Shown one piece after another: positions 1 through 64,000 of a stretch of DNA of 64,000 bases; position 1 is the first letter of the stretch, and each line of letters starts with the position of its first letter. The notes below the pieces were generated by a model, which made no database searches, was not told the DNA's origin, and saw nothing but the letters and a program-made list of their open reading frames with translations. The translations under genes and the position numbers were made by a program. This stretch comes from Oscillospiraceae bacterium (GTDB taxonomy: Bacteria > Bacillota > Clostridia > Oscillospirales > Ruminococcaceae): assembly GCA_009778065.1 (NCBI GenBank), contig WRKM01000017.1, forward strand, positions 1 to 64,000. Reading direction: 5' to 3'.

Positions 1-396
<396 letters not shown>

Positions 397-400
397 TACG

Positions 401-436
401 TACAATTGACAATTGACAATGTTCAATTGTCAATTA
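401..436. repeat. CAATTGACAATT inverted/tandem repeat behind the 23S gene
   Basis: Two tandem CAATTGA units are followed by the inverse CAATTGTCAATT, giving a short hairpin directly after the 23S rRNA end. The same core word recurs in frame inside the yfhO-like gene at 59219-59320. The stretch between this repeat and the terminator at 531 holds nothing else I can recognise. Confidence 0.7.
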
Positions 437-530
437 CCGTAGTTTTATGTCTTTGTTTCCCTTTGTTTTCCGAAGATTTTGTTTCGTTGTTCAATTTTGA
501 GAGAGTTGTGAAATATATAAAATAAAAAAT

Positions 531-567
531 ATCACCGCACCGGTTTAAAGGGTGCGGTGATTTTTTT
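531..567 (+). terminator. rRNA operon terminator
   Basis: A strong GC-rich hairpin, CACCGCACC paired with GGTGCGGTG, is followed by seven T residues. It lies about 135 nt after the 23S end and fits an intrinsic terminator for the rRNA operon. Confidence 0.85.
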
Positions 568-695
568 GTCTTTTTTGTTTGAGCGGCTTAAAGGAGAAAA
601 CAGAGGTCATTTTCCTCGGCATCTTGCGATATAATTACCATTATAAGTTTCTTTCAGAGAGTAAATAGACAATTGAAAGGAAGGGTTTGATTAAA

Positions 696-2132
696 ATGGT
701 AATTGAAAAGACTGCGGCGGCATATATACGTGTTTCCACTGAAGAACAGACAGAGTTAAGCCCGGACAGCCAATTAAAGGAAATTCGCAAATACGCCGAG
801 AGCAAAAGTATTAAACTGCTTGAGGAGCATATCTATGTTGACGCGGGTATAAGCGGACGCAGTACCGCAAAACGCCCCGAATTTAATAAAATGATTAGTA
901 TTGCTAAAATGAAGGCTAAGCCGTTTGATATAATTTTACTTTGGAAGTTTTCCCGATTCGCACGCAACAGAGAAGACAGTATAGTTTATAAATCCATACT
1001 TCGTAAGGAGTGCGGAATAGATGTTGTTTCAATCAGTGAAGCTTTAGGCGATGATAAGACCTCTGTTTTAATTGAAGCTCTTATCGAAGCCATGGACGAA
1101 TACTACAGCCTTAATCTCGCAGGAGAAGTAAAGCGCGGTCTGCTTGAGAAAGTAGAGCGAGGTGAGCCGGTCACTACACCATCTTTCGGATATAATATTG
1201 TTGACAGCCGATATATTATTGATGAAGAAAGAGCAAAGCTTGTCCGCTCTTTATTCTATGACTATCTGAACGGTACTGGTTTACGCGCACTTGCCGTAGG
1301 TATGAATAACATGGGCGTTCTCACCAATCGAGGCGGAAAGTGGGACAGGTTTAATATCGAGTATATCCTGCGTAATCCCGTTTATATAGGTAAAATCAGA
1401 TACAATACCGAACATCGGACGAGAAGAAAATACGAGGATAAAGGAATCATCATAAAGCAAGGGTTGCATGAACCTATAATTGACGAGGAAACCTTTAATA
1501 AAACACAAGAACGGCTTGCCTATATTAAATCCACCTTTAACAAAGGAGAACACCACGAACCCCGAAGCGGGAACGACTTTATTCTGCGCGGTTTGATTAA
1601 ATGCAGTAATTGCGGCTCTCCCCTAATTCAAGCGCAGAAAGGCTCTCTTCTTCAATGCAATGGTTATATAAAAGGAAAGTGTACAACGTCGCACGCGATT
1701 AAGGTCAGGATAATAAATGAAGAGGTTTTAAAGTGCGTTGAAGAAGATATTGAACTCGACGGCTTTTATATATCTCCCTGCGTTACGAAAAAAATTGAAG
1801 AAGATGTTTCAGGCGAGCGGATTAAGAAATTGAATAAAAAACTTTTAAGGGTAATGGAAGCATACGAAAACGGGGTTTACAGCCTCGCCCGTTTTAAAGA
1901 TAGAAAAGAAAGAATAGATGATGAAATAAAAAAGCTCGAAGCTCTTTTAATCATGAAAAAAGAAACGCCGGTTATCGGTGCTTCTGAAAGAAAAGATAAT
2001 ATTAAGGCGGGTTTAGCGGTTTTCACCGACCCCGATGTTTCTGAAACGGAAAAGAATCTTATGCTTAGACACATCATTTTAAAAATTATTTTCGAGCGTA
2101 AAAATAATGAAATTTCAATCTTCTACCGTTAA
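696..2132 (+). CDS. Large serine recombinase (resolvase/recombinase/zinc-ribbon)
   Basis: A site-specific DNA recombinase of the large serine family. The N-terminal resolvase domain carries the catalytic serine in YIRVST (S14 from this start) and the downstream arginine motif FSRFARN. A Recombinase domain follows (roughly 155-270), then a zinc ribbon with CSNCG and a later Cys pair (about 305-335) and a charged coiled-coil C-terminus. The ATG at 696 is preferred over the TTG at 687 because AAAGGAAGGG sits about 10 nt before the ATG but almost touches the TTG. The length of 478 residues is typical. No excisionase, att repeat or phage gene is near, so it appears to be an orphan, possibly a relic of an element integrated beside the rRNA operon. 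Confidence 0.93.
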   Translation: MVIEKTAAAYIRVSTEEQTELSPDSQLKEIRKYAESKSIKLLEEHIYVDAGISGRSTAKRPEFNKMISIAKMKAKPFDIILLWKFSRFARNREDSIVYKSILRKECGIDVVSISEALGDDKTSVLIEALIEAMDEYYSLNLAGEVKRGLLEKVERGEPVTTPSFGYNIVDSRYIIDEERAKLVRSLFYDYLNGTGLRALAVGMNNMGVLTNRGGKWDRFNIEYILRNPVYIGKIRYNTEHRTRRKYEDKGIIIKQGLHEPIIDEETFNKTQERLAYIKSTFNKGEHHEPRSGNDFILRGLIKCSNCGSPLIQAQKGSLLQCNGYIKGKCTTSHAIKVRIINEEVLKCVEEDIELDGFYISPCVTKKIEEDVSGERIKKLNKKLLRVMEAYENGVYSLARFKDRKERIDDEIKKLEALLIMKKETPVIGASERKDNIKAGLAVFTDPDVSETEKNLMLRHIILKIIFERKNNEISIFYR

Positions 2133-2242
2133 GGAAATAAGTAAAATAAGCCGTTTTTTTGATTATCCCAAATATGCGTCCGCTCAATGGGACGCAACAA
2201 ATAATTATAACTTCGCTCGAAATGCGCAGAACTATGTTTTAC

Positions 2243-2791
2243 CTATGCTGAGATGATGCAACTTTTAATTAACTCATAATCAACCACTGTCTGCGGCTCT
2301 CCGAGCTGATTTTTCCAACAGTCGTGTCTTACACCTTTTTCGATAAAGCCGATTTTCTCATAAACGCGGCGGGCACGCAAGTTGTTTATGTCTACATCGA
2401 GAATGATTCTTTCAAAGCCGTAAACCGAGAATAACTCATCAATAAGTAATAACATGAATTGTGTACCATAGCCCTTGCCGCGCAGGGAAGCGTCGCAGAT
2501 TTTTATCCCCGTCTGCGCCGTTTTTCCGCAAGGGCTGTTTCCCATGTTGTGATAACTCATCTCGCCTACGGGTTTTCCGTCGATTTCAAGTATAAGAAGG
2601 CGGTATGTTTGGTCACAACAGGATAGAATCTGGCGTTCTACCTGCTCGTCCGTATCGTCTAAACCGAGCGGATAGCCCGAAAACGCCATAATTTCGCCGC
2701 TCCGCCACCAACTGCCGAGAAGAGGGGCGTCAGCGGCTATAGCATGGCGGATTGTCAGACCATTCTTATTAATAAGCATATTGTTCTGCAT
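2243..2791 (-). CDS. GNAT family N-acetyltransferase
   Basis: A probable acetyl-CoA-dependent N-acetyltransferase. The acetyl-CoA loop reads RGKGYGTQ, preceded by a hydrophobic strand ending GIKICDASL and followed by DVDINNLRARRVYEKIGF, the usual GNAT motif A/B arrangement. Two upstream in-frame ATGs are possible. I chose MQNNMLINK because GGGAG lies directly upstream, although its spacing is short, and a second ATG five codons later would be nearer normal. The substrate cannot be read from the sequence. It is divergent from the ECF S component gene and shares a roughly 95-bp intergenic region with it. Confidence 0.88.
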   Translation of the reverse strand: MQNNMLINKNGLTIRHAIAADAPLLGSWWRSGEIMAFSGYPLGLDDTDEQVERQILSCCDQTYRLLILEIDGKPVGEMSYHNMGNSPCGKTAQTGIKICDASLRGKGYGTQFMLLLIDELFSVYGFERIILDVDINNLRARRVYEKIGFIEKGVRHDCWKNQLGEPQTVVDYELIKSCIISA

Positions 2792-2798
2792 ATCTCCC

Positions 2799-2827
2799 TT
2801 GACAATTTCTGAAAATTGTGTTATTAT
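2799..2827 (+). promoter_or_regulatory. Sigma-A promoter with internal inverted repeat
   Basis: TTGACA (2799-2804), a 17-nt spacer and TATTAT (2822-2827) form a good promoter for the S-component gene starting at 2887. An inverted repeat ACAATTT-N4-AAATTGT (2802-2819) lies inside the spacer and looks like an operator. The promoter core overlaps the first codons of the divergent GNAT gene. Confidence 0.75.
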
Positions 2828-2886
2828 TATATTTAGTAAAAGCATTATCAAAGATGTTTTGTATTTTCATCTGAAGGAGTAATTAC

Positions 2887-3471
2887 ATGAAAAACATAAT
2901 CACCGTAAACAAATCAACAGTAAAAACAAAATCGCTCGTTACGCTTGCCGCCGTGATTTGCGCGGTTGTTCTGCCGCAGATTTTTCACTACATCGGGGCG
3001 ATTTCGGGTTTCGGGGCGTTACCCGGAGCAACCTTTTTGCCTATACAAATCCCTATATTTGTAGCCGGGTTCTTAGGTGGTCCTGTTGTCGGACTGCTCG
3101 CGGGTTTAATCAGTCCATTAATGAGCTATTGCTTTACAACAGCCCTTTTAGGCTCAGCCATGCCCGCCTCATTTATGCTGCCTTACATGACCTTAGAACT
3201 TGCCGGCTACGGATTTACAGCGGGATTGCTTTATAAAGCAAAAACCCCGGTCATACTTAACCTGTTAATAGCTCAATTTGCGGGGCGTTTTATAAGAGCT
3301 GTCGCGATTTTGGCGGCTGTTTATGTACTCGGGGCTAATAATCCGGCACCGACCTCCGTTGAGTCAATTTGGACTACCGTTACTGCGGGATTACCCGGAA
3401 TCCTTTTACAATGGGCGTTTGTTCCCCTCATTGTTTATCGTGCTAAGGAGTTGAAAAAACGTCTTGACTGA
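2887..3471 (+). CDS. ECF transporter S component (substrate unknown)
   Basis: A 194-residue integral membrane protein with about six hydrophobic segments. It carries the glycine/proline-rich loop typical of energy-coupling-factor substrate-binding subunits (FLPIQIPIFVAGFLGGP, then GLLAGLISP). S components bind a vitamin or similar small molecule and share a common EcfAA'T module, which is not in this window. The SD AGGAG lies 5-9 nt before the ATG. The substrate is not evident. The last 8 nt overlap the next gene, so the pair is probably translated together. Confidence 0.8.
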   Translation: MKNIITVNKSTVKTKSLVTLAAVICAVVLPQIFHYIGAISGFGALPGATFLPIQIPIFVAGFLGGPVVGLLAGLISPLMSYCFTTALLGSAMPASFMLPYMTLELAGYGFTAGLLYKAKTPVILNLLIAQFAGRFIRAVAILAAVYVLGANNPAPTSVESIWTTVTAGLPGILLQWAFVPLIVYRAKELKKRLD

Positions 3472-3886
3472 TTTAGAAAAAGCGAAAGCGTTGCTTGAAG
3501 ACGGCGGGTTCGGAAACTGCATCCTGTACAGCAACGGAATAATTCATACAAGTAGGGGGAAAGGGATTTCCCCCATCTTGGAGTTCTTGGAAGCAGGGCT
3601 TGACTTAAAAGGCTTTTCCGCCGCGGATACTATTACGGGGAAGGCATTAGCTCTGCTTTTTGTGTTCTCCGGCATAAAAGACGTCTATGCTCATGTTATG
3701 AGCAGGTCTGCGGTAGAGGTTTTTGCGCGTCATGAAATCCGCTGTGTTTACGGAGAGCTTGTCGATGAAATCAAAAACCGCGCGGGGGACGGGGTTTGTC
3801 CCATGGAACGCGCGGTGAAAAACATTGACGACCCTTACCGAGCCTTAGAGATTCTAAAAAACGCATTAAACGCCATGAGGAAATAA
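3464..3886 (+). CDS. DUF1893 domain protein
   Basis: A 140-residue cytosolic protein matching DUF1893 (cytidine-deaminase-like fold) in layout: an N-terminal ILYSNGIIHTSRGKGISP stretch, then AADTITGKALALLF, and a late CPMERAV motif with a conserved cysteine. It starts at a TTG that overlaps the end of the upstream S-component gene, with AAGGAG about 14 nt before it. This family is often found beside ECF S components. Its function is unknown, and a role in handling the imported compound is only an inference. Confidence 0.82.
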   Translation: MTDLEKAKALLEDGGFGNCILYSNGIIHTSRGKGISPILEFLEAGLDLKGFSAADTITGKALALLFVFSGIKDVYAHVMSRSAVEVFARHEIRCVYGELVDEIKNRAGDGVCPMERAVKNIDDPYRALEILKNALNAMRK

Positions 3887-3917
3887 CACTTTATCTTGAC
3901 TTAAAAAGCGTGTTATT
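3882..3917. terminator. Bidirectional hairpin between convergent genes
   Basis: AATAACAC (3882-3889) pairs with GTGTTATT (3910-3917) across a 20-nt loop between the DUF1893 gene and the convergent response regulator, with a TTTTA tail on the plus strand. It is a weak to moderate intrinsic terminator. Confidence 0.55.
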
Positions 3918-4619
3918 TTATTCGTTTAGCTCAAATTTATACCCCACGCCCCATACAGTCTTTAAAAACCACTTGCGCGATGAACCATCGAGTTTACTGC
4001 GGAGCCGCTTTACATGTACGTCTATTGTACGCGAGTCACCGTAGTATTCAAACCCCCAGACATCATCGAGAAGCTGGTCACGAGTGAAAACCTTGTTTGG
4101 ATTTGACGCGAGATAGAAAAGCAGTTCGAGTTCTTTGGGCGGTATTTCTAAAACAGTCCCGCCTATTTTAAGTTCAAATCGATTCATGTCGATAACTAAA
4201 TTATCGTACATTATAATTTTTTTGTCTTGTTTGTCATTCTCCATCGCGTTAAAACTCTTAGTTCGGCGTAAAAGTGCTTTTATCCGCGCCGATATTTCCT
4301 TCATGTCAAACGGCTTAGTTATATAATCGTCCGCGCCGAGTTCTAAACCTAATACTTTTTCAAATGTATCATCTTTAGTGGTCAACATGATGATGGGAAT
4401 GGTCGAGAACTTTCTGACCTCTTTACAAATGTCTAATCCGTTCATACCCGGAATCATTAAATCAAGAACCATGAGGTCGGGCGAAGACTCCTCCCTGCAT
4501 ATTCTTACAGCCTCTGTTCCGCTTTGAGAAATAAGTGTTTCATATCCGTCTCTCTGAAGATTAAACGAGAGCATTTCACAGGTGATTTTATCATCGTCTA
4601 CTATTAATATGCGTTCCAT
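3918..4619 (-). CDS. OmpR/PhoB-family response regulator (orphan)
   Basis: A two-component transcription regulator of 233 residues. The N-terminal receiver has the acidic pocket DDD (8-10), phosphoacceptor D53 in VLDLMIPG, the conserved Thr in LTTKDD and Lys in ITKPFD. The C-terminal winged helix (about 135-230) has the typical LELLFYLASNPNKVFTR and TIDVHVKRLRSKL motifs. No histidine kinase is adjacent on either side, so its partner must be encoded elsewhere. A promoter at 4648-4676 and the SD AAAGGAG support the start. Confidence 0.95.
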   Translation of the reverse strand: MERILIVDDDKITCEMLSFNLQRDGYETLISQSGTEAVRICREESSPDLMVLDLMIPGMNGLDICKEVRKFSTIPIIMLTTKDDTFEKVLGLELGADDYITKPFDMKEISARIKALLRRTKSFNAMENDKQDKKIIMYDNLVIDMNRFELKIGGTVLEIPPKELELLFYLASNPNKVFTRDQLLDDVWGFEYYGDSRTIDVHVKRLRSKLDGSSRKWFLKTVWGVGYKFELNE

Positions 4620-4647
4620 TACAAGCTCCTTTCTCTCTTTAGATTTA

Positions 4648-4676
4648 ATTATACCGCACTAAAACAAAAAAAGCAA
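4648..4676 (-). promoter_or_regulatory. Promoter of the orphan response regulator
   Basis: On the minus strand TTGCTT, a 17-nt spacer and TATAAT lie about 30 nt before the ATG at 4619. Confidence 0.7.
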
Positions 4677-4795
4677 CACTTTATTCACATTTTGTAAACA
4701 GAATCGTAACAATTATTATTTTGAATAAATTCGGTGAACTTTTCGGGTTATTTTTGTATATATTTTACGAAAATAAAAAAAAGACGTAAAACCCC

Positions 4796-4824
4796 TTGAT
4801 TTTTACTGCGTAAATGATTAAAAT
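4796..4824 (+). promoter_or_regulatory. groESL promoter
   Basis: TTGATT (4796-4801), a 17-nt spacer and TAAAAT (4819-4824) stand immediately upstream of the CIRCE element, as expected for a vegetative heat-shock promoter repressed by HrcA. Confidence 0.8.
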
Positions 4825-4829
4825 TATAG

Positions 4830-6845
<2,016 letters not shown>

Positions 6846-6861
6846 ACGATAAATAGCTTAT

Positions 6862-6893
6862 GGGGCGGAATTTGTTTCCGTCCCTAATTTTTA
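6862..6893 (+). terminator. groESL terminator
   Basis: GGGGCGGAA pairs with TTTCCGTCCC, followed by a T-rich tail, directly after groEL. Confidence 0.8.
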
Positions 6894-6933
6894 ATTAATT
6901 TTTGTTTAATATAATTTTAATGTCTCTGCCGTA

Positions 6934-6962
6934 TTGACAAAATATAGAATATGCAATATAAT
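6934..6962 (+). promoter_or_regulatory. Promoter of the HD-GYP/hybrid kinase operon
   Basis: TTGACA, a 17-nt spacer and TATAAT match the sigma-A consensus exactly, about 50 nt before the ATG at 7011. Confidence 0.85.
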
Positions 6963-7010
6963 TAGAATTAATGAGTGATTAAAACAATTTCCATGTAGGA
7001 GGAGACTTTC

Positions 7011-8087
7011 ATGGACGAAAACAGCAACCGTAAATTAGTAATTATTGTTGACGATGATATAACGAATTTGGTGGTAGCGAAGAATAATCTTGCCGATGAA
7101 TATGACATATTTACCGCACCGTCGGGCGAAAAGCTTTTCGCAATGCTTAAAAAGGTAACACCGGACCTAATCCTGCTCGACGTAAATATGCCGATAATGA
7201 ATGGGTATGAGGTAATAAAATGCCTGAAAGAAGACGAAAGAACAGCCGAAATACCCGTTATTTTCCTAACCGCCAAAAGCGATGGAAAGAGCGAGTTTGA
7301 GGGGCTGTCGCTCGGCGCAATAGATTACATAACAAAACCTTTTTCTCCGCCGCTCCTTTCAAAAAGAATAGAAGTGCATCTATTAGTCGAGGAACAAAAA
7401 AGGGAGCTTCGGCGGCTCAACGATGATTTATCGGAGCGTGTTATCAATAAAACCCGCTCTGTGTTGGAGCTTCAAAACGCTCTCCTTCACACAATGGCAG
7501 AGCTTGTGGAATATCGCGATGACATCACGGGCGGACATATTGCCCGTACACAAGAATTTCTTACAATTATGCTTAATGCTATGCAGGAAAAAGAGATGTT
7601 CAACGATGAAATGGTTGACTGGGATAAAAACCTTGTACTTCAGTCGGCGCAGCTTCATGATGTAGGTAAAATCGCAATCAGAGATGTTATTCTTTTAAAA
7701 CAAGGCAAATTAACGCCTGAGGAGTTTGAACAGGTAAAAAAACACACGATTTTCGGCGAGAAAATTATAGACAGAATAAAAGAAAGTACAACAGAATGGG
7801 AATTTTTAGAGTACGCAAAAATTTTTGTATCCGCGCATCATGAAAAATGGGACGGAAGCGGCTATCCGAAAGGGCTCAAAGGCGAAGAGATTCCCCTGCT
7901 CGGACGGGTCATGGCGATAGTCGATGTATATGACGCACTCGTCTCCGAACGCCCCTATAAAAAAGCTTTCTCGCATGAGGAGGCTAAGGAGACGATAATA
8001 AACAGCAGCGGCTCGCACTTTGACCCTACGCTTGTCGAAATATTCATTGAATACGCAGAGGAGTTTGAAAAGGTGGGTACTGAATGA
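7011..8087 (+). CDS. Response regulator with HD-GYP phosphodiesterase domain
   Basis: A 358-residue regulator with an N-terminal receiver (pocket DDD 14-16, phosphoacceptor D57 in LLDVNMP, Lys in ITKPFS) linked by a helical segment to an HD-GYP domain (about 150-340). The metal ligands HD (216-217) in LHDVGKI, HH (276-277) and the GYP triplet (284-286) are all present, so cyclic-di-GMP hydrolysis is likely. It overlaps the downstream hybrid kinase by ATGA, so the two are translationally coupled and probably a signalling pair. Motility or surface attachment is a plausible output but is not shown by the sequence. Confidence 0.95.
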
Positions 8088-11000
8088 TTACCTATGTTCT
8101 CGCGGTCGTTCTTTTGACGTTGCTGATAATTACATATGTGTTGTTACTGAGAAACAGGCGGATTAATAGTATAAATAAAGAACAGCTCACGAAGCTTCGC
8201 TCTATTTACAGTTCTGTCCCGGATATGATAGTGAGCAAGGACTTGAATTTTACCTATACAAGCTGTAATCGTAATTATGAGTTGTTCACAGGATTTAGTG
8301 AAGAGGAAATTAAAGGAAAGACCTTTGGGGAAATAGGAGGGCTTTCCGACAGATTACCGAGTGATTTTGAAGCAACCGAAAAAAAAGTGGTTTACGAAAG
8401 GGTGGCTGTTAAGTCGAGCGGCTGGTTCACTTTTCCCGATGGTTCGAGAAAATTTATAGAGACTGTAAAAACACCCATTATCGTTGATGATGAGGTGACG
8501 GGTTTACTTGGGGTCATGAGAGATGTATCGGAATTCAAGCAGGTGTCGGAAGAACTCGAAAAGCAGAATCGACTGCTCGAGAGTATAAACCGCGTGTCTT
8601 CGATTCTGCTTGTTTCCGAATTAGATAATTTCGATGAAACGATGACAAAATCGTTAGGTATTGTCGGCGGCGCAGTGGAGGTTGACCGCATAAGCGTATG
8701 GAAATTCTACGTGAAAGACGAACAAAAACGCTGTAAAATGGTTTGTGAGTGGTCTGACGGTGTTGAGACGGGAGATGGCTTTAAACCCGATAATGTTTTT
8801 GACGATGGACAACCCGGTTGGGACGGCATTTTAGCGAGAGGGGAATGTATAAACGACCTCACATGTAACTTTCCCGATGCAAATCGCAGGCAGTTGCGTA
8901 TTAGAAACATTCTCTCGATTTTTGTTGCCCCGGTTTTTATAGATAACGAATTTTGGGGGTTTGTCGGCTTTGACGACTGCACAAGGGAACGGATTTTCAC
9001 GGATAATGAGGGTAAAATTATGCGTTCGGTGGGGTTCATGATTGCCGGTGCGTTTGTCCGCAACAACATGACCCGCGATATTATAAAGGCTACAGAGGAA
9101 TTGGCATCGGCGGTGGACGAAGCTAACGAGGCGAATAAAATGAAGAACAACGCCCTCGATGCGCTTACAAATATTCTTGACAATATAGATGCGTTAATCT
9201 ATGCCACCGTCCCCGAAACAGGCGAACTTTTGTTTATAAATCGCAGTATGAGAAAAGTGTTCAATATTGAAAACGAGGATATATTGGGCAAATACTGTTA
9301 TGAGGTTTTTCGCGGCTTAAACGGGTTCTGCGACCATTGCCCGTGTTTTAAGCTCAATGAAAACCCCGGTCAAATTGTTGTGTGGGACGAGTATGTAGAG
9401 AATGTGGGGATTCATGTACGCCACTCGGATTGTTATATAAATTGGCCTGACGGCAAAATGGTTCACCTTCAATATGCGTTTAACGTAACTGAGCTTATAA
9501 AAGCGAGAGAACAGGCGGAACAGGGGAGCAGAGCTAAAAGTGCGTTTCTCGCACATATGAGTCATGAAATCCGTACACCTATGAACGCGATTATAGGTAT
9601 GGCAGAACTCGCGCTTCTTGAAGACGACCCGAACGCACTGCGCGAGCATATTATCACAGTAAAGCAAGCGGGTTCAAATCTATTATCAATAATAAACGAC
9701 ATACTTGATGTATCGAGAATGGAATCAAGTAACCTGAAAATAGCTTCGACCGCTTATCAATTCTCTTCCTTATTAAACGATGTTATTAATATTATCAGGA
9801 TGAGAATCATTGATTCCCCCGTGAGGTTTGTGGTTAATGTAGACAGTGGTATACCCAACGCTCTGCTCGGAGACGAGGTGAGGATTCGTCAGATTTTGAT
9901 TAATCTTTTGGGTAACGCCGTAAAGTATACCGACAAAGGCTTCATATCGCTATCCGTGTTATACGAGCAGATTAATGAAGGCGTTGTTAATCTTATTTTT
10001 GAAGTCGAGGACAGCGGAAAGGGTATAAAACCCGAAAACCTTGAAAGTATCTTTTCCGAATATGTTCAGCTTGAATCGGGTGCACGTAAAGGGATAGAGG
10101 GCGTTGGGTTAGGACTCACCATAACGAGTAACCTTGTACGGGCTATGGAGGGCGATATTTCTGTCGAATCAGAACACGGAATAGGCAGCAAATTCACCGT
10201 GAGATTACCTCAGAGGGTCGGTAGTCCCGAAAGAATAGCCTCTGTGATAGACCCTGAGAATAAAAAAGTCCTTATTTTCGAGCGGCGAGACATATACTCA
10301 AACTCGATTCGCTATGCGATAGAGAACATGAACGGCTCCTGTACGGTCGTAACGAGCGAGGACGAACTCTCGGAGGCTCTGTCGGGCGATAGCTTCGCCT
10401 TTGTGTTCACTTCTTTTACCCTGTACGAAAGAAGCAAGCATTTAATATTAAAATCCCGAGACAACGCGAAGGTCGTTTTGCTCGCCGAGTTCGGTGAAAA
10501 AATAACCGAGCGGGGGTTGAGTGTACTTTCCATGCCTGTCTACTGTATGTCTATAGCCAACATTCTCAACAACGCATCAGGCAGTTATTTTTACAGCGAA
10601 ATAGGCGAGACTATTGCTCGATTTATTGCACCCGAAGCCAAGGTTCTCGTTGTAGACGACATTAACACCAATCTGCGCGTGGCTAAAGGGTTGCTTATGC
10701 CCTATAAAATGAAAATAGACCTTTGTAACAACGGCATGGAAGCAATCGAAGCCGTAAAAACCAAGGACTATGATTTAGTTTTCATGGACCACAGGATGCC
10801 GGAAATGGATGGTGTAGAAGCGACCGCTCATATCAGAGCCTTAGGAAGCAAGGAAAAAGATGCGTACTTTAAAGATGTGCCTATAGTCGCGCTGACTGCC
10901 AACGCTGTCGCGGGAACAAGAGAGATGTTTCTCGAAAACGGCTTTAACGAGTATATTTCAAAGCCCATAGATACCGTTAAATTAAATACGGTTTTAGAGC

Positions 11001-11674
11001 GATTTATTCCCCGAAAGAAGCAGAAGGGTCTATCCAATGCGGACAGTATAGTAATAGAACCCGTCCCGAAAAAAAGCAAGCCGACTGTAGAAATAGATGG
11101 GCTTAATGTAAAAAAAGGATTATCAATATCGGCGGGTTCGCCCGAATACTATATCGAGACACTGTCTACCTTTGTAGAAGACGGAACAGAGCGGATTGAA
11201 CAACTTAAAGAATTTTTGAAAAACAATGATATGCAATCATATACGACCTGTGTACATGCCCTCAAGAGTGCGGCGGCGAGCGTGGGTGCGGACGAGTTGT
11301 CGGGGTTTGCGTACACTATGGAACTTGCCGCAAAGCAGGAGGATTTGAGCTTTATAAAAGCGAGAAACGATGATTTCTTAACAGAGCTTGACGCACTACT
11401 CGGCAGAATAAAAAAAGCCATATCCGCACACGGTACAAAGCGCGGCAACAAAGGTTCTGCGGATGGCGAGTTACTGAAAGCAGAGCTTGAAAAGCTGACA
11501 GACGCGCTTGAAGAGATGAATGCGGGTGCAATTAACGCAGCGGTCGGTACCCTGCAAAAAATCACGCGGACAGACAGGTTTTCGGGAATGGTCAGAAATA
11601 TATCGACAAAAATACTAATGAGCGAGTATGAAGAGGCTATCGAGCTGATTGAGGAGTTGTTGAATGAGGTTTAA
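8084..11674 (+). CDS. Hybrid sensor histidine kinase with PAS, GAF, REC and Hpt domains
   Basis: A 1196-residue membrane-tethered phosphorelay kinase. In order: one N-terminal membrane segment (1-21), a PAS domain (about 40-150), a GAF-like domain (about 165-330), a second PAS with a CDHCPC cysteine cluster, a HisKA with H494 in [10 protein letters not shown], an HATPase_c with the N-box [11 protein letters not shown] and G boxes, a receiver-like region without the acidic acceptor (about 720-835), a true receiver with D902 in FMDHRMP, and an Hpt domain with H1058 in [10 protein letters not shown]. All four phosphorelay stations lie in one chain. The final transfer is probably to the REC-HD-GYP partner encoded just upstream with an ATGA overlap. 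Confidence 0.95.
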
Positions 11675-11738
11675 TGGTTTTGTTTACATGGTGTCATATA
11701 AACGAAATCAGCTATGGCGTGTTTAGCATTTTTCGGAA

Positions 11739-11790
11739 ATAATTTTTAACATGAAAAAAGGGTATCGCTTAAATGTTGATACCCTTTTTT
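11739..11790. repeat. 52-bp dispersed terminator-like repeat, copy 1
   Basis: It contains AAAAAAGGGTATC, a 12-nt loop and GATACCCTTTTTT, a hairpin able to terminate transcription in both directions, between the convergent hybrid kinase and jag. The whole 52 nt is identical, in inverse orientation, to 51170-51221. Confidence 0.9.
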
Positions 11791-11805
11791 TCGGCAAGCT
11801 GACGC

Positions 11806-12723
11806 TTATAATTCAATTTTTCCCACAGAAGCGTTCTTTTCAAAATCCACCGTATCCTGTGAAATTTCGACGCTCTCTCTCTTGTACTCTCGTTCAAACG
11901 AGGTCGAAAATCCGCTCGACTGCTTATAAGAACGTGCGGGTGAAATAGGACGGTCTCTGTTACTGTCACGGCTGTCTCTTCCGTATCTGTTATTATCACG
12001 GAAATCACGGCTCCCCACGCCGCTCTTCGCCCTGGGAATATTAGCGGAGACAACTACCTTGCGGAAAGGCTCTTCGCCCACAGAGCTTGAGAAAACCCCG
12101 TTTATTTCCGCCACCTTGCTGTGTATGATGCGCCGTTCATAAGGGTTCATAGGTTCGAGTGTGACACGTCTACCCTGTTTTAAAACCTTGTTCGCCGTGC
12201 GGGTCGCTAAGGTTTCAAGGGTTTCGCGCCGTTTTTCACGATACCCGTTACAATCTACAGAAATCCTTTTGAACTGCCCGTTTGAGCGATTGTTCGACAG
12301 AATCGCAAGATATTGTAGGCTGTCTAAAGTTTCACCCCTACGCCCGATTACAATTCCGAGCTTATCGCCTACTATGTCGAGAACAACATTCTCTTCTTTT
12401 TCGATTATATCTATATGGAAATCCTCTGCGCCGAGCTTTTCTAAAATGTTTTCGATATACTTAATGACTCGTGAATAATCACCGCTCTCCAAGACCGCCG
12501 ATTTTACGGGAGTTTCGCCTTTTTGTTCCGTTGAAACCGCGTCTTCTTTCACATCAGCCGACGCACTAATCATATACTCGCCCTTCGTACCGAACAGCTT
12601 TTTAACAGGCTGTTCAATAATGCTGACAGATATACCGTACTCGTCAACGCCGTAGTCGGCGAAGAACTTATAAGCTTGTGCGCGAGCTTCTTCAAGAGAT
12701 TTGCCGCTGAATTTCTTTTCCAT
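11806..12723 (-). CDS. jag: RNA-binding protein Jag/KhpB
   Basis: A 305-residue Jag (SpoIIIJ-associated) protein. Jag_N occupies residues 1-50 (the KSLEEARAQA type). A KH domain at about 95-170 has the GXXG-type loop in GIVIGRRGETLDSLQYL. An R3H domain at about 170-235 has RRVTLEPMNPYERRIIH. A long Arg/Ser/Asp-rich disordered tail follows. The protein binds RNA in the cytosol and is linked to cell elongation in Gram-positives. It lies 12 nt downstream of yidC in the conserved rpmH operon. The C-terminal 70 residues are longer than in many homologues. Confidence 0.95.
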   Translation of the reverse strand: MEKKFSGKSLEEARAQAYKFFADYGVDEYGISVSIIEQPVKKLFGTKGEYMISASADVKEDAVSTEQKGETPVKSAVLESGDYSRVIKYIENILEKLGAEDFHIDIIEKEENVVLDIVGDKLGIVIGRRGETLDSLQYLAILSNNRSNGQFKRISVDCNGYREKRRETLETLATRTANKVLKQGRRVTLEPMNPYERRIIHSKVAEINGVFSSSVGEEPFRKVVVSANIPRAKSGVGSRDFRDNNRYGRDSRDSNRDRPISPARSYKQSSGFSTSFEREYKRESVEISQDTVDFEKNASVGKIEL

Positions 12724-12735
12724 TTGGTTTTCTCC

Positions 12736-14154
12736 TCAATTATCGATATTTTCTTGTTTGTCAACAGGGGCGTCTTCCCCCTCGTTTTTGGGTTTTGGTT
12801 TGTCGTATTCTGATAAATCAATGTCGGGTGCTTCTCCGTACTTTTCGAGGTCTGCTTTACGCGCTTCTTCAAGCTTTTTACGAAAATACTCTTTCTGCTC
12901 CTTTGAGCTCATTTCGTAAACCTTTTCCTCTTTTATTACCTCGTTTCCTTCTTCGTCTACATCTACGACCTTTGCAACAGCATTAACTACGCCGCCCTTG
13001 GCTGTTACCTTGGCACGGGCTTCTTCCCTCATTCTTTCCGGGGGCCAGAGCTTGTATATAATAATGCTCTGGACTATCATAAACATATAGGAAACCGCCC
13101 AGTACAGCCCCGCACCTGCGGGTACGGTAAACACAATCATCAGCGAGAACATCGGTCCCATAAAAAACATGAACTTCATCGCCCCCATGTTAGGAGCATC
13201 GGGCATGGTTTTCTTTTGGATATACCGCATGACCACCGTTTGTATGACCGATAAAACAAAACAGAGCATAGCGATAAACCACAGACTGTTAAAGGTGGTA
13301 AAATTCGGCGTTTCTCCGAGGTTTATGACCCCGAGAAACAGTAAATTTTCATTTAAGTTTTCGAGCTTTTTAACATCTTCGGCGGAAAGGGAAGAAAAAG
13401 CGTCGGGTGAAATCGAGTACTGCGCTACAGCTCGAAGCTCTCTCTGAAGGCTCTTATATCGTCCTTCAACACCGCGAAGCTCGCCTTTTACGGTTTCTGA
13501 AAGACGCGAGCCGCTATCAATGAGGAAGCTGTTATTTCGGTTGTCGAATGAATCAAATATCAGCTCCCCTATTTGTTTTCTCTGCGCTTCAGTCACAGAA
13601 ATCACGGAGTCCGATGTCAGCACATAACTGACCTGCTCTACATCTTCGCTTTTTGTAAAGAAATCGTTAAAATCTTCGCCGCTGTCTGAAAACTCTACGA
13701 AGAGACGAGCATCTTCCTCACTTTTCAGGACTATCGAGGTATATTCGACCTGCTTGCTTATTTCCTGCACTCTCGCAATCGTATCACCGTCAAGCCGCTC
13801 CATGTGGGTCATCGGCTTATAAACCACATCAAGTACGCCAAAGAGGATAATAACGGTAAGAAGCATAGGACCGCAACCGCCCATAGGGTTATAGCCCTCT
13901 TTTTGAAGCTTCGCCATTTCCTCCTGCATTTTCTGTTGGTTGCCGCGGTGTTTACGTTGTATTTCCTGAACACGCGGGGTAAAAAGCTGTGAAAACGCCT
14001 GATTTTTCTGTTGTTTCAGCTGTAAGGGGAAGCTGACCACTTTAACAAGCAGCGTAAACAAAACCACAGCCCAGCCAAAGTCGTTGACTAAGCGATAAAT
14101 CAGCCACATAACATAGCCGAGCGGTGTACCGATTAACGAATACAGAAATTCTAT
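12736..14154 (-). CDS. yidC: Membrane protein insertase YidC/Oxa1
   Basis: A YidC/Oxa1 insertase of 472 residues from this start. Conserved features include VLFTLLVKVVSFPLQLKQQK in the first membrane hairpin, NPMGGCGPMLLTVIILFGVL, and later helices around GAMKFMFFMGPMFSLMIVFTVPAGAGLYW. An extra soluble segment (about 125-260) separates the helices. The first ATG is at 14109, but it has no Shine-Dalgarno and would remove MEFLYSLIGTPLGYV, which resembles the normal YidC N-terminus. The only initiation point with a good SD (AAGGAAGGTG) and spacing is an ATA at 14154 that overlaps the yidD stop as ATAG. I place the start there, although a start at 14109 cannot be excluded. Confidence 0.9.
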   Translation of the reverse strand: MEFLYSLIGTPLGYVMWLIYRLVNDFGWAVVLFTLLVKVVSFPLQLKQQKNQAFSQLFTPRVQEIQRKHRGNQQKMQEEMAKLQKEGYNPMGGCGPMLLTVIILFGVLDVVYKPMTHMERLDGDTIARVQEISKQVEYTSIVLKSEEDARLFVEFSDSGEDFNDFFTKSEDVEQVSYVLTSDSVISVTEAQRKQIGELIFDSFDNRNNSFLIDSGSRLSETVKGELRGVEGRYKSLQRELRAVAQYSISPDAFSSLSAEDVKKLENLNENLLFLGVINLGETPNFTTFNSLWFIAMLCFVLSVIQTVVMRYIQKKTMPDAPNMGAMKFMFFMGPMFSLMIVFTVPAGAGLYWAVSYMFMIVQSIIIYKLWPPERMREEARAKVTAKGGVVNAVAKVVDVDEEGNEVIKEEKVYEMSSKEQKEYFRKKLEEARKADLEKYGEAPDIDLSEYDKPKPKNEGEDAPVDKQENIDN

Positions 14155-14402
14155 GACGACTCACCTTCCTTTTTTCTCCGCCACGCAAAGGTAGCGGGGA
14201 CTTTATCTTCGCCGCCGGGCGAAAACGGGTTACATCTGACAATACGCTTAAACGACAAATAGCCGCCTTTTACAGCACCGAAGCGTTCCAACGCTGAAAT
14301 AGCGTAAACGGAACAGCTTGGTGTAAAGCGGCAGGAAGGGGGTATTATTTTAGACAGAGTTATTCTGTACAGCTTAATAAAAGCAATCAAAATGTATTTC
14401 AT
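14151..14402 (-). CDS. yidD: Membrane protein insertion efficiency factor YidD
   Basis: An 83-residue YidD. It has an amphipathic N-terminus and the signature cysteine motifs PPSCRFTPSCSVYAI and IVRCNPFSPGG. It assists YidC-dependent insertion at the inner face of the membrane. Its stop codon overlaps the proposed yidC start. The position between rnpA and yidC is the standard gene order. Confidence 0.97.
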   Translation of the reverse strand: MKYILIAFIKLYRITLSKIIPPSCRFTPSCSVYAISALERFGAVKGGYLSFKRIVRCNPFSPGGEDKVPATFAWRRKKEGESS

Positions 14403-14441
14403 ACTTATACGTTTATACTTTTTTTAAAGGCGGCGCAAATC

Positions 14442-14792
14442 TTAAAGCCGCGGCAGGAGCTGTTTTACCAAAAGTTCGAAAATCTGTTTTGAATCAAGTT
14501 CGGGTGTCTTGCCTCTCGCTACGAATACAAAATCGTAACGCTTGTCTGTTTTATCGGCGATAAGAGGTTGTACAAGGCGGAAGGCTTCCCTTATAATCCG
14601 CCTTGCGCGGTTACGCTTTACCGCATTTCCGATTTTCTTCGACGCTGTGATGCCCACACGGCTTGTCCGCCGTTTATTGGACTTGTAATAACAGACAAAG
14701 GCGTAGGTGACTAAGCTTTCCCCTTTTTTGAACAGATATTGAAATTCCCTGTTCTTTCTGACGCTTACGTATTTTTTAGAGTAGCTTGACAT
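14442..14792 (-). CDS. rnpA: Ribonuclease P protein component
   Basis: The 116-residue protein subunit of RNase P. It has VRKNREFQYLFKKG near the N-terminus and the RNA-binding signature KKIGNAVKRNRARRIIREAFR. It acts with the RnpB RNA in 5' maturation of tRNAs. It starts 4 nt after the rpmH stop, as usual in this operon. Confidence 0.98.
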   Translation of the reverse strand: MSSYSKKYVSVRKNREFQYLFKKGESLVTYAFVCYYKSNKRRTSRVGITASKKIGNAVKRNRARRIIREAFRLVQPLIADKTDKRYDFVFVARGKTPELDSKQIFELLVKQLLPRL

Positions 14793-14796
14793 TTCT

Positions 14797-14931
14797 TTAA
14801 TAAGATAAAGTTTTTCTGCCTCTGGCGCGTCTTCTCGCGAGTACTTTTCTGCCTGCGCGGGTCGCCATTCTTTTTCTGAAGCCGTGTTCCTTAAGCCTTT
14901 GACGCTTTTTAGGCTGATAAGTTCTTTTCAT
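14797..14931 (-). CDS. rpmH: 50S ribosomal protein L34
   Basis: A 44-residue L34, read directly from the minus strand: it begins [20 protein letters not shown] and ends [18 protein letters not shown] precedes the ATG. This is the first gene of the rpmH-rnpA-yidD-yidC-jag operon. dnaA, which normally lies divergently upstream, is absent; an Rpn-type nuclease gene occupies that side. Confidence 0.97.
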
Positions 14932-14970
14932 TTTATGACCTCCTCGCATTATTATTTCCACAGCCTTTTA

Positions 14971-14999
14971 ATTATATAGTAAATTTTTGTAAATGTCAA
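14971..14999 (-). promoter_or_regulatory. rpmH operon promoter
   Basis: On the minus strand TTGACA, 17 nt and TATAAT form a perfect sigma-A promoter 40 nt before the rpmH ATG. The 27-bp direct repeat at 15000 abuts the -35 hexamer. Confidence 0.85.
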
Positions 15000-15047
15000 G
15001 GGTTTTTTTGAAAATAAAATAAAATTTTTTGAAAATAAAATAAAATT
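15000..15047. repeat. AT-rich direct repeat, left side of rpn (two tandem units)
   Basis: GGGTTTTTTTGAAAATAAAA plus TAAAATT (15000-15026) is identical over 27 bp to 16121-16147 on the other side of the rpn gene. A second, partly overlapping unit TTTTTTGAAAATAAAATAAA follows at once. Confidence 0.8.
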
Positions 15048-15114
15048 AATGTTAAAGTGTCAATGATAGGTAACACATTCGCCGCAATCATGTGGTCGCT
15101 TATGTCCTACTATT

Positions 15115-15148
15115 GAAAAAACCGCCTGCTTTGAACGCAGACGGCTTT
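15115..15148 (-). terminator. Terminator of the rpn gene
   Basis: On the minus strand AGCCGTCTGC pairs over ten positions, with G-U wobbles, with GCAGGCGGTT, followed by a T-run. It sits just downstream of the rpn stop codon. Confidence 0.75.
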
Positions 15149-15164
15149 CTCTTGTTTTATTTAT

Positions 15165-16025
15165 TTATTGTAGGGGCGGTAGCTCGGTCGCTTGTCTGAT
15201 TATATCGTCTGACAAGCCTAACAACTTTAACCGTTCTATAATTTCGGTTCTGCCTTTTTCTATACCCTTTTCCATGCCTTTTTCTTCAGCCGCTCTTTCG
15301 CGTCCCCAATTATCCCATGCCATTTTATGACGGGATTCGTAAACTAAGCGGGTCTTTTCGTCAGAGGACAACTCCATAAGACGAACAACAGCATTTTTAA
15401 CTTGTGGGTTTTGTTCTGCTAACATAGTAAATTCCTCCTTGCTCTTGGCGGATAAAAACTTCGTCCACCACCATAATTGCGTACCGTCACTATCGGTCGG
15501 GATTTTCGGAAGTTCGATTGTATGAATTTCTAACTTTTCGGAAAAACCCGTTTTTGTTTCGGGGTCGTAGAGAGTAAAGCGGTTGTGGTATTCTTTGCTT
15601 TCATCTATAAAATTATGGGCGGTTATAACTATGCTAATCACTCGTTTAATATCCGAATGGTCGTTACCCGATTTCATCTGCCCCGTAATCATTTTTGCAG
15701 TGTAATAAAGGATTCGCTCTCGTAGCACGGGCGACGGCTCAACTTGGATTTCGATGTTTATAATTTTTCCCGATTTGGTCTTGACTTTTATATCAAGTAT
15801 TCCGAGTTTATCGTCTTTGTATTCACGGAGCAAGTGCGGGTCGGTAATCGAAATTTCACTATATTCATCGTGCGAAAGTTTCAGAACTGATTGCAACAGG
15901 CTCGTCAAGCGTTCTACGCCGTCCTCGTGTCCGAATATGAGCTTAAAAATGTAATCGTCCGTTGGCGAGAGAATATCCGGTATTAAAGGCAGTATTTGTT
16001 CTATGTCTTTATCTTGAGCGTCCAA
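15165..16025 (-). CDS. Rpn family PD-(D/E)XK nuclease / putative transposase
   Basis: A 286-residue member of the Rpn (recombination-promoting nuclease, formerly transposase_31 / PDDEXK) family. It has the N-terminal LSPTDDYIFKLIFG, the core GILDIKVKTKSGKIINIEIQV with D and E-x-Q active-site residues, and a C-terminal KGMEKGIEKGRTE repeat that is typical of the group. It starts at TTG 16025 with GGAGG at good spacing and has its own promoter. It is bracketed by 27-bp direct repeats and occupies the place where dnaA is usually found. A role in DNA cleavage or recombination is inferred from the family. Confidence 0.88.
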   Translation of the reverse strand: MDAQDKDIEQILPLIPDILSPTDDYIFKLIFGHEDGVERLTSLLQSVLKLSHDEYSEISITDPHLLREYKDDKLGILDIKVKTKSGKIINIEIQVEPSPVLRERILYYTAKMITGQMKSGNDHSDIKRVISIVITAHNFIDESKEYHNRFTLYDPETKTGFSEKLEIHTIELPKIPTDSDGTQLWWWTKFLSAKSKEEFTMLAEQNPQVKNAVVRLMELSSDEKTRLVYESRHKMAWDNWGRERAAEEKGMEKGIEKGRTEIIERLKLLGLSDDIIRQATELPPLQ

Positions 16026-16065
16026 AGTTTATGACCTCCGGTGTTTTTATAGTCTTCATAATCCT

Positions 16066-16094
16066 ATTTTACCATACCCGCCCCTAAAAGTCAA
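16066..16094 (-). promoter_or_regulatory. Promoter of the rpn gene
   Basis: TTGACT, 17 nt and TAAAAT on the minus strand, about 40 nt before the TTG start. Confidence 0.7.
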
Positions 16095-16120
16095 CCCCGT
16101 TTTCGTCCCGCAATCATGTA

Positions 16121-16147
16121 GGGTTTTTTTGAAAATAAAATAAAATT
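16121..16147. repeat. 27-bp direct repeat, right side of rpn
   Basis: Identical to 15000-15026. It is preceded by CGCAATCATGT, a word that also occurs at 15083-15093 inside the left intergenic region. Confidence 0.8.
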
Positions 16148-16222
16148 AAAATTTTATTCACGAATTTTATTCCGGTAACACAAAAGGCGGGGTTTTCCCG
16201 CCTTATATATTGTGAGCTTAAA

Positions 16223-16723
16223 TTAAGACATACGTTTTAACTCTTCGAGTGAGGGTATTTTTTCTCTTTCAGTAATGCTTTCGATTTCTTTCGCGAGTTG
16301 GTCGAGTTCATCGCTGATTTTCGCTCTATCACTTGTATCGGCTGTATCGGCCATTCCCGTTACAACGAGTTCTCTCATACGCTCTAACATTTCTTTAATT
16401 TCATCCATTGCACCCGCTGAGGTCTCTATAAGCGAAATCCCGTCAGCTTCAAATCGGGAAGCAGCCTCAAGTCCGCGGATTTGATTTCGTATTTTTTCGG
16501 ATTTTGAGAGACCGGCGGCGTCTTCGGTAGCACGGTTTATGCGATACCCGCTTGACAGTCTTTCGCTGGCTCCTCTTTCGGTTTCACTCACACTTTTTAA
16601 ATGCCGTGTCGATGTTGCGGGTATTGGAGTGAAGATGACAGTTCCCTCGGCGGAGAAAGGAAAGCTTGCAATCATTATAGCCGAAACAGCAATTGCGAAT
16701 ACACGTTTGATTGCTTTTTTCAT
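16223..16723 (-). CDS. Secreted protein with flagellin N-terminal-like domain
   Basis: A 166-residue protein with a classical Sec signal peptide (KKAIKR, hydrophobic core to about residue 21, likely cleavage near FSA-EG at 25). The mature part (about 38-150) aligns by eye with the flagellin D0/D1 N-terminal helix: LSSGYRINRATEDAAGLS, then QIRGLEAASRFEADGISLIE and MLERMRELVV. The C-terminal flagellin helix is missing. True flagellins have no Sec signal and use the flagellar export apparatus, so this is not an ordinary filament subunit. AAAGGAGG precedes the ATG. The promoter is sigma-A type, unlike the sigma-D promoter of the flagellin gene at 22356-23984. The function is unknown. Confidence 0.85.
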   Translation of the reverse strand: MKKAIKRVFAIAVSAIMIASFPFSAEGTVIFTPIPATSTRHLKSVSETERGASERLSSGYRINRATEDAAGLSKSEKIRNQIRGLEAASRFEADGISLIETSAGAMDEIKEMLERMRELVVTGMADTADTSDRAKISDELDQLAKEIESITEREKIPSLEELKRMS

Positions 16724-16777
16724 TATAACCCGCCTCCTTTGTGAAATTTAACCAAATTTGCCTCTTTATTAAATACT

Positions 16778-16805
16778 ATTATACCATATAATTTCTATTT
16801 GTCAA
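16778..16805 (-). promoter_or_regulatory. Sigma-A promoter of the secreted flagellin-like gene
   Basis: TTGACA, 16 nt and TATAAT on the minus strand, 55 nt before the ATG. No sigma-D motif was seen in this intergenic region. Confidence 0.75.
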
Positions 16806-16872
16806 GTGTTTTCAAAAAAATAATTGTCGTTTTTTGAAAAAATAAAAAATTGCACAAATATTCTCAAAATTC

Positions 16873-17184
16873 TCAAAACCCTAAAAACCTGCATTTCTCC
16901 ATATCGACTTTTCCGTCTTGCGTAAAAACTACTCCCTCTTTCTCTAAAATCCCCCGCTGAACGTCTTTGCCGCCGAAAACATAGCCGTCGGCAAGCGAGC
17001 CGTCTTTAAACACAACGCGGTGACAGGGCGTAGTTTCGGGGTCGTCATTACGATGTAGGGTGTAACCGACAATCCTCGCACTGCGAGGTCTTCCCGCCGC
17101 AAAGGCAATATCGCCGTAGGTCGAAACAAAACCGCACGGGATTTTACGGACAAGCGCGAAAACCGTATCACAAAAGACAGACAT
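16873..17184 (-). CDS. MGMT family protein (methyltransferase domain only)
   Basis: A 103-residue protein equal to the C-terminal DNA-binding domain of O6-alkylguanine-DNA alkyltransferases. It has IPCGFVSTYGDIA, the arginine-finger-like helix GRPRSARIVGYTLHRN and the active-site motif PCHRV with Cys54. Because the cysteine is present, it differs from the alkyltransferase-like (ATL) proteins, which have Trp there. It lacks the N-terminal domain of Ogt/Ada-C. It may repair alkylated guanine or flag damage for other pathways; the sequence does not settle which. Confidence 0.88.
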   Translation of the reverse strand: MSVFCDTVFALVRKIPCGFVSTYGDIAFAAGRPRSARIVGYTLHRNDDPETTPCHRVVFKDGSLADGYVFGGKDVQRGILEKEGVVFTQDGKVDMEKCRFLGF

Positions 17185-17264
17185 AAGATGATTCCTTTTT
17201 ATTATTAGAATTCGGTTGCCGCTTAATTACACGGCAACCGAAAACATCGCAGATTGCTTTAATT

Positions 17265-18071
17265 TTATTTGAAAAGATTCGCAAGAGCCATTGCTTTTCT
17301 GATGTCGCCCTGATAGCGTACAACGCCGTTCATAATCGCATCGCGATAATTATACTTGCCTTTTGAGATTTTCATAATCTCTTCATAAGAGGTTTCAAAA
17401 GTACCATCGCGGTCATCGTAAACAGATTGAATAATGTGCGGCTGTTTACCGTTGCCGTCGTCCTTTATTGCTACGAAGAAAGTTCCCACATCAATAACCA
17501 CTACCTGCACTGCAACAGGCACTTCGACATTCTTCAGGTTCGCCTTTGAAATTACCTTCCAGAGAGCCGAGGTCGCATTATCGAGCGTAGGAGCCGCTTT
17601 TCTTCTGCCGCCTCTTGCGGGAGCGGCTACAGCTTTAGCCTTAGGTGCGGCTTTTGCCTTAGGAGTAGCGGCGACTTTAGCCTTAGGTGCGGCTTTTGCC
17701 TTAGGTGCAACAGCGGCTTTTGCTTTAGGAGCAACAGCGGCTTTAGCTTTAGGTGCGGCTTTTGCTTTAGGAGCAACAGCGGCTTTAGCTTTGGGTGCGG
17801 CTTTTGCTTTAGGAGCAGCGGCGGCTTTAGCCTTGGGTGCTGCTTTTGCTTTAGGAGCAGCAACGGCTTTCGCCTTGGGTGCTGCTTTTGCTTTAGGAGC
17901 AGCAACGGCTTTCGCCTTGGGTGCGGCTTTCGCCTTAGGAGTCGCCTTTTCCTTTGCGGATGCCGGGGTCGCTTTAACTGTTGTTGTTTTTACTTCGCTG
18001 ACGGGAACGGTCGAAGCTTTCACCGTTGCCGCAGGTACTACCGTTGCGGTAATTTTTACATCGTCTGCCAT
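17265..18071 (-). CDS. Lys/Ala-rich repeat protein with SCP2-like C-terminus
   Basis: A 268-residue protein in three parts. Residues 1-45 are Val/Thr-rich. Residues about 45-150 consist of 6-8-residue repeats of the type APKAKA, resembling the basic tail of histone H1-like bacterial proteins. Residues about 165-268 (from ALWKVISKA to the C-terminus) resemble an SCP2 sterol-carrier fold, with YEEIMKISKGKYNYRDAIMNG and YQGDIRKAMALANLF near the end. The ATG at 18071 is chosen because AAAGGAA lies upstream; the frame is open further 5' without SD. A basic tail suggests nucleic-acid or polyanion binding, but that is inference. Confidence 0.82.
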   Translation of the reverse strand: MADDVKITATVVPAATVKASTVPVSEVKTTTVKATPASAKEKATPKAKAAPKAKAVAAPKAKAAPKAKAVAAPKAKAAPKAKAAAAPKAKAAPKAKAAVAPKAKAAPKAKAAVAPKAKAAVAPKAKAAPKAKVAATPKAKAAPKAKAVAAPARGGRRKAAPTLDNATSALWKVISKANLKNVEVPVAVQVVVIDVGTFFVAIKDDGNGKQPHIIQSVYDDRDGTFETSYEEIMKISKGKYNYRDAIMNGVVRYQGDIRKAMALANLFK

Positions 18072-18098
18072 GCCAATAAAATTCCTTTCAAAAGTAAA

Positions 18099-18116
18099 TT
18101 TACGGCACGCCGTAAA
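18099..18116. promoter_or_regulatory. Perfect 18-bp palindrome in the leader of the repeat protein
   Basis: TTTACGGC, two nucleotides, GCCGTAAA lies between the promoter (18159-18187) and the ATG at 18071. It could be an operator or a leader hairpin. Confidence 0.5.
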
Positions 18117-18158
18117 AACCGAAAAAGAAGGTACAGAGTGCCAAATGATTACACAACA

Positions 18159-18187
18159 ATGATAACACACTTAATAATATAATTCAA
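18159..18187 (-). promoter_or_regulatory. Promoter of the Lys/Ala repeat protein
   Basis: TTGAAT, 17 nt and TATCAT on the minus strand, about 90 nt before the ATG. Confidence 0.6.
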
Positions 18188-18342
18188 GGTATTTTATCGG
18201 GAGCGTCAAATAAAATGAAAAAATCAGCGATTTTACCAAAGAACGGCTAAGAAATTGGTCGATTTTTGTACGAGCAGAACTATACTTTACGCTATGAAAC
18301 ATATAATTTTATACAAATCACGCAAAGAAAAAAATCAAACAG

Positions 18343-18371
18343 TTGACAAACCCCGATGTTCGTGTTATACT
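18343..18371 (+). promoter_or_regulatory. Promoter of tRNA-Leu
   Basis: TTGACA, 17 nt and TATACT end 34 nt before the tRNA 5' end. Confidence 0.85.
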
Positions 18372-18405
18372 TTATACTGTTCTTCTAATAAAAAACTCAA
18401 TATAA

Positions 18406-18488
18406 GCCGATGTGTCGGAATGGCAGACGAGGCAGACTCAAAATCTGTTGTGGACAACCACGTGTGGGTTCGAGTCCCACCATCGGCA
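18406..18488 (+). tRNA. tRNA-Leu (anticodon CAA)
   Basis: An 83-nt class II tRNA. The acceptor GCCGATG pairs with CATCGGC and the discriminator is A. The anticodon stem GCAGA/TCTGT closes the loop CTCAAAA, giving CAA. There is a long variable arm (TGTGG...CCACG region) and the T-loop GGTTCGAGTCC. CCA is not encoded. Confidence 0.95.
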
Positions 18489-18594
18489 GTCGCGAGCCGC
18501 GACACGCAATATTGCATCTACCCTCACGGTAGTGCGAATATTGCAGTTTCCGGTTCAAGTTTTGCGTCATCAGGCGCAGTCGGGTATTCCCAAA
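18489..18594 (+). ncRNA. Structured 3' trailer behind tRNA-Leu, possible small RNA
   Basis: Between the tRNA end and the terminator the RNA can fold into GTCGCG-AGC-CGCGAC (18489-18503), a long hairpin 18506-18544 (GCAATATT with AATATTGC, inner stem CTACC with GGTAG) and TGCG-N8-CGCA. A tRNA trailer is usually short and unstructured, so this could be a co-transcribed small RNA. No known family was recognised. Confidence 0.4.
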
Positions 18595-18628
18595 CCCCTG
18601 CAACCCTCAAGGATTGCAGGGGTTTTCT
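18595..18628 (+). terminator. Intrinsic terminator of the tRNA-Leu transcript
   Basis: CCCCTGCAA pairs with TTGCAGGGG over a 10-nt loop, followed by TTTTCTT. The arm overlaps the last codons and stop of the convergent XRE regulator gene. Confidence 0.85.
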
Positions 18629-18840
18629 TGCTCTATTTCTTTCCATAATTCGCTCGGCTTTACCTCAAGCGCCAAAGAAATTCTATAAAAAGTTTCGAGG
18701 GTAGGTTTTCGCTCCCCTCTTTCTATCGCACTCAAATGTGTGCGTCCTATATCTGCAAACCCGCTCACAACCTCCTGCGAAAGACCTTTTATCTCGCGGT
18801 GACGTTGTATAACTTTCCCCACTATTTTCGCATCGAGCAT
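18607..18840 (-). CDS. XRE-family HTH regulator
   Basis: A 77-residue single-domain DNA-binding protein. The lambda-repressor-like HTH is clear: LSQEVVSGFADIGRTHLSAIERGERKPTLETFYRISLAL. There is no sensory domain. GGGGGAG precedes the ATG. It is divergent from a zinc-ribbon protein gene, and a palindromic site lies in the shared intergenic region, so autoregulation and control of the neighbour are likely. Its stop codon lies inside the terminator hairpin of the tRNA transcript. Confidence 0.9.
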   Translation of the reverse strand: MLDAKIVGKVIQRHREIKGLSQEVVSGFADIGRTHLSAIERGERKPTLETFYRISLALEVKPSELWKEIEQENPCNP

Positions 18841-18897
18841 GACCGCTCCCCCTTTTTGCTATAATATAAATTATAAGCAAAAAATAACAAAAATATG

Positions 18898-18936
18898 AAC
18901 ACATATGTTGACATTTGTAAGCATATGTGTTACACT
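18898..18936 (+). promoter_or_regulatory. Promoter with overlapping palindromic operator
   Basis: TTGACA (18908-18913), 17 nt and TACACT (18931-18936) drive the zinc-ribbon gene. AACACATATG (18898-18907) and CATATGTGTT (18922-18931) form a perfect 10-bp inverted repeat around the -35 region, a likely binding site for the divergent XRE regulator. Confidence 0.75.
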
Positions 18937-18965
18937 ATATAAAACAGCGAATGAAGGTGATTATA

Positions 18966-19364
18966 ATGCTTTATAGTTGTCCCGTGTGTAATGCGGACGT
19001 TTCAGGCGAGGCTATAGTCTGTATCGGATGCGGTCAGTATCTGCAAAAGCCCGACTATTCAGCGGTATTTAAAATGCCGCAGACAAGCGGCACAGGGAAA
19101 AAATTAAAAATAGAATTAACCGATGCGAATACAGGCGAAATATTGGCGACGACCGCCTTAAACGAAGAGGTAAAAATTGAAATCTCGAAGCCGACAACCC
19201 TGCGTTTTAGGATGAAAGGCGGATGGGACAGTACGTTCCGTATTAAACCGCAAAACAGCGCGGTATACAGCCTCTCCTTACGTAAAGCGGTACTTGGAGG
19301 CGGCGACTTGGTTTTACAGCAGATAAACCCTGTCTCCGACAAGCAACAAGACGCACCGAGTTAG
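18966..19364 (+). CDS. Zinc-ribbon domain protein
   Basis: A 132-residue protein. It starts with a zinc ribbon, CPVCNADVSGEAIVCIGCG (two CxxC knuckles), followed by a beta-rich domain (about 40-120) that I do not recognise. No signal peptide or membrane segment is seen. The start at 18966 is chosen for GAAGGTGAT just upstream; an earlier ATG lies within the promoter. It is expressed from the promoter that carries the XRE-type operator. Function unknown. Confidence 0.78.
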   Translation: MLYSCPVCNADVSGEAIVCIGCGQYLQKPDYSAVFKMPQTSGTGKKLKIELTDANTGEILATTALNEEVKIEISKPTTLRFRMKGGWDSTFRIKPQNSAVYSLSLRKAVLGGGDLVLQQINPVSDKQQDAPS

Positions 19365-19398
19365 CCTGCTGTCTTCTTATCGGTTTTTAAAATATTAC

Positions 19399-19443
19399 AG
19401 TCCTTTAAAATCAAAACATAGGCATTTTGATTTTTAAAGGACT
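19399..19443. terminator. Long AT-rich hairpin between genes
   Basis: AGTCCTTTAAAATCAAAA pairs almost completely with TTTTGATTTTTAAAGGACT over a short loop. It lacks a following T-run, so it may be a weak terminator of the zinc-ribbon gene or an RNA processing hairpin. Confidence 0.5.
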
Positions 19444-19450
19444 ATATTCA

Positions 19451-19479
19451 TTGACAGCGATATAAAAATATGATAGAAT
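19451..19479 (+). promoter_or_regulatory. Promoter of the CPBP protease gene
   Basis: TTGACA, 17 nt and TAGAAT, about 65 nt before the ATG at 19545. A leader hairpin CTGTCCC/GGGACAG (19503-19531) lies between GGAAAGGCGG and the start codon. Confidence 0.8.
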
Positions 19480-19544
19480 AAAAAACACGGAAAGGCGGAA
19501 ATCTGTCCCGCGTTTAAAAAATCGGGGACAGTATAAACATACCT

Positions 19545-20642
19545 ATGATGACAGATAACCAACATACCCAAAACGAAGTGCTAAATCAATCAAACCTGCA
19601 AAACCCGCCTACCCCCGAAAACGAGGCGGCTTTTTCGGCGTTTATTTCCGAGAAAAAAGAGGAAGAAAAGGATTTCAAGAAGCTCTTATACCTGCTCTCG
19701 TTTACCGTAATCGCGGTATTATTGTTACAACGTCTGCTTATATACGCACTCGTAAAGTTCTTTGAAATGACTGCATCAGCAGGAGCGGCGGATACCGCAC
19801 ATACAGCAGAGCCTGTCATTAGCGAATTTTTAGAAAATTTTATTTTCTTTCTTTTATGGTTCGTGAACCACTTAGTTATATTTGTTCCGTCGTTTTTGGT
19901 TTTCGGGTTAGCGTTTAGAAAAAGGGTTTCTTTTCAAAGGGCGTGTCCTTCGTATGAGTTTAAAAAAAGCTGGATTCTCCCTGCGTTTCTCGCGAGTTAT
20001 TTTCTTTCTGCGGCGGCGATTTTCATTTCCAACTTTATAGAGTATATTTTACGCCCCGTATTCGGAAGCGATGGTCTGCGTGATGTTTTTGAAAACATCA
20101 TGCCGCAGACTCTGCCGCAGGTGATTACGATGCTGATTTTAGTGGGGGTTGTAGGACCTATATGCGAGGAACTGATTTATCGTCACTTTCTGCTGAGAGC
20201 CTTACGCCGCTACGGAGATTTAACGGCGGTGATAATCACCTCTCTGCTCTTCGGCTTTTTCCACGGAAATCTTACGCAGTTTCTTTATACTGCATCGGCG
20301 GGCGTTATTTGCGCTATAGTCGCTATCAGGGCGAACTCGGTTATTCCCGCTATAATCCTGCATGTAATTAATAATTTATATTTTGTGCTTCTCGATGTGT
20401 TTTATGATGTAGCTCAAAGCTCGGAGAGTCTTGTATTGGAGACAGTCTCGCTTGTCCTTCCGTGGGCTTTGGTCATTATCGGTTTGTTTTGTTTTATTTA
20501 CTTCTGCGTTAAAGGACGCTTTAAGGTAGAGAACGCCAACCCCTATATCATGGCGGCGGAAAGAGTGCGAACCATCTTTGAAAATCCGCTCGTGCTTGTT
20601 ATGATTGTTTTCTTAATCGCCGATACGATTAGGGGTTCATAA
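19545..20642 (+). CDS. CPBP family intramembrane metalloprotease
   Basis: A 365-residue multi-pass membrane protein of the CPBP (CAAX protease / Abi) family. The motifs are EELIYRHFLLRALRRYG (EExxxR), FGFFHGNLTQF (FxxxH) and later HVINN. Around eight hydrophobic segments follow a charged cytosolic N-terminus. The family includes prenyl-protein proteases and bacteriocin self-immunity proteins; the substrate here is unknown. The ATG has no close Shine-Dalgarno, and the nearest purine-rich stretch lies about 45 nt upstream, before a leader hairpin. The esterase gene follows 28 nt downstream. Confidence 0.92.
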   Translation: MMTDNQHTQNEVLNQSNLQNPPTPENEAAFSAFISEKKEEEKDFKKLLYLLSFTVIAVLLLQRLLIYALVKFFEMTASAGAADTAHTAEPVISEFLENFIFFLLWFVNHLVIFVPSFLVFGLAFRKRVSFQRACPSYEFKKSWILPAFLASYFLSAAAIFISNFIEYILRPVFGSDGLRDVFENIMPQTLPQVITMLILVGVVGPICEELIYRHFLLRALRRYGDLTAVIITSLLFGFFHGNLTQFLYTASAGVICAIVAIRANSVIPAIILHVINNLYFVLLDVFYDVAQSSESLVLETVSLVLPWALVIIGLFCFIYFCVKGRFKVENANPYIMAAERVRTIFENPLVLVMIVFLIADTIRGS

Positions 20643-20670
20643 ATAAATTAAAGAAAAGGAGATTTTTAAA

Positions 20671-22290
20671 GTGAGTATAAGACTGTCCCCTCTTTTTTCC
20701 GACGGTATGATTCTTCAGCGAGATACCGAACTCAAAATCCGCGGGTTTTGTAATCCGAACGAATTTGTTTCCGTCAGCTTCGCGGGTAAAACCGCCGCCG
20801 TAAAAGCCGATGAAAACGGTTTTTGGCAAAACACACTCGGCAAATTTGACGCCGACTGCGAGCCGCAGTCGTTAATAATCAGCTCGGCGGGAGAGACTGT
20901 TACAATCCGTGATGTTTTAATCGGCGATGTCTGGCTCTGTTCGGGGCAATCCAATATGGAGCTTTGGCTAAGCCGCGTCTGCCATAACTACCCCGATGAA
21001 ATGAGTGTTGTAAATCCGCTGATAAGACAACTAAAGGTTCCGCAGGTGTATAATTTTAAAGCTCCGATTGATGAATTCGGTTTATCCGAATGTGAGTGGA
21101 AGAGCTTTTCGCCGGAGAATGCGCCTGATTTCACTGCGGCGGGATATTTCTTCGCTAAGAAATTGTATGAACGCTATAAGGTTCCGATTGGACTTCTTGC
21201 CTGTGCTGTAGGCGGTACGCCCGTGAGTGCCTGGATGAGCCGCGATATGCTCAAGAACGGGGGATACTCCGACGAACTTTCCGAGGCGGACAGATGTAAG
21301 GACGATGATTTTATAAAAAACACAATCCTCGCTGAGGAAGCCGATACCAACGACTACCACAAGCGGCTGAATGACAGCGACGAGGGTTTAAATCAAGGTT
21401 GGATGAACGCAGACTTTGACGACACCGAGGGTTGGGAAAACGTCTCACTCTTCGCGCCTTTAAATAAAAGGGGCGTTTACTGGTACCGAAAAACCTTAGA
21501 TATACCGGAGGAGCTTTGGGGTAAAAAAGCCACGATTTTCATCGGGACTGCCATTGATATGGACGAAATGTTCATAAGCGGAACAGGTATGGAACGTCCG
21601 GAAAAAATCGGCGAGACCTATTATCGCTATCCGCCGCGCGAATACAGCTTTTCTTTACCCGCAGGAAAATTAACTATTGCGGTCAGACTGCTCGTATTCG
21701 GAAACAGCGGCGGCTTCACAAAAGGTAAGAACTGTTTTATCGCCACAGACAGCCGCACTATAGACATAGGAAATATAGGCGGCACATGGAAACGCCGTTT
21801 GGGAACAGAATTTGAAAGCCCTGAGCCGCAAACCTTCTTCAGCTATAAACCCACCGGACTGTACAACGGTATGATTTCTCCGCTTTTTACTACCGCGCTA
21901 AAAGGCATAATCTGGTATCAGGGCGAATCCGATACGGGAAACCCCGAACCCTATGCCGAAAAGCTGACGGCTATGATAAATGGCTGGCGTAAATCATGGG
22001 GAATGTCTCTGCCCTTTTTACTAACCCAACTCGCGTATTATGACGATACGGGTAATATGGATACTGAACATTTGAGCTTTTGGGACAGGCTTCGCGAACG
22101 TCAAAAGCAGTGTCTGTCTCTGCCCGATACGGGTCTCGCCGCCGCGTATGACCTCGGCGAACATAACGACCTGCACCCGCAAAACAAGCGCGATATAGGC
22201 GAACGCCTCGCCCGATTGGCTATGCGCGTCGCCTACGGCGAAAACCTCCCCCCAAATATGTTCGAGATGTATAATATAAAAAATAAATGA
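20671..22290 (+). CDS. Sialate O-acetylesterase-like SGNH esterase
   Basis: A 539-residue carbohydrate esterase of the SGNH/sialate O-acetylesterase type. GDVWLCSGQSNMELW is the block-I serine motif, IIWYQGESD is the second conserved block, and DLHPQNKRDIGERLA contains the catalytic Asp-x-x-His. A beta-sandwich insertion lies between blocks I and II. No signal peptide is visible, so it is probably cytosolic and acts on imported acetylated sugars or oligosaccharides. It starts at GTG with AAAGGAGA upstream and is probably in one operon with the CPBP gene. Confidence 0.9.
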   Translation: MSIRLSPLFSDGMILQRDTELKIRGFCNPNEFVSVSFAGKTAAVKADENGFWQNTLGKFDADCEPQSLIISSAGETVTIRDVLIGDVWLCSGQSNMELWLSRVCHNYPDEMSVVNPLIRQLKVPQVYNFKAPIDEFGLSECEWKSFSPENAPDFTAAGYFFAKKLYERYKVPIGLLACAVGGTPVSAWMSRDMLKNGGYSDELSEADRCKDDDFIKNTILAEEADTNDYHKRLNDSDEGLNQGWMNADFDDTEGWENVSLFAPLNKRGVYWYRKTLDIPEELWGKKATIFIGTAIDMDEMFISGTGMERPEKIGETYYRYPPREYSFSLPAGKLTIAVRLLVFGNSGGFTKGKNCFIATDSRTIDIGNIGGTWKRRLGTEFESPEPQTFFSYKPTGLYNGMISPLFTTALKGIIWYQGESDTGNPEPYAEKLTAMINGWRKSWGMSLPFLLTQLAYYDDTGNMDTEHLSFWDRLRERQKQCLSLPDTGLAAAYDLGEHNDLHPQNKRDIGERLARLAMRVAYGENLPPNMFEMYNIKNK

Positions 22291-22291
22291 A

Positions 22292-22324
22292 ATGAAAAAT
22301 CCCCCGAAGAGGGGGATTTTTCAT
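22292..22324. terminator. Bidirectional terminator between esterase and flagellin genes
   Basis: AAAAATCCCCC-GAAG-AGGGGGATTTTT is a symmetrical GC-rich stem flanked by A and T runs, so it can serve both convergent genes. Confidence 0.9.
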
Positions 22325-22355
22325 CTGCCATTTGACAGAAAGTGGGATGGAAATA

Positions 22356-23984
22356 CTATCCGAGTAATTGAAGTATTGCTTGAGGAGCCTGATTGGCTTG
22401 AGCGAGCATTGCCTGTGCAGCCTGTTGAAGAATGCTGAACTTGGTGTACTCAATCATTTCTTTAGCCATGTCAGTATCGCGAATCTGAGATTCAGCGGCT
22501 GTCAGGTTCTCGTGAGTTGTAGTCAAGTTTCTTACCGTGGATTCGAGACGGTTCTGCAATGCACCGAGAGCGGCTCTTTGCATAGAAACCTTACCGATAG
22601 CGTCGTCTGCCTGTTGGATAGCGACTCTTGCTAACTCGCGGGTCGAAACATCTAAGTTCGCTACCCCGAGGGCGCTCGCACCCATGTCATCGATAGAGAG
22701 ACCTACTCTTTGGTCAGCTACGCCGTTAGCACCGATTTGGAATACAAGACCTTCGCCTACGCCGCCTGCATTGTCTTTACCTACGCCCGCGCCGCTTGCC
22801 ATTGTACCTACTGTTACAGCCGCGCCTGCCGATACGGCGGTAGAAGCCATGAACTTAGTGATACCATCATCGGGAGCACCAGAAGATGTCAACTTAATTT
22901 CGTAGTCGAGTCCCGCTTTTCTCAGGATGTTAGCGAGGTCTGCTTCTGTGTACTCAACGCCTGTAGACAGGAAGATGGTGAATGTACCGTCTTTGTTCTG
23001 AGGGCTGCTGTCCGGTGTTTTGCTTTGTACCCATTCTTGACCGGGCGAAACAGATGTAGAAATCTCGAATGTACGGGTGTCTTCGCCGTAGTTGTTGGAT
23101 ATGAACTGAATCGTATCCGCATAATTCTCGGTTCTGCCGGTAATCAGGAAAGCATCAGTCAATGAGAATGTTGCAGATTCTGCTCTTGTTCCTGCTACGG
23201 TCGGACCTATGGACGACTCTTGAGAAGCTGTTACCATGCCGGTTCCGAGTTTTAAGCTGACTTCGGGAATCGCACCTGACTGACCTTCTGCCTGTACGGC
23301 TTTTTTAATGAGGTCGTCGATTTGCGCCTGGGTGTAGGTTTCGCCGTTAGCGAGGTTAATGGTAAGCTCTGTGCCGTTTTCGTTCCATTTAGCGTTTTCG
23401 CCGCCCTTACCGGATGCTCCGGTGGTCAGTGAAATGCTTACGCCGGCAACACTGGAAGCGAGAACTGTTCCGGGCGAAAGGTCGCCGGCGGACGCGTCGG
23501 TTATAAGTACGCCGTACTTAGGACCGAATACGCCTGCTGTTGCGCCGCCGCCACTGAGCGAACCGTCGAGTAACTTAATTTTGTTATACTCGGTGGAGGT
23601 TGAGATTCTGTCGATTTCGCTCTTAAGAGCGTCAACTTCGAGTTGGATAGCTTTACGGTCGTCTTCGTTCCTGTAGGTTCCGTTTGCCGACTGGTTAGCA
23701 AGCTCTCTCATTCTCTGAAGAATCTCGTGAGTTTCGTTCAAACCGCCTTCAGCGGTCTGGATGAGGCTGATGCCGTCGTTGGCGTTTCTGATTGCCTGGG
23801 CTAAGCCTCTGATTTGGCTTCTCATTTTTTCGGAGATAGCCAGACCTGCCGCGTCGTCGCCGGCACGGTTAATACGCAGACCCGAGGATAATTTCTCGGT
23901 TGCTTTCTTAACGCCGATGACATTTGTGCTAAGCTTGTTGTTAGCATTAATCGCGTTTAGGTTGTGTTGTACTACTAATGCCAT
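22356..23984 (-). CDS. hag: Flagellin
   Basis: A 542-residue flagellin. The conserved D0/D1 N-terminus is [19 protein letters not shown], then [20 protein letters not shown] and [16 protein letters not shown]. The central 300 residues are variable and Gly/Thr/Ser-rich. The C-terminus has [30 protein letters not shown] and the terminal [18 protein letters not shown] precedes the ATG at 23984; the frame is open for another 69 codons but that is leader. It forms the filament after export through the flagellar apparatus. It is expressed from a sigma-D promoter with a CsrA-site-like leader hairpin. Confidence 0.97.
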
Positions 23985-24007
23985 TTTGATTTCCTCCTTG
24001 AAATCCG

Positions 24008-24029
24008 CTCGCGAAATCCTTTTCGCGAG
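24008..24029 (-). promoter_or_regulatory. Flagellin leader hairpin with GGA loop (possible CsrA site)
   Basis: On the mRNA, CTCGCGAAA pairs with TTTCGCGAG, leaving the tetraloop AGGA. A second GGA lies in the Shine-Dalgarno AAGGAGG just downstream. This is the layout of the two CsrA sites in the Bacillus subtilis hag leader. csrA and fliW are not in the window. Confidence 0.6.
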
Positions 24030-24102
24030 ATTTTTTACTCGGGAAGTATTTCCCTGTTGCTGCCGCATCCGCAAAAGCGGTCTAACGGCGTTTGCACATA
24101 TA

Positions 24103-24129
24103 ATATCGGCATTTCTAAGCAAAAGTTTA
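24103..24129 (-). promoter_or_regulatory. Sigma-D (sigma-28) promoter of flagellin
   Basis: On the minus strand TAAA, 15 nt and GCCGATAT match the sigma-D consensus exactly, about 120 nt before the flagellin ATG. Confidence 0.92.
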
Positions 24130-24513
24130 GCCGAATAATATGATATTTTTGAAAAATATATGAATATATGGTGAAAATTGAGTGAAATCATTGAGCGGCT
24201 CTTTTACAGCCGCCCAATTTATTTTAAAAGCTCGGCATATTTAAACTATGCTTTGCTGTTTTTGTAGGCGCGGAAGATTCCGTTCGCAACGCTCTTCAGT
24301 TTCACGGACAGAACGTTCCGCTTTGTTATGACTTTAATTATATATGAGGATTATGTAGGTTATATGAAAAGAGTATTATACTTTTGTTATATTTTAAAAA
24401 CGCATTTGTGAAATAAAAAGTAAAACGAAACGCAAGATAAAGAGAGATAAGGCGTTTTAACGAGAGATTAAAAGAGATTTAAAGCTATATATTAATTTTA
24501 TCGCCAAAAACTG
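24130..24513. other. Gene-free region between flagellin and rplM promoters
   Basis: No convincing gene. It holds a hairpin at about 24191-24226 (ATTGAGCGGCT with AGCCGCCCAAT) and a GC-richer patch at 24266-24325 with CGGAA-GA-TTCCG and a distal TTCCGC that can pair with GCGGAA. The rest is AT-rich. Whether a small RNA is encoded cannot be decided. Confidence 0.4.
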
Positions 24514-24542
24514 TTGACAGCGCGGTATCTTTTATGTATAAT
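24514..24542 (+). promoter_or_regulatory. rplM-rpsI promoter
   Basis: TTGACA, 17 nt and TATAAT: a perfect sigma-A promoter, about 53 nt before the rplM ATG. Confidence 0.88.
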
Positions 24543-24595
24543 AGGTTTTATCATGTTTTTAATAAACACAAATATAAGTGGAGGAAATCTTTAAA

Positions 24596-25039
24596 ATGTC
24601 AACTACTATGCCCAAAGCCGAGACCATGACGCGCAAATGGTATATATTAGACGCTAAAGGTATTCCGCTCGGACGGGTAGCCACCGAGGCGGCGACCCTG
24701 TTACGCGGAAAACATAAACCTATTTTCGCACCGCACTGCGACTGCGGAGACCATGTAATCGTTATTAACTGCGCCGATGCGGTGCTGACCGGCGATAAGC
24801 TGAAGAAAAAATTTCACAGGTGGCACACCGGTTGGATAGGCAACCTGAAAGAAATCAGCTATGAAAAGCTCATGGAGCAGAAGCCCGAAAAAGCCATGAC
24901 ACTCGCAGTAAAGGGTATGTTACCCGACACCACAATCGGACGCAAATCCCTAACGCGACTTCGCGTTTATCGCGATGCCGAGCATAAAAATCAGGCTCAA
25001 ATGCCCGAAGAATACAGTGTAAAAGGAGGGCGTAATTAA
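24596..25039 (+). CDS. rplM: 50S ribosomal protein L13
   Basis: A 147-residue L13. It contains [40 protein letters not shown] and the late [19 protein letters not shown]. The ATG at 24596 is used because GGAGG lies 10 nt upstream; the six codons before it are leader. It is a structural and early-assembly protein of the 50S subunit. Its stop overlaps the rpsI start (TAATG), so the two are translationally coupled. Confidence 0.98.
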
Positions 25040-25437
25040 TGTACGAATCAAAACCATATTATTACGGCACAGGCAGAAGAAAGCACTCCGTAGCCAGGGT
25101 AAGGGTATATATAGGCAGCGGCGCAATCACGGTTAATAACCGCGATATAGATGATTATTTCGGTCTCGACACCTTAAAATTAATAACCCGTCAACCCTTA
25201 GCTCTCACGGGTACGACCGAAAAGTTCGATATTATATGTACTGTAAGCGGCGGCGGCGTTACCGGACAGGCAGGAGCAATCCGCCACGGACTGTCCAGAG
25301 CGTTGTTGCAGTACAGCGAGGAACTCCGTCCCGTACTGAAAAAAGCGGGCTTTTTGACCCGCGACCCCAGAATGAAGGAACGCAAAAAGTACGGACTCAA
25401 AGCGGCAAGGAGAGCACCGCAGTTTAGTAAGCGTTGA
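25039..25437 (+). CDS. rpsI: 30S ribosomal protein S9
   Basis: A 132-residue S9. It has [17 protein letters not shown] near the N-terminus, the central [20 protein letters not shown], and the basic C-terminal tail ending FSKR, which reaches the ribosomal P site. AGGAGG precedes the ATG. This is the second gene of the standard L13-S9 operon and is followed by a terminator. Confidence 0.98.
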
Positions 25438-25465
25438 GATTTTTTCATTTCTTGTCTTTTCGGTG

Positions 25466-25505
25466 AACGCCGGAGCAGTGTTAAAAACTGTTCCGGTGTT
25501 TGCTT
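25466..25505 (+). terminator. rplM-rpsI terminator
   Basis: CCGGAGCAGT pairs with ACTGTTCCGG (one G-U) with a T-rich tail, 30 nt after rpsI. Confidence 0.75.
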
Positions 25506-25508
25506 TAC

Positions 25509-25560
25509 AGAAAAAACACGGCGCAACAGCTTTTTAAAAGCATCGCGCCGTGTTTTTTCT
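25509..25560. terminator. Long bidirectional terminator
   Basis: AGAAAAAACACGGCGC pairs with GCGCCGTGTTTTTTCT, with an inner AGCTTTTTAAAAGC-type stem. It terminates the LytM gene on the minus strand and backs up the rpsI terminator on the plus strand. Confidence 0.85.
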
Positions 25561-26272
25561 ACGGGTTTATAAAGCTCAAGGGGTCAATCCATGCTTCATT
25601 TTTCTTTATCCCGAAGTGGAGGTGGGGTCCCTCGGCAATCTCAATCTCCGCTGTATCTCCGACAGCGCCGATAACATCACCGGAACTGACTTCTCGCCCG
25701 ACCGTAACTGTTACGTTCTTGTCTAAGCCGAAGTAGTATCCCACTATGCCGTCATTATGGTTAATAATTACGCAAATCCCCCAGAGCGGGTCGGAATAAA
25801 CATCGGATACCATGCCGTTTGACATAGCTTTTACCTCTGTTCCGAGCGGTGCGATTATATCCACGCCGTCATGGGTTTTCCATACGTTGAGGGTTCTCGA
25901 TTTAACTAACTCGCCGTTCGAGAACGGTTCTCCAATCTCACCGTCTACGGGCATGATAACGGGAGCGCGGGAGCGAATGGGGTTGTTTGCCTCCTCCGCT
26001 ATATCGGGACTAATACTGCTCTCGCTTGTATCTTCGTTAAATTCGACATCGGGGGGTGCCTCTTCAATGGGGATGCCCGTCTGCGCCCTGTTTACGGGAG
26101 CCTCAAAAACAATTTCGGTATTAAAATCGGGTAGCCCTCCTATTTTACTGACAGCCCTGTTATAAGCTACATATGTCGAAACGCCGACCGCCATAACGGA
26201 CAACCCAAGCGCGACGACGAAGCCTTTCCCTCTGAGCGCGCGTCTCACGTCGCCAAATTTAACCTTTTTCAT
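25559..26272 (-). CDS. M23 (LytM) peptidase, SpoIIQ-like
   Basis: A 237-residue membrane-anchored protein with one N-terminal membrane segment (about 16-36), a Glu/Pro-rich linker and a C-terminal LytM domain. Zinc ligands H and D are in WKTHDGVDI and HLH in GPHLHFG, so the metal site looks intact. The segment FSNGELVKSRTLNVWKTHDG resembles SpoIIQ, the forespore partner of SpoIIIAH, which suggests a sporulation role; a generic endopeptidase remains possible. The start at 26272 has AAAGGAAA upstream. Its stop lies next to the long terminator. Confidence 0.85.
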   Translation of the reverse strand: MKKVKFGDVRRALRGKGFVVALGLSVMAVGVSTYVAYNRAVSKIGGLPDFNTEIVFEAPVNRAQTGIPIEEAPPDVEFNEDTSESSISPDIAEEANNPIRSRAPVIMPVDGEIGEPFSNGELVKSRTLNVWKTHDGVDIIAPLGTEVKAMSNGMVSDVYSDPLWGICVIINHNDGIVGYYFGLDKNVTVTVGREVSSGDVIGAVGDTAEIEIAEGPHLHFGIKKNEAWIDPLSFINP

Positions 26273-26406
26273 AAAGTTTTTCCTTTCTTTACGCTTTAAT
26301 GTAACCTCGACAGTTTTAGATAGAAATAGTTTTAACAAGTTTTGGTCGATTATACAATTTAACTCGTAAAATTTTTAATCGGCATAAAAAAATAACCCCC
26401 GCAAAA

Positions 26407-26443
26407 AATAATAAGGGAAATCCGTCGTTTTCCTTATTATTTT
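26407..26443 (+). terminator. Hairpin upstream of the 65-residue protein gene
   Basis: AATAATAAGGGAAA pairs with TTTTCCTTATTATT, 20 nt before the ATG at 26463. It may be a terminator-like leader structure. The origin of any transcript entering it is not clear. Confidence 0.45.
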
Positions 26444-26462
26444 AAAAGCGAGGAAAATTTTT

Positions 26463-26660
26463 ATGTTAATGCAGGATGCAGACAGAGGGCTTCCGCTCGG
26501 TCTCGGTATGGCGTTAGCCCAAAACAGCGACGCATTAAGCCGATTCGCAGGACTTTCTCAAGCTGAAAAGCAACAGATTATCGAAAGAACTCACAGCATA
26601 GGTTCAAAAAAAGAGATGAAAAGCTTTGTGGATAATTTATCAAAACAATGGCGAGCATAA
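26463..26660 (+). CDS. Small conserved-looking hypothetical protein
   Basis: A 65-residue soluble protein without cysteine, signal peptide or membrane segment. It has a Leu/Gly-rich start (LPLGLGMALAQNSDAL), then FAGLSQAEKQQIIERTHSIGSKKEMKSFVDNL, which is predicted helical. The pattern resembles small hypothetical proteins common in Clostridia, but I know no function. GCGAGGAAAA lies upstream of the ATG. It ends 4 nt before the convergent NarL-type regulator. Confidence 0.7.
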   Translation: MLMQDADRGLPLGLGMALAQNSDALSRFAGLSQAEKQQIIERTHSIGSKKEMKSFVDNLSKQWRA

Positions 26661-26664
26661 ACTT

Positions 26665-27336
26665 TTAATTTATATTTTTCCAGTAATAAACGGCAAGCTG
26701 TGTTCTGTCGCGTAGGTTCAGTTTTTCTAATATGGCGGAAACGCCGTTACGAACCGTACCACTCGACAAAAACAGCTTTGCCGCTATTTCATTATTAGAC
26801 AGCCCTGTCGCCACGAGTGAGAGGATTTCGTTCTCGCGTGCCGTCAGTTCCGAAAAATCGGCGGGTTTTTCATGCTTAGTATTACCCAAAACCGCCATAC
26901 CATTCGCGCTTAATTGTGTATCGGGATTACGCCCAAGCGCAAGCGGGTCGAACACCATAGCACCTTTTTCAACAGCGCGAATCCGCTCGATAATACCGTC
27001 CGCGGGCGTACTTTTGAGCAGATAACCTTCCGCACCCGCATTTAAGGCGGATGAGATATACCCGTCATCGGTAAAGGTCGTCAGCATGATGATTTTTACC
27101 TTCGGGAATGCCGCCTTTATTTTTCTCGTAGCTTCAACTCCGTCACACACAGGCATACGTATATCCATAAGTATTATATCAGGCAACTCTTCTTCGCATA
27201 ATTTAAAGGCAATATCCCCGTTCTCCGCTGTCCGTACCGACCAAGGGGAACATTCTCCGCTACCCCCTTTGGCTTCAAAGAGTATTTTAAGACTGTCTCG
27301 AATTAAACCATCGTCGTCAACTATTAAAAGTTTCAT
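26665..27336 (-). CDS. NarL/LuxR-family response regulator
   Basis: A 223-residue regulator. The receiver has DDD (7-9), acceptor D58 in ILMDIRMP, Thr in LTTFTDD and Lys in YLLKSTP. The C-terminal LuxR HTH (about 160-218) has LTARENEILSLVATGLSNNEIAAKL. It overlaps the kinase gene by 4 nt and is the last gene of an ABC-2 exporter operon, so it probably controls that operon, as in DesKR/LiaRS-like systems. Confidence 0.95.
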   Translation of the reverse strand: MKLLIVDDDGLIRDSLKILFEAKGGSGECSPWSVRTAENGDIAFKLCEEELPDIILMDIRMPVCDGVEATRKIKAAFPKVKIIMLTTFTDDGYISSALNAGAEGYLLKSTPADGIIERIRAVEKGAMVFDPLALGRNPDTQLSANGMAVLGNTKHEKPADFSELTARENEILSLVATGLSNNEIAAKLFLSSGTVRNGVSAILEKLNLRDRTQLAVYYWKNIN

Positions 27337-28322
27337 AAATCCTCCTTCTGTTTTTTCGGTAATAGGCAGACTACTTTAAAACCGTCGTCTGCGGCAAGCG
27401 TCAGCGTTCCGCCTGCGGCATGAACCCGCTCTTTCATACCCGATAAGCCCATTCCCGTTTTCGCACCGCTTTTCTTGCGTTCGTTTTTTTCTTGTTTTGT
27501 CCCGTTATCGTGTATGCAAAGCCGTATATAATCGGCATTTTCGTCAAGCCGCACCTTCACGCAATCCGCATTTGAATGACGGGAAACATTTGTGAGCGCT
27601 TCCTTTAAATTTGCGGCTAACAGCTCGCTGTGAAAGAAGTTGCTAAAATCTCCCTGTTCGCTGTACTCCACCCTGCAAAACTCAAACGAGGCGCATAATT
27701 CTTTTAAAGAGGGCGGCTTTGTTTCTTTAACGGGCTTTAAATTATGCACTGTCTCGCGCAGACTTTCAGACGCCGATTCGAGCCGTTTTACTGCCTGCGG
27801 GATAAGCTCATCCGCTTTTTGAGGAACGCCGCTTTCACGGAGCTTTTCCGCTGTCTGTAAAGCAATCAACGCACCAGTAATTTCGTGTCCTACGTGGTCG
27901 TGTATATCCTGCGCTATGCGTGAACGCTCGTTGACTACGGCGAGCTGTGCCGCATATTTTTGTTCAAGCTCAGCGTCACGGCGTTTTTTTTCAAGCCGCA
28001 GACGTTCGGCTCTGTCCTCAAAATCTTTAAGTAAAAGCTCTTGTTCACTCTCCCGCCACTTATCCTCAAGAAAACCGATAAGGGGAAACCAAAGCCCAAG
28101 CAAAGCAGGAACCCAAAGGAAAGAAAACCCGATACAGACCATAATCTCCGCCGCACCCGATACCATAAAACGCCTGAAGCCTTTAAACCTGTACCGTGCC
28201 GCTGAAAGTGCGGTCAGCACGAGTATAAACACAACGCCCGAAAGGGGGCTGTCGGTCAGCCCCCATACGATTATTAACATGACGCCCGCAAAAAGACGTG
28301 CTATTACCCAGTAGGTTTTCAT
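27333..28322 (-). CDS. DesK/NarX-type sensor histidine kinase
   Basis: A 329-residue kinase with three to four N-terminal membrane segments (about 1-85) and no large extracellular sensor. A coiled region follows, then a HisKA_3 dimerisation domain with H141 in RIAQDIHDHVGHE and an HATPase_c domain with an N-box in LKEALTNVSRHSNAD and the G box GMGLSGMKERV. Its membrane-only sensor suggests it detects membrane stress or the transporter itself. It pairs with the overlapping NarL-type regulator. Confidence 0.95.
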   Translation of the reverse strand: MKTYWVIARLFAGVMLIIVWGLTDSPLSGVVFILVLTALSAARYRFKGFRRFMVSGAAEIMVCIGFSFLWVPALLGLWFPLIGFLEDKWRESEQELLLKDFEDRAERLRLEKKRRDAELEQKYAAQLAVVNERSRIAQDIHDHVGHEITGALIALQTAEKLRESGVPQKADELIPQAVKRLESASESLRETVHNLKPVKETKPPSLKELCASFEFCRVEYSEQGDFSNFFHSELLAANLKEALTNVSRHSNADCVKVRLDENADYIRLCIHDNGTKQEKNERKKSGAKTGMGLSGMKERVHAAGGTLTLAADDGFKVVCLLPKKQKEDL

Positions 28323-28331
28323 AGACTTCTT

Positions 28332-29438
28332 TTACTCTTCCATCTTCTGAATCTTTTTAAGTCCTCCGATTAACAGCGTGATAATCGAAAAGCCTAAAAG
28401 GAACAACATCGGAATTATATAGCCCTCAAAGGTTATATCGTGTATGTTTTTAAGCCCTTCGGCGAACCAGTACCCGGGAGAAAACCATGCAACTTTTCTC
28501 ATAAACGGGGGTACTAATTCTATAGGCCAGAACAAGCCGCCGAGCATAGCGAATAAGGTTGCCGACATGACCATTATAACCGAAATCGCGCCGAGGTCTT
28601 TTGCGAATGACGTAATGGCGAGAATAAAGCTGACCGAAAAAAGATTGTACAGGCTCATCAGCAAAAATAATAAAACCGCATTCGGAACACCGCCGTAGAG
28701 AAAACCCAAGACCCCAAGCGAAAGAGCGACTGTAAACTCCGTGACGGCAAATACGGCGAGCGTTCCCTGAACCAAGTAACTACGCGACGAAACAGGCAGA
28801 ACCCCCACGCGGTCGGGCATACCTTGCTTTTTGTCTTCGAGTAAGGTTTTTATTACGAAATAAGCCGTGAAAAATGATATATACCCGAACATGGCAAGCC
28901 ATTGTGCAATCGAAGACCAGTTGTCGTTTATATCGGGGAAGCGCAGCTCAATCATTGAATCCGAAGCCCACTGTGAAAGAACCTCTTCATCGTCCGTTCC
29001 GAGAAGCATTAAAGAGCGGGTGATGCTTTCGGTCGCAGAACCTGCAAAAGACGATACGTCGGTAATCGTGAGTGAATAACCCTCAAGCGTTGTAATAAGG
29101 CTTGATGTTAAAACCTCGTCTTCATAGCCCTTGCGAATGAGTAAAATCCACGGTATTTCCTGCTCTGTCAGTTTTGCGGAAATATCGGCTTCTTCTACCT
29201 CTATTATATTATAACGTAAACCGAGTCCTTTTGCAAGGGTTTTTGAAATTACTGTATTATCATTATCGACTATGCCGAAAGATGTGTTAATCTCTTTTGT
29301 TATATCTGTCTGCGTCCCCGCGCTCATTGATATTGAAATAAGAATAAAAGCTAAAACCGGAAACAACGCTAAAAAAATCCAGTTAAGCGGCTGTTTTAAA
29401 ATACGCCTTATCGTTGTAATAAACACAAAACCTTTCAT
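28332..29438 (-). CDS. ABC-2 type transporter permease
   Basis: A 368-residue membrane protein with one N-terminal segment, a large extracytoplasmic region (about 35-175) and five clustered C-terminal segments, the ABC2_membrane_3 layout (late motif GGLFWPIELVPPFMRKVAWFSPGYW). The ATG at 29438 is chosen over upstream starts because GGAGG precedes it and it overlaps the previous permease gene by ATGA. It presumably forms a heterodimer with that permease. The substrate is unknown. Confidence 0.93.
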   Translation of the reverse strand: MKGFVFITTIRRILKQPLNWIFLALFPVLAFILISISMSAGTQTDITKEINTSFGIVDNDNTVISKTLAKGLGLRYNIIEVEEADISAKLTEQEIPWILLIRKGYEDEVLTSSLITTLEGYSLTITDVSSFAGSATESITRSLMLLGTDDEEVLSQWASDSMIELRFPDINDNWSSIAQWLAMFGYISFFTAYFVIKTLLEDKKQGMPDRVGVLPVSSRSYLVQGTLAVFAVTEFTVALSLGVLGFLYGGVPNAVLLFLLMSLYNLFSVSFILAITSFAKDLGAISVIMVMSATLFAMLGGLFWPIELVPPFMRKVAWFSPGYWFAEGLKNIHDITFEGYIIPMLFLLGFSIITLLIGGLKKIQKMEE

Positions 29439-30553
29439 GCGAGCCTCCTTTTCCCGAGCAAAAATGTAATAACGAACATAACCGCCGTATAAGCGAATAA
29501 AAGACATAAGTCAAATGTCATTTTAGATTCGTTGCCGCCGAAGATTGCGCCGAAAATTACCGTATGCGCCAAAGAGTTGGGCGAGTAGTCGAAAACCTGC
29601 TGTACCGCACCGAAATCAATTTTAACGTAACCGCCGGCGACAAATGTCGATGTCCAAAATATACCCTGCGCCGCTCCCATTGCCGCATTATGATTCTTAA
29701 TCAGCAATAATAAAAATATACAGACCGCCTGTGAAAACAAAGTTACACCGAAAAGAGTCAGCAAAACTAAGGGGATTCTCTCGCCCCAGTAAACCCCGTA
29801 AACAAAGTAGCTGAACAAGAACGTAATTAAGCCCTGTAAATAACTCGTGAGCGTCGTCGCCGATAACAGTCCGCTTATCAGCACAGGCTTTGATACCGGC
29901 GCGGTAAGCATCCTTTCACCCGTCTCTGAAAACATACTTTTATTGAACAACTCGATTCCGTTCATACCCGTATATAAAAGTATCATAACAAGCATCGTGA
30001 CCGCATAATAATCAATCGCACTCGGCACACGTTTTCCGAGAGGGGTTTCTGTTACAGATATATCGGCGTTTAAAATTTGCATTAGCTCTGTTATTTCATG
30101 AAAGTCAGAACTGTTTATAATCGCATATTCCATAGCCTTGCTTGTCTGCATATACGAGTCAGCCACGGATGTTGCTATTTGTGCGTTCATTCCCGCAGTG
30201 CGGGGTCTTGTCACGATTAATTTGCCGTCTTCGCCCTCTTCTATTATAATGGTTACATCATCATTTTCAAGTAGTTCGAGTGCGGTTTTTGCATCTGTGA
30301 ATGTTAAGTCTAAAAATTTCAAGACTTCCTCATTTTGCAAAAATATTTGAAGTCCGCTTTCCTCTGCTACGGCAACGGCTACGGGTATAGGCTCAAAATC
30401 ATAGTCGGGAGACATATACGAGCTTAAGGCGTTTCCGAGAACAAAAATAATCAGAATAGGAAACGCAGTCAAAACCGCCACGGCTACGGGATTACGCCAG
30501 CAATACTTAAAGCTCGCGATGAAAACTGCCGAAAACTGCCGAAGGTTCGTCAT
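29435..30553 (-). CDS. ABC-2 type transporter permease
   Basis: A 372-residue permease with the same layout as the downstream one: an N-terminal membrane segment, an extracytoplasmic domain rich in Val/Ala/Glu (about 45-170) and C-terminal membrane helices, with the motif GERMLTAPVSKPVLISG. It overlaps both neighbouring genes by 4 nt. Drug, bacteriocin or lipid export are all possible. Confidence 0.93.
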   Translation of the reverse strand: MTNLRQFSAVFIASFKYCWRNPVAVAVLTAFPILIIFVLGNALSSYMSPDYDFEPIPVAVAVAEESGLQIFLQNEEVLKFLDLTFTDAKTALELLENDDVTIIIEEGEDGKLIVTRPRTAGMNAQIATSVADSYMQTSKAMEYAIINSSDFHEITELMQILNADISVTETPLGKRVPSAIDYYAVTMLVMILLYTGMNGIELFNKSMFSETGERMLTAPVSKPVLISGLLSATTLTSYLQGLITFLFSYFVYGVYWGERIPLVLLTLFGVTLFSQAVCIFLLLLIKNHNAAMGAAQGIFWTSTFVAGGYVKIDFGAVQQVFDYSPNSLAHTVIFGAIFGGNESKMTFDLCLLFAYTAVMFVITFLLGKRRLA

Positions 30554-31515
30554 GACGCTTCACCTCCGTCCATGCCGTCTCTTAGTCTTTTTCCTGTCAA
30601 CGCAAGGAACACGTCTTCTAAGGTCGCGCTTTGTGCCGAAACCCCGAGGATTGTATAGGGAGTCGCTACCTCTAATATACGCGGCAGATTACCGGAGCCT
30701 ACTGCACTCGTTATCGTAAATTTTTTACCCTCAAGCGTACAGTTTATCACACCTTGAACCTTTTTTATGCTTTCCGTAAGCGAGGGGGATGGTTCCTTGA
30801 TTTTAAGTGTAATCATCTCTTCAAAAATGGTCGATTTCGCTATTTGCCCTACCGTCCCGTCCGCAATTACCCTGCCTGCGTCCATTATACAGACCCTTGA
30901 ACACAGCCGTTCTACCTCTTCCATATAATGAGAGGTATACAGTACGGTCGTCCCCTGTCTGTTTATTTCATCGACAAAATCAAGGATATGGTTGCGCGAC
31001 TGAGGGTCTATGCCTACTGTGGGTTCATCGAGGATTAATAATTCCGGCTTATGAATTATGGCGCATCCTATATTTAGTCTGCGTTTCATACCGCCTGAGA
31101 ATTTTTTCGGAACTTTTTTCCCCACATCAGAAAGACCTAAAACCTCTAATGTTTCGTCTACGCGCTTTTTAAGCTCTGCTCCGTAAATGCCGTACAGCTT
31201 CCCGAAGTATTCGAGATTTTCACGCGCCGAGAGGGTTTCATAAAGGGCTAAGTCCTGCGGTACAAGCCCTATACGTCTCTTAACAGATGCAGGAAACGCC
31301 CCGCCGCCTTTATTTCCTACGTTTTTTCCGAAAAGGCGCAGTTCGCCTGCATCGGCTTTTGTCAGACCTGTTAATATACGAATCGCCGTTGTTTTTCCCG
31401 CGCCGTTAGGTCCGAGAAGCCCTAAGGTCTCGCCCGGCTGAATCCTCAATGATAAGTGGTCAAGCGCGGTCAACGCACGATAGCGTTTAACGGTATCATT
31501 CATTTCAAGTAACAT
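30550..31515 (-). CDS. ABC transporter ATP-binding protein
   Basis: A 321-residue exporter ATPase. Walker A is GPNGAGKTT (35-43), followed by the Q-loop in GLVPQDLALYE, the signature FSGGMKRRLN, Walker B LLILDEPTVGID and the H-loop in YTSHYMEEVE. A C-terminal extension of about 100 residues is typical of DrrA/NatA-like exporters. It is the first gene of the five-gene operon. AAGGAG precedes the ATG. Confidence 0.96.
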   Translation of the reverse strand: MLLEMNDTVKRYRALTALDHLSLRIQPGETLGLLGPNGAGKTTAIRILTGLTKADAGELRLFGKNVGNKGGGAFPASVKRRIGLVPQDLALYETLSARENLEYFGKLYGIYGAELKKRVDETLEVLGLSDVGKKVPKKFSGGMKRRLNIGCAIIHKPELLILDEPTVGIDPQSRNHILDFVDEINRQGTTVLYTSHYMEEVERLCSRVCIMDAGRVIADGTVGQIAKSTIFEEMITLKIKEPSPSLTESIKKVQGVINCTLEGKKFTITSAVGSGNLPRILEVATPYTILGVSAQSATLEDVFLALTGKRLRDGMDGGEAS

Positions 31516-31530
31516 GGGAAATTTCTCCTT

Positions 31531-31560
31531 TAGTTTAATTTAGTATAGTTTAGTATAATT
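31531..31560 (-). promoter_or_regulatory. Three tandem 10-bp repeats upstream of the ABC operon
   Basis: TAGTTTAATT, TAGTATAGTT and TAGTATAATT follow each other on the plus strand. On the minus strand they contain TATACT -10-like hexamers. A matching -35 is not evident, so the repeats may be activator sites for the NarL-type regulator. Confidence 0.45.
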
Positions 31561-31670
31561 TAAACATTCCTTTTTCATTTATATATTAATTATATCGTCA
31601 ATATAAAAGCGATGCAAGTGTCCGCAGGCACGACTTTACATGACAAATGTAACATTGTTTCAGAGACGAT

Positions 31671-31699
31671 TTGACAAACGGGTTCGGTTTGTATATAAT
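31671..31699 (+). promoter_or_regulatory. Promoter of the polysaccharide cassette
   Basis: TTGACA, 17 nt and TATAAT, 35 nt before the first glycosyltransferase gene. Confidence 0.88.
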
Positions 31700-31734
31700 T
31701 AAAAGTATAGGTAGCGGGGGAGGAAAGGTGTTTA

Positions 31735-32574
31735 ATGAACGATGATTTTAAATACAGCGTTTTAATGTCCGTTTATATCAGGGATAACCCCGAATGGTTA
31801 AAGACCGCGATAGATAGTATGCTCGGACAGACTTTCCCGCCGAACGAATTTATAATAGTTAAGGACGGCGAAATCACCGAAGAGCTAAACAAAGTTTTAA
31901 CCGATTATGAACATTTATATCCCGGATTATTTAAAATTATCGGCTTTGAAGAAAATCGCGGCGTGGGACAAGCTCTCGGCTTCGGCGCGAAAAACTGCAC
32001 CTTTGAATATATAGCTAAAATGGATGCAGACGACTACTGTGTCCCCGAACGTATTGAAAAGCAGGTTAGCGTCTTTCGGAGTAATCCGAGGCTCGGCGCG
32101 GCGGGCTGTTTAGTATATGAGTTTATCGGAGATATTGAAAATATAACTTCTTGTGTCATGCTCCCCGAAAATCATGCAGATATAGTGAAATTCGCAAAAA
32201 AGAGATGCCCTATACGCCATTCGGCTTTGCTGATTAAAAAAGAGGCTCTTTTAGATTCGGGCAGTTATGGCGATATACGAGTAGGCGAGGATTATGACAT
32301 AATCGTGAAAATGCTCATGCACGGATATGAGATATTTAATATTCAGGAATTTCTTGTCTATATGCGGATAAACCCTGAATTTTTCAAAAGGCGCGGCGGT
32401 ATACGGTATCTGAAAAATATCTTTAAACTTAAAAATAGTTTTAAGAAAATCGGATTTTTTTCGACCTTTGATTTTTTGAGGAGCTTTATACCCCATGCGG
32501 TTGTTTGTCTGTTACCGAATTTCGCAAGGGATTTTATTTATAGGAAGTTGTTGAGAAAGAGGTGTGAAAAATAA
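31735..32574 (+). CDS. Family 2 glycosyltransferase
   Basis: A 279-residue GT-A glycosyltransferase. It has VLMSVYIRDNPEWLKTAIDSML at the N-terminus, the metal-binding DAD in AKMDADDYC and a later VGEDYDIIVKM in the acceptor region. No membrane segments, so it is cytosolic or peripheral. GGGGGAGGAAAGG precedes the ATG. It is the first of five plus-strand genes for a surface glycan. Its stop TAA overlaps the proposed ATA start of the LicD gene. Confidence 0.93.
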   Translation: MNDDFKYSVLMSVYIRDNPEWLKTAIDSMLGQTFPPNEFIIVKDGEITEELNKVLTDYEHLYPGLFKIIGFEENRGVGQALGFGAKNCTFEYIAKMDADDYCVPERIEKQVSVFRSNPRLGAAGCLVYEFIGDIENITSCVMLPENHADIVKFAKKRCPIRHSALLIKKEALLDSGSYGDIRVGEDYDIIVKMLMHGYEIFNIQEFLVYMRINPEFFKRRGGIRYLKNIFKLKNSFKKIGFFSTFDFLRSFIPHAVVCLLPNFARDFIYRKLLRKRCEK

Positions 32575-33422
32575 ATAAAGATGATTTACGCAAGTTACAA
32601 CTAACAGAGCTTGGAATATTAAAAGAGTTTATCAGAATTTGCAACAAGTATAATCTTAAATACTATGCCATAGGCGGAACGGCTTTGGGGGCGGCGAGGC
32701 ATGGGGGCTTTATACCATGGGACGATGACATTGACGTTTCAATGCCTCGAGAAGAGCATGAAAAATTTATAAACATTTCATATCATGAACTCAAATTCCC
32801 ATATGAAATAAAAAATATTCATAATGACGAAAACTATCTTCACCCTTTTTTACGAATCGTTGATGTGCGTGTTCAAACAACTGTTACTACAGCAAATAAA
32901 GAGTCATATGCCTTAGTTTATATTGATATATTTACAACCGACGGATTGCCCGATTATAGAATCTCAAGATATTTTCACGTTTATTTCTTTTTATTTAAGA
33001 AAATGCTTTTTCACCTTTCCGTCTTCAATGAGCGCGTAAATCAAGAAAAGAAAAGACCGTTATACGAAAGACTTATTATAAAATTTTGTAACAGGTTCGA
33101 TATATCAAGGCTGTTTAATAAGAAAAAAAGGATTCTTGCGGCGGATAAGCTCCTTCGCAAATATAGCTTTTATAAAAAGAAACACTGTTCCCCTCAGTTG
33201 TGGGGGCAGTATAAAACAAAAGCCCTTTTCCCGACCGAGTGGTTTAGCGATGGAGTTTTACTGCCGTTTGAAGACATACAAATAGTAGTGCCGACCGAAT
33301 ATAAAAACTATTTAAGCAAGTTATACGGTGCCGATTATATGGAACTGCCGCCCGAAGAAAAGCGGACAACACACGCTACGGAATTAATATTCATTAATGG
33401 GGAATTAAATGAAAAAATATAA
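32571..33422 (+). CDS. LicD family phosphotransferase
   Basis: A LicD-type nucleotidyl/phosphotransferase of 283 residues from this start. The signature AIGGTALGAARHGGFIPWDD followed by DIDVSMPREEH is intact. The family transfers phosphocholine or other phospho-polyols to glycans. The first standard start in frame (TTG 32685) would cut into the signature. The conserved LRKLQLTELGILKEF lies upstream of it in open frame with no ATG, GTG or TTG. The best initiation site is ATA at 32571, preceded by AGAGGTG and overlapping the previous stop as ATAA. It overlaps the cytidylyltransferase gene by 14 nt. Confidence 0.88.
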   Translation: MNKDDLRKLQLTELGILKEFIRICNKYNLKYYAIGGTALGAARHGGFIPWDDDIDVSMPREEHEKFINISYHELKFPYEIKNIHNDENYLHPFLRIVDVRVQTTVTTANKESYALVYIDIFTTDGLPDYRISRYFHVYFFLFKKMLFHLSVFNERVNQEKKRPLYERLIIKFCNRFDISRLFNKKKRILAADKLLRKYSFYKKKHCSPQLWGQYKTKALFPTEWFSDGVLLPFEDIQIVVPTEYKNYLSKLYGADYMELPPEEKRTTHATELIFINGELNEKI

Positions 33423-33831
33423 AATCGGATACACTGCGGGGGCTTTTGACTTGTTCCACATAGGTCACTTGAATTTATTAATGCGTGCAAAAGAAGCCTG
33501 CGAGTATTTAATTGTCGCCGTCAGCACAGATGAATTAATTTGCGAATATAAAAACAAAAAACCTTTCATTCCTTTTTCAGAAAGAAAAGCGATTGTTGAA
33601 TCCATAAAGTACGTTGATAAGGTTGTCGTGCAGGAAAACAGAAATAAAACAGCGGCTTTTGAAAAATATAAATTTGATGCGATGTTTGTCGGTGACGACT
33701 GGAAAGGCGACGATTTATTTAAAGAAACAGAAAATTTCCTTTTAGCGCGAAATTCCTGTATTGTTTATTTGCCATATACGAAAAACATTTCTTCGTCTAA
33801 GCTGAAACAAATAATAGACGAATTACTATAA
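33409..33831 (+). CDS. Cytidylyltransferase, TagD-like
   Basis: A 140-residue nucleotidyltransferase of the glycerol-3-phosphate cytidylyltransferase type. GAFDLFHIGHLNLL contains the HxGH motif, and TKNISSSKLK is the late ISSxx motif. It would make CDP-glycerol or a related CDP-alcohol from CTP. Between licD and a polymerase gene, it probably supplies the activated donor for the LicD protein. GGGGAATTAA precedes the ATG. Confidence 0.9.
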   Translation: MKKYKIGYTAGAFDLFHIGHLNLLMRAKEACEYLIVAVSTDELICEYKNKKPFIPFSERKAIVESIKYVDKVVVQENRNKTAAFEKYKFDAMFVGDDWKGDDLFKETENFLLARNSCIVYLPYTKNISSSKLKQIIDELL

Positions 33832-35054
33832 TGATAAGGAATAAATATATGGTCGAGAATAAAACTATTTTAAAAAATAAATTCATTATTTTTTTAATGA
33901 TTGTCGCTTTTATACAACCCGATTATTTAAGAAGCATAAATCTAATAACCATGCTATATATCGGGTTGTTATTCCTTGTGTGTTTCTTGTTTTTTGTATA
34001 TATGGTACAAAATAAAATGAAAATAAAAACAGATAGGTTAATCGTTTTATTATTCATTTATAGTTTCTATACGGTTGCAGTGACAGTTATAACGGGAGGA
34101 AGAGTGTTTAACGCCTTTAGGTTTTTTCTTTTTTCCTTATTATTATGTCTGATTTACAACGAACTACTCCGCAATGAAAAAGAGAGCTTTATTAAAATAG
34201 GCAGCATTATTTTTGAAATATTTCTATACGCAAACCTCGTTATAACGCTGATGTTCCCCGATGGAATATATGAAACATACAGATTGGTTTTTGATTCAAG
34301 CGGAAATTTTTTCCTTAGGTTAAACAGAAATGCTCATTTTCTTTTAGGTCACAGAAACAATGTTGTTTATTTCATTCTCACCGCACTTGCATTTTCATTC
34401 ACGGACTCATATTTGTCCCGCAATAAAGTCGGTATAAGAACTATATTATTATTTCTGATTTCATGGATTACTGTAATAGCAACATGGTCTGCTAACTCAA
34501 TCGTAGCAATGCTTATGATTTCTATTTGTCTGATAATCGCGAATACTAAATTATCCCGATTAATAAACCCCTATACCGGATTCATCTTCTCCATCGCTTT
34601 TTTCTTCGGTATAATTATTTTAAGACTACAACGTGTGTTTTCATGGTTCATAGAGGGTTTGCTAAACAAGAGCCTTACCCTAACCGGTAGAGAAGCCTTG
34701 TGGGATAACACTATTAACAGTATAAAAAACAATCCGATTTTCGGACACGGTGATAATGATAACTTTCAAAGACTCATCGACATCGGACATATGAATTCAG
34801 CGCATAATATATACCTTGACCTTCTTTACAAGGGCGGAATAGTTCAGCTTGTTTTATTCCTAATCATTATGTTTCATGTTATGAAAAAGATAAAAATCCA
34901 TTCGGACATTTATATTTACAAGGTCTTCTCTTCTTTGTTTCTCGGATATTTCGTTGTATTATCCGCAACGCCTTTGTCAGATTTTCATTTTTCGTTATTC
35001 TTAGTGTTTTTGATTATCTGTAACAACATTGAAATTTTAAGGAAAAAATCCTAA
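33831..35054 (+). CDS. O-antigen ligase/polymerase-type membrane protein
   Basis: A 407-residue protein with about ten membrane helices and an extracytoplasmic loop carrying LTGREALWDNTINSIKNNPI and GHMNSAHNIYLDLLYKGG, the Wzy_C / O-antigen ligase pattern (conserved R and H). It polymerises or ligates lipid-linked glycans outside the membrane. It is AT-rich relative to the flanking housekeeping genes and overlaps both neighbours by 1 nt. Confidence 0.88.
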   Translation: MIRNKYMVENKTILKNKFIIFLMIVAFIQPDYLRSINLITMLYIGLLFLVCFLFFVYMVQNKMKIKTDRLIVLLFIYSFYTVAVTVITGGRVFNAFRFFLFSLLLCLIYNELLRNEKESFIKIGSIIFEIFLYANLVITLMFPDGIYETYRLVFDSSGNFFLRLNRNAHFLLGHRNNVVYFILTALAFSFTDSYLSRNKVGIRTILLFLISWITVIATWSANSIVAMLMISICLIIANTKLSRLINPYTGFIFSIAFFFGIIILRLQRVFSWFIEGLLNKSLTLTGREALWDNTINSIKNNPIFGHGDNDNFQRLIDIGHMNSAHNIYLDLLYKGGIVQLVLFLIIMFHVMKKIKIHSDIYIYKVFSSLFLGYFVVLSATPLSDFHFSLFLVFLIICNNIEILRKKS

Positions 35055-36496
35055 TGCCCACCATAAAGAAAAACTTCTTCTACCAAAGCCTTTACCAACT
35101 ACTGATAACTCTGCTCCCCTTAGCCATCGCTCCTTATGTTTCGAGGGTACTTGGTGCAGAGAATATCGGTATTTATTCGTTTACGTTTTCGATAGTGACT
35201 TATTTTATATATTTTGCTCGGTTAGGGATAACGGAACACGGCTCAAGAAGCATAGCCGCCGTCCGCGATGATAAAGAAAAGCTTAATAAAACTTTCAGTA
35301 ATTTATTTTTTCTGCATCTTATCGGCGCGTTCATCGTTTTTTCGCTATATGTGGTTTTTTTAGTTTTTATTGCAAAAGAATACCGACTATATTTCGTAAT
35401 TCAATCAATTACGGTATTGTCGGCTCTGTTCGATATAAACTGGCTCTTTCTCGGACTTGAGCAGGTAAAATTCACCGTTATGCGAAGTATGTCGGTACGG
35501 CTTTTCGCCTTCACAAGTGTTTTTGTCTTTGTGAAAACGCCCGATGATTTATGGAAATACGCATTTATTATGTCGCTCGGTACTTTCATGGGTCAGACGG
35601 TCGTTTGGGTTTTCGTCAGGCGTTTCGTTACGTTTGTGAAGCCTTCTTTAGGCGGAATGAAGCCGCATATAAAACCCCTGCTGATTCTGTTTCTTCCCGT
35701 GATTGCCGTGAGCGTTTATAATATACTCGATAAAATCATACTCGGCGCGGCGACGGATAAAATACAACTCGGTTTTTATGAAAATTCACAGAAAATAATA
35801 ATCGTCCCTATAGGATTTATCACTGCGTTTAATACTATAATGCTGCCGCGAATCTCAAATATAAACGCCAAGGGTAACACCGCCGAAAAAGAGCGGCTCA
35901 CCCTGATTTCCGTAAAATATGTCATGCTCTTAGCGTTCGCAGTGACGTTCGGAATCGCGGCAGTCGCCGACAGATTCGCACCCTGGTTTTTCGGCGGCGA
36001 ATTTCGCGAATGTGCCGTTTTAATAAAAACCTTATGCCTTATGATACCCTTTCTCGCTTTTCAAAACGTCATTACGTCGCAGTATTTAATACCCGCGGGA
36101 AAGGATAAAACATATACCGCCTCGACTATAGCCGGAGCGGTCATAAACATAGCGGCAAACTTAGTTTTAATCCCGCGCTTCGGCGCACTCGGCGCGGTTA
36201 TCAGTACTGTACTTGCCGAAAGTCTGCGGTGTTTTATTGTAGTATTTGCGGCTAAGAAAAAGCTCCCGTTAGGCGTTTATATTAAAAACTCGCTGTTTTT
36301 TATTTTCGCGGGGGCGGCTATGTACGGGCTTGTTATTTATGTGGGAATAGCCGCGAGCAACCTGCCTATGACAATATTGATTCAAGTCATGACCGGCGTC
36401 GGTTTTTATCTCTTGGCGAGCGGAATTTATTTATATCTGACCAAAGATGCGTTTTTCATGAATAATATTGTAAAACGGCTTTTCCGCTCTACCTGA
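35054..36496 (+). CDS. Polysaccharide flippase (Wzx/MVF type)
   Basis: A 480-residue protein with 12-14 membrane helices. The N-terminal YQSLYQLLITLLPLAIAPYV and RVLGAENIGIYSF are typical of the oligosaccharide flippase family. It exports lipid-linked repeat units. It closes the five-gene cassette, and its last 8 nt overlap the end of the convergent malQ gene. No terminator is visible between them. Confidence 0.93.
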   Translation: MPTIKKNFFYQSLYQLLITLLPLAIAPYVSRVLGAENIGIYSFTFSIVTYFIYFARLGITEHGSRSIAAVRDDKEKLNKTFSNLFFLHLIGAFIVFSLYVVFLVFIAKEYRLYFVIQSITVLSALFDINWLFLGLEQVKFTVMRSMSVRLFAFTSVFVFVKTPDDLWKYAFIMSLGTFMGQTVVWVFVRRFVTFVKPSLGGMKPHIKPLLILFLPVIAVSVYNILDKIILGAATDKIQLGFYENSQKIIIVPIGFITAFNTIMLPRISNINAKGNTAEKERLTLISVKYVMLLAFAVTFGIAAVADRFAPWFFGGEFRECAVLIKTLCLMIPFLAFQNVITSQYLIPAGKDKTYTASTIAGAVINIAANLVLIPRFGALGAVISTVLAESLRCFIVVFAAKKKLPLGVYIKNSLFFIFAGAAMYGLVIYVGIAASNLPMTILIQVMTGVGFYLLASGIYLYLTKDAFFMNNIVKRLFRST

Positions 36497-37958
36497 AATA
36501 AATTTTTGTCAGCCGATTTAATTTCTGCGCCGTTTTTCGGGTGTTTTTTCCTTTTTTCATGCGCCAAATCCAGTTCCCGCCGAGTGTTGACGGTCGGTTC
36601 ATACGCGCCTTATCAGACAGTCCTAAAATATCTTGCATAGGTAGTACAACAAGCCTCGCCCTGCTTTGATACAACGCCCTGAACGCCGCATAATTCAGCC
36701 CCTCGAACAGTGCGGGACGCAGATAGTTTAAAAACATCCTACAGGTACTCGAATTCTCGCTTTTGTACCAACCCTTTATTGTGGAGTTGTCGTGCGTACC
36801 TGTATAGACGACGCTGTTGTATGGATAGTGGTGCGGCAGATGGTCGTTATCCTTGTTTTCGGGATTAAACCCGAATTGCAGAATCTTCATTCCGGGAAAC
36901 CCGCTGTCTTTCAACAGTTCCGTCACGCTCTCGAATACCTCGCCTAAGTCCTCCGCGATGATGTTAACCTTTCCGAGTTCTTTGTCAATCGCTTTAAAGA
37001 AATCCATGCGCGGTCCTTTTTCCCATTTTCCGTTAACAGCGGTTTTCTCGTTATAATCTATAGCGTAGTATGTATCGAACGCCCTGAAGTGGTCGATTCT
37101 TATTACATCGTACAGCTCCGCGCATTTTTTTACCCGTTTAATCCACCAGAGATAATTTTCCTTTTTCATGCGTTCCCAGTTATAAAGGGGATTCCCCCAG
37201 AGTTGTCCCGTTTTACTGAAAAAATCAGGCGGTACACCCGCTACCTTTGTCGGTACGCAATCAACATCAAGCAGGAATAAATCGGTGTTGCTCCAGACGT
37301 CCGCACTGTCAAGCGCGACATAAATGGGCAGGTCTCCGATTATTTTTATGCCGTTTTTGTTGGCGTAACGCTTGAGTTTAAGCCACTGCCTCATGAACGT
37401 GTATTGAATGAATTTCCAAAAATTTATACGTGCGGCAAGCTCCTCGCGCATTTTTTTAACAGTCTCGATTCTGCGGAAGCGTATATCCTTTTCCCAGGTC
37501 TGCCACGAGGCGAGGTTGTATTGTTCTTTAATCGCCATAAATAAGGCATAATCGTCAAGCCACTCTGCCTCCTCCTGTATAAAAGAAAGATAGCCCACAT
37601 CCTCGGAAAAGCTCGCGTATGCCTCGTTTAAAAGCCTCATCTTTGAGCGGTAAACCTTATCAAAATCTACGAATTTCGGGTCTGCGCCGTACTCGGCTTC
37701 ATCGCAGGCGGTTTTTTTGAGCAGACCTCCGCTTACCAAATCATCAAGGTCTATCAACAGTGGATTCCCTGCAAACGTCGAAAAGGATTGGTAGGGTGAT
37801 TCACCATATCCCGTAGGTGACAGCGGCAGAATCTGCCAATACTTTTGCCCCGCATTGACGAGCCAGTCTACAAAAGCCTCGGCTTCCGCACCGAATGTTC
37901 CTATGCCGTAAGGTGACGGCAGTGAAGTGATGTGCATTAAAACTCCGCTTGAACGCAT
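36489..37958 (-). CDS. malQ: 4-alpha-glucanotransferase
   Basis: A 489-residue GH77 amylomaltase. It has the N-terminal SGVLMHITSLPSPYGIGTFG, then QILPLSPTGYGESPYQSFS, the nucleophile Asp in VIRIDHFRAF, the acid/base Glu in IIAEDLGE and YTGTHDNSTIKGWY. It transfers maltodextrin units in the cytosol during glycogen or starch metabolism. GGGAGG lies upstream of the ATG. It lies 30 nt behind the transglutaminase gene on the same strand and may be cotranscribed with it, although the functions differ. Confidence 0.97.
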   Translation of the reverse strand: MRSSGVLMHITSLPSPYGIGTFGAEAEAFVDWLVNAGQKYWQILPLSPTGYGESPYQSFSTFAGNPLLIDLDDLVSGGLLKKTACDEAEYGADPKFVDFDKVYRSKMRLLNEAYASFSEDVGYLSFIQEEAEWLDDYALFMAIKEQYNLASWQTWEKDIRFRRIETVKKMREELAARINFWKFIQYTFMRQWLKLKRYANKNGIKIIGDLPIYVALDSADVWSNTDLFLLDVDCVPTKVAGVPPDFFSKTGQLWGNPLYNWERMKKENYLWWIKRVKKCAELYDVIRIDHFRAFDTYYAIDYNEKTAVNGKWEKGPRMDFFKAIDKELGKVNIIAEDLGEVFESVTELLKDSGFPGMKILQFGFNPENKDNDHLPHHYPYNSVVYTGTHDNSTIKGWYKSENSSTCRMFLNYLRPALFEGLNYAAFRALYQSRARLVVLPMQDILGLSDKARMNRPSTLGGNWIWRMKKGKNTRKTAQKLNRLTKIYFR

Positions 37959-37988
37959 AAGAATTCCTCCCGTTAGTTTTAGTATAAT

Positions 37989-40775
37989 TTATTTTATTAT
38001 ATCTACCATAATAATTCTTCTGACAAATCGTTTCACCCGCTTTTGTTCCGTAACTATTTGCCTGTAAAGCTCTGTCGCCGTTTCCGACAGCTTTTTGTAT
38101 TCTGCCCCGCTTAAATCCTCTCTGCTGAACTCTAACTTTTCAATCACCGCAATAACGCTCGAAAGACCCGCAGTCTGTATCGCCTCATCTACCCTCGCGG
38201 CAAACCGAACAGGCGTTTCGCCCGCCTCGCCTCTCAGCCCCTCCGTTTTGAGCAGTTTTAATATAAACCTGTATGCCTCTCTCGCGGCGGCGCGTTCATG
38301 TAAATTGGTGTACTTTGCTATTCGCCTTCTTTCCACTCGGTTTAACCCGCGCAGAAACATAAAGACAGACAGCAGTATAAGTATCGCGGGTAACAGGATT
38401 AATGCTATGATTAATATTTCGAGCGGTAACGTATTATTATCGTCCTCGCCTTCGTCAGGCGGCAGTATGTCGGATTCTGTTTCTGATGTTTCGGCGGAAG
38501 TGTCTGTCGTGTCCGTTATAGGCTGCGGTGTTGTTACCTCCGGATTTTCGGTTAACTCAGGCGGTGTGGTTCTCTCCTCCGGTAGCGTATATCTCGGCGT
38601 CGTAGCAGACGTCGTACCTGAGCCAAACTCCCTCTCGGCATCTAAAAAGACATATTCGTGGATAGGCGGCGTGGGGTCAAAGGGAAGCCAGCCTACGCCT
38701 TTAAAATAAACCTCAACCCACGCATGAAGGTCTCGCTCAAGAACAGTGTGAGTAAAGCCTGCCCCGGAGACTCTCCCTCTGCCGCCGCCCGTAACATACC
38801 CCGTAACATACCGAGCGGGGATTCCCATTTCGCGAAGCATAAGCGTCATAGCCGTGGCGTATAACGCACAGTGTCCCGATTTAGTTTCAAACAAAAAGTT
38901 TCCGAGCATGGAGCTTTCACCCGCATTGTTATCAACCGTAAGCGAATAGGTAAAATTATGTTTAAAATGGTCTTCTATGGTTTTGGCTTTCATATATGCG
39001 GTTGGGTTGAAGCTGACTGTATGATTAAGGAGTGTAAGCTCGGGGATAGTATTTAACATCGTCCGCATATTTTCGGTTTCAGCCTCGGCTGTTTGGGTGT
39101 AAAGTTCATAGACCATATCTTCATAATCGGTGAGCAGAGCGAGATACTCAGCGGCTCCGAGTCCATATTCGCCTACATAAATTCTGAGTGCGCCGCCTTC
39201 GGTATCCTGCGTACTCGCAAATTCGAGTATGATATAATCCTCAAATCTGCCTAATGTAGGATAGATTGACTCCTCGTCCGCGTTCATTGCCCTCTCGCTT
39301 GTTATTAAATATTCTACCGAGCCTACAGCACTGCCGAATAATTCGCTGTCTTTAGGATAAAGTACATCCCATGAATAACTCTCAACTCTCGGCGAACCTC
39401 TTCTTTCTAAAATAGTATCGCCCCTCCAGACAAATCGCTCGTCTTCTTTATAACGGGGCATAAAGGGAGAGGTCGGGAGCATAATGTGCCGCGTTCTCAC
39501 GAGATATTGTACATTAACGCTCTGCCGCCCGATAAATGAATCTGCATCAAAGTCGAAAAGCCCTACTTTTTGACGGAAGATTAAATACTCATGCTCGGGA
39601 TAGAAATTGTCCGGGAAATCTCTCATGCTGTCGGCTCTGTTCTGTACGTTCCATTCGCCTCTTTCGGGGTTAAATGTGGTTCCTATGCCGTTTCGCAGAT
39701 ACAAGGTGTTTTCGTTGTCTTCATATGAAACGGACAGCACTTCCCGTCTGCTCGTATTAGGTGCGTTTATAACCAATGTACCGGATGCGTCTATTCCGCC
39801 GCCCGGCATATAACCGCTCGAATCAAGCATAGGCACTGCCACAGCTCCTAAACCCCCGCCGAATACATCTCCTATGTCAACGAGCCGGTCCAAAACCGCG
39901 TCTTTCTGCCGTATCCAAAAATCTATAGTATCCCGCGTTTTTTCGACAGGCAGCAAAGCCTGCGCGATAAAACAGGCGGCTAACGCAATACACGCCATAA
40001 CCGCACCATTTACCGAGTGACGATGAATCATCGGGATTAACGGCCATCTCTTTTTCCCTCGGTCTTTTACGGCTTTTAAAAAACTCTGTTCCTGGCTCGC
40101 CCATATACTGTAGAGTCCGAACATACCTGCCGTTAAAATTGTTATAGCGGGTACAAAGGTCGCCTTTTGAGCCGCTATTGAAGGAATGACCAAGATAATG
40201 GCGGTTATCAAGATAGAGCCTATGAACTTACCGCGTGCCGCTATAGCGAAAATAAGTGCGAATGCTACCGCGATAAAAACTACGCCATCCTGTAACGACT
40301 GCCGAAACTCCCATGTCATGCGGTATATCATGATTTCGGGTCTGCTTGAATAAGCCGCAGTGTTGAGCATACCGCCATTTAAGGTAATGAGCAGATAATC
40401 AGCGATACAGCCGAGATTATATAAGACCTTTTCAACGCGCATGATAGGAAAAAGGAAATAAAACAAAATAACGATTGAAGGAAGTGCGTATCTGAACTTT
40501 AAAAATATAAAAAGCGTGTTAAAAAAAAGCGAGGCAATCACTGTCAGGAAAATCACCGCAACAGGCTCTACGGGAAGCTTGTAAAGCTGAATAAGTAAAA
40601 GCACAATCCCTGCCGTTGTAAGACACAGCAAGGCGAGCCGCACCGCCACGTTCATAAATAAAGCAATCTCGGCGTTATGCGCATTAGTTTGACTCCCTGC
40701 CCAAACGGGAAGCGCGGGGCTTTTTTTCTTTTTTTGTTTTTGCGGATTCTCCCGAACCGTTTCTTTTTCTTTCAA
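37989..40775 (-). CDS. Membrane protein with extracellular transglutaminase-like domain
   Basis: A 928-residue TgpA-like protein. An N-terminal cytosolic Lys-rich stretch is followed by six or seven membrane helices (about 40-275), a large extracytoplasmic region with a transglutaminase core (Cys in ETKSGHCALYATAMTLML, His in HAWVEVYFKGVGWLPFDPTP), a Thr/Pro/Glu-rich stretch, a final membrane helix (about 800) and a cytosolic tail. It is downstream of moxR and DUF58 genes, a conserved trio. Peptidase or crosslinking activity at the envelope is inferred from the family. Confidence 0.93.
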   Translation of the reverse strand: MKEKETVRENPQKQKKKKSPALPVWAGSQTNAHNAEIALFMNVAVRLALLCLTTAGIVLLLIQLYKLPVEPVAVIFLTVIASLFFNTLFIFLKFRYALPSIVILFYFLFPIMRVEKVLYNLGCIADYLLITLNGGMLNTAAYSSRPEIMIYRMTWEFRQSLQDGVVFIAVAFALIFAIAARGKFIGSILITAIILVIPSIAAQKATFVPAITILTAGMFGLYSIWASQEQSFLKAVKDRGKKRWPLIPMIHRHSVNGAVMACIALAACFIAQALLPVEKTRDTIDFWIRQKDAVLDRLVDIGDVFGGGLGAVAVPMLDSSGYMPGGGIDASGTLVINAPNTSRREVLSVSYEDNENTLYLRNGIGTTFNPERGEWNVQNRADSMRDFPDNFYPEHEYLIFRQKVGLFDFDADSFIGRQSVNVQYLVRTRHIMLPTSPFMPRYKEDERFVWRGDTILERRGSPRVESYSWDVLYPKDSELFGSAVGSVEYLITSERAMNADEESIYPTLGRFEDYIILEFASTQDTEGGALRIYVGEYGLGAAEYLALLTDYEDMVYELYTQTAEAETENMRTMLNTIPELTLLNHTVSFNPTAYMKAKTIEDHFKHNFTYSLTVDNNAGESSMLGNFLFETKSGHCALYATAMTLMLREMGIPARYVTGYVTGGGRGRVSGAGFTHTVLERDLHAWVEVYFKGVGWLPFDPTPPIHEYVFLDAEREFGSGTTSATTPRYTLPEERTTPPELTENPEVTTPQPITDTTDTSAETSETESDILPPDEGEDDNNTLPLEILIIALILLPAILILLSVFMFLRGLNRVERRRIAKYTNLHERAAAREAYRFILKLLKTEGLRGEAGETPVRFAARVDEAIQTAGLSSVIAVIEKLEFSREDLSGAEYKKLSETATELYRQIVTEQKRVKRFVRRIIMVDIIK

Positions 40776-40784
40776 CTTTTGCTC

Positions 40785-41969
40785 CTAAACAATATCAAAA
40801 TACTGCGATTTATCATTTATCTCAATAAGTTTTATTTTCGTTTTTTCATTAATATACTCTTCGGCTTCTGCGCTTGCTTTAATCGCCGAAAATGTAATAA
40901 GAGTTACCCCGCCCCGTGCGGCAAGCCCCGTTTTCTCAAAAGCCCGAATAATCTCACGGTTCACGCTCGGTGTTACTATGTATATAGTATGATGCTCTTT
41001 TATTTCCGGAGAAAACAGCTCTATCAGTTCTTCAAAGCTCTTAGGCGACGGCTTCTGCGGTAAGACCGTAAACACGCCATAGAGGTAGCTGTAATGTGCA
41101 ATTTCTGAAAGCTCGTACCTCTCGCTCCTCATAGCACCCTGCCAATAATTTATGACGCTGTTTCGCTCTGACAGAATCCGCTTTGTTATTGCGAGCGATG
41201 TTTCGAGCGTCGCATCTAACATACGCCGCGTGAGATAATCGTCGCCTGTATCTGTCGAAAAATCGTTAAAAATCACCGCGCTGTTATTAACTGACAGCTC
41301 CATCTGCTTTACCACTAACTCATCCTGTTTCGCCGTCAGCTTCCAGTGTATGTGGCGTATACTGTCACCCTCGCGGTATTCGCGCAGAGAATTAAAAGTA
41401 TTGCTTTTATTGGCAGTAACGACGGTTGCGGGACTTTCGAGGTCGGTTTCCGTTTCCTTACCCGAATCGTTCGGGAATTTTTCATACGGCAGAATTATTA
41501 ATTTCGCTCTGAGTTCAAGTTTTCTGCGAAGTCTGAACAGTTTAAGTAAATCAAAAACGTAAACATCATAAATCCTGACTATATACTCCCCTCGAAACGG
41601 CATCTTAAACGGCAGTACAACTATAGAGCGAGACAGCGGAGGAACATCTGTGAGAAGTACTTTTCGGGAAAAATCATGTTCGTTTTCGCTCTGAAAATCC
41701 CCGACAATCCTAACGGGCGAGACGGGAAATATGAAGCGGTTTTGCAAAAAAAGCCGCACACTACATTCCTGTCTCTTTTCGGCAACGATTTCAAGAGGTG
41801 CGACTGTAAGCCTTATCGCAAGGAAATTAATCACCAATACGATAAAGCTGAAAACCGGGCAAATCAAAAGTATGAGAAGAAGCAGCGGCATTATACGGCT
41901 TTGATATACAAAACACATTATGAATACAAAAAGTATCAGCATACCGTAAAAAACTCGAAATTCTTTCAT
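40785..41969 (-). CDS. DUF58 domain protein
   Basis: A 394-residue protein with two N-terminal membrane helices (about 5-55), a beta-rich region, and the DUF58 core SLREYREGDSIRHIHWKLTAKQDELVVKQ followed by a vWA-like fold (VIFNDFSTD). It is the usual partner of MoxR ATPases and transglutaminase-like membrane proteins. It lies 9 nt upstream of the transglutaminase gene and 5 nt downstream of moxR. Biochemical role unknown. Confidence 0.93.
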   Translation of the reverse strand: MKEFRVFYGMLILFVFIMCFVYQSRIMPLLLLILLICPVFSFIVLVINFLAIRLTVAPLEIVAEKRQECSVRLFLQNRFIFPVSPVRIVGDFQSENEHDFSRKVLLTDVPPLSRSIVVLPFKMPFRGEYIVRIYDVYVFDLLKLFRLRRKLELRAKLIILPYEKFPNDSGKETETDLESPATVVTANKSNTFNSLREYREGDSIRHIHWKLTAKQDELVVKQMELSVNNSAVIFNDFSTDTGDDYLTRRMLDATLETSLAITKRILSERNSVINYWQGAMRSERYELSEIAHYSYLYGVFTVLPQKPSPKSFEELIELFSPEIKEHHTIYIVTPSVNREIIRAFEKTGLAARGGVTLITFSAIKASAEAEEYINEKTKIKLIEINDKSQYFDIV

Positions 41970-41974
41970 CTTTC

Positions 41975-42946
41975 TTATTCCCTGTGAAATGGCGGTACTA
42001 TGGATTTTGCGATTTCCCGCAATACGCTTATTTCATTTATTTTATGTACCTTCGCGTCCTGCGTCAGTTGTATACGGTGTTCAAGAACATGCGGCGTCAT
42101 ACGTAATACGTCTTCGGGCGTGACATAACCGCGTCCCGATAAAAATGCACACGCCTGGCTTGCCCTCATTAAGAGCAGGCTGGCGCGAGGACTCGCTCCG
42201 AGCATGACCGCCTTGTGGTCACGGGTCGCTGACACTAACTGTACTATATAACGATAAAGAGCCCGCTCTATGTTAATATGCTGTACAGCCTCTATTCCTT
42301 TGAGAAGCTCATTTTTGCCGCAGACAGCTTTAACACTTGTGATAGGGTCTACGGTCTGACGAGAAGCGATAATATCCATCTCCTGTTCCAATGTCGGATA
42401 GCCTACAGAAATTTTCATCAAAAATCGGTCAAGCTGTGCCTCAGGTAACGGATATGTACCCACAAAGCCAAGCTCGTTCTGTGTAGCTATAACCATGAAC
42501 GGTTGAGGCAGTTGATAAGTAACGCTGTCTACCGTGACATTCTGCTCCTCCATTGCTTCGAGGAGTGCAGACTGGGTTTTAGGAGATGTGCGGTTTATTT
42601 CATCAGCGAGCAGAATGTTTGTCATGACCATGCCGGGGCGATACTCAAAATCCCCGGTGTCTTTATTATAAATAGTAAACCCTGTTATATCGGACGCCAT
42701 TACGTCCGGCGTAAACTGTGCGCGGCGATAGCCGAGTCCCGTAGCCTTTGACAGCGCGGTCGCGAGCGTTGTTTTTCCTACGCCCGGCACGTCTTCAATA
42801 AGCACATGCCCCCCCGAAAGCAGGGCAATTACCAACATCTTTACTGTATCCCGCTTACCTACAATAACCTTTTCGACCTCATCTATAATCTGCTTGATTT
42901 TCCTTTTTAAGTCTTCCTCTGACCTGCCGCTTATGTTTTCCCTCAT
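41975..42946 (-). CDS. MoxR-type AAA+ ATPase
   Basis: A 323-residue AAA+ protein. Walker A lies in EDVPGVGKTTLATAL, Walker B in ILLADEINRTSPKTQSALLEAMEE, sensor 1 in VIATQNE and the arginine region in EAQLDRFLMK. MoxR proteins act as chaperones for maturation of vWA-type partners, here probably the DUF58 protein. It is the first gene of the operon, behind the promoter at 42995-43023. Confidence 0.96.
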   Translation of the reverse strand: MRENISGRSEEDLKRKIKQIIDEVEKVIVGKRDTVKMLVIALLSGGHVLIEDVPGVGKTTLATALSKATGLGYRRAQFTPDVMASDITGFTIYNKDTGDFEYRPGMVMTNILLADEINRTSPKTQSALLEAMEEQNVTVDSVTYQLPQPFMVIATQNELGFVGTYPLPEAQLDRFLMKISVGYPTLEQEMDIIASRQTVDPITSVKAVCGKNELLKGIEAVQHINIERALYRYIVQLVSATRDHKAVMLGASPRASLLLMRASQACAFLSGRGYVTPEDVLRMTPHVLEHRIQLTQDAKVHKINEISVLREIAKSIVPPFHRE

Positions 42947-42994
42947 GTCTGTGTCCTTTTTTACCTTTCGACTCTCTATATTTTCATGTATTAA

Positions 42995-43023
42995 ATTATA
43001 TCACCATGTAAAGATAAAATCAA
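42995..43023 (-). promoter_or_regulatory. Promoter of the moxR operon
   Basis: TTGATT, 17 nt and TATAAT on the minus strand, about 50 nt before the moxR ATG. Confidence 0.75.
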
Positions 43024-43055
43024 GAGAAAAATTTAAAATTACAGGCTGTTTTTTA

Positions 43056-43625
43056 TTAATTTAATTTTGCTTTAGCGAACACAAGCATCAGCGGCTTGTA
43101 AACTATAATGAGTAACACCGCATTTATCCCGCCTTTGATTAAATTAAAAGGCAGGAAGACAGGGATTAACATATTATTCTTGACGTGTTCTCTTGTTTGC
43201 TCTATTGTCATGTCGGGTATTTGCATATAGAGCGGTACGATTAAAAAATTCCAAAGAAGCATAACACAGGTAGAAGCCACACAGCCTATAGTTAATCCTA
43301 TAGCCGCGCTTAAGACATTTTTTCTCGTCCTGTAAATTAAAACCGCCGTACACGCAAAAGTGCAGGTGGAAAGCATATTTGCCGCCATTCCGATAAATCC
43401 GTCTTTGCTTATGATTAACATTTCGATAAAAGAAACAGTCGCCGACATTAAAATAACAGCCAAAGGTCCGAAAAGAAAACCGCCGAGGACAATAAAAACG
43501 TCCTTAGGGTCATAAGTCAAAAATGGCGCGGCGGGGATAAGCGACAGATTGAAAACAAACGTAACCGCAGCGGCAATCGCACTGAGTAACGCCAACACGA
43601 CTAAATTTTTTGTGGTAAATCTCAT
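43056..43625 (-). CDS. ribU: Riboflavin ECF transporter S component RibU
   Basis: A 189-residue membrane protein with six hydrophobic segments. AAPFLTYDPKDVFIVLGGFLFGP and the later IEMLIISKDGFIGMAANML are typical of RibU. It binds riboflavin and works with the shared EcfAA'T module. The ATG at 43625 is chosen because GGAGG lies directly upstream and an FMN riboswitch with terminator ends just before it. The riboswitch makes the substrate assignment strong. Confidence 0.95.
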   Translation of the reverse strand: MRFTTKNLVVLALLSAIAAAVTFVFNLSLIPAAPFLTYDPKDVFIVLGGFLFGPLAVILMSATVSFIEMLIISKDGFIGMAANMLSTCTFACTAVLIYRTRKNVLSAAIGLTIGCVASTCVMLLWNFLIVPLYMQIPDMTIEQTREHVKNNMLIPVFLPFNLIKGGINAVLLIIVYKPLMLVFAKAKLN

Positions 43626-43633
43626 AAATCCTC

Positions 43634-43665
43634 CAAAAATAAAGCCCCACGGCAAAGCGTGAGGC
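43634..43665 (-). terminator. Riboswitch expression-platform terminator
   Basis: On the minus strand GCCTCACG pairs with CGTGGGGC, followed by TTTATTTTT, between the FMN aptamer and the ribU Shine-Dalgarno. Control by premature termination when FMN is bound is expected. Confidence 0.8.
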
Positions 43666-43689
43666 ACTAATCCTTTTTTAATAAAGGAC

Positions 43690-43823
43690 TTGTTTCTTTC
43701 ATCCGGACTGTAACCGTCGGTTTCGGAATCTCACCGAATCAGGCTGTTTTTAATAAAAACCAGCGTCGCGGACTTAGCGCAACGCGCCTTACCGCCGGTG
43801 GGGACTCTCACCCCGCCCACGAA
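43690..43823 (-). promoter_or_regulatory. FMN riboswitch (RFN element)
   Basis: On the minus strand the conserved blocks appear in order: GGGTGAGAGTCCCCACCGG, CGGTA, AGTCCGCGA, GATTCGGTGAGATTCCGA, CCGACGGTTACAGTCCGGAT and GAAAGAA. This is a full RFN aptamer upstream of ribU. Confidence 0.97.
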
Positions 43824-43852
43824 ACAATTAAATAATTAATAACAAATTTCTG

Positions 43853-44020
43853 CTACGCCTGTATTGCGTCAACGGGACAAGTAGACGCACATGCACCGCA
43901 GTCGACACATTTATCGGCGTCTATGGCGTATTTGCCGTCTCCCTCGGAAATTGCATCGGTGGGGCAGTCTCCCGCACATGCGCCGCACGAAATGCAGTCG
44001 TCGTTAATTGTATAAGCCAT
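43853..44020 (-). CDS. 2[4Fe-4S] ferredoxin
   Basis: A 55-residue clostridial-type ferredoxin read directly from the minus strand. It has two CxxCxxCxxxCP clusters, CISCGACAGDCP and CVDCGACASTCP. It is a low-potential electron carrier in the cytosol. AGGAGG precedes the ATG. It is a separate small gene upstream of the riboswitch. Confidence 0.96.
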   Translation of the reverse strand: MAYTINDDCISCGACAGDCPTDAISEGDGKYAIDADKCVDCGACASTCPVDAIQA

Positions 44021-44114
44021 GATTATCCTCCTGTTTTTAAATGTATTTTTATCAGTATAACATGAGATTTTTAAAATGTCAACAGTAAAATAATATCTGC
44101 TTCTATTATAAAAA

Positions 44115-45158
44115 TCATAAAATTAACATAGCGTCCCCGAAGGAAAAAAATCTGTACTTTTCAGCTATCGCCTCTCTGTAAGCCTCAAGCGTTTTTTCAT
44201 GACTCAAAAACGCACTGACAAGCATTATCAGCGAACTTTCCGGTAGATGAAAGTTTGTTATAAGTCCGTCAATCACTTTAAACTCATATCCCGGCGTTAT
44301 AAAAATATCGGTGTCGCCCGATATTGATTCTGACGGCATATCAAAGCTAACGCCCTCTACGCTTTCCAAAACGCGGCAGGATGTAGTACCGACAGCAATA
44401 ACCCGATTACCGCGTGCCTTACAATCGCGGATTTTACAGGCGGTCTCCTTAGTAAATATATATCGTTCGGTGTGCATTTTATGCTCGCTTATGTTCTCGG
44501 CTTTAACAGGTCGAAATGTTCCGAGTCCCACATGCAGCGTTACGTAAGCCGTCTGTATTCCTTTTTTCTCAAGCGAGGAAAATACCCTCTCAGTGAAATG
44601 CAGTCCTGCCGTGGGAGCCGCCGCCGAGCCTTTTTCTTTGGCGTATATAGTATTATATCTTGATGAATCGGACAACTTTTCGGTTATATAAGGCGGCAGG
44701 GGTGTAAGCCCAATCTCGTCAAGTAATGCAAAAAAATCATGCTCACCGCCGTAATGAAACTGAACAATACGATTGCCGTCCGGGGCATCGGCAATTATCT
44801 CAGCCGACAGGCTCTTTTCTGCCCCGCCAAAGTCAACTACCGCACCTTTTTTAAGCCTACGTCCGGGACATACCATTGTTTCCCAGGTGTCCGTACTTTT
44901 TTGTTCCAAAAGCAAAAACTCTGTCGCTACCCCGCTTCCGCGCTTTTTTCCGAGAAGCCGAGCAGGGAAGACCTTTGAGTCATTCATGATAAGTAAATCA
45001 CCTGCGTTTAAAGATTCCGCAAGGTTATAAAAAAAATCGTGCGAAAATCCGCCGTCTTCGCGTTTGACCTTAAGCAAACGCGAACAATCGCGGGGTTCTG
45101 TAGGGGTCTGTGCAATTAGTTCCTCAGGGAGTTCGTAAAAAAAATCTGATTTTCTCAT
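44115..45158 (-). CDS. queA: tRNA preQ1(34) S-adenosylmethionine ribosyltransferase-isomerase
   Basis: A 347-residue QueA. It has FFYELPEELIAQTPTEPRD at the N-terminus, LIMNDSKVFPARL, AAPTAGLHFTERV, YVTLHVGLGTFRPV and the late FHLPESSLIMLVSAF. It builds epoxyqueuosine on tRNA in the cytosol. tgt and the other queuosine genes are not in the window. It starts 40 nt behind the double GT2 gene and may share its transcript. Confidence 0.97.
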   Translation of the reverse strand: MRKSDFFYELPEELIAQTPTEPRDCSRLLKVKREDGGFSHDFFYNLAESLNAGDLLIMNDSKVFPARLLGKKRGSGVATEFLLLEQKSTDTWETMVCPGRRLKKGAVVDFGGAEKSLSAEIIADAPDGNRIVQFHYGGEHDFFALLDEIGLTPLPPYITEKLSDSSRYNTIYAKEKGSAAAPTAGLHFTERVFSSLEKKGIQTAYVTLHVGLGTFRPVKAENISEHKMHTERYIFTKETACKIRDCKARGNRVIAVGTTSCRVLESVEGVSFDMPSESISGDTDIFITPGYEFKVIDGLITNFHLPESSLIMLVSAFLSHEKTLEAYREAIAEKYRFFSFGDAMLIL

Positions 45159-45197
45159 GGTTTATTAATTCTTTCATGACTGTAGCTGTAACATATT

Positions 45198-47900
45198 TCA
45201 CAACGTCGAACTACCATAATAACCTTTGCGGTGTACGTCAGGCAGAACACCAATATCTTCATCATTGAGCAAATCGGGGTTATATACGCTTCGGATATAA
45301 CGCGCCGCATAAGATGTGAGCCTTTTATTAATCTCTGCTTTTTGCCCGCCTTCCCCCGCCGCATTTGCCGCCGCCTCAAGGAGCAGAAGCCCGAATGACA
45401 GATTTGTAAAGCTCGCAAAGAAAAACTCGTCATCTTTGTAGCCTGCCGCGAGAAGCGGAAAATCGGCGCGGTTTTGTGCTATATCTTGCAAAACCTCTTT
45501 TATACGCTCATAATTCATGCCTTTTATAATCTCGCTCAAGTCCTCGCCGCTTTTAAGCGCGGATAGTACCTTTTCGGCTTCCCGTGTGACGTCCATTCTC
45601 CCTATGCAAAGAGCGAGCTTTTTTTCAAGTGCGGTTTTCTTATCCCTTGACAAATAGCGTGAAACTATAGCAGAGAGTATCGACTTGTCGAGATTTCCGT
45701 TTTCGTATTCATTATAATAACTAAGATATTTATTTATACTTACTGCGGCTTCGACATATTTCTTCTGTTCAAATAATAAATCGCCCTTCATACCGTATGC
45801 TTCTGCAAGAATGACATCTGTCTTGTCTGCTCTCTTTATCAGTTTTTCTATTATTTCGAGAGCTTTTTTTACGTCTCCATCCCCCGCATACAAATTAAAG
45901 GCGTTAATATATGCGGGCTGAGCGTATAGACTGTTTGAATTTTCGGCGAGCTTTAAAGCCCTTTTTATCGTTGCCCGTACCCTTTCTGTTTTAAACATTG
46001 AATTTTGGATATAGTGTTGCATGATTCTTAAATCATCGGGCTTTTCCTCAAGCTCCGCTTCAAGCAGAACCATGTTTCTCACACCTTTATTTATATACTC
46101 CTCTTCCGTTTCATAAGCATATCCGTAATGATGAGCAAAGGCTGAGAACTGCATAACAGGCTTGTCCGCATTTACGAGCGACTCATGGATTTTCCCCTCA
46201 AAGCGTAAAGCTTCGGTTCTTCGCGCTATACGAAGGTTGTATAAAATATTAAAGTTCTGTGTATCGCTCAAAGAGGCATAATTACGGGTAATATAGTGAG
46301 CGGAGTTATACTTTATATTGTACGCTCTGTTGTTGAAAAAATTAATCATCTCGCTTAGATTATTATCAAATATATCGTCAGCATCAAGGAACATAAACCA
46401 CTCGCCCGTACATTTTTCCAGCCCGAAGTTCCGAGCCGCCGAAAAATCATTAATCCAGTCAAAGTGATAAACCTTGTCCGTAAATCGTTCCGCTATCTTT
46501 ACCGTATCATCGGTCGAGCCGGTATCTACTATTATAAGCTCGCTCTTTACCCCGTCAAGAAGCGGCTTTAACGCTGAAAGACACCGCTCTAAATACTTCT
46601 CCTCGTTCTTTACAATCATACCTACAGAAAGAATTATATTATCGGACGCACCCGCAGGTTCGGTCTCTGTACTAACGGGTTCAGCAGCCGTATTCGCGGG
46701 TTCGGTCTCTGCACTGACGGGTTCTTCCGCTGTATTTGCGGGTGCGGCTTTTGAGACCACCTGTATCCGCATACCATCCATTGTATTGTTAAAGGATATT
46801 TTTTTACGCCCCGCTTGAAAGAGGAGACGTTCATACATTCTCTCCGCGGCGGCGAATTTCTCCGGTTCGCGATAAGTAATGGGGATTAAACCCAACCCCG
46901 TAGGGTCAAGCCTGTTTTGAATATAAGCTTCATAAAGCCGAAAATAACTCTCAACCGCCTTTATTGCCTCGTCATATCTCTCTAACTTTTGCAGAGTACT
47001 CGCTCTTGCCATATAAATGTCAAGATAGAGCATGTTTTTCGGTTTACCTCTGTAGAGCTTAATAAACTCGTCTATACAGCCGAGGGTTTTTTCATGCTCC
47101 TCCCTGTCGAAATAGAATAATATATTGAGCGTGAAAATAGCCGCCGCCCACATGTCTGCGGGTTTTTTTCTCGCTATTTTAAGCGTTTCGTTGAAAAACT
47201 CGTCTTTCTGCTCATTTTCTATATCGTTTAATATATGCAGCCGCAGTCTCAAATTATTGGGTGCTTTATTAAGCTCCTCATACAAGGGTACAAGGTTTCT
47301 CTTTCTCTTTTGTTCCCTGCTTTGCGCGTCCTCAAAGGCGTAGCCCCAGTGGTGGACAAAAGTTCTCAAATGTCTTTGCGGCTCAAGAATTGCAGAAAAA
47401 ATCTCATGTATGGGGTTTACAAAACGAAGCCCCGGCGTCCTTTTCGTTATACGTGATACCGCAAAATTCGACCAGTCGTCTCCCTCAGGCGTCGTATAGT
47501 TCCTCTGAATATAATGCGCGCTGTTATATTTACTTAACATCTTTCTGTCAGTAAAAAAGTCGAGCATTTCCGAAATATCTTCATCAAGTATCTCGTCCGC
47601 ATCGAGGTACATAAACCACTCGCCCGTGCATTTTTCCAGCCCGAAGTTTCGAGCCGCAGAAAAGTCATTAACCCAGTCAAAGTGGTAAATCTTGTCTGTA
47701 TAGCGTTTGGATATTTCAACAGTTGCGTCAGTCGAACCTGTGTCAACGATTACAAGCTCGCCTGAAACAGCGTCAAGAAGCGGCTTTAACGCCGAAAGAC
47801 ACTTTTCAAGGTGTTTTTCTTCATTTTTAACTATCATACCGACGGACAGTACCACGCCATCGGCACTATAGCTTTTATTTTCGGTAATACGAGCCTTCAA
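45198..47900 (-). CDS. Tandem GT2 glycosyltransferase with TPR-like regions
   Basis: A 900-residue cytosolic protein made of two copies of one module. Each begins with LSVGMIVKNEEK, continues with ELIIVDTGSTD and the DxD region WFMFLDADDIFD (DADEILDE in the first copy), and ends in a helical TPR-like region. The first GT2 spans about 15-230 and the second about 425-640. The joining linker (about 390-420) is a Glu/Pro/Thr/Ala repeat of EPVSTETEPANTA type. The family resembles SunS-like and other TPR-linked glycosyltransferases that act on proteins. It is 18 nt downstream of a single-module paralogue. Confidence 0.9.
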   Translation of the reverse strand: MKARITENKSYSADGVVLSVGMIVKNEEKHLEKCLSALKPLLDAVSGELVIVDTGSTDATVEISKRYTDKIYHFDWVNDFSAARNFGLEKCTGEWFMYLDADEILDEDISEMLDFFTDRKMLSKYNSAHYIQRNYTTPEGDDWSNFAVSRITKRTPGLRFVNPIHEIFSAILEPQRHLRTFVHHWGYAFEDAQSREQKRKRNLVPLYEELNKAPNNLRLRLHILNDIENEQKDEFFNETLKIARKKPADMWAAAIFTLNILFYFDREEHEKTLGCIDEFIKLYRGKPKNMLYLDIYMARASTLQKLERYDEAIKAVESYFRLYEAYIQNRLDPTGLGLIPITYREPEKFAAAERMYERLLFQAGRKKISFNNTMDGMRIQVVSKAAPANTAEEPVSAETEPANTAAEPVSTETEPAGASDNIILSVGMIVKNEEKYLERCLSALKPLLDGVKSELIIVDTGSTDDTVKIAERFTDKVYHFDWINDFSAARNFGLEKCTGEWFMFLDADDIFDNNLSEMINFFNNRAYNIKYNSAHYITRNYASLSDTQNFNILYNLRIARRTEALRFEGKIHESLVNADKPVMQFSAFAHHYGYAYETEEEYINKGVRNMVLLEAELEEKPDDLRIMQHYIQNSMFKTERVRATIKRALKLAENSNSLYAQPAYINAFNLYAGDGDVKKALEIIEKLIKRADKTDVILAEAYGMKGDLLFEQKKYVEAAVSINKYLSYYNEYENGNLDKSILSAIVSRYLSRDKKTALEKKLALCIGRMDVTREAEKVLSALKSGEDLSEIIKGMNYERIKEVLQDIAQNRADFPLLAAGYKDDEFFFASFTNLSFGLLLLEAAANAAGEGGQKAEINKRLTSYAARYIRSVYNPDLLNDEDIGVLPDVHRKGYYGSSTL

Positions 47901-47918
47901 CAGTCTTCTCCCCTTTCT

Positions 47919-49904
47919 CTACAGGTTCGCAGTGAACTCATCTAACAAAAACCTTATGACATTATTTGCATAATTACAAGAAACGAGTGCGTTTTTAAGC
48001 TCCTTGACATAGCCTAATTTATTATCACTTTCGAGAGCCTTATTCGCCATGCTCATATAATATCCGAATCGGTGGGTTTCGGGAAGCGCGCCTATGTCGT
48101 CTTCATTAAGCAGACCGGGATTATAAATATTACTTACATATACTATCGAGTAGTTCACATATTTTCTGTAAACCTCTGCCCTAACAATATCCTGTAGGTT
48201 GTGTGCCGTTAAACAAGCCGCCTCGAAAAGGAGCGTCCCGAAAAGCAAATTCTTTATACCCGAAAGGTAAAAACTATCGTCTTTGTAATTCAACGCCAAC
48301 ACAGCCAAATTTGATTCATTACGCGCAAGAACGCTTATATGCTCTGTAATAAGCTCAAAATTCAACTTGCTTATGGTCGTGTTCAAGCATACACCCGAAG
48401 ACATAGCCAAATCAATAGCCACGGAATATCCCTCCGGTAAAAACTCAAAGCTGTTTATAAATGCTTCTATCCCCGCACCTTCCTTTGTATAAATCCGCAT
48501 AAGTTCAGCAAATTTACCGTGTACGCCAACAAAATATTCTGCAAAATCTTTGTCGGCAAAAAACAGCTTTTCGAGGAGCTTTATGAAATAAGAGATTTTT
48601 TCATCATTTATTGTTTTTAAAACCCTCTCATAAAATCCTACAATTTTTTGGCGTGCCGAACTTGCCCCTAAGCCGATTTTAAAAACCGTGTCAGCGATAC
48701 CCATAAACACCTTAGGACTCGCCGCAGACAGGGATATATTGTCATAAACCGATAGAGCCTCCTCCGCCCGATTCTGCTCATAAATGCAAAGAGCAAATTT
48801 ATTAATCATCGCATCGCGTATATCGGGTATAACGTAACTCGCGGCTAAATAACCTAACGCGCTTTTTTCGAGGTTTCCGCTTTCGTACCTGTCATAAAAT
48901 TCAAAATATTTTTTAAAACATTCCTCCGCCTCGGCGTATTTTCCTATACCGGAAAGAAAATCACCCTTACTGCCGTATGCCTCAACTAAAACTGCGTTGT
49001 CTGTGTTCGTCTTTTTAATAGCACCGTCAATAGCACTGAGAGCTTTTTGGCTCTCACCCTCATCTTTGTAAAGCGCGAAAGCGTTGAAATAGGCAGTGTA
49101 GGCGACAGGCTTATCACTTTCGTCTGCGAGGATAAGAGCCCTTTCAATCAGTTCGCGTCTCTCATCGTCCATGTCGACCATGCTCGGAATAACATGGCTG
49201 ATTGTTCGCAGGTCATCGGGGTCTTTTAAAAGCTCCTTTTCGAGTAAAACATAGTTTCTCTTCGATTTTTCCTTTAGCTTTTCCTCTGACTCGAACGCAT
49301 AGCCGTAATGCCAGGCGTAGGAGTCGAAATAATATGCGGGGTTATAGAAATTAACAAAATACTCATGGATAGCACCCGCAAAATGCAGGTCTTCGGTTCT
49401 TCGCGCTATTCTGTGAGCGCGGAAGCTGAAATATGTGTCGTATTTTACACTATTATAATTACGTGTTATATAATAGGCGGTGTTATAATTCTTGTGTATA
49501 CTGTGATTATTAAAAAACTCGACCATATCTGCGACCTCGGCAAAATGGTCATCTGCATCAAGAAACATAAACCACTGCCCCGTACATTTTTTCAACCCGA
49601 AATTACGTGCGGCGGAAAAGTCGTTAATCCAGTCGAAATGAAAAACCTTGTCCGTAAATCTTTTAGCAATCTCAATCGTACCATCGTCAGAACCCGTATC
49701 GACGATAACAAGCTCGCTCGGTACTGCATCAAGTAACGGCTTTAAGCCTTTGAGACAGCCCTCAAGCATTCTTGCCTCGTTTTTTACTATCATGCCCACA
49801 GACAGGACAATGTTCTCGTCATAATTGTAGGATATTATTTTTGTTTGCGGCTCTTTACCGCCCTTTTTCATATGAATGTGGCTGTTATTTCGGTCGATAC
49901 TCAT
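47919..49904 (-). CDS. GT2 glycosyltransferase with TPR-like C-terminus
   Basis: A 661-residue single-module paralogue of the downstream gene. The GT2 domain is at about 30-260 (LSVGMIVKNEARMLEG, VDTGSDDGT, WFMFLDADDHF), followed by a long helical repeat region. The ATG at 49904 is chosen because AGGAGG lies upstream; the frame is open for another 68 codons of AT-rich leader. Protein or surface glycosylation is likely from the family. Flagellin is a possible target because such genes are common in flagellated clostridia, but nothing here proves it. Confidence 0.9.
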   Translation of the reverse strand: MSIDRNNSHIHMKKGGKEPQTKIISYNYDENIVLSVGMIVKNEARMLEGCLKGLKPLLDAVPSELVIVDTGSDDGTIEIAKRFTDKVFHFDWINDFSAARNFGLKKCTGQWFMFLDADDHFAEVADMVEFFNNHSIHKNYNTAYYITRNYNSVKYDTYFSFRAHRIARRTEDLHFAGAIHEYFVNFYNPAYYFDSYAWHYGYAFESEEKLKEKSKRNYVLLEKELLKDPDDLRTISHVIPSMVDMDDERRELIERALILADESDKPVAYTAYFNAFALYKDEGESQKALSAIDGAIKKTNTDNAVLVEAYGSKGDFLSGIGKYAEAEECFKKYFEFYDRYESGNLEKSALGYLAASYVIPDIRDAMINKFALCIYEQNRAEEALSVYDNISLSAASPKVFMGIADTVFKIGLGASSARQKIVGFYERVLKTINDEKISYFIKLLEKLFFADKDFAEYFVGVHGKFAELMRIYTKEGAGIEAFINSFEFLPEGYSVAIDLAMSSGVCLNTTISKLNFELITEHISVLARNESNLAVLALNYKDDSFYLSGIKNLLFGTLLFEAACLTAHNLQDIVRAEVYRKYVNYSIVYVSNIYNPGLLNEDDIGALPETHRFGYYMSMANKALESDNKLGYVKELKNALVSCNYANNVIRFLLDEFTANL

Positions 49905-49940
49905 AAACCTTTTTCCTCCTGTTTTTCCTGTCTTTTTATT

Positions 49941-49969
49941 ATCATAACACATTTTAAATATAAACGCAA
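49941..49969 (-). promoter_or_regulatory. Promoter of the GT2/TPR operon
   Basis: TTGCGT, 17 nt and TATGAT on the minus strand, about 37 nt before the ATG at 49904. Confidence 0.65.
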
Positions 49970-49988
49970 CAAATTTTCTATTGAATTG

Positions 49989-50017
49989 TTGACAAGTGCG
50001 TTCTTTTTTGTTACAAT
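49989..50017 (+). promoter_or_regulatory. Promoter of the DUF3795-like gene and purC
   Basis: TTGACA, 17 nt and TACAAT, 120 nt before the ATG at 50137 and divergent from the GT2 promoter. Confidence 0.75.
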
Positions 50018-50136
50018 ATAAAGAATAGTAATGAAAAAAATTGTCAATATATAGTAAAATAAGGCAATAGAGAAGTAAAAACAGATAAATAATAAAAAGT
50101 AAAATCAAGCAGAGAATGGTGCGTGATAGGTGAGAT

Positions 50137-50424
50137 ATGGGTAAAAATATAAGTTGTTGCGGACGCGACTGCTATGCGTGCATACACTTCCCGCATGAGT
50201 GCGTAGGCTGTAACGAGGAAGGCGGACGTGTTTTTTGGCTTCAATACGTGGACGAGGTTATCTGTCCGATTTATAATTGTTGCCGAAACGACCGTCACAG
50301 TATAGATTGCGGTCTTTGCGGCGACCACCCCTGTTGGCGTTATGATGACGAAAAGGTGGTTCCGGACGATTCATCCGCTATTCCGATGATAGAGCCTAAG
50401 TGGATAGACGTGAAAGTTGGTTAA
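50137..50424 (+). CDS. Cysteine-rich DUF3795-like protein
   Basis: A 95-residue protein with 14 cysteines in a pattern like DUF3795: SCCGRDCYACIHFPHECVGC, then CPIYNCC, DCGLCGDHPC. It probably binds zinc or an iron-sulfur cluster in the cytosol. The function is unknown. The start codon follows GGTGAGAT. purC begins 36 nt downstream with its own AGGAGG, so the two probably share a transcript. Confidence 0.85.
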   Translation: MGKNISCCGRDCYACIHFPHECVGCNEEGGRVFWLQYVDEVICPIYNCCRNDRHSIDCGLCGDHPCWRYDDEKVVPDDSSAIPMIEPKWIDVKVG

Positions 50425-50460
50425 AAATTAATAAAAATAACAACAAAAGGAGGACAAAGC

Positions 50461-51144
50461 ATGAATCTTATTTACAAAGGTAAAACCAAGGACGTATACG
50501 ATTTGGGGGATGGCAACTACCTACTCAAGTTTAAAGACGACGCCTGCGGTGAAAACGGCGTGTTCGACCCCGGCGCAAATCAAATAATCGGCTCAATCGA
50601 GGGTAAAGGCAAGGCGGGGCTAAAGCTGACCGACTTCTTTTTCAAGAGAATCAACGCCGCCGGCTATCCCACTCATTTCGTAAGCTGTGACACGGAAAAA
50701 GCGGAAATGACCGTTAAGCCCGCCACGATATTCGGCAGGGGTGTAGAGGTAATCTGCCGCTATAAAGCCGTCGGAAGTTTCGTCAGACGTTACGGACAGT
50801 ATGTCAGCGGGGGAGAGCCGCTTGACTCCTTAGTAGAAATTACTCTAAAAGACGATGAACGCGGCGACCCGCTTATTACCCGCGATGCGTTAGCCATGTT
50901 AAATATTCTCACAGGTGATGAACATGACACATTGGTTGACTTAGTTAAAAAGATTTCAGGTGTGATTAAATCCGCACTCGCCGAGAAAGATTTAGAGCTT
51001 ATTGACCTAAAGCTTGAATTCGGGCGTGATAAAGACGGTAAAATCATGCTCGTAGACGAGGTTTCGGGCGATATTATGAGGGTGTTTGACAAAAACGGTA
51101 ATAGTGTGCCGCCGATTGAACTTGAGCGGATTGTGACGGAATGA
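50461..51144 (+). CDS. purC: SAICAR synthase
   Basis: A 227-residue phosphoribosylaminoimidazole-succinocarboxamide synthase. It has YKGKTKDVYDLGDGNYLLKF at the N-terminus, then EVICRYKAVGSFVRRY and the late LIDLKLEFGRDKDGKI and LVDEVSGD. It joins aspartate to CAIR in purine synthesis. It contains the variant FDPGANQIIGSIEGKG segment. No other pur gene is in the window. Confidence 0.95.
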   Translation: MNLIYKGKTKDVYDLGDGNYLLKFKDDACGENGVFDPGANQIIGSIEGKGKAGLKLTDFFFKRINAAGYPTHFVSCDTEKAEMTVKPATIFGRGVEVICRYKAVGSFVRRYGQYVSGGEPLDSLVEITLKDDERGDPLITRDALAMLNILTGDEHDTLVDLVKKISGVIKSALAEKDLELIDLKLEFGRDKDGKIMLVDEVSGDIMRVFDKNGNSVPPIELERIVTE

Positions 51145-51169
51145 TAGCTCTGTAAAATAATGTCTATTG

Positions 51170-51221
51170 AAAAAAGGGTATCAACATTTAAGCGATACCC
51201 TTTTTTCATGTTAAAAATTAT
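51170..51221. repeat. 52-bp dispersed terminator-like repeat, copy 2
   Basis: The exact reverse complement of 11739-11790, containing the GGGTATC/GATACCC hairpin flanked by A6 and T6. Like copy 1 it sits between two convergent genes (purC and the small membrane protein gene) and can act as a bidirectional terminator. Confidence 0.9.
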
Positions 51222-51254
51222 GCTCTACCCCGCATCTGCATAAGCATATATCTT
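51222..51254. repeat. 33-bp repeat, left edge of the membrane-protein island
   Basis: 32 of 33 bases match 53249-53281. On the minus strand it encodes a 3' gene end reading KIYAYADAG-stop, like the KIYAYADEG-stop at the right edge. Confidence 0.75.
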
Positions 51255-51258
51255 GTTG

Positions 51259-51663
51259 CTATAAATCCATCTGTTCAAGAACATCTTTTATTGTTTTAAA
51301 TCTCTTTAAAACTAAATATGATTTACCTATCTCTAATTCATCGTAAATATAGCCCCAACAATATGCAATTCGTCCTTTTAGCGGTTTGCCATCTTGATTT
51401 TGATAAACTATTATATATCGTTTAAGATAAATTATATCCTCTGACCAAATATAAAGTTTATCAGAAGATTGTTTTGAGGAGCTATCAATATTCGCTATCC
51501 ATTTATCGATTATTGTAATCGTTTTTTTTCTCCCCTTATAAAAAATTAATAATAAAAAATAAACTACCAACAAAAATAATATAATAAGAAATATACTACG
51601 TGCGATAACAAAACTGGTTGAATATATCGTATTTCCTGAAGTAAATTCTATTACATTATTCAT
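51259..51663 (-). CDS. Small membrane protein, hypothetical
   Basis: A 134-residue protein. A short outer N-terminus is followed by one long or two tight membrane segments (about 20-45), a basic YKGRKK stretch and a cytosolic domain (about 50-134) rich in Ile, Lys and Tyr. GGAGT precedes the ATG. It is very AT-rich, unlike the flanking purC. I do not recognise the family. It is the first of three or four small genes in an apparent accessory island. Confidence 0.7.
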   Translation of the reverse strand: MNNVIEFTSGNTIYSTSFVIARSIFLIILFLLVVYFLLLIFYKGRKKTITIIDKWIANIDSSSKQSSDKLYIWSEDIIYLKRYIIVYQNQDGKPLKGRIAYCWGYIYDELEIGKSYLVLKRFKTIKDVLEQMDL

Positions 51664-51719
51664 AGTGTACTCCTTTATTTTAATGGATAATTAATAGATG
51701 AGTTTGGCGCAGATGTCAT

Positions 51720-51833
51720 CAACCACGCAGAGGAGGGAATGCTATGTGAAAGAAAAAATTCATATGTCGTCAAGAAGTATTGATACTACTTATCATCATG
51801 GAGTTTTTTAGCTATTATCCATATCTTCCATAA
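51720..51833. repeat. 114-bp direct repeat, copy 1
   Basis: Identical over 114 bp to 52769-52882. It covers the last 15 codons of the small membrane protein gene (ending WKIWIIAKKLHDDK) plus 66 bp downstream of its stop. Confidence 0.93.
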
Positions 51834-52154
51834 CACAAGAACTCCCAATTGAATGCTTGAGACAATCCACCATATAACAATAGTTCTAAGACCTAAATCA
51901 AGCCCGAACCCCCCTTTTGTATCGTATGGTCCGAAAGGGTTATATAGTTCAATTAAAACGGGATAAATTGGTGTGGATAATATAAAATATCCCAATCCAA
52001 TATTTTGAAAACGTATACATATAATTATAATTATAAAACTTGAGATTGCTACGTAAGGTACATCTAAATCAAATAGTGGAAAAAAAATAAAATGTATAAA
52101 ATATGTTATTATTTGAAGTAGAATTGCAATCCCAATTTTCTTAAAAAACTTCAT
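51786..52154 (-). CDS. Four-helix small membrane protein, paralogue A
   Basis: A 122-residue protein, almost entirely hydrophobic, with about four membrane segments. It begins MKFFKKIGIAILLQIITYFI and ends LWKIWIIAKKLHDDK. It is a paralogue of the protein at 52835-53206: same start pattern, a YFILSTPIYPVLIELYNPF core against YFLLSLPIYPVLIILNNPY, and an identical C-terminus. The 3' end is part of a 114-bp repeat. No known family or function. Confidence 0.75.
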   Translation of the reverse strand: MKFFKKIGIAILLQIITYFIHFIFFPLFDLDVPYVAISSFIIIIICIRFQNIGLGYFILSTPIYPVLIELYNPFGPYDTKGGFGLDLGLRTIVIWWIVSSIQLGVLVLWKIWIIAKKLHDDK

Positions 52155-52194
52155 CTTAATTAATTAATGGCTGAAAGCGCTTTTATTTTCGATT

Positions 52195-52641
52195 TCAGCC
52201 ATTACCCTTTCTTTTAATATGATTAATCAAATATTTTATTATTCTCACAATTACACACACTGTACTTTGAGCTAAAAACACAGCTATACTTAACATGAAC
52301 ACTTGCGACGAAGCATCAAAAATACTTATATAGCCACCACCTAAAGATGGTAAATATAATATGGCTTGCCTGTTAGAGTATAGCATCGCAAATCCATAAA
52401 GCACAGGAATCCCCACCACCCAATACCTAATTCTATCAGCAAATATTATGCATAATATACCGATAATGCAAATTATAGGAATCGTAATATACAATTGTAT
52501 TGCCGGGTCTGAATTTGGAAATAATGTGCGTAAGTTCCTTAGTGGAAGCACAAATATAAAAAAATAAAATATAAATTGAAATAGTAAAACCCAAAACAAT
52601 TTAGGTCTTTGTGTGAAAGAATTTAGTTTCATGTGTGTCAT
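52195..52641 (-). CDS. Small membrane protein, hypothetical
   Basis: A 148-residue protein with four predicted membrane segments and a basic tail (HIKRKGNG). MTHM or the second Met, three codons later, could be the start; AAAGGAAAATG favours neither strongly. It sits between the two paralogues A and B but is not similar to them. Its stop codon lies inside an inverted repeat AATGGCTGAAA/TTTCAGCCATT (52167-52203). Function unknown. Confidence 0.7.
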   Translation of the reverse strand: MTHMKLNSFTQRPKLFWVLLFQFIFYFFIFVLPLRNLRTLFPNSDPAIQLYITIPIICIIGILCIIFADRIRYWVVGIPVLYGFAMLYSNRQAILYLPSLGGGYISIFDASSQVFMLSIAVFLAQSTVCVIVRIIKYLINHIKRKGNG

Positions 52642-52715
52642 TTTCCTTTAATTACTTAGCTCTTTGCGAAACTCGCAAAAGCCTTTATTAACGCACCTTT
52701 TCAAGTGCGAAAATA

Positions 52716-52744
52716 TAGACATTTCCTCCACTTTGTGGTATAAT
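52716..52744 (+). promoter_or_regulatory. Plus-strand promoter inside the island
   Basis: TAGACA, 17 nt and TATAAT point rightward into the 114-bp repeat and antisense to the 3' end of paralogue B. All island genes are on the other strand, so this would make an antisense or small-peptide RNA. Confidence 0.55.
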
Positions 52745-52768
52745 TAAGATATAACCACATACCAAAAC

Positions 52769-52882
52769 CAACCACGCAGAGGAGGGAATGCTATGTGAAA
52801 GAAAAAATTCATATGTCGTCAAGAAGTATTGATACTACTTATCATCATGGAGTTTTTTAGCTATTATCCATATCTTCCATAA
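52769..52882. repeat. 114-bp direct repeat, copy 2
   Basis: Identical to 51720-51833. On the plus strand it contains AGGAGG, 9 nt and a GTG opening a 21-codon frame (52795-52860, MKEKIHMSSRS...); whether this is translated is unknown. Confidence 0.93.
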
Positions 52883-53206
52883 TATAAATATAACAACTTG
52901 AATAACCAGTACAATACACCAAGGAACAACCCATTCAAGACCCCACCCAAGTCCGAAACTGTCATCAGGTGCATAAGGATTATTTAGAATAATTAAAACG
53001 GGATAAATGGGTAATGATAATAAAAAATATCCAATTCCTATATTCCATAAACGCATCCACAAAAGTGAAAGAATAAAGCTTGATATAACAAGAAATAGCA
53101 CATCTAAAACAGGACTCACACCTATTAATGGAAATAAGATGTAATGTATAAGATATGTTACTATTTGAAACAGGAACGAGATTCCGATTTTCTTAAAAAT
53201 ATTCAT
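52835..53206 (-). CDS. Four-helix small membrane protein, paralogue B
   Basis: A 123-residue protein, homologous along its length to paralogue A at 51786-52154 and identical in the last 14 residues. It starts MNIFKKIGISFLFQIVTYLI. The DNA is identical only in the last 48 coding bases and the downstream 66 bp, while the 5' part has diverged strongly. This contrast suggests recombination or conversion at the 3' end. Function unknown. Confidence 0.75.
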   Translation of the reverse strand: MNIFKKIGISFLFQIVTYLIHYILFPLIGVSPVLDVLFLVISSFILSLLWMRLWNIGIGYFLLSLPIYPVLIILNNPYAPDDSFGLGWGLEWVVPWCIVLVIQVVIFILWKIWIIAKKLHDDK

Positions 53207-53220
53207 ATTCTCAATAAATA

Positions 53221-53250
53221 GCGGGAAGAGCTGTAGTATGCGCTTCCCGC
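53221..53250 (-). terminator. Hairpin after the decayed gene
   Basis: GCGGGAAG pairs with CTTCCCGC; on the minus strand it is followed by TATTTATT. It lies just behind the stop codon at 53252. Confidence 0.6.
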
Positions 53251-53281
53251 TCTACCCCTCATCTGCATAAGCATATATCTT
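53249..53281. repeat. 33-bp repeat, right edge of the membrane-protein island
   Basis: Matches 51222-51254 at 32 of 33 bases. It is the 3' coding end of the fragment at 53252-53503. Confidence 0.75.
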
Positions 53282-53503
53282 CCCCTGCAACGCCGCCCAT
53301 GCTTCATCTGTCAAAATCCCTAAAGCTTCATATTTCGGGAGCATTTCTATGAGTTCTTCGGGGGTTATGCCGGCTTCAAGATAGGCGGCGGGTTTGTCGC
53401 TATACTTAACATTATAGCAAAACAAATGGTAAAGCTCAAGACTTTTTTGAGATTTCTTTTCATTACGTTTCCTTTCTACCCCTAAGGGGTTTACAAAAAT
53501 GTT
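53252..53503 (-). pseudogene. 3' fragment of a decayed gene
   Basis: An open frame of 83 codons without a usable start, bounded upstream by a stop. It reads VNPLGVERKRNEKKSQKSLE, then YSDKPAAYLEAGITPEELIE and ends KIYAYADEG. The sequence looks like real protein (helical, GC-richer than the island). In another frame a 32-codon ORF (53365-53463) with AGAAAGGA upstream encodes a signal-peptide-like MKRNLKKVLSFTICFAIML. The two do not join, so I call it a truncated remnant. Family not recognised. Confidence 0.5.
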
Positions 53504-53584
53504 TTAAATTCTATAAGATGTATTTAGTTCTACAGCTTATTTCTTAATAATAACAGAAAATTATTGAAAAAAATATTGTTTTTT

Positions 53585-53760
53585 GTCCTTATTTTTTCTT
53601 GATTTTTGTTGATTTTTCTTGATTTTCCTTGATTTGTGTTGTTACATTTGCAACAAATCGTTTCATATTCATGATTTTTCTTGATTTAAGGTTATTTTTC
53701 TTGATTTGTGTTGTTACATTTTCAATTATTCGTTGCATATTCTTATTATTTTCATGATAT
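53585..53760. repeat. TTGATTT-rich degenerate direct repeats
   Basis: TTGATTTTTC-like units occur about four times at a 10-bp spacing (53598-53635). A longer unit TTGATTTGTGTTGTTACATT (53630 and 53701), followed in each copy by a TCGTTKCATATTC word, repeats at about 71 bp. No gene is present between 53504 and 53803. The composition is strongly AT-rich. Confidence 0.7.
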
Positions 53761-53803
53761 TTATAGATTATTATTGATTAATGTAGGTGTAAGATAAATT
53801 TCA

Positions 53804-53833
53804 GAAAAAACCGCTTTAAAAGCGGTTTTTTTG
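53804..53833. terminator. Bidirectional terminator downstream of mfd
   Basis: AAAAAACCGCTTT paired with AAAGCGGTTTTTT is a strong symmetrical hairpin with T-runs on both strands. Confidence 0.88.
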
Positions 53834-53871
53834 ACAAGATAACCTGCCATACGGCGGGTCAAGTTTTTGAG

Positions 53872-56800
53872 TCACTTCTTTGAACAAGTATACCCTTCCA
53901 AAAATCTCTTCGCCGTTCTGAGCGAGTTTTCACCTTTTATAAGCTTTACTCTAATCTTTGCATCGCCTGTAAAGTCAAGCATAACCCTATCTCCCATGAG
54001 TCCGACGGCGCGGCTGACCCCTTCCATATCGGGCTTTTCGGTATTAATTATTATCATATTACCGTCCTGTAAAATCTCCCTTATTCCCGCCGCACCCGCC
54101 ATATTCCTGACCTCGGCAGCCTCAATCAGCCCGATAACAGGCTTCGGCGGCTCGCCGTAACGGTCAATTAATTCATCAGTAACGTCAAGAGCGTCTTCCT
54201 CACTGCGAATCTCAGCGATTCTTTTATAACATGAAATTCTCTGTGCCGCACTTGAAATGTAGTTTTCGGGTATATATGCGTCTGTTTTAACGTCGATAAG
54301 CGCGGAAGCTTCTTCTGTATGAATCTCGTTTTTTTCGCGTTTTCTGCCGGTGCGGGTTTTACGCTCAGAGACAGCTTGATTTAAAAGCCTCAGATACATA
54401 TCATAACCCACCGCACTCAAATGACCCGACTGTCTTGCCCCCAGAATCGAGCCTGCGCCGCGTATTTCGAGGTCACGCATGGCTATATTAAAGCCTGAAC
54501 CGAACTGTGTAAATTCTCGAATGGCGTTTAAGCGTTTTGTCGAAATCTCTGATAAAACTTTCCCTCTTCTGAACGTGAAATAAGCAAACGCCCGCTTATT
54601 TGTACGACCCACGCGTCCCCGTAATTGGTGTAACTGTGCGAGTCCCATGCGGTCGGCGTTTTCTATAATTAACGTGTTTACGTTCGGTACATCTACCCCT
54701 GTTTCAATGAGCGTTGTACAGACCAAAATATCAATCTCGCCATCAAGTAATCTGCGCCAGACCTCAAGCAACTCGTCCTCGCCTATTCTACCGTGAGCGA
54801 TTCCGATTCTTGCATCGGGAACAAGCTGTTGTAACTGCGCGGCACAATCCGTAATCGTTTCTATACGGTTATGAATATAATAAACCTGCCCGTTTCGCCG
54901 CATTTCTTTATTCACCGCCTGGGCGACGATACCCCAATCATGCTCAATTACGTAAGTCGTCACGGGTTGCCTGTCCTGCGGCGGCGTATTTATAACGCTC
55001 ATATCTCTCACGCCGCTCATTGCCATATTGAGCGTCCTCGGAATCGGCGTGGCAGAAAGCGTCAACACATCTACACCGCTGAAATTTTCTTTAAATTTTT
55101 CTTTATGAGCGACTCCAAACCGCTGTTCCTCATCAATAATCACTAAACCGAGATTCTTAAAAGCCACATCGCTCTGCACTAATCTGTGCGTACCTATGAT
55201 TAAATCTACTATTCCTTTTTTCAATTTCTCTAACACTTGTTTTATTTCGCGTGTCGAACGAAACCGTGAAAGTAATTCTATATTTAGCGGAAAGCCGTCC
55301 ATTCGTTTTATTGCGGTTTGATAATGCTGCCACGCCAACACGGTGGTGGGGCAGAGAAGCGCGCATTGTTTCCCGTCCATGACACACTTAAACGCGCCGC
55401 GAAGCGCGACTTCGGTTTTTCCGAAGCCTACATCACCGCACAAAAGTCTGTCCATCGGCTTCGCCGTTTGCATATCGGCTTTTATTTCCTCGATACAGCG
55501 TAGTTGGTCGTCGGTTTCTATATAGCTGAAATGCTCCTCAAACTCTACCTGCTCGGAATTATCGGGCGGGAATCTATGACCCTCGCTTTTAAGCCTTTTT
55601 GAATATAATTCAATCAATTCTTCCGCCAACTCCGAAGCCGCCGCTTTTGCTTTCGCTTTTGTTTTTTGCCAGGCGTCCGAATGAAGCTTGTTGAGTTTTA
55701 GCGATGCAGAATCGGTGTTCCCGATATAACGTGAAATAAAATCAAGCTGTGTGACAGGTACATAAAGAACGTCCGTTCCTGCGTATTTTATTTTAATATA
55801 ATCCTTGCTTACGTCGTCGTTCGTAAGCTTGGTCACACCTTCAAAGACGCCTATACCGTAGTTCTGATGTACGACATAATCACCCGCGCTAATATCAGTC
55901 AGACTGCGGATTTCTTCACCCTTACGTTTCTTACGGCGGCGTGTTTCGCCCCCCTTTGTAAGTTCCGCTCTGTAGGTGTCTGCGGTCGTCCCTGCCGAGG
56001 CTTTTGCAAGACTCAGCATCACACATTTAGCATCGGGATAATCATAGCCCGCCCCGACTGCACCCGCTAAAATATATGCCCTCTTTGCGTATATTTTGTT
56101 TGGCTCGCTTGAAAAATCGACAGGAAAATTATCATCTCTCAAGTCCTGCGCTAATGTTCGCGCCGCCTTTTCCGTACCTGCGAAAACTACAACGGCATAA
56201 CCTTTATTAAAATAATCTGTAAGCTCCGAGCAAAGAATCTTATACTCACCGCTCCAACTTGATAACTGCATAGCCCTGACGCTGACGACAGATGAGGAGC
56301 GAACCGTTCCTGCACTCCTTATAAAAGTGTCCACATATGCGCGGGTTTTACTCTCGGAAATTCCTTTGTATTCACCCCTTGTCAGCATGAATTTACCACG
56401 CTTGCCGATTGTTTTATTCTCCACCGCAAGACGTAAGTCCTCCTCATGCCGCAAGCAGGCAGCACGATAACTCTCCGCACAGTTAGTACTCTCTAAAACT
56501 ATGCAGTCGCCGACATAGTCGAACAGACTTGTCGCTTTATCGCGTGTCCCCGTACCACCCGCCCGTAAATCTTCTGAAGACGGGGCTATTACAGCCGCTT
56601 TGACTCTCTCTGTACGCCTTTGTGTTTCTTTGTCGAAAAAACTGACGGAGTCAACCGTATCTCCCCAAAGCTCCATTCTTACGGGCTGTTCGTTATTTAC
56701 CGAAAAGATGTCGATGATTGCACCCCTGACCGAAAACTGACTATATCCCTCAATCATGTCGCATCTCGAAAACCCCATATTAACAAGCTTTTCATACAGC

Positions 56801-57279
56801 TCTTCCGGTACAATTTCATCTCCCCCGTTAATTGTAACAGTATTTTCACGCAAAGCTTCAGGAGAAATTGTCAGCTGTCCCGCCGCTTCGGTTGTTGAAA
56901 CAATCAACTTGGTTTTACCCGACAAAGCGTTACTTAAAACGCAGAGCCGCCTATGTTCGTACTCGCGTGAATTTACTTCAAAGTCGCCGAAATTAATATC
57001 CTTTGCGGGATATACCGCGGCAAAGGCGGGTTCTGCTCCGAGAAAAGTATTTATATCCTCACACAGCCGCATAGCTTCACGTTCAGTTTCTACCAACACC
57101 AACAGGGGCGAGGCGGTACGTTCACCCGACCCATCAGCGGTCAACGCCGCTAAAAAATGCGCCTTATGAACATGCGAAAGCCCCGTTACAAAAGTAGGTA
57201 ACGGGTTCTCGCTTTTTAAATTGCGGAGCAGTTCCTTAAATTCGGGAATCCGCTCTGCTATGTTTCGGAAAAAGTTCAA
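53872..57279 (-). CDS. mfd: Transcription-repair coupling factor Mfd
   Basis: A full-length 1135-residue Mfd. It has UvrB-homology N-terminal domains, the RNA-polymerase-interaction (CarD-like) domain at about 470-560 (GDYVVHQNYGIGVFEGVTKL), SF2 helicase motifs GDVGFGKTEVALRGAF and VIIDEEQRFGV, LSATPIPRTLNMAM, the RecG-like QLRGRVGRTNKRAFAY and a C-terminal TRCF domain. It removes stalled RNA polymerase and recruits UvrA. It overlaps the upstream S-component gene by ATGA and ends in front of a strong terminator. Confidence 0.98.
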   Translation of the reverse strand: MNFFRNIAERIPEFKELLRNLKSENPLPTFVTGLSHVHKAHFLAALTADGSGERTASPLLVLVETEREAMRLCEDINTFLGAEPAFAAVYPAKDINFGDFEVNSREYEHRRLCVLSNALSGKTKLIVSTTEAAGQLTISPEALRENTVTINGGDEIVPEELYEKLVNMGFSRCDMIEGYSQFSVRGAIIDIFSVNNEQPVRMELWGDTVDSVSFFDKETQRRTERVKAAVIAPSSEDLRAGGTGTRDKATSLFDYVGDCIVLESTNCAESYRAACLRHEEDLRLAVENKTIGKRGKFMLTRGEYKGISESKTRAYVDTFIRSAGTVRSSSVVSVRAMQLSSWSGEYKILCSELTDYFNKGYAVVVFAGTEKAARTLAQDLRDDNFPVDFSSEPNKIYAKRAYILAGAVGAGYDYPDAKCVMLSLAKASAGTTADTYRAELTKGGETRRRKKRKGEEIRSLTDISAGDYVVHQNYGIGVFEGVTKLTNDDVSKDYIKIKYAGTDVLYVPVTQLDFISRYIGNTDSASLKLNKLHSDAWQKTKAKAKAAASELAEELIELYSKRLKSEGHRFPPDNSEQVEFEEHFSYIETDDQLRCIEEIKADMQTAKPMDRLLCGDVGFGKTEVALRGAFKCVMDGKQCALLCPTTVLAWQHYQTAIKRMDGFPLNIELLSRFRSTREIKQVLEKLKKGIVDLIIGTHRLVQSDVAFKNLGLVIIDEEQRFGVAHKEKFKENFSGVDVLTLSATPIPRTLNMAMSGVRDMSVINTPPQDRQPVTTYVIEHDWGIVAQAVNKEMRRNGQVYYIHNRIETITDCAAQLQQLVPDARIGIAHGRIGEDELLEVWRRLLDGEIDILVCTTLIETGVDVPNVNTLIIENADRMGLAQLHQLRGRVGRTNKRAFAYFTFRRGKVLSEISTKRLNAIREFTQFGSGFNIAMRDLEIRGAGSILGARQSGHLSAVGYDMYLRLLNQAVSERKTRTGRKREKNEIHTEEASALIDVKTDAYIPENYISSAAQRISCYKRIAEIRSEEDALDVTDELIDRYGEPPKPVIGLIEAAEVRNMAGAAGIREILQDGNMIIINTEKPDMEGVSRAVGLMGDRVMLDFTGDAKIRVKLIKGENSLRTAKRFLEGYTCSKK

Positions 57280-57941
57280 TTAACTGACCTCTTTAAAATC
57301 GTCTTTACCGGTACACTTACCGCAGGGCAGACAACAGCACTCAAAACAGCCTCCGGTATGCCGTTTGTGAGAATTAGCCCACCGACGACAGCCGCTACTG
57401 CCGTTCCGGCTAAATCGGTGACTTGTTGCCCGAAAAATAACCATGTTAGACCTAAAACCCCGATAGTGTTAGTCATACTGCCTAAAATCGCGGCTATAGG
57501 GAAGGCGATAAGTATTTTTTTCTGCGGTAACACTCCTGCCAAAGCCTTCACAGTAAGCCCCGTAACAGTCCCCACTAAAATCCTCGGAACAAAACAAATC
57601 ACTAAACTCCAAAAGTTACCCTGAACCTCGCCAAAGGAATAAAAAGGCGTAAACTGAAACGCAAACATTGGGTTGGGCGGCATAAAAGTCCAGACTAAAA
57701 AGCTGAACAGACCGAAGAAAAACCCCATTAGTGACCCTGCTTTAACCCCCATAGTCATTGCTGTGATAATTACGGGGAGCATGGATAGTGTTGCAACAAG
57801 TCCGCCAGGCATGGGTATTGAACCCAAAATCGTGAAGCAGAAAATCGCCTCAATTGCCAAAAGAATCGAAAACTGTGCGAGCATGAGCGTTCTGCCGCTT
57901 TCGGCTCGAATCGCTCTGCCTTTTTGGTTTGTGTTTGCCAT
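57276..57941 (-). CDS. ECF transporter S component, PanT-like (pantothenate)
   Basis: A 221-residue membrane protein with six hydrophobic segments. The N-terminal segment reads FSILLAIEAIFCFTILGSIP and is followed by the MLPVIITAMTMGVKAGSLMG loop and a PNPMFAFQFTPFYSFG insertion. The general layout is that of ECF S components, and the gene lies directly downstream of coaX, which uses pantothenate. The substrate assignment to pantothenate is therefore contextual. It starts 78 nt after coaX and overlaps mfd by 4 nt. Confidence 0.8.
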   Translation of the reverse strand: MANTNQKGRAIRAESGRTLMLAQFSILLAIEAIFCFTILGSIPMPGGLVATLSMLPVIITAMTMGVKAGSLMGFFFGLFSFLVWTFMPPNPMFAFQFTPFYSFGEVQGNFWSLVICFVPRILVGTVTGLTVKALAGVLPQKKILIAFPIAAILGSMTNTIGVLGLTWLFFGQQVTDLAGTAVAAVVGGLILTNGIPEAVLSAVVCPAVSVPVKTILKRSVN

Positions 57942-58019
57942 AAATGAATAATTCCTTCCTTGCTGTCGCCCTTTTTAAAAAGGTGCAACGCTATTTATAA
58001 TTACAGAAAATTTCTGAAA

Positions 58020-58814
58020 TTATCTCATAGGATTCTTATTATAAATAATCCGAAGCCCCTGCGAAACAAGATGAGGATTAACCTCTAATTCTCGTTCACA
58101 GTACGGCTTAATCTGCATGGCGTTTCCGCCCGTAACCACAACAGAACAGTCATTACCTTCAACTCCGAGTTCTTTCTCAAACCGCCCGATTAACCCGTCT
58201 AACATACAACCCACGCCGTTCAGAACACCTGAACGTATGCTGTCAGGAGAGTTTGTGCCGATGACTCTTTCTGTTCTTTCCACGCCCACTAAAGGTAACG
58301 CCGCCGTTTCTCTGTCCATAGCCTCAAAGCTTATTCCGATACCGGGCGACAGCGTACACCCCAAAAACGCACCGCTCTTTTCGAGAGCCATAACTTTTAT
58401 AATTGTCCCCATGTCTATAATTATGCAGGGGGTTTTATAAAATTCCTTAGCCGCCACCGAGCCGCACACCAAGTCGCCGCCGAGACACGAGGGGTCGTCG
58501 ATTTTAATGTTCAGCCCTGTTTTAAGCCCCGGTCCGACTGTAAGTACAGAGATTCCGAAAAGGTCTTCCGCCGCCGTTTTAATCTGCGCCGTGACAGGCG
58601 GTACTACCGATGAGATTATTGCCCCTTTTATTTCGTCATTTTTTATTCCTCGCAATTTTAATATATCCATAAGCGTTATGGCATACTGGTCTGCCATTCG
58701 CGCCGTATCGGTGTTAATGCGCGACTCAAAAACGGGCGAACCCGTAAATGCCCCGCCGTCCTCGAAAACCGCGAATACAGTATTTGTGTTACCTACATCT
58801 ATTGTCAACAGCAT
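58020..58814 (-). CDS. coaX: Type III pantothenate kinase
   Basis: A 264-residue CoaX. The phosphate-binding DVGNTNTVFAVFEDG is at the N-terminus, followed by ISSVVPPVT, the CLGGDLVCGSVAA substrate region, IIIDMGTIIKVMAL and GCTLSPGIGISFEAM, and a late VVVTGGNA. It phosphorylates pantothenate in the first step of CoA synthesis. The ATG at 58814 is chosen because GAAGGAAC lies upstream and the DVGNT motif follows at once; the frame is open 49 codons further but that overlaps yfhO. Confidence 0.97.
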   Translation of the reverse strand: MLLTIDVGNTNTVFAVFEDGGAFTGSPVFESRINTDTARMADQYAITLMDILKLRGIKNDEIKGAIISSVVPPVTAQIKTAAEDLFGISVLTVGPGLKTGLNIKIDDPSCLGGDLVCGSVAAKEFYKTPCIIIDMGTIIKVMALEKSGAFLGCTLSPGIGISFEAMDRETAALPLVGVERTERVIGTNSPDSIRSGVLNGVGCMLDGLIGRFEKELGVEGNDCSVVVTGGNAMQIKPYCERELEVNPHLVSQGLRIIYNKNPMR

Positions 58815-58833
58815 AAAACAGTTCCTTCTTTTT

Positions 58834-61800
58834 TTATAATGTACCGCCATACCCGAAAGGCATCTGCGGTGGTGCGGGTTCATGCTTAGGCGGTTCGTCT
58901 GCGGACGGCTCGCCTTCTTCTTCTTTGTCTTCCTCGAAGAACTCGTTGAAGGGTAAGACATAATTATTATCTTTCTTTAATAACTCGTCAAAGTCTTCTT
59001 CAAAAGTGAGAGCGGGTTTCGGCAAAGGTTCGTCCGTAGGCTCGGCGGTAGCTTCGGACTCGGCGGCAACTTCGGGTTCATCTGCGGGTTGCTCATTTAT
59101 TTCCTTAAAATCGTTAATTATATCGCTGAAATTCTCTTCACTGCCTAATATAATTTCGCCTTGTTCCTGTTGCGTGTCTTCGGGTTTGTCATCGATTATT
59201 TCATCAGCATCATATTTTTCGATTGTTAATTGTCCATCGTCAATTGTTAACTCGCCATCGATTGTCAATTGCCCGTCATCAATTGTTAAATCCCCGCCGC
59301 CTATTGTTAATTCTGTGTCGTACAATTCTTCGGGATAAGGTTCACAGGCGAGCAAACCGCTTTCTTTTTTAAACCTCGCATAAAGCACACAGAGCAGTAT
59401 AAAGATTAAAACTCCGCCGCCTGTCAGATACAACGCACTCGGATAACCCGCAGGCGTGTATTTGAACTCGATTACGTGTGCACCCGGAGGAATAATAACA
59501 CCGATAAGCGTACCGTCTAATACGTTAGTATGTTCGCTCTTATTTCCGTCAATAGTGACAGACCAGCCCGGCTCGAACGGTATGGTGGTAAACAAAAGTC
59601 TTTCGGTATTAGTAAAGGTTTCGACCCTTATGACGGTAGGTGACACCCTTTCCGCCGTTGTGTCAACATTCATTTCGCGAAGCCGTGCAAGCGCAGTGTC
59701 ATAAAGCTCGGTATTAATATAAGCGAAATAGGCGTTTTTAAAATACACATCGTTTTTAGTAAGCGTCAGCGTTACAGAAAACATCTCGTCCTGTGTAAAC
59801 TCTCCGAGGTTTACAACACAATAATCGTCATATTCAAATACATTCCCTACCCATTCGTTTTTCAGTACCTCTCCATACTCGTTCTTACGGTTTACCCAGA
59901 CATTAAGTCGGCTCTCGTATTTCGTGGGCAGCCACATGAAAATCTCGCCGTCTGCCTCTGCCGTCATGTTAAATATAATTTTTGAGTTTCCTGCGGCTAC
60001 AGAGGCTTCACTGTGAGCGTAAAAAGCCATATGTCCGTCCGTTGTGCTTCCTACGTTTACGCCCTCCTCGGTTCTGATTATATCCGCGCTGTCTATATGC
60101 GTAAAGTAGCTGTTCACATGCCTTTCGCCGAGCATAGCCGACAACAGGCGATTCTGCCTTACAAATACATCATCGGCATCGCCCGGAAAGTCCTCAAGTT
60201 GAAGCTGTGTAACAATCGTGTCGGTCAGGTAAGCAAGCGGCATGGCGTTCTCGTTATGTTTTACACCGATTATACCCTCGGAGATAGGGCTTCCGTATCT
60301 GTATGAATCATGAGAAAGAACGTACCGTACCCCGAACAGGTCGTTTATCAGCGGCGTAGCTCCGCTGTAACGGGTATAATGCCCCTTTGAGGTCATTCCG
60401 AGACTGCCGAGCAGTGCAATCGGCCTTTTGTTCAGAGTACTTGAGCTGTGCGAGAATCCGTACATACCGAGAGCCATCGGGTCGTTTACAGTACGGTGGA
60501 AGGTTTTTTCCATTCGATAAAAGCCTTCATCCTCGCGTTTTATTTCATTTACTTTTTCTCTGAGCGGAAGAATATACTCTGTGTACGAGTCGCGCGTAGA
60601 ATAAGTTATATCAATGTGTTGTTTCTCAATACTGAAGTAGGCGTTAAAAAGTAACTCCCCCGCGACGATAATACCGATAGTAATCGAAAGAGCCGTTTTA
60701 GAAAACCGTTTATTTTTATTGCAAATAAGTATGGCGGTAATAACGGTTAGAATCAAAATCGTCGGTAAAATAACTGTCGCACTGTCAAATAACTCTCTGC
60801 CGTCTTTTCCGAGTTCGGCTGAAAACGTGTCCGTACTTTCAAGATAAACCGCAAGCGCGAGAAATACCGCCGCCGCCGCACCTATCGCCCTTCGCGGAAA
60901 TTCCCTAATCTTATCGAAGACCTCCGCACTCCATGTCACAAGTAAAAACGATAGTATAAAGCTGTAGCGATATGGAAGCCAGTTCGGAATCTGCCCCCCG
61001 TGCATTATTGTATCGGAAGGAGCACAGTGCATACATAACACGAGTACAAGCATGAGAATCGCACCCGCCGCCCGCTTTTTAACGGATATGATTTTATCCT
61101 TTCCCGCAAAGAAAAACAAGGGTATCAGCAGAACCGCCAAAATGCCGCAGTAAATGGCGGGCAATCCCTCTACCCGAACCGTGTCATAGCTGTTCGGAAA
61201 AAACTTTCTGCCGAGTTCAATCAGCGTAAAATTCGTCTGCTCTATAAAATTCGGATTATGCGGATTGTTAAACGGGTCAGAAAAGGTCGTTTTTCCGAGT
61301 CCGAGCGAACTGTAAACCGGAATCAACATAAAACTCGATGATAGCACAGCTGTCGTCGCCGAAATGGTGAAAAGCCCTATTCTCGCTGTTATACCGCTTA
61401 TACCTGCCTTTTCGGCAGAACTACAGGATACTAAATAATATATAAAATACAGAGCCGTAAAAATCCCCGTCATATATCCGATATAAAAACAAGTGACGAA
61501 GCTGTAGACGAGCGATAATATCAGAAGACGAAAACGCCCGTACCTGACGAGCGACTCAACGCCGTAGATTATGAGCGGTAAAGCCAAAACGCCGTCTAAC
61601 CACATGGGGTTCATGGTCTGGGTTATGACAAAGGAGCAGAGTGCGTACATCATGGAAAATACAAGCGAAGTTCCGACAGAGAGACCGCGTCCCCTGCGAA
61701 GATAAATAGCCATACAAACGCCAATCGCCCCGACTTTAACCAAGAGCATGGTCAAAAGCCCCTCTGTTATAAGCGTTCTCGGAAAAAGCCAGACAATCAG

Positions 61801-62202
61801 ATTAAACGGACTCGCCAAATAATATCCGAAAATTCCGAGAAATTCACCCGAAAGGTTTCTGCTCCAAGAGTAAAAAATACTCTCCGTACCTCTGAAAACA
61901 TCGTGCATATACTCATAATAGTAGACATACTGCCCGTTAAGGTCGAGAGAAAGTACGGAATACTCACCCGCAGGATAAACCCCGAATAATAAATAAGCAA
62001 CAAACAGTAACGCCGCAGGCAGTAAAAACGCCGCGACATAAAGCGGATTTTCCATGAACAGCCAAACAAAAGGGTTCTTTAGTCCTTTTGTTTTCGATTT
62101 TTCCGTTATTTTTACACCGGCGTCTTCCATAACAAGGAAATTTCCTTTCTCATTAAAGAGCCACGTCTGCCGTGTCCCTTTTTTAAATATGTCAATTTTC
62201 AT
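58834..62202 (-). CDS. YfhO family membrane protein
   Basis: A 1122-residue protein with an N-terminal cytosolic stretch, 12 or more membrane helices (about 50-500), a large extracytoplasmic domain (about 510-910) and one last helix, followed by a cytosolic acidic tail. The layout matches YfhO-type proteins linked to lipoteichoic-acid glycosylation or glycan modification. It overlaps the upstream GT2 gene by 11 nt, and that enzyme probably makes the lipid-linked sugar donor. The tail (about 960-1000) contains in-frame repeats LTIDDGQLTIDGELTIDDG, encoded by CAATTGACAATT-type DNA repeats. Confidence 0.92.
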   Translation of the reverse strand: MKIDIFKKGTRQTWLFNEKGNFLVMEDAGVKITEKSKTKGLKNPFVWLFMENPLYVAAFLLPAALLFVAYLLFGVYPAGEYSVLSLDLNGQYVYYYEYMHDVFRGTESIFYSWSRNLSGEFLGIFGYYLASPFNLIVWLFPRTLITEGLLTMLLVKVGAIGVCMAIYLRRGRGLSVGTSLVFSMMYALCSFVITQTMNPMWLDGVLALPLIIYGVESLVRYGRFRLLILSLVYSFVTCFYIGYMTGIFTALYFIYYLVSCSSAEKAGISGITARIGLFTISATTAVLSSSFMLIPVYSSLGLGKTTFSDPFNNPHNPNFIEQTNFTLIELGRKFFPNSYDTVRVEGLPAIYCGILAVLLIPLFFFAGKDKIISVKKRAAGAILMLVLVLCMHCAPSDTIMHGGQIPNWLPYRYSFILSFLLVTWSAEVFDKIREFPRRAIGAAAAVFLALAVYLESTDTFSAELGKDGRELFDSATVILPTILILTVITAILICNKNKRFSKTALSITIGIIVAGELLFNAYFSIEKQHIDITYSTRDSYTEYILPLREKVNEIKREDEGFYRMEKTFHRTVNDPMALGMYGFSHSSSTLNKRPIALLGSLGMTSKGHYTRYSGATPLINDLFGVRYVLSHDSYRYGSPISEGIIGVKHNENAMPLAYLTDTIVTQLQLEDFPGDADDVFVRQNRLLSAMLGERHVNSYFTHIDSADIIRTEEGVNVGSTTDGHMAFYAHSEASVAAGNSKIIFNMTAEADGEIFMWLPTKYESRLNVWVNRKNEYGEVLKNEWVGNVFEYDDYCVVNLGEFTQDEMFSVTLTLTKNDVYFKNAYFAYINTELYDTALARLREMNVDTTAERVSPTVIRVETFTNTERLLFTTIPFEPGWSVTIDGNKSEHTNVLDGTLIGVIIPPGAHVIEFKYTPAGYPSALYLTGGGVLIFILLCVLYARFKKESGLLACEPYPEELYDTELTIGGGDLTIDDGQLTIDGELTIDDGQLTIEKYDADEIIDDKPEDTQQEQGEIILGSEENFSDIINDFKEINEQPADEPEVAAESEATAEPTDEPLPKPALTFEEDFDELLKKDNNYVLPFNEFFEEDKEEEGEPSADEPPKHEPAPPQMPFGYGGTL
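59219..59320. repeat. In-frame CAATTGACAATT-type repeats in the YfhO tail
   Basis: Four to five degenerate units of about 20 bp (core ACAATTGA/TTAACAATCGA on the minus strand) encode the peptide repeat LTIDDGQ. The same DNA word forms the repeat at 401-436. Confidence 0.75.
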
Positions 62203-63121
62203 TTTTATCGAACCCTGTTTCTTGTGTCACGATAAATCGCGGTCTGAATTTTATTTCCTCGTAAATCTTGCTTATATAATATCCGATAATTCCAAGCCCA
62301 AGCATAATAAACGCACCTGTTATTAAAACAAGAAGAATAACAGTTGTAAAGCCTGTCGCAGAGCTACCCGAAAAATATTGTACAAGCGTATTTATACCTA
62401 TTCCGAGTGCGAAGATAAAGAAAATCACGCCTGCCAGGGTCATAAACTGCATCGGGACATAAGTAAAACTCGTGAGGTTCGAGACTGCGAATTTAAAAAG
62501 CTTTTTAAAATTCCATTTACTGCCGCCCTTTTCACGTGGGCGTACATCGAACTCTGCCTGTGTTCGGTTAAAGCCTACCCAACTCGACAACGCCCTGAAA
62601 AACGTAAGCCTTTCAGGCATTTCGATGAGTGCGTCTATAACCTTTCTGTCGAGCAGTTTAAAATCGCTCGCACGGTCTAAATCCATGCCGGGTGCGGCTC
62701 TCATGGCTCGGTAAAAAAGTTTCGCAAAGCCTTTGTAGATGAGACCTTCTTTCCCGCGGGTTCTTTTAACCCCTTCTACGACTTCATAACCTTCTTTCCA
62801 GAGTTCGTACATTTGCGGTATAAGCTCAGGCGGATGTTGCAGGTCGCAGTCGATTACAACGGCGGCTTCTCCCCCCGCTCGTTTCAGCCCCGCGAAAATC
62901 GCACCTTCTTTCCCGAAATTGCGGGAAAAGCGGATGCCTTTTATATCTTTCCTTTCAGCCGCGAGTAGGGATATTTCCCGCCAGGTTAAGTCCGAAGAAC
63001 CGTCGTCCGCGAAAATTAATTCATGTTCGATTCCCTCCGCGGCAAGAAGTGAGCCGAGTGCGTCCGCCGTTCCTCTGATATTCTCCTGTTCGTTATAAGC
63101 AGGAATGATTACAGACAACAT
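62192..63121 (-). CDS. Polyisoprenyl-phosphate glycosyltransferase (GtrB/DPM1-like)
   Basis: A 309-residue membrane-bound GT2. SVIIPAYNEQENIRGTADAL and ADDGSSDLTW lead to the DxD-like VIDCDLQHPPELIPQM and then RGKEGLIYKGFAKLFYRAM. Two C-terminal membrane helices (about 225-285) fit the GtrB/ArnC architecture. It makes undecaprenyl-phosphate-linked sugars. Together with the overlapping YfhO gene it forms a donor-synthase plus transferase pair. Confidence 0.95.
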   Translation of the reverse strand: MLSVIIPAYNEQENIRGTADALGSLLAAEGIEHELIFADDGSSDLTWREISLLAAERKDIKGIRFSRNFGKEGAIFAGLKRAGGEAAVVIDCDLQHPPELIPQMYELWKEGYEVVEGVKRTRGKEGLIYKGFAKLFYRAMRAAPGMDLDRASDFKLLDRKVIDALIEMPERLTFFRALSSWVGFNRTQAEFDVRPREKGGSKWNFKKLFKFAVSNLTSFTYVPMQFMTLAGVIFFIFALGIGINTLVQYFSGSSATGFTTVILLVLITGAFIMLGLGIIGYYISKIYEEIKFRPRFIVTQETGFDKNEN

Positions 63122-63144
63122 ATTTCCCCCATGCCTACCTTTTT

Positions 63145-63942
63145 TTAACCCACCGTTTCGTCTCTTTTATGAAAATCAAGGTTTCCCGACACCGTGCGGA
63201 CTGTAAACCTAATTGAATTTACTCCTGTTGACAGATATAAATCCCCTGCGTGTAAGTAATATTCTTTACGGAAAAAGTCGGATGTGAATAACCCCGAAGC
63301 TGTCAAAAAGTCTAATTTAACATCAAACCTTGTTGGCATAATAACGCTCACTGCACCTGTCTCTACATCTATAGCGCAAGAATCGGTAAAATTTATAAAT
63401 TCTGCATTTACATCTCCGTATCGCGTATTGACGGCGATAAGCCCCTCGACCCCGTACAGACTTACATCGCCTGAACGTGACGTAACGGCGGTAAGCTCCG
63501 CTCGTATTTTTTCGGCATAAATATCGCCGGACGCTGTGGTTAATTTTATTTCCTTATAGGAGTATTCGGGAAGCCAAACCTTCATTTCGTAGTTCAGCTT
63601 GTCCATACTGAACAGTGAGAGTGCAAAATCCTCTTCACGCCCGATTCGCAGTTCAAGGTCAGTCTCCTCGATAATCAAGGCGGTTTCTCCCTTGTACTCG
63701 ACTATGATTTTATCCCCGTTATGGGTGTAAACCGAAAGAGGTATATCGGCTGAACTTATGCTTATTTGCTCCGAAAGTTCTATCTCGCGCCGCTCCCTGT
63801 GAACTGTTGACGACCAACCGAACAGTTCATGGGCGAGGAGATGCGTTATCAGAGCCGCACACCCCGAAAACAGCGCGAGTGCGGTAAAAAGCCAAAAAAG
63901 TTTTACCGCTCTGCTCCCTTTTGACAGCCCTTTTATTCTCAT
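63145..63942 (-). CDS. DUF4097 domain membrane-anchored protein
   Basis: A 265-residue protein with one N-terminal membrane anchor (about 14-36) and an extracytoplasmic beta-helix-like region of DUF4097 type, with repeating TASGDIYAEKI, SRSGDVSLYGV, TRYGDVNAEF and ETGAVSV turns. Function unknown; such genes usually sit behind a PadR regulator and a DUF1700-type gene and respond to envelope stress. It lies 24 nt before the GT2 gene and 10 nt after the partial gene at the window edge. Confidence 0.88.
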   Translation of the reverse strand: MRIKGLSKGSRAVKLFWLFTALALFSGCAALITHLLAHELFGWSSTVHRERREIELSEQISISSADIPLSVYTHNGDKIIVEYKGETALIIEETDLELRIGREEDFALSLFSMDKLNYEMKVWLPEYSYKEIKLTTASGDIYAEKIRAELTAVTSRSGDVSLYGVEGLIAVNTRYGDVNAEFINFTDSCAIDVETGAVSVIMPTRFDVKLDFLTASGLFTSDFFRKEYYLHAGDLYLSTGVNSIRFTVRTVSGNLDFHKRDETVG

Positions 63943-63951
63943 ACGTCAAAC

Positions 63952-64000
63952 CTAATTAAAAATATTATCGAGTGCATCGCCGAACCGCCTGACCGCCTTG
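63952..64000 (-). CDS. C-terminus of an upstream gene, cut by the window edge
   Basis: The minus strand reads KAVRRFGDALDNIFN-stop in an open frame reaching the window end. The position before DUF4097 suggests a DUF1700/HAAS-type membrane protein, but only 15 codons are visible, so the family is a guess from context. Confidence 0.5.
   Translation of the reverse strand, partial: KAVRRFGDALDNIFN

Follow-up and report, generated by a model that had tools for sequence, protein, structure and literature searches.

The window (the whole stretch of DNA that was analysed, 64,000 nucleotides of an Oscillospiraceae contig) carries on its minus strand a 166-aa open reading frame (16223..16723) in which a leader precedes a flagellin N-terminal domain; the frame runs from 16723 to 16223, exactly as the initial annotation gave it. 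The gene is flanked by a PD-(D/E)XK transposase-family ORF and an O6-methylguanine-methyltransferase-type ORF. Upstream, also on the minus strand, lie a ribosome-binding site, AAAGGAGG (16733..16740), and a sigma-A promoter (16778..16805) with TTGACA and TATAAT separated by 16 bases, a score of 12/12, and a TG preceding the -10 element (extended -10). A terminator-like hairpin is found 3' of the stop (16184..16204, minus strand). In 3.3 kb, 12 promoter-like sites were detected, where shuffled sequence gave 4.7 on average, and the one of the window gene was the only perfect site. A pattern scan revealed no sigma-D-like site near the ORF and one (TAAA-N15-GCCGATA, 24104..24129, minus strand) upstream of the true flagellin gene hag (22356..23984, minus strand), which encodes both Flagellin_N and Flagellin_C. 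The earlier assignment of a sigma-A rather than a sigma-D promoter was thus borne out.

The Pfam Flagellin_N profile matched residues 41-152 (16268..16603, minus strand) with an E value of 1.1e-29 and a score of 103.7 bits (cut-off 26.6), and the conserved flagellin block that had been noted (LSSGYRINRATEDAAGL, QIRGL, DGISLIE and MRELVV) is present in the ORF in full. Flagellin_C had no match in the ORF, in agreement with the claimed absence of the C-terminal flagellin part, and two further weak Pfam matches were both under their cut-offs. The proposed architecture, a Sec-type leader plus Flagellin_N without Flagellin_C, is supported for the window ORF. The N-terminal halves of PDB flagellins also matched, down to E 6.8e-26, as did the 'flagellin homolog' chains 3k8v, 3k8w and 2zbi, which we take to be Sphingomonas proteins. 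An AlphaFold model (4 sequences) had a mean pLDDT of 56.1, showing helices only, and is unreliable.

A second copy of the gene was detected in G064, a genome from the same genus but from a distantly related species, with 71% identity over residues 1-165. It encodes 218 aa (L037:1501-2157), and its leader, SAEGTVI stretch and ribosome-binding site align with those of the window copy. The promoter regions of the two copies had a local alignment score of 43, which none of 2000 shuffles reached (maximum 28). The G064 copy has a 48-residue in-frame tandem repeat of the C-terminal segment (counterpart in the window gene at 16226..16369, minus strand, borders approximate), and the repeat units differ at 2 of 144 bases. 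The repeat starts have a common 12-base stretch, one base off in the tail, which suggests how the repeat may have arisen. The contig of the G064 copy also encodes a secreted GH11-like enzyme that carries List_Bact repeats and, as judged by eye, a dockerin-like C-terminus (L099 2847-5366, plus strand).

In both copies, hydropathy predicts a typical Sec-type signal peptide, as had been proposed for the window gene, where it comprises residues 1-27 (16643..16723, minus strand). The leader of the window copy reads MKKAIKRV-FAIAVSAIMIASF-PFSAEG and is tripartite, with a charged start, a 13-residue hydrophobic stretch and a polar end; the 13-residue hydropathy maximum is 2.48 in the window copy, where it starts at residue 8, and 2.40 in the G064 copy. 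The SAEGTVI stretch is identical in both and is flanked by two variable stretches. Signal peptide cleavage follows the -3/-1 rule, and a putative cleavage site at AEG|T, conserved in both copies, fits this rule. No cysteine is found in the rest of the window protein beyond the leader, and no anchor motif is visible in it. A search of its own genome for the source of the leader returned short matches only, the best of which (E 1.5e-5) falls on bases that precede the ORF.

The gene is not a contig-end artefact: it is internal to a 68-kb contig and has a terminator of its own, and its relative is internal to a 32-kb contig. That it is a recently broken duplicate of the local hag was also ruled out, given 51% identity over residues 50-153 and a separate clade. 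Five Flagellin_N matches were found in its own genome: three flagellins, the window gene, and a weakly scoring 439-residue frame (31.2 bits) that we read as FlgL-like. All three Flagellin_C matches of this genome fall in the three flagellin frames. G064 has two such matches, one in a flagellin frame of 888 residues and the other in a frame of 37 residues where a contig begins. No intact gene with Flagellin_C only was found in either carrier genome, the 37-residue G064 frame being not judgeable at its contig start. A second flagellin of its own genome (G000, contig C18, L100 about 473-1339, minus strand) is a 289-residue frame in which an aberrant DAAALLA replaces the usual DAAGLA.

The window gene and its G064 relative had a pS of 0.205 (dS 0.24), compared with 0.65-0.91 for jag, yidC, yidD, rnpA, rpmH and hag of the two genomes; 14 window genes were put to this comparison, the other seven being unmatched in the supplied G064 stretches, which were chosen from the DNA-match search. 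The pair was also the strongest DNA match by bits in the surrounding 12.8 kb (532 bits, 83%; next 205 bits), and a groEL stretch reaches 72% DNA identity between the two genomes. The homology of the two loci spans the promoter and ORF only, with none between the copies in the 3' flank (317/1000 shuffles equally good) or further upstream of the promoter (960/1000). Because of the low pS of the pair and this restricted homology, transfer of the gene together with its promoter, later than the divergence of the two species, is the most likely history. Both carriers are draft assemblies, with contamination values of 1.42 and 2, and a misassigned G064 contig would alter which species was the partner but leave the transfer standing. 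A tblastn search for a mobile carrier returned 171 records from plasmids and 10 from phages, none of which reached 60% identity; in the 10 records listed for each, the named features were flagellin or none, or the record was unannotated. Viral contigs yielded one ordinary flagellin, and a 29-base stretch common to both copies yielded none.

The gene was present in two of the 71 genomes of the genus, its own and G064. The protein was matched at E 0.001 or better in 45 of the 71, and the remaining matches were taken for ordinary or cut-off flagellins, judged from frame length and partial match. Among the matches listed, no further relative so close was detected in 393 genomes of the order, 395 of the family, 390 of the class and 387 of the phylum, and none so close among 283 relatives of G064; these draws overlap, and far more diverged relatives would escape the E limits of 1e-38 (phylum draw) and 1e-36 (G064 relatives). 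A contig scan by exact peptides of the window copy, all of them absent from the G064 copy, found one ordinary flagellin and could miss relatives. Five short Flagellin_N frames were read and rejected as relatives: those of G470, G622 and two of G081 run off contig ends, and that of G140 is a short complete flagellin. The fetched stretches of G825, G921, G830:C93 and G1142 stop at the contig end, and most of the other short frames (e.g., G457, G184, G516, G691, G084, G830:C277 and G1159) begin in the first few hundred contig bases. In G1069 (contig C2, L126 580-1089, plus strand), a long contig contains a Flagellin_N frame of 170 residues that lacks both a leader and the C-terminal part.

In a tree of residues 53-152 with 49 flagellins, the two copies formed one clade (support 0.998, stem 0.58), and they have changes in common at positions at least 80% conserved, for example N91F, A92E, Q100E, A102S, L106M, A120V and Q122T. 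The first frequency table had 94 rows besides the pair, many of them badly aligned, and was cut by motif to 49 (45 dropped) before the tree and the conservation counts, which favours typical flagellins. Of the positions that are at least 90% conserved among these flagellins, 22 of 27 are retained in both copies in residues 53-99, 6 of 10 in 100-119, 4 of 5 in 120-152 and 1 of 3 in 153-165. In D0, none of the 3 scorable positions is kept in both, the window copy keeping one and the G064 copy none. The median real flagellin keeps all; the lowest rows score 0.33 in D0, as low as the window copy, and 0.63 and 0.60 elsewhere. Because the conserved positions are kept in residues 53-99 and not in D0, the spoke and first D1 helix appear to be held and the filament-packing end lost, with few D0 positions to judge by.

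Flagellin normally exits by the flagellar type III route, and both of its ends are needed for the filament. The window protein has probably been co-opted from flagellin for a predicted function away from the flagellum; candidate roles put forward in the initial annotation are a secreted decoy, an assembly modulator and a surface adhesin. The best explanation, which we hold with moderate confidence, is a real single-gene, horizontally transferred unit (promoter, ribosome-binding site and ORF) encoding a Sec-exported flagellin homologue that acts outside the filament. The leader fused before the flagellin start would direct the protein to the Sec route, and cleavage after AEG would release a 139-residue soluble helical protein. 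With the C-terminal partner helix absent, the D1 face would be free and its amphipathic helices exposed, and these may bind one another, a matrix or surface ligand, or flagellin. In favour of this explanation are the complete gene signals, an intact relative that shares the leader, promoter and ribosome-binding site and differs by in-frame indels only, the low pS, the well-supported clade on its long stem, the retained spoke and D1 residues, the constraint on residues 53-118 and the Vibrio precedent described below, whereas the rarity of the gene (2/71), the neutral-like identity of the copies, a dN/dS interval including 1 and the poor structural model count against it.

The main rival is a near-neutral chimeric relic, in which the 5' part of a flagellin gene was joined to a leader, carried between species and is now drifting with little or no function; we regard this as possible, though not as the probable account. 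The differences between the copies are nearly equal across the three codon positions (28/24/28), and their amino acid identity of 0.712 is that of a neutral simulation (mean 0.713; 80 substitutions, 4000 runs). Both results favour drift, as does the rarity of the gene in the genus with no further copy in the wider draws, among the matches listed. The whole-ORF dN/dS was 0.71 (bootstrap interval 0.42-1.25), and the values by block, given without intervals, were 0.37 (residues 53-118), 1.30 (28-52) and 0.92 (119-165). However, neither copy has a stop, as in 13% of the 4000 neutral runs, the indels between them are all multiples of three, and the promoter and ribosome-binding site are retained in both. 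Residues 53-118 are conserved beyond the neutral expectation, with an observed identity of 0.83 that was reached in 1.7% of the stop-free neutral runs. Since the whole-ORF identity follows the simulation and only this block exceeds it, the two copies alone prove constraint for residues 53-118 only. The long stem with core flagellin residues held also speaks against a relic, though some of its length may date from before the leader was joined on. The pseudogene alternative raised in the initial annotation is thus weakened by the intact relative in a second species with its leader, promoter and ribosome-binding site, and keeps in its favour the amino acid differences, which match neutral drift.

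It is unlikely, in our view, that the protein is a surface mimic of flagellin D1 engaging host flagellin receptors (TLR5) as an agonist or a non-signalling ligand. The TLR5 hot spot on B. subtilis flagellin is given in passages of PMC5247705 as R89, L93 and E114; the counterparts, mapped by motif, are present in the window protein as R115, L119 and E139, and G064 carries the hot-spot residues twice through its 48-aa repeat. An N-terminal D1 piece of Vibrio flagellin is described as active on human cells (passages of PMC10005431), and flagellin without D0 as binding TLR5 without signalling (passages of PMC5578693). The three residues are, however, ordinary conserved ones (R 0.98, L 0.98 and E 0.98 in the 49 flagellin rows), and since flagellins in general have them, their retention requires no receptor and would lend a mimic weak support. 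If the protein were a filament subunit whose leader is processed, or an outside modulator of filament assembly, it would find its partner in the full-length flagellins of both carriers, and the spoke and D1 helix contacting such a partner are kept, but we consider this highly improbable: the lack of Flagellin_C, the Sec-type leader and the sigma-A rather than sigma-D promoter support the earlier case against incorporation, which is strengthened by the finding that both copies have lost conserved D0 residues (3 positions) and by the lack of an intact frame with Flagellin_C only in the carriers.

The window protein has in common with FliC/Hag (PF00669 + PF00700) the homologous N-terminal domain (103.7 bits) and the spoke and D1 helix residues, and differs in its Sec-type leader, the absence of Flagellin_C, the lost D0 residues and the sigma-A promoter. 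The presumed Sphingomonas entries differ from it as longer chains (the PDB entries that matched have 351 and 326 residues) in a Gram-negative outer-membrane setting. We know of no Sec leader in Sphingomonas p5. Passages of PMC8286568 describe p5 of Sphingomonas sp. A1 as a flagellin homologue and surface alginate receptor; both it and the window protein are flagellin homologues, and p5 is set at the cell surface. By analogy, the best reading is that the window protein may be comparable in kind to the flagellin-homologous proteins of Vibrio. Of these, FlaE and FlaF keep both flagellin ends. In passages of PMC6692518 and PMC8306008, FlaE and FlaF are described as flagellin homologues that form no part of the filament and become components of the biofilm matrix, and PMC6692518 describes Vibrio flagellin-homologous proteins binding matrix polysaccharide. 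A place outside the filament would be common to both, argued for the window protein from its missing parts; the Vibrio proteins are described as excreted via the flagellar apparatus (passages of PMC6692518 and PMC8306008), whereas the window protein has a Sec-type leader.

A search of the open-licence PMC literature found no paper on a Sec leader plus Flagellin_N without Flagellin_C, consistent with the earlier statement that no family of this architecture has been described. More speculatively, and with rather low confidence, the gene may represent a new type of mobile Sec-secreted protein of the flagellin D1 surface, exchanged as a single gene among flagellated species, able to multiply its C-terminal unit in frame and engaging whatever recognises D1 (flagellin, matrix, a competitor or a host receptor). 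A half flagellin on the Sec route, with its packing residues dropped and its gene mobile between species, would, if true, show a filament protein becoming a free secreted one, and the window gene would be a small and directly testable case of this change.

Two other features of the window were observed. An SCP2-domain protein (17265-18170, minus strand; 2.7e-7) is preceded by a long PKAKAA-type repeat that by eye is histone-H1-like, an unusual pairing. Small membrane-protein ORFs lie at 51786-53206 (minus strand), where those at 51786-52154 and 52835-53206 look alike by eye.
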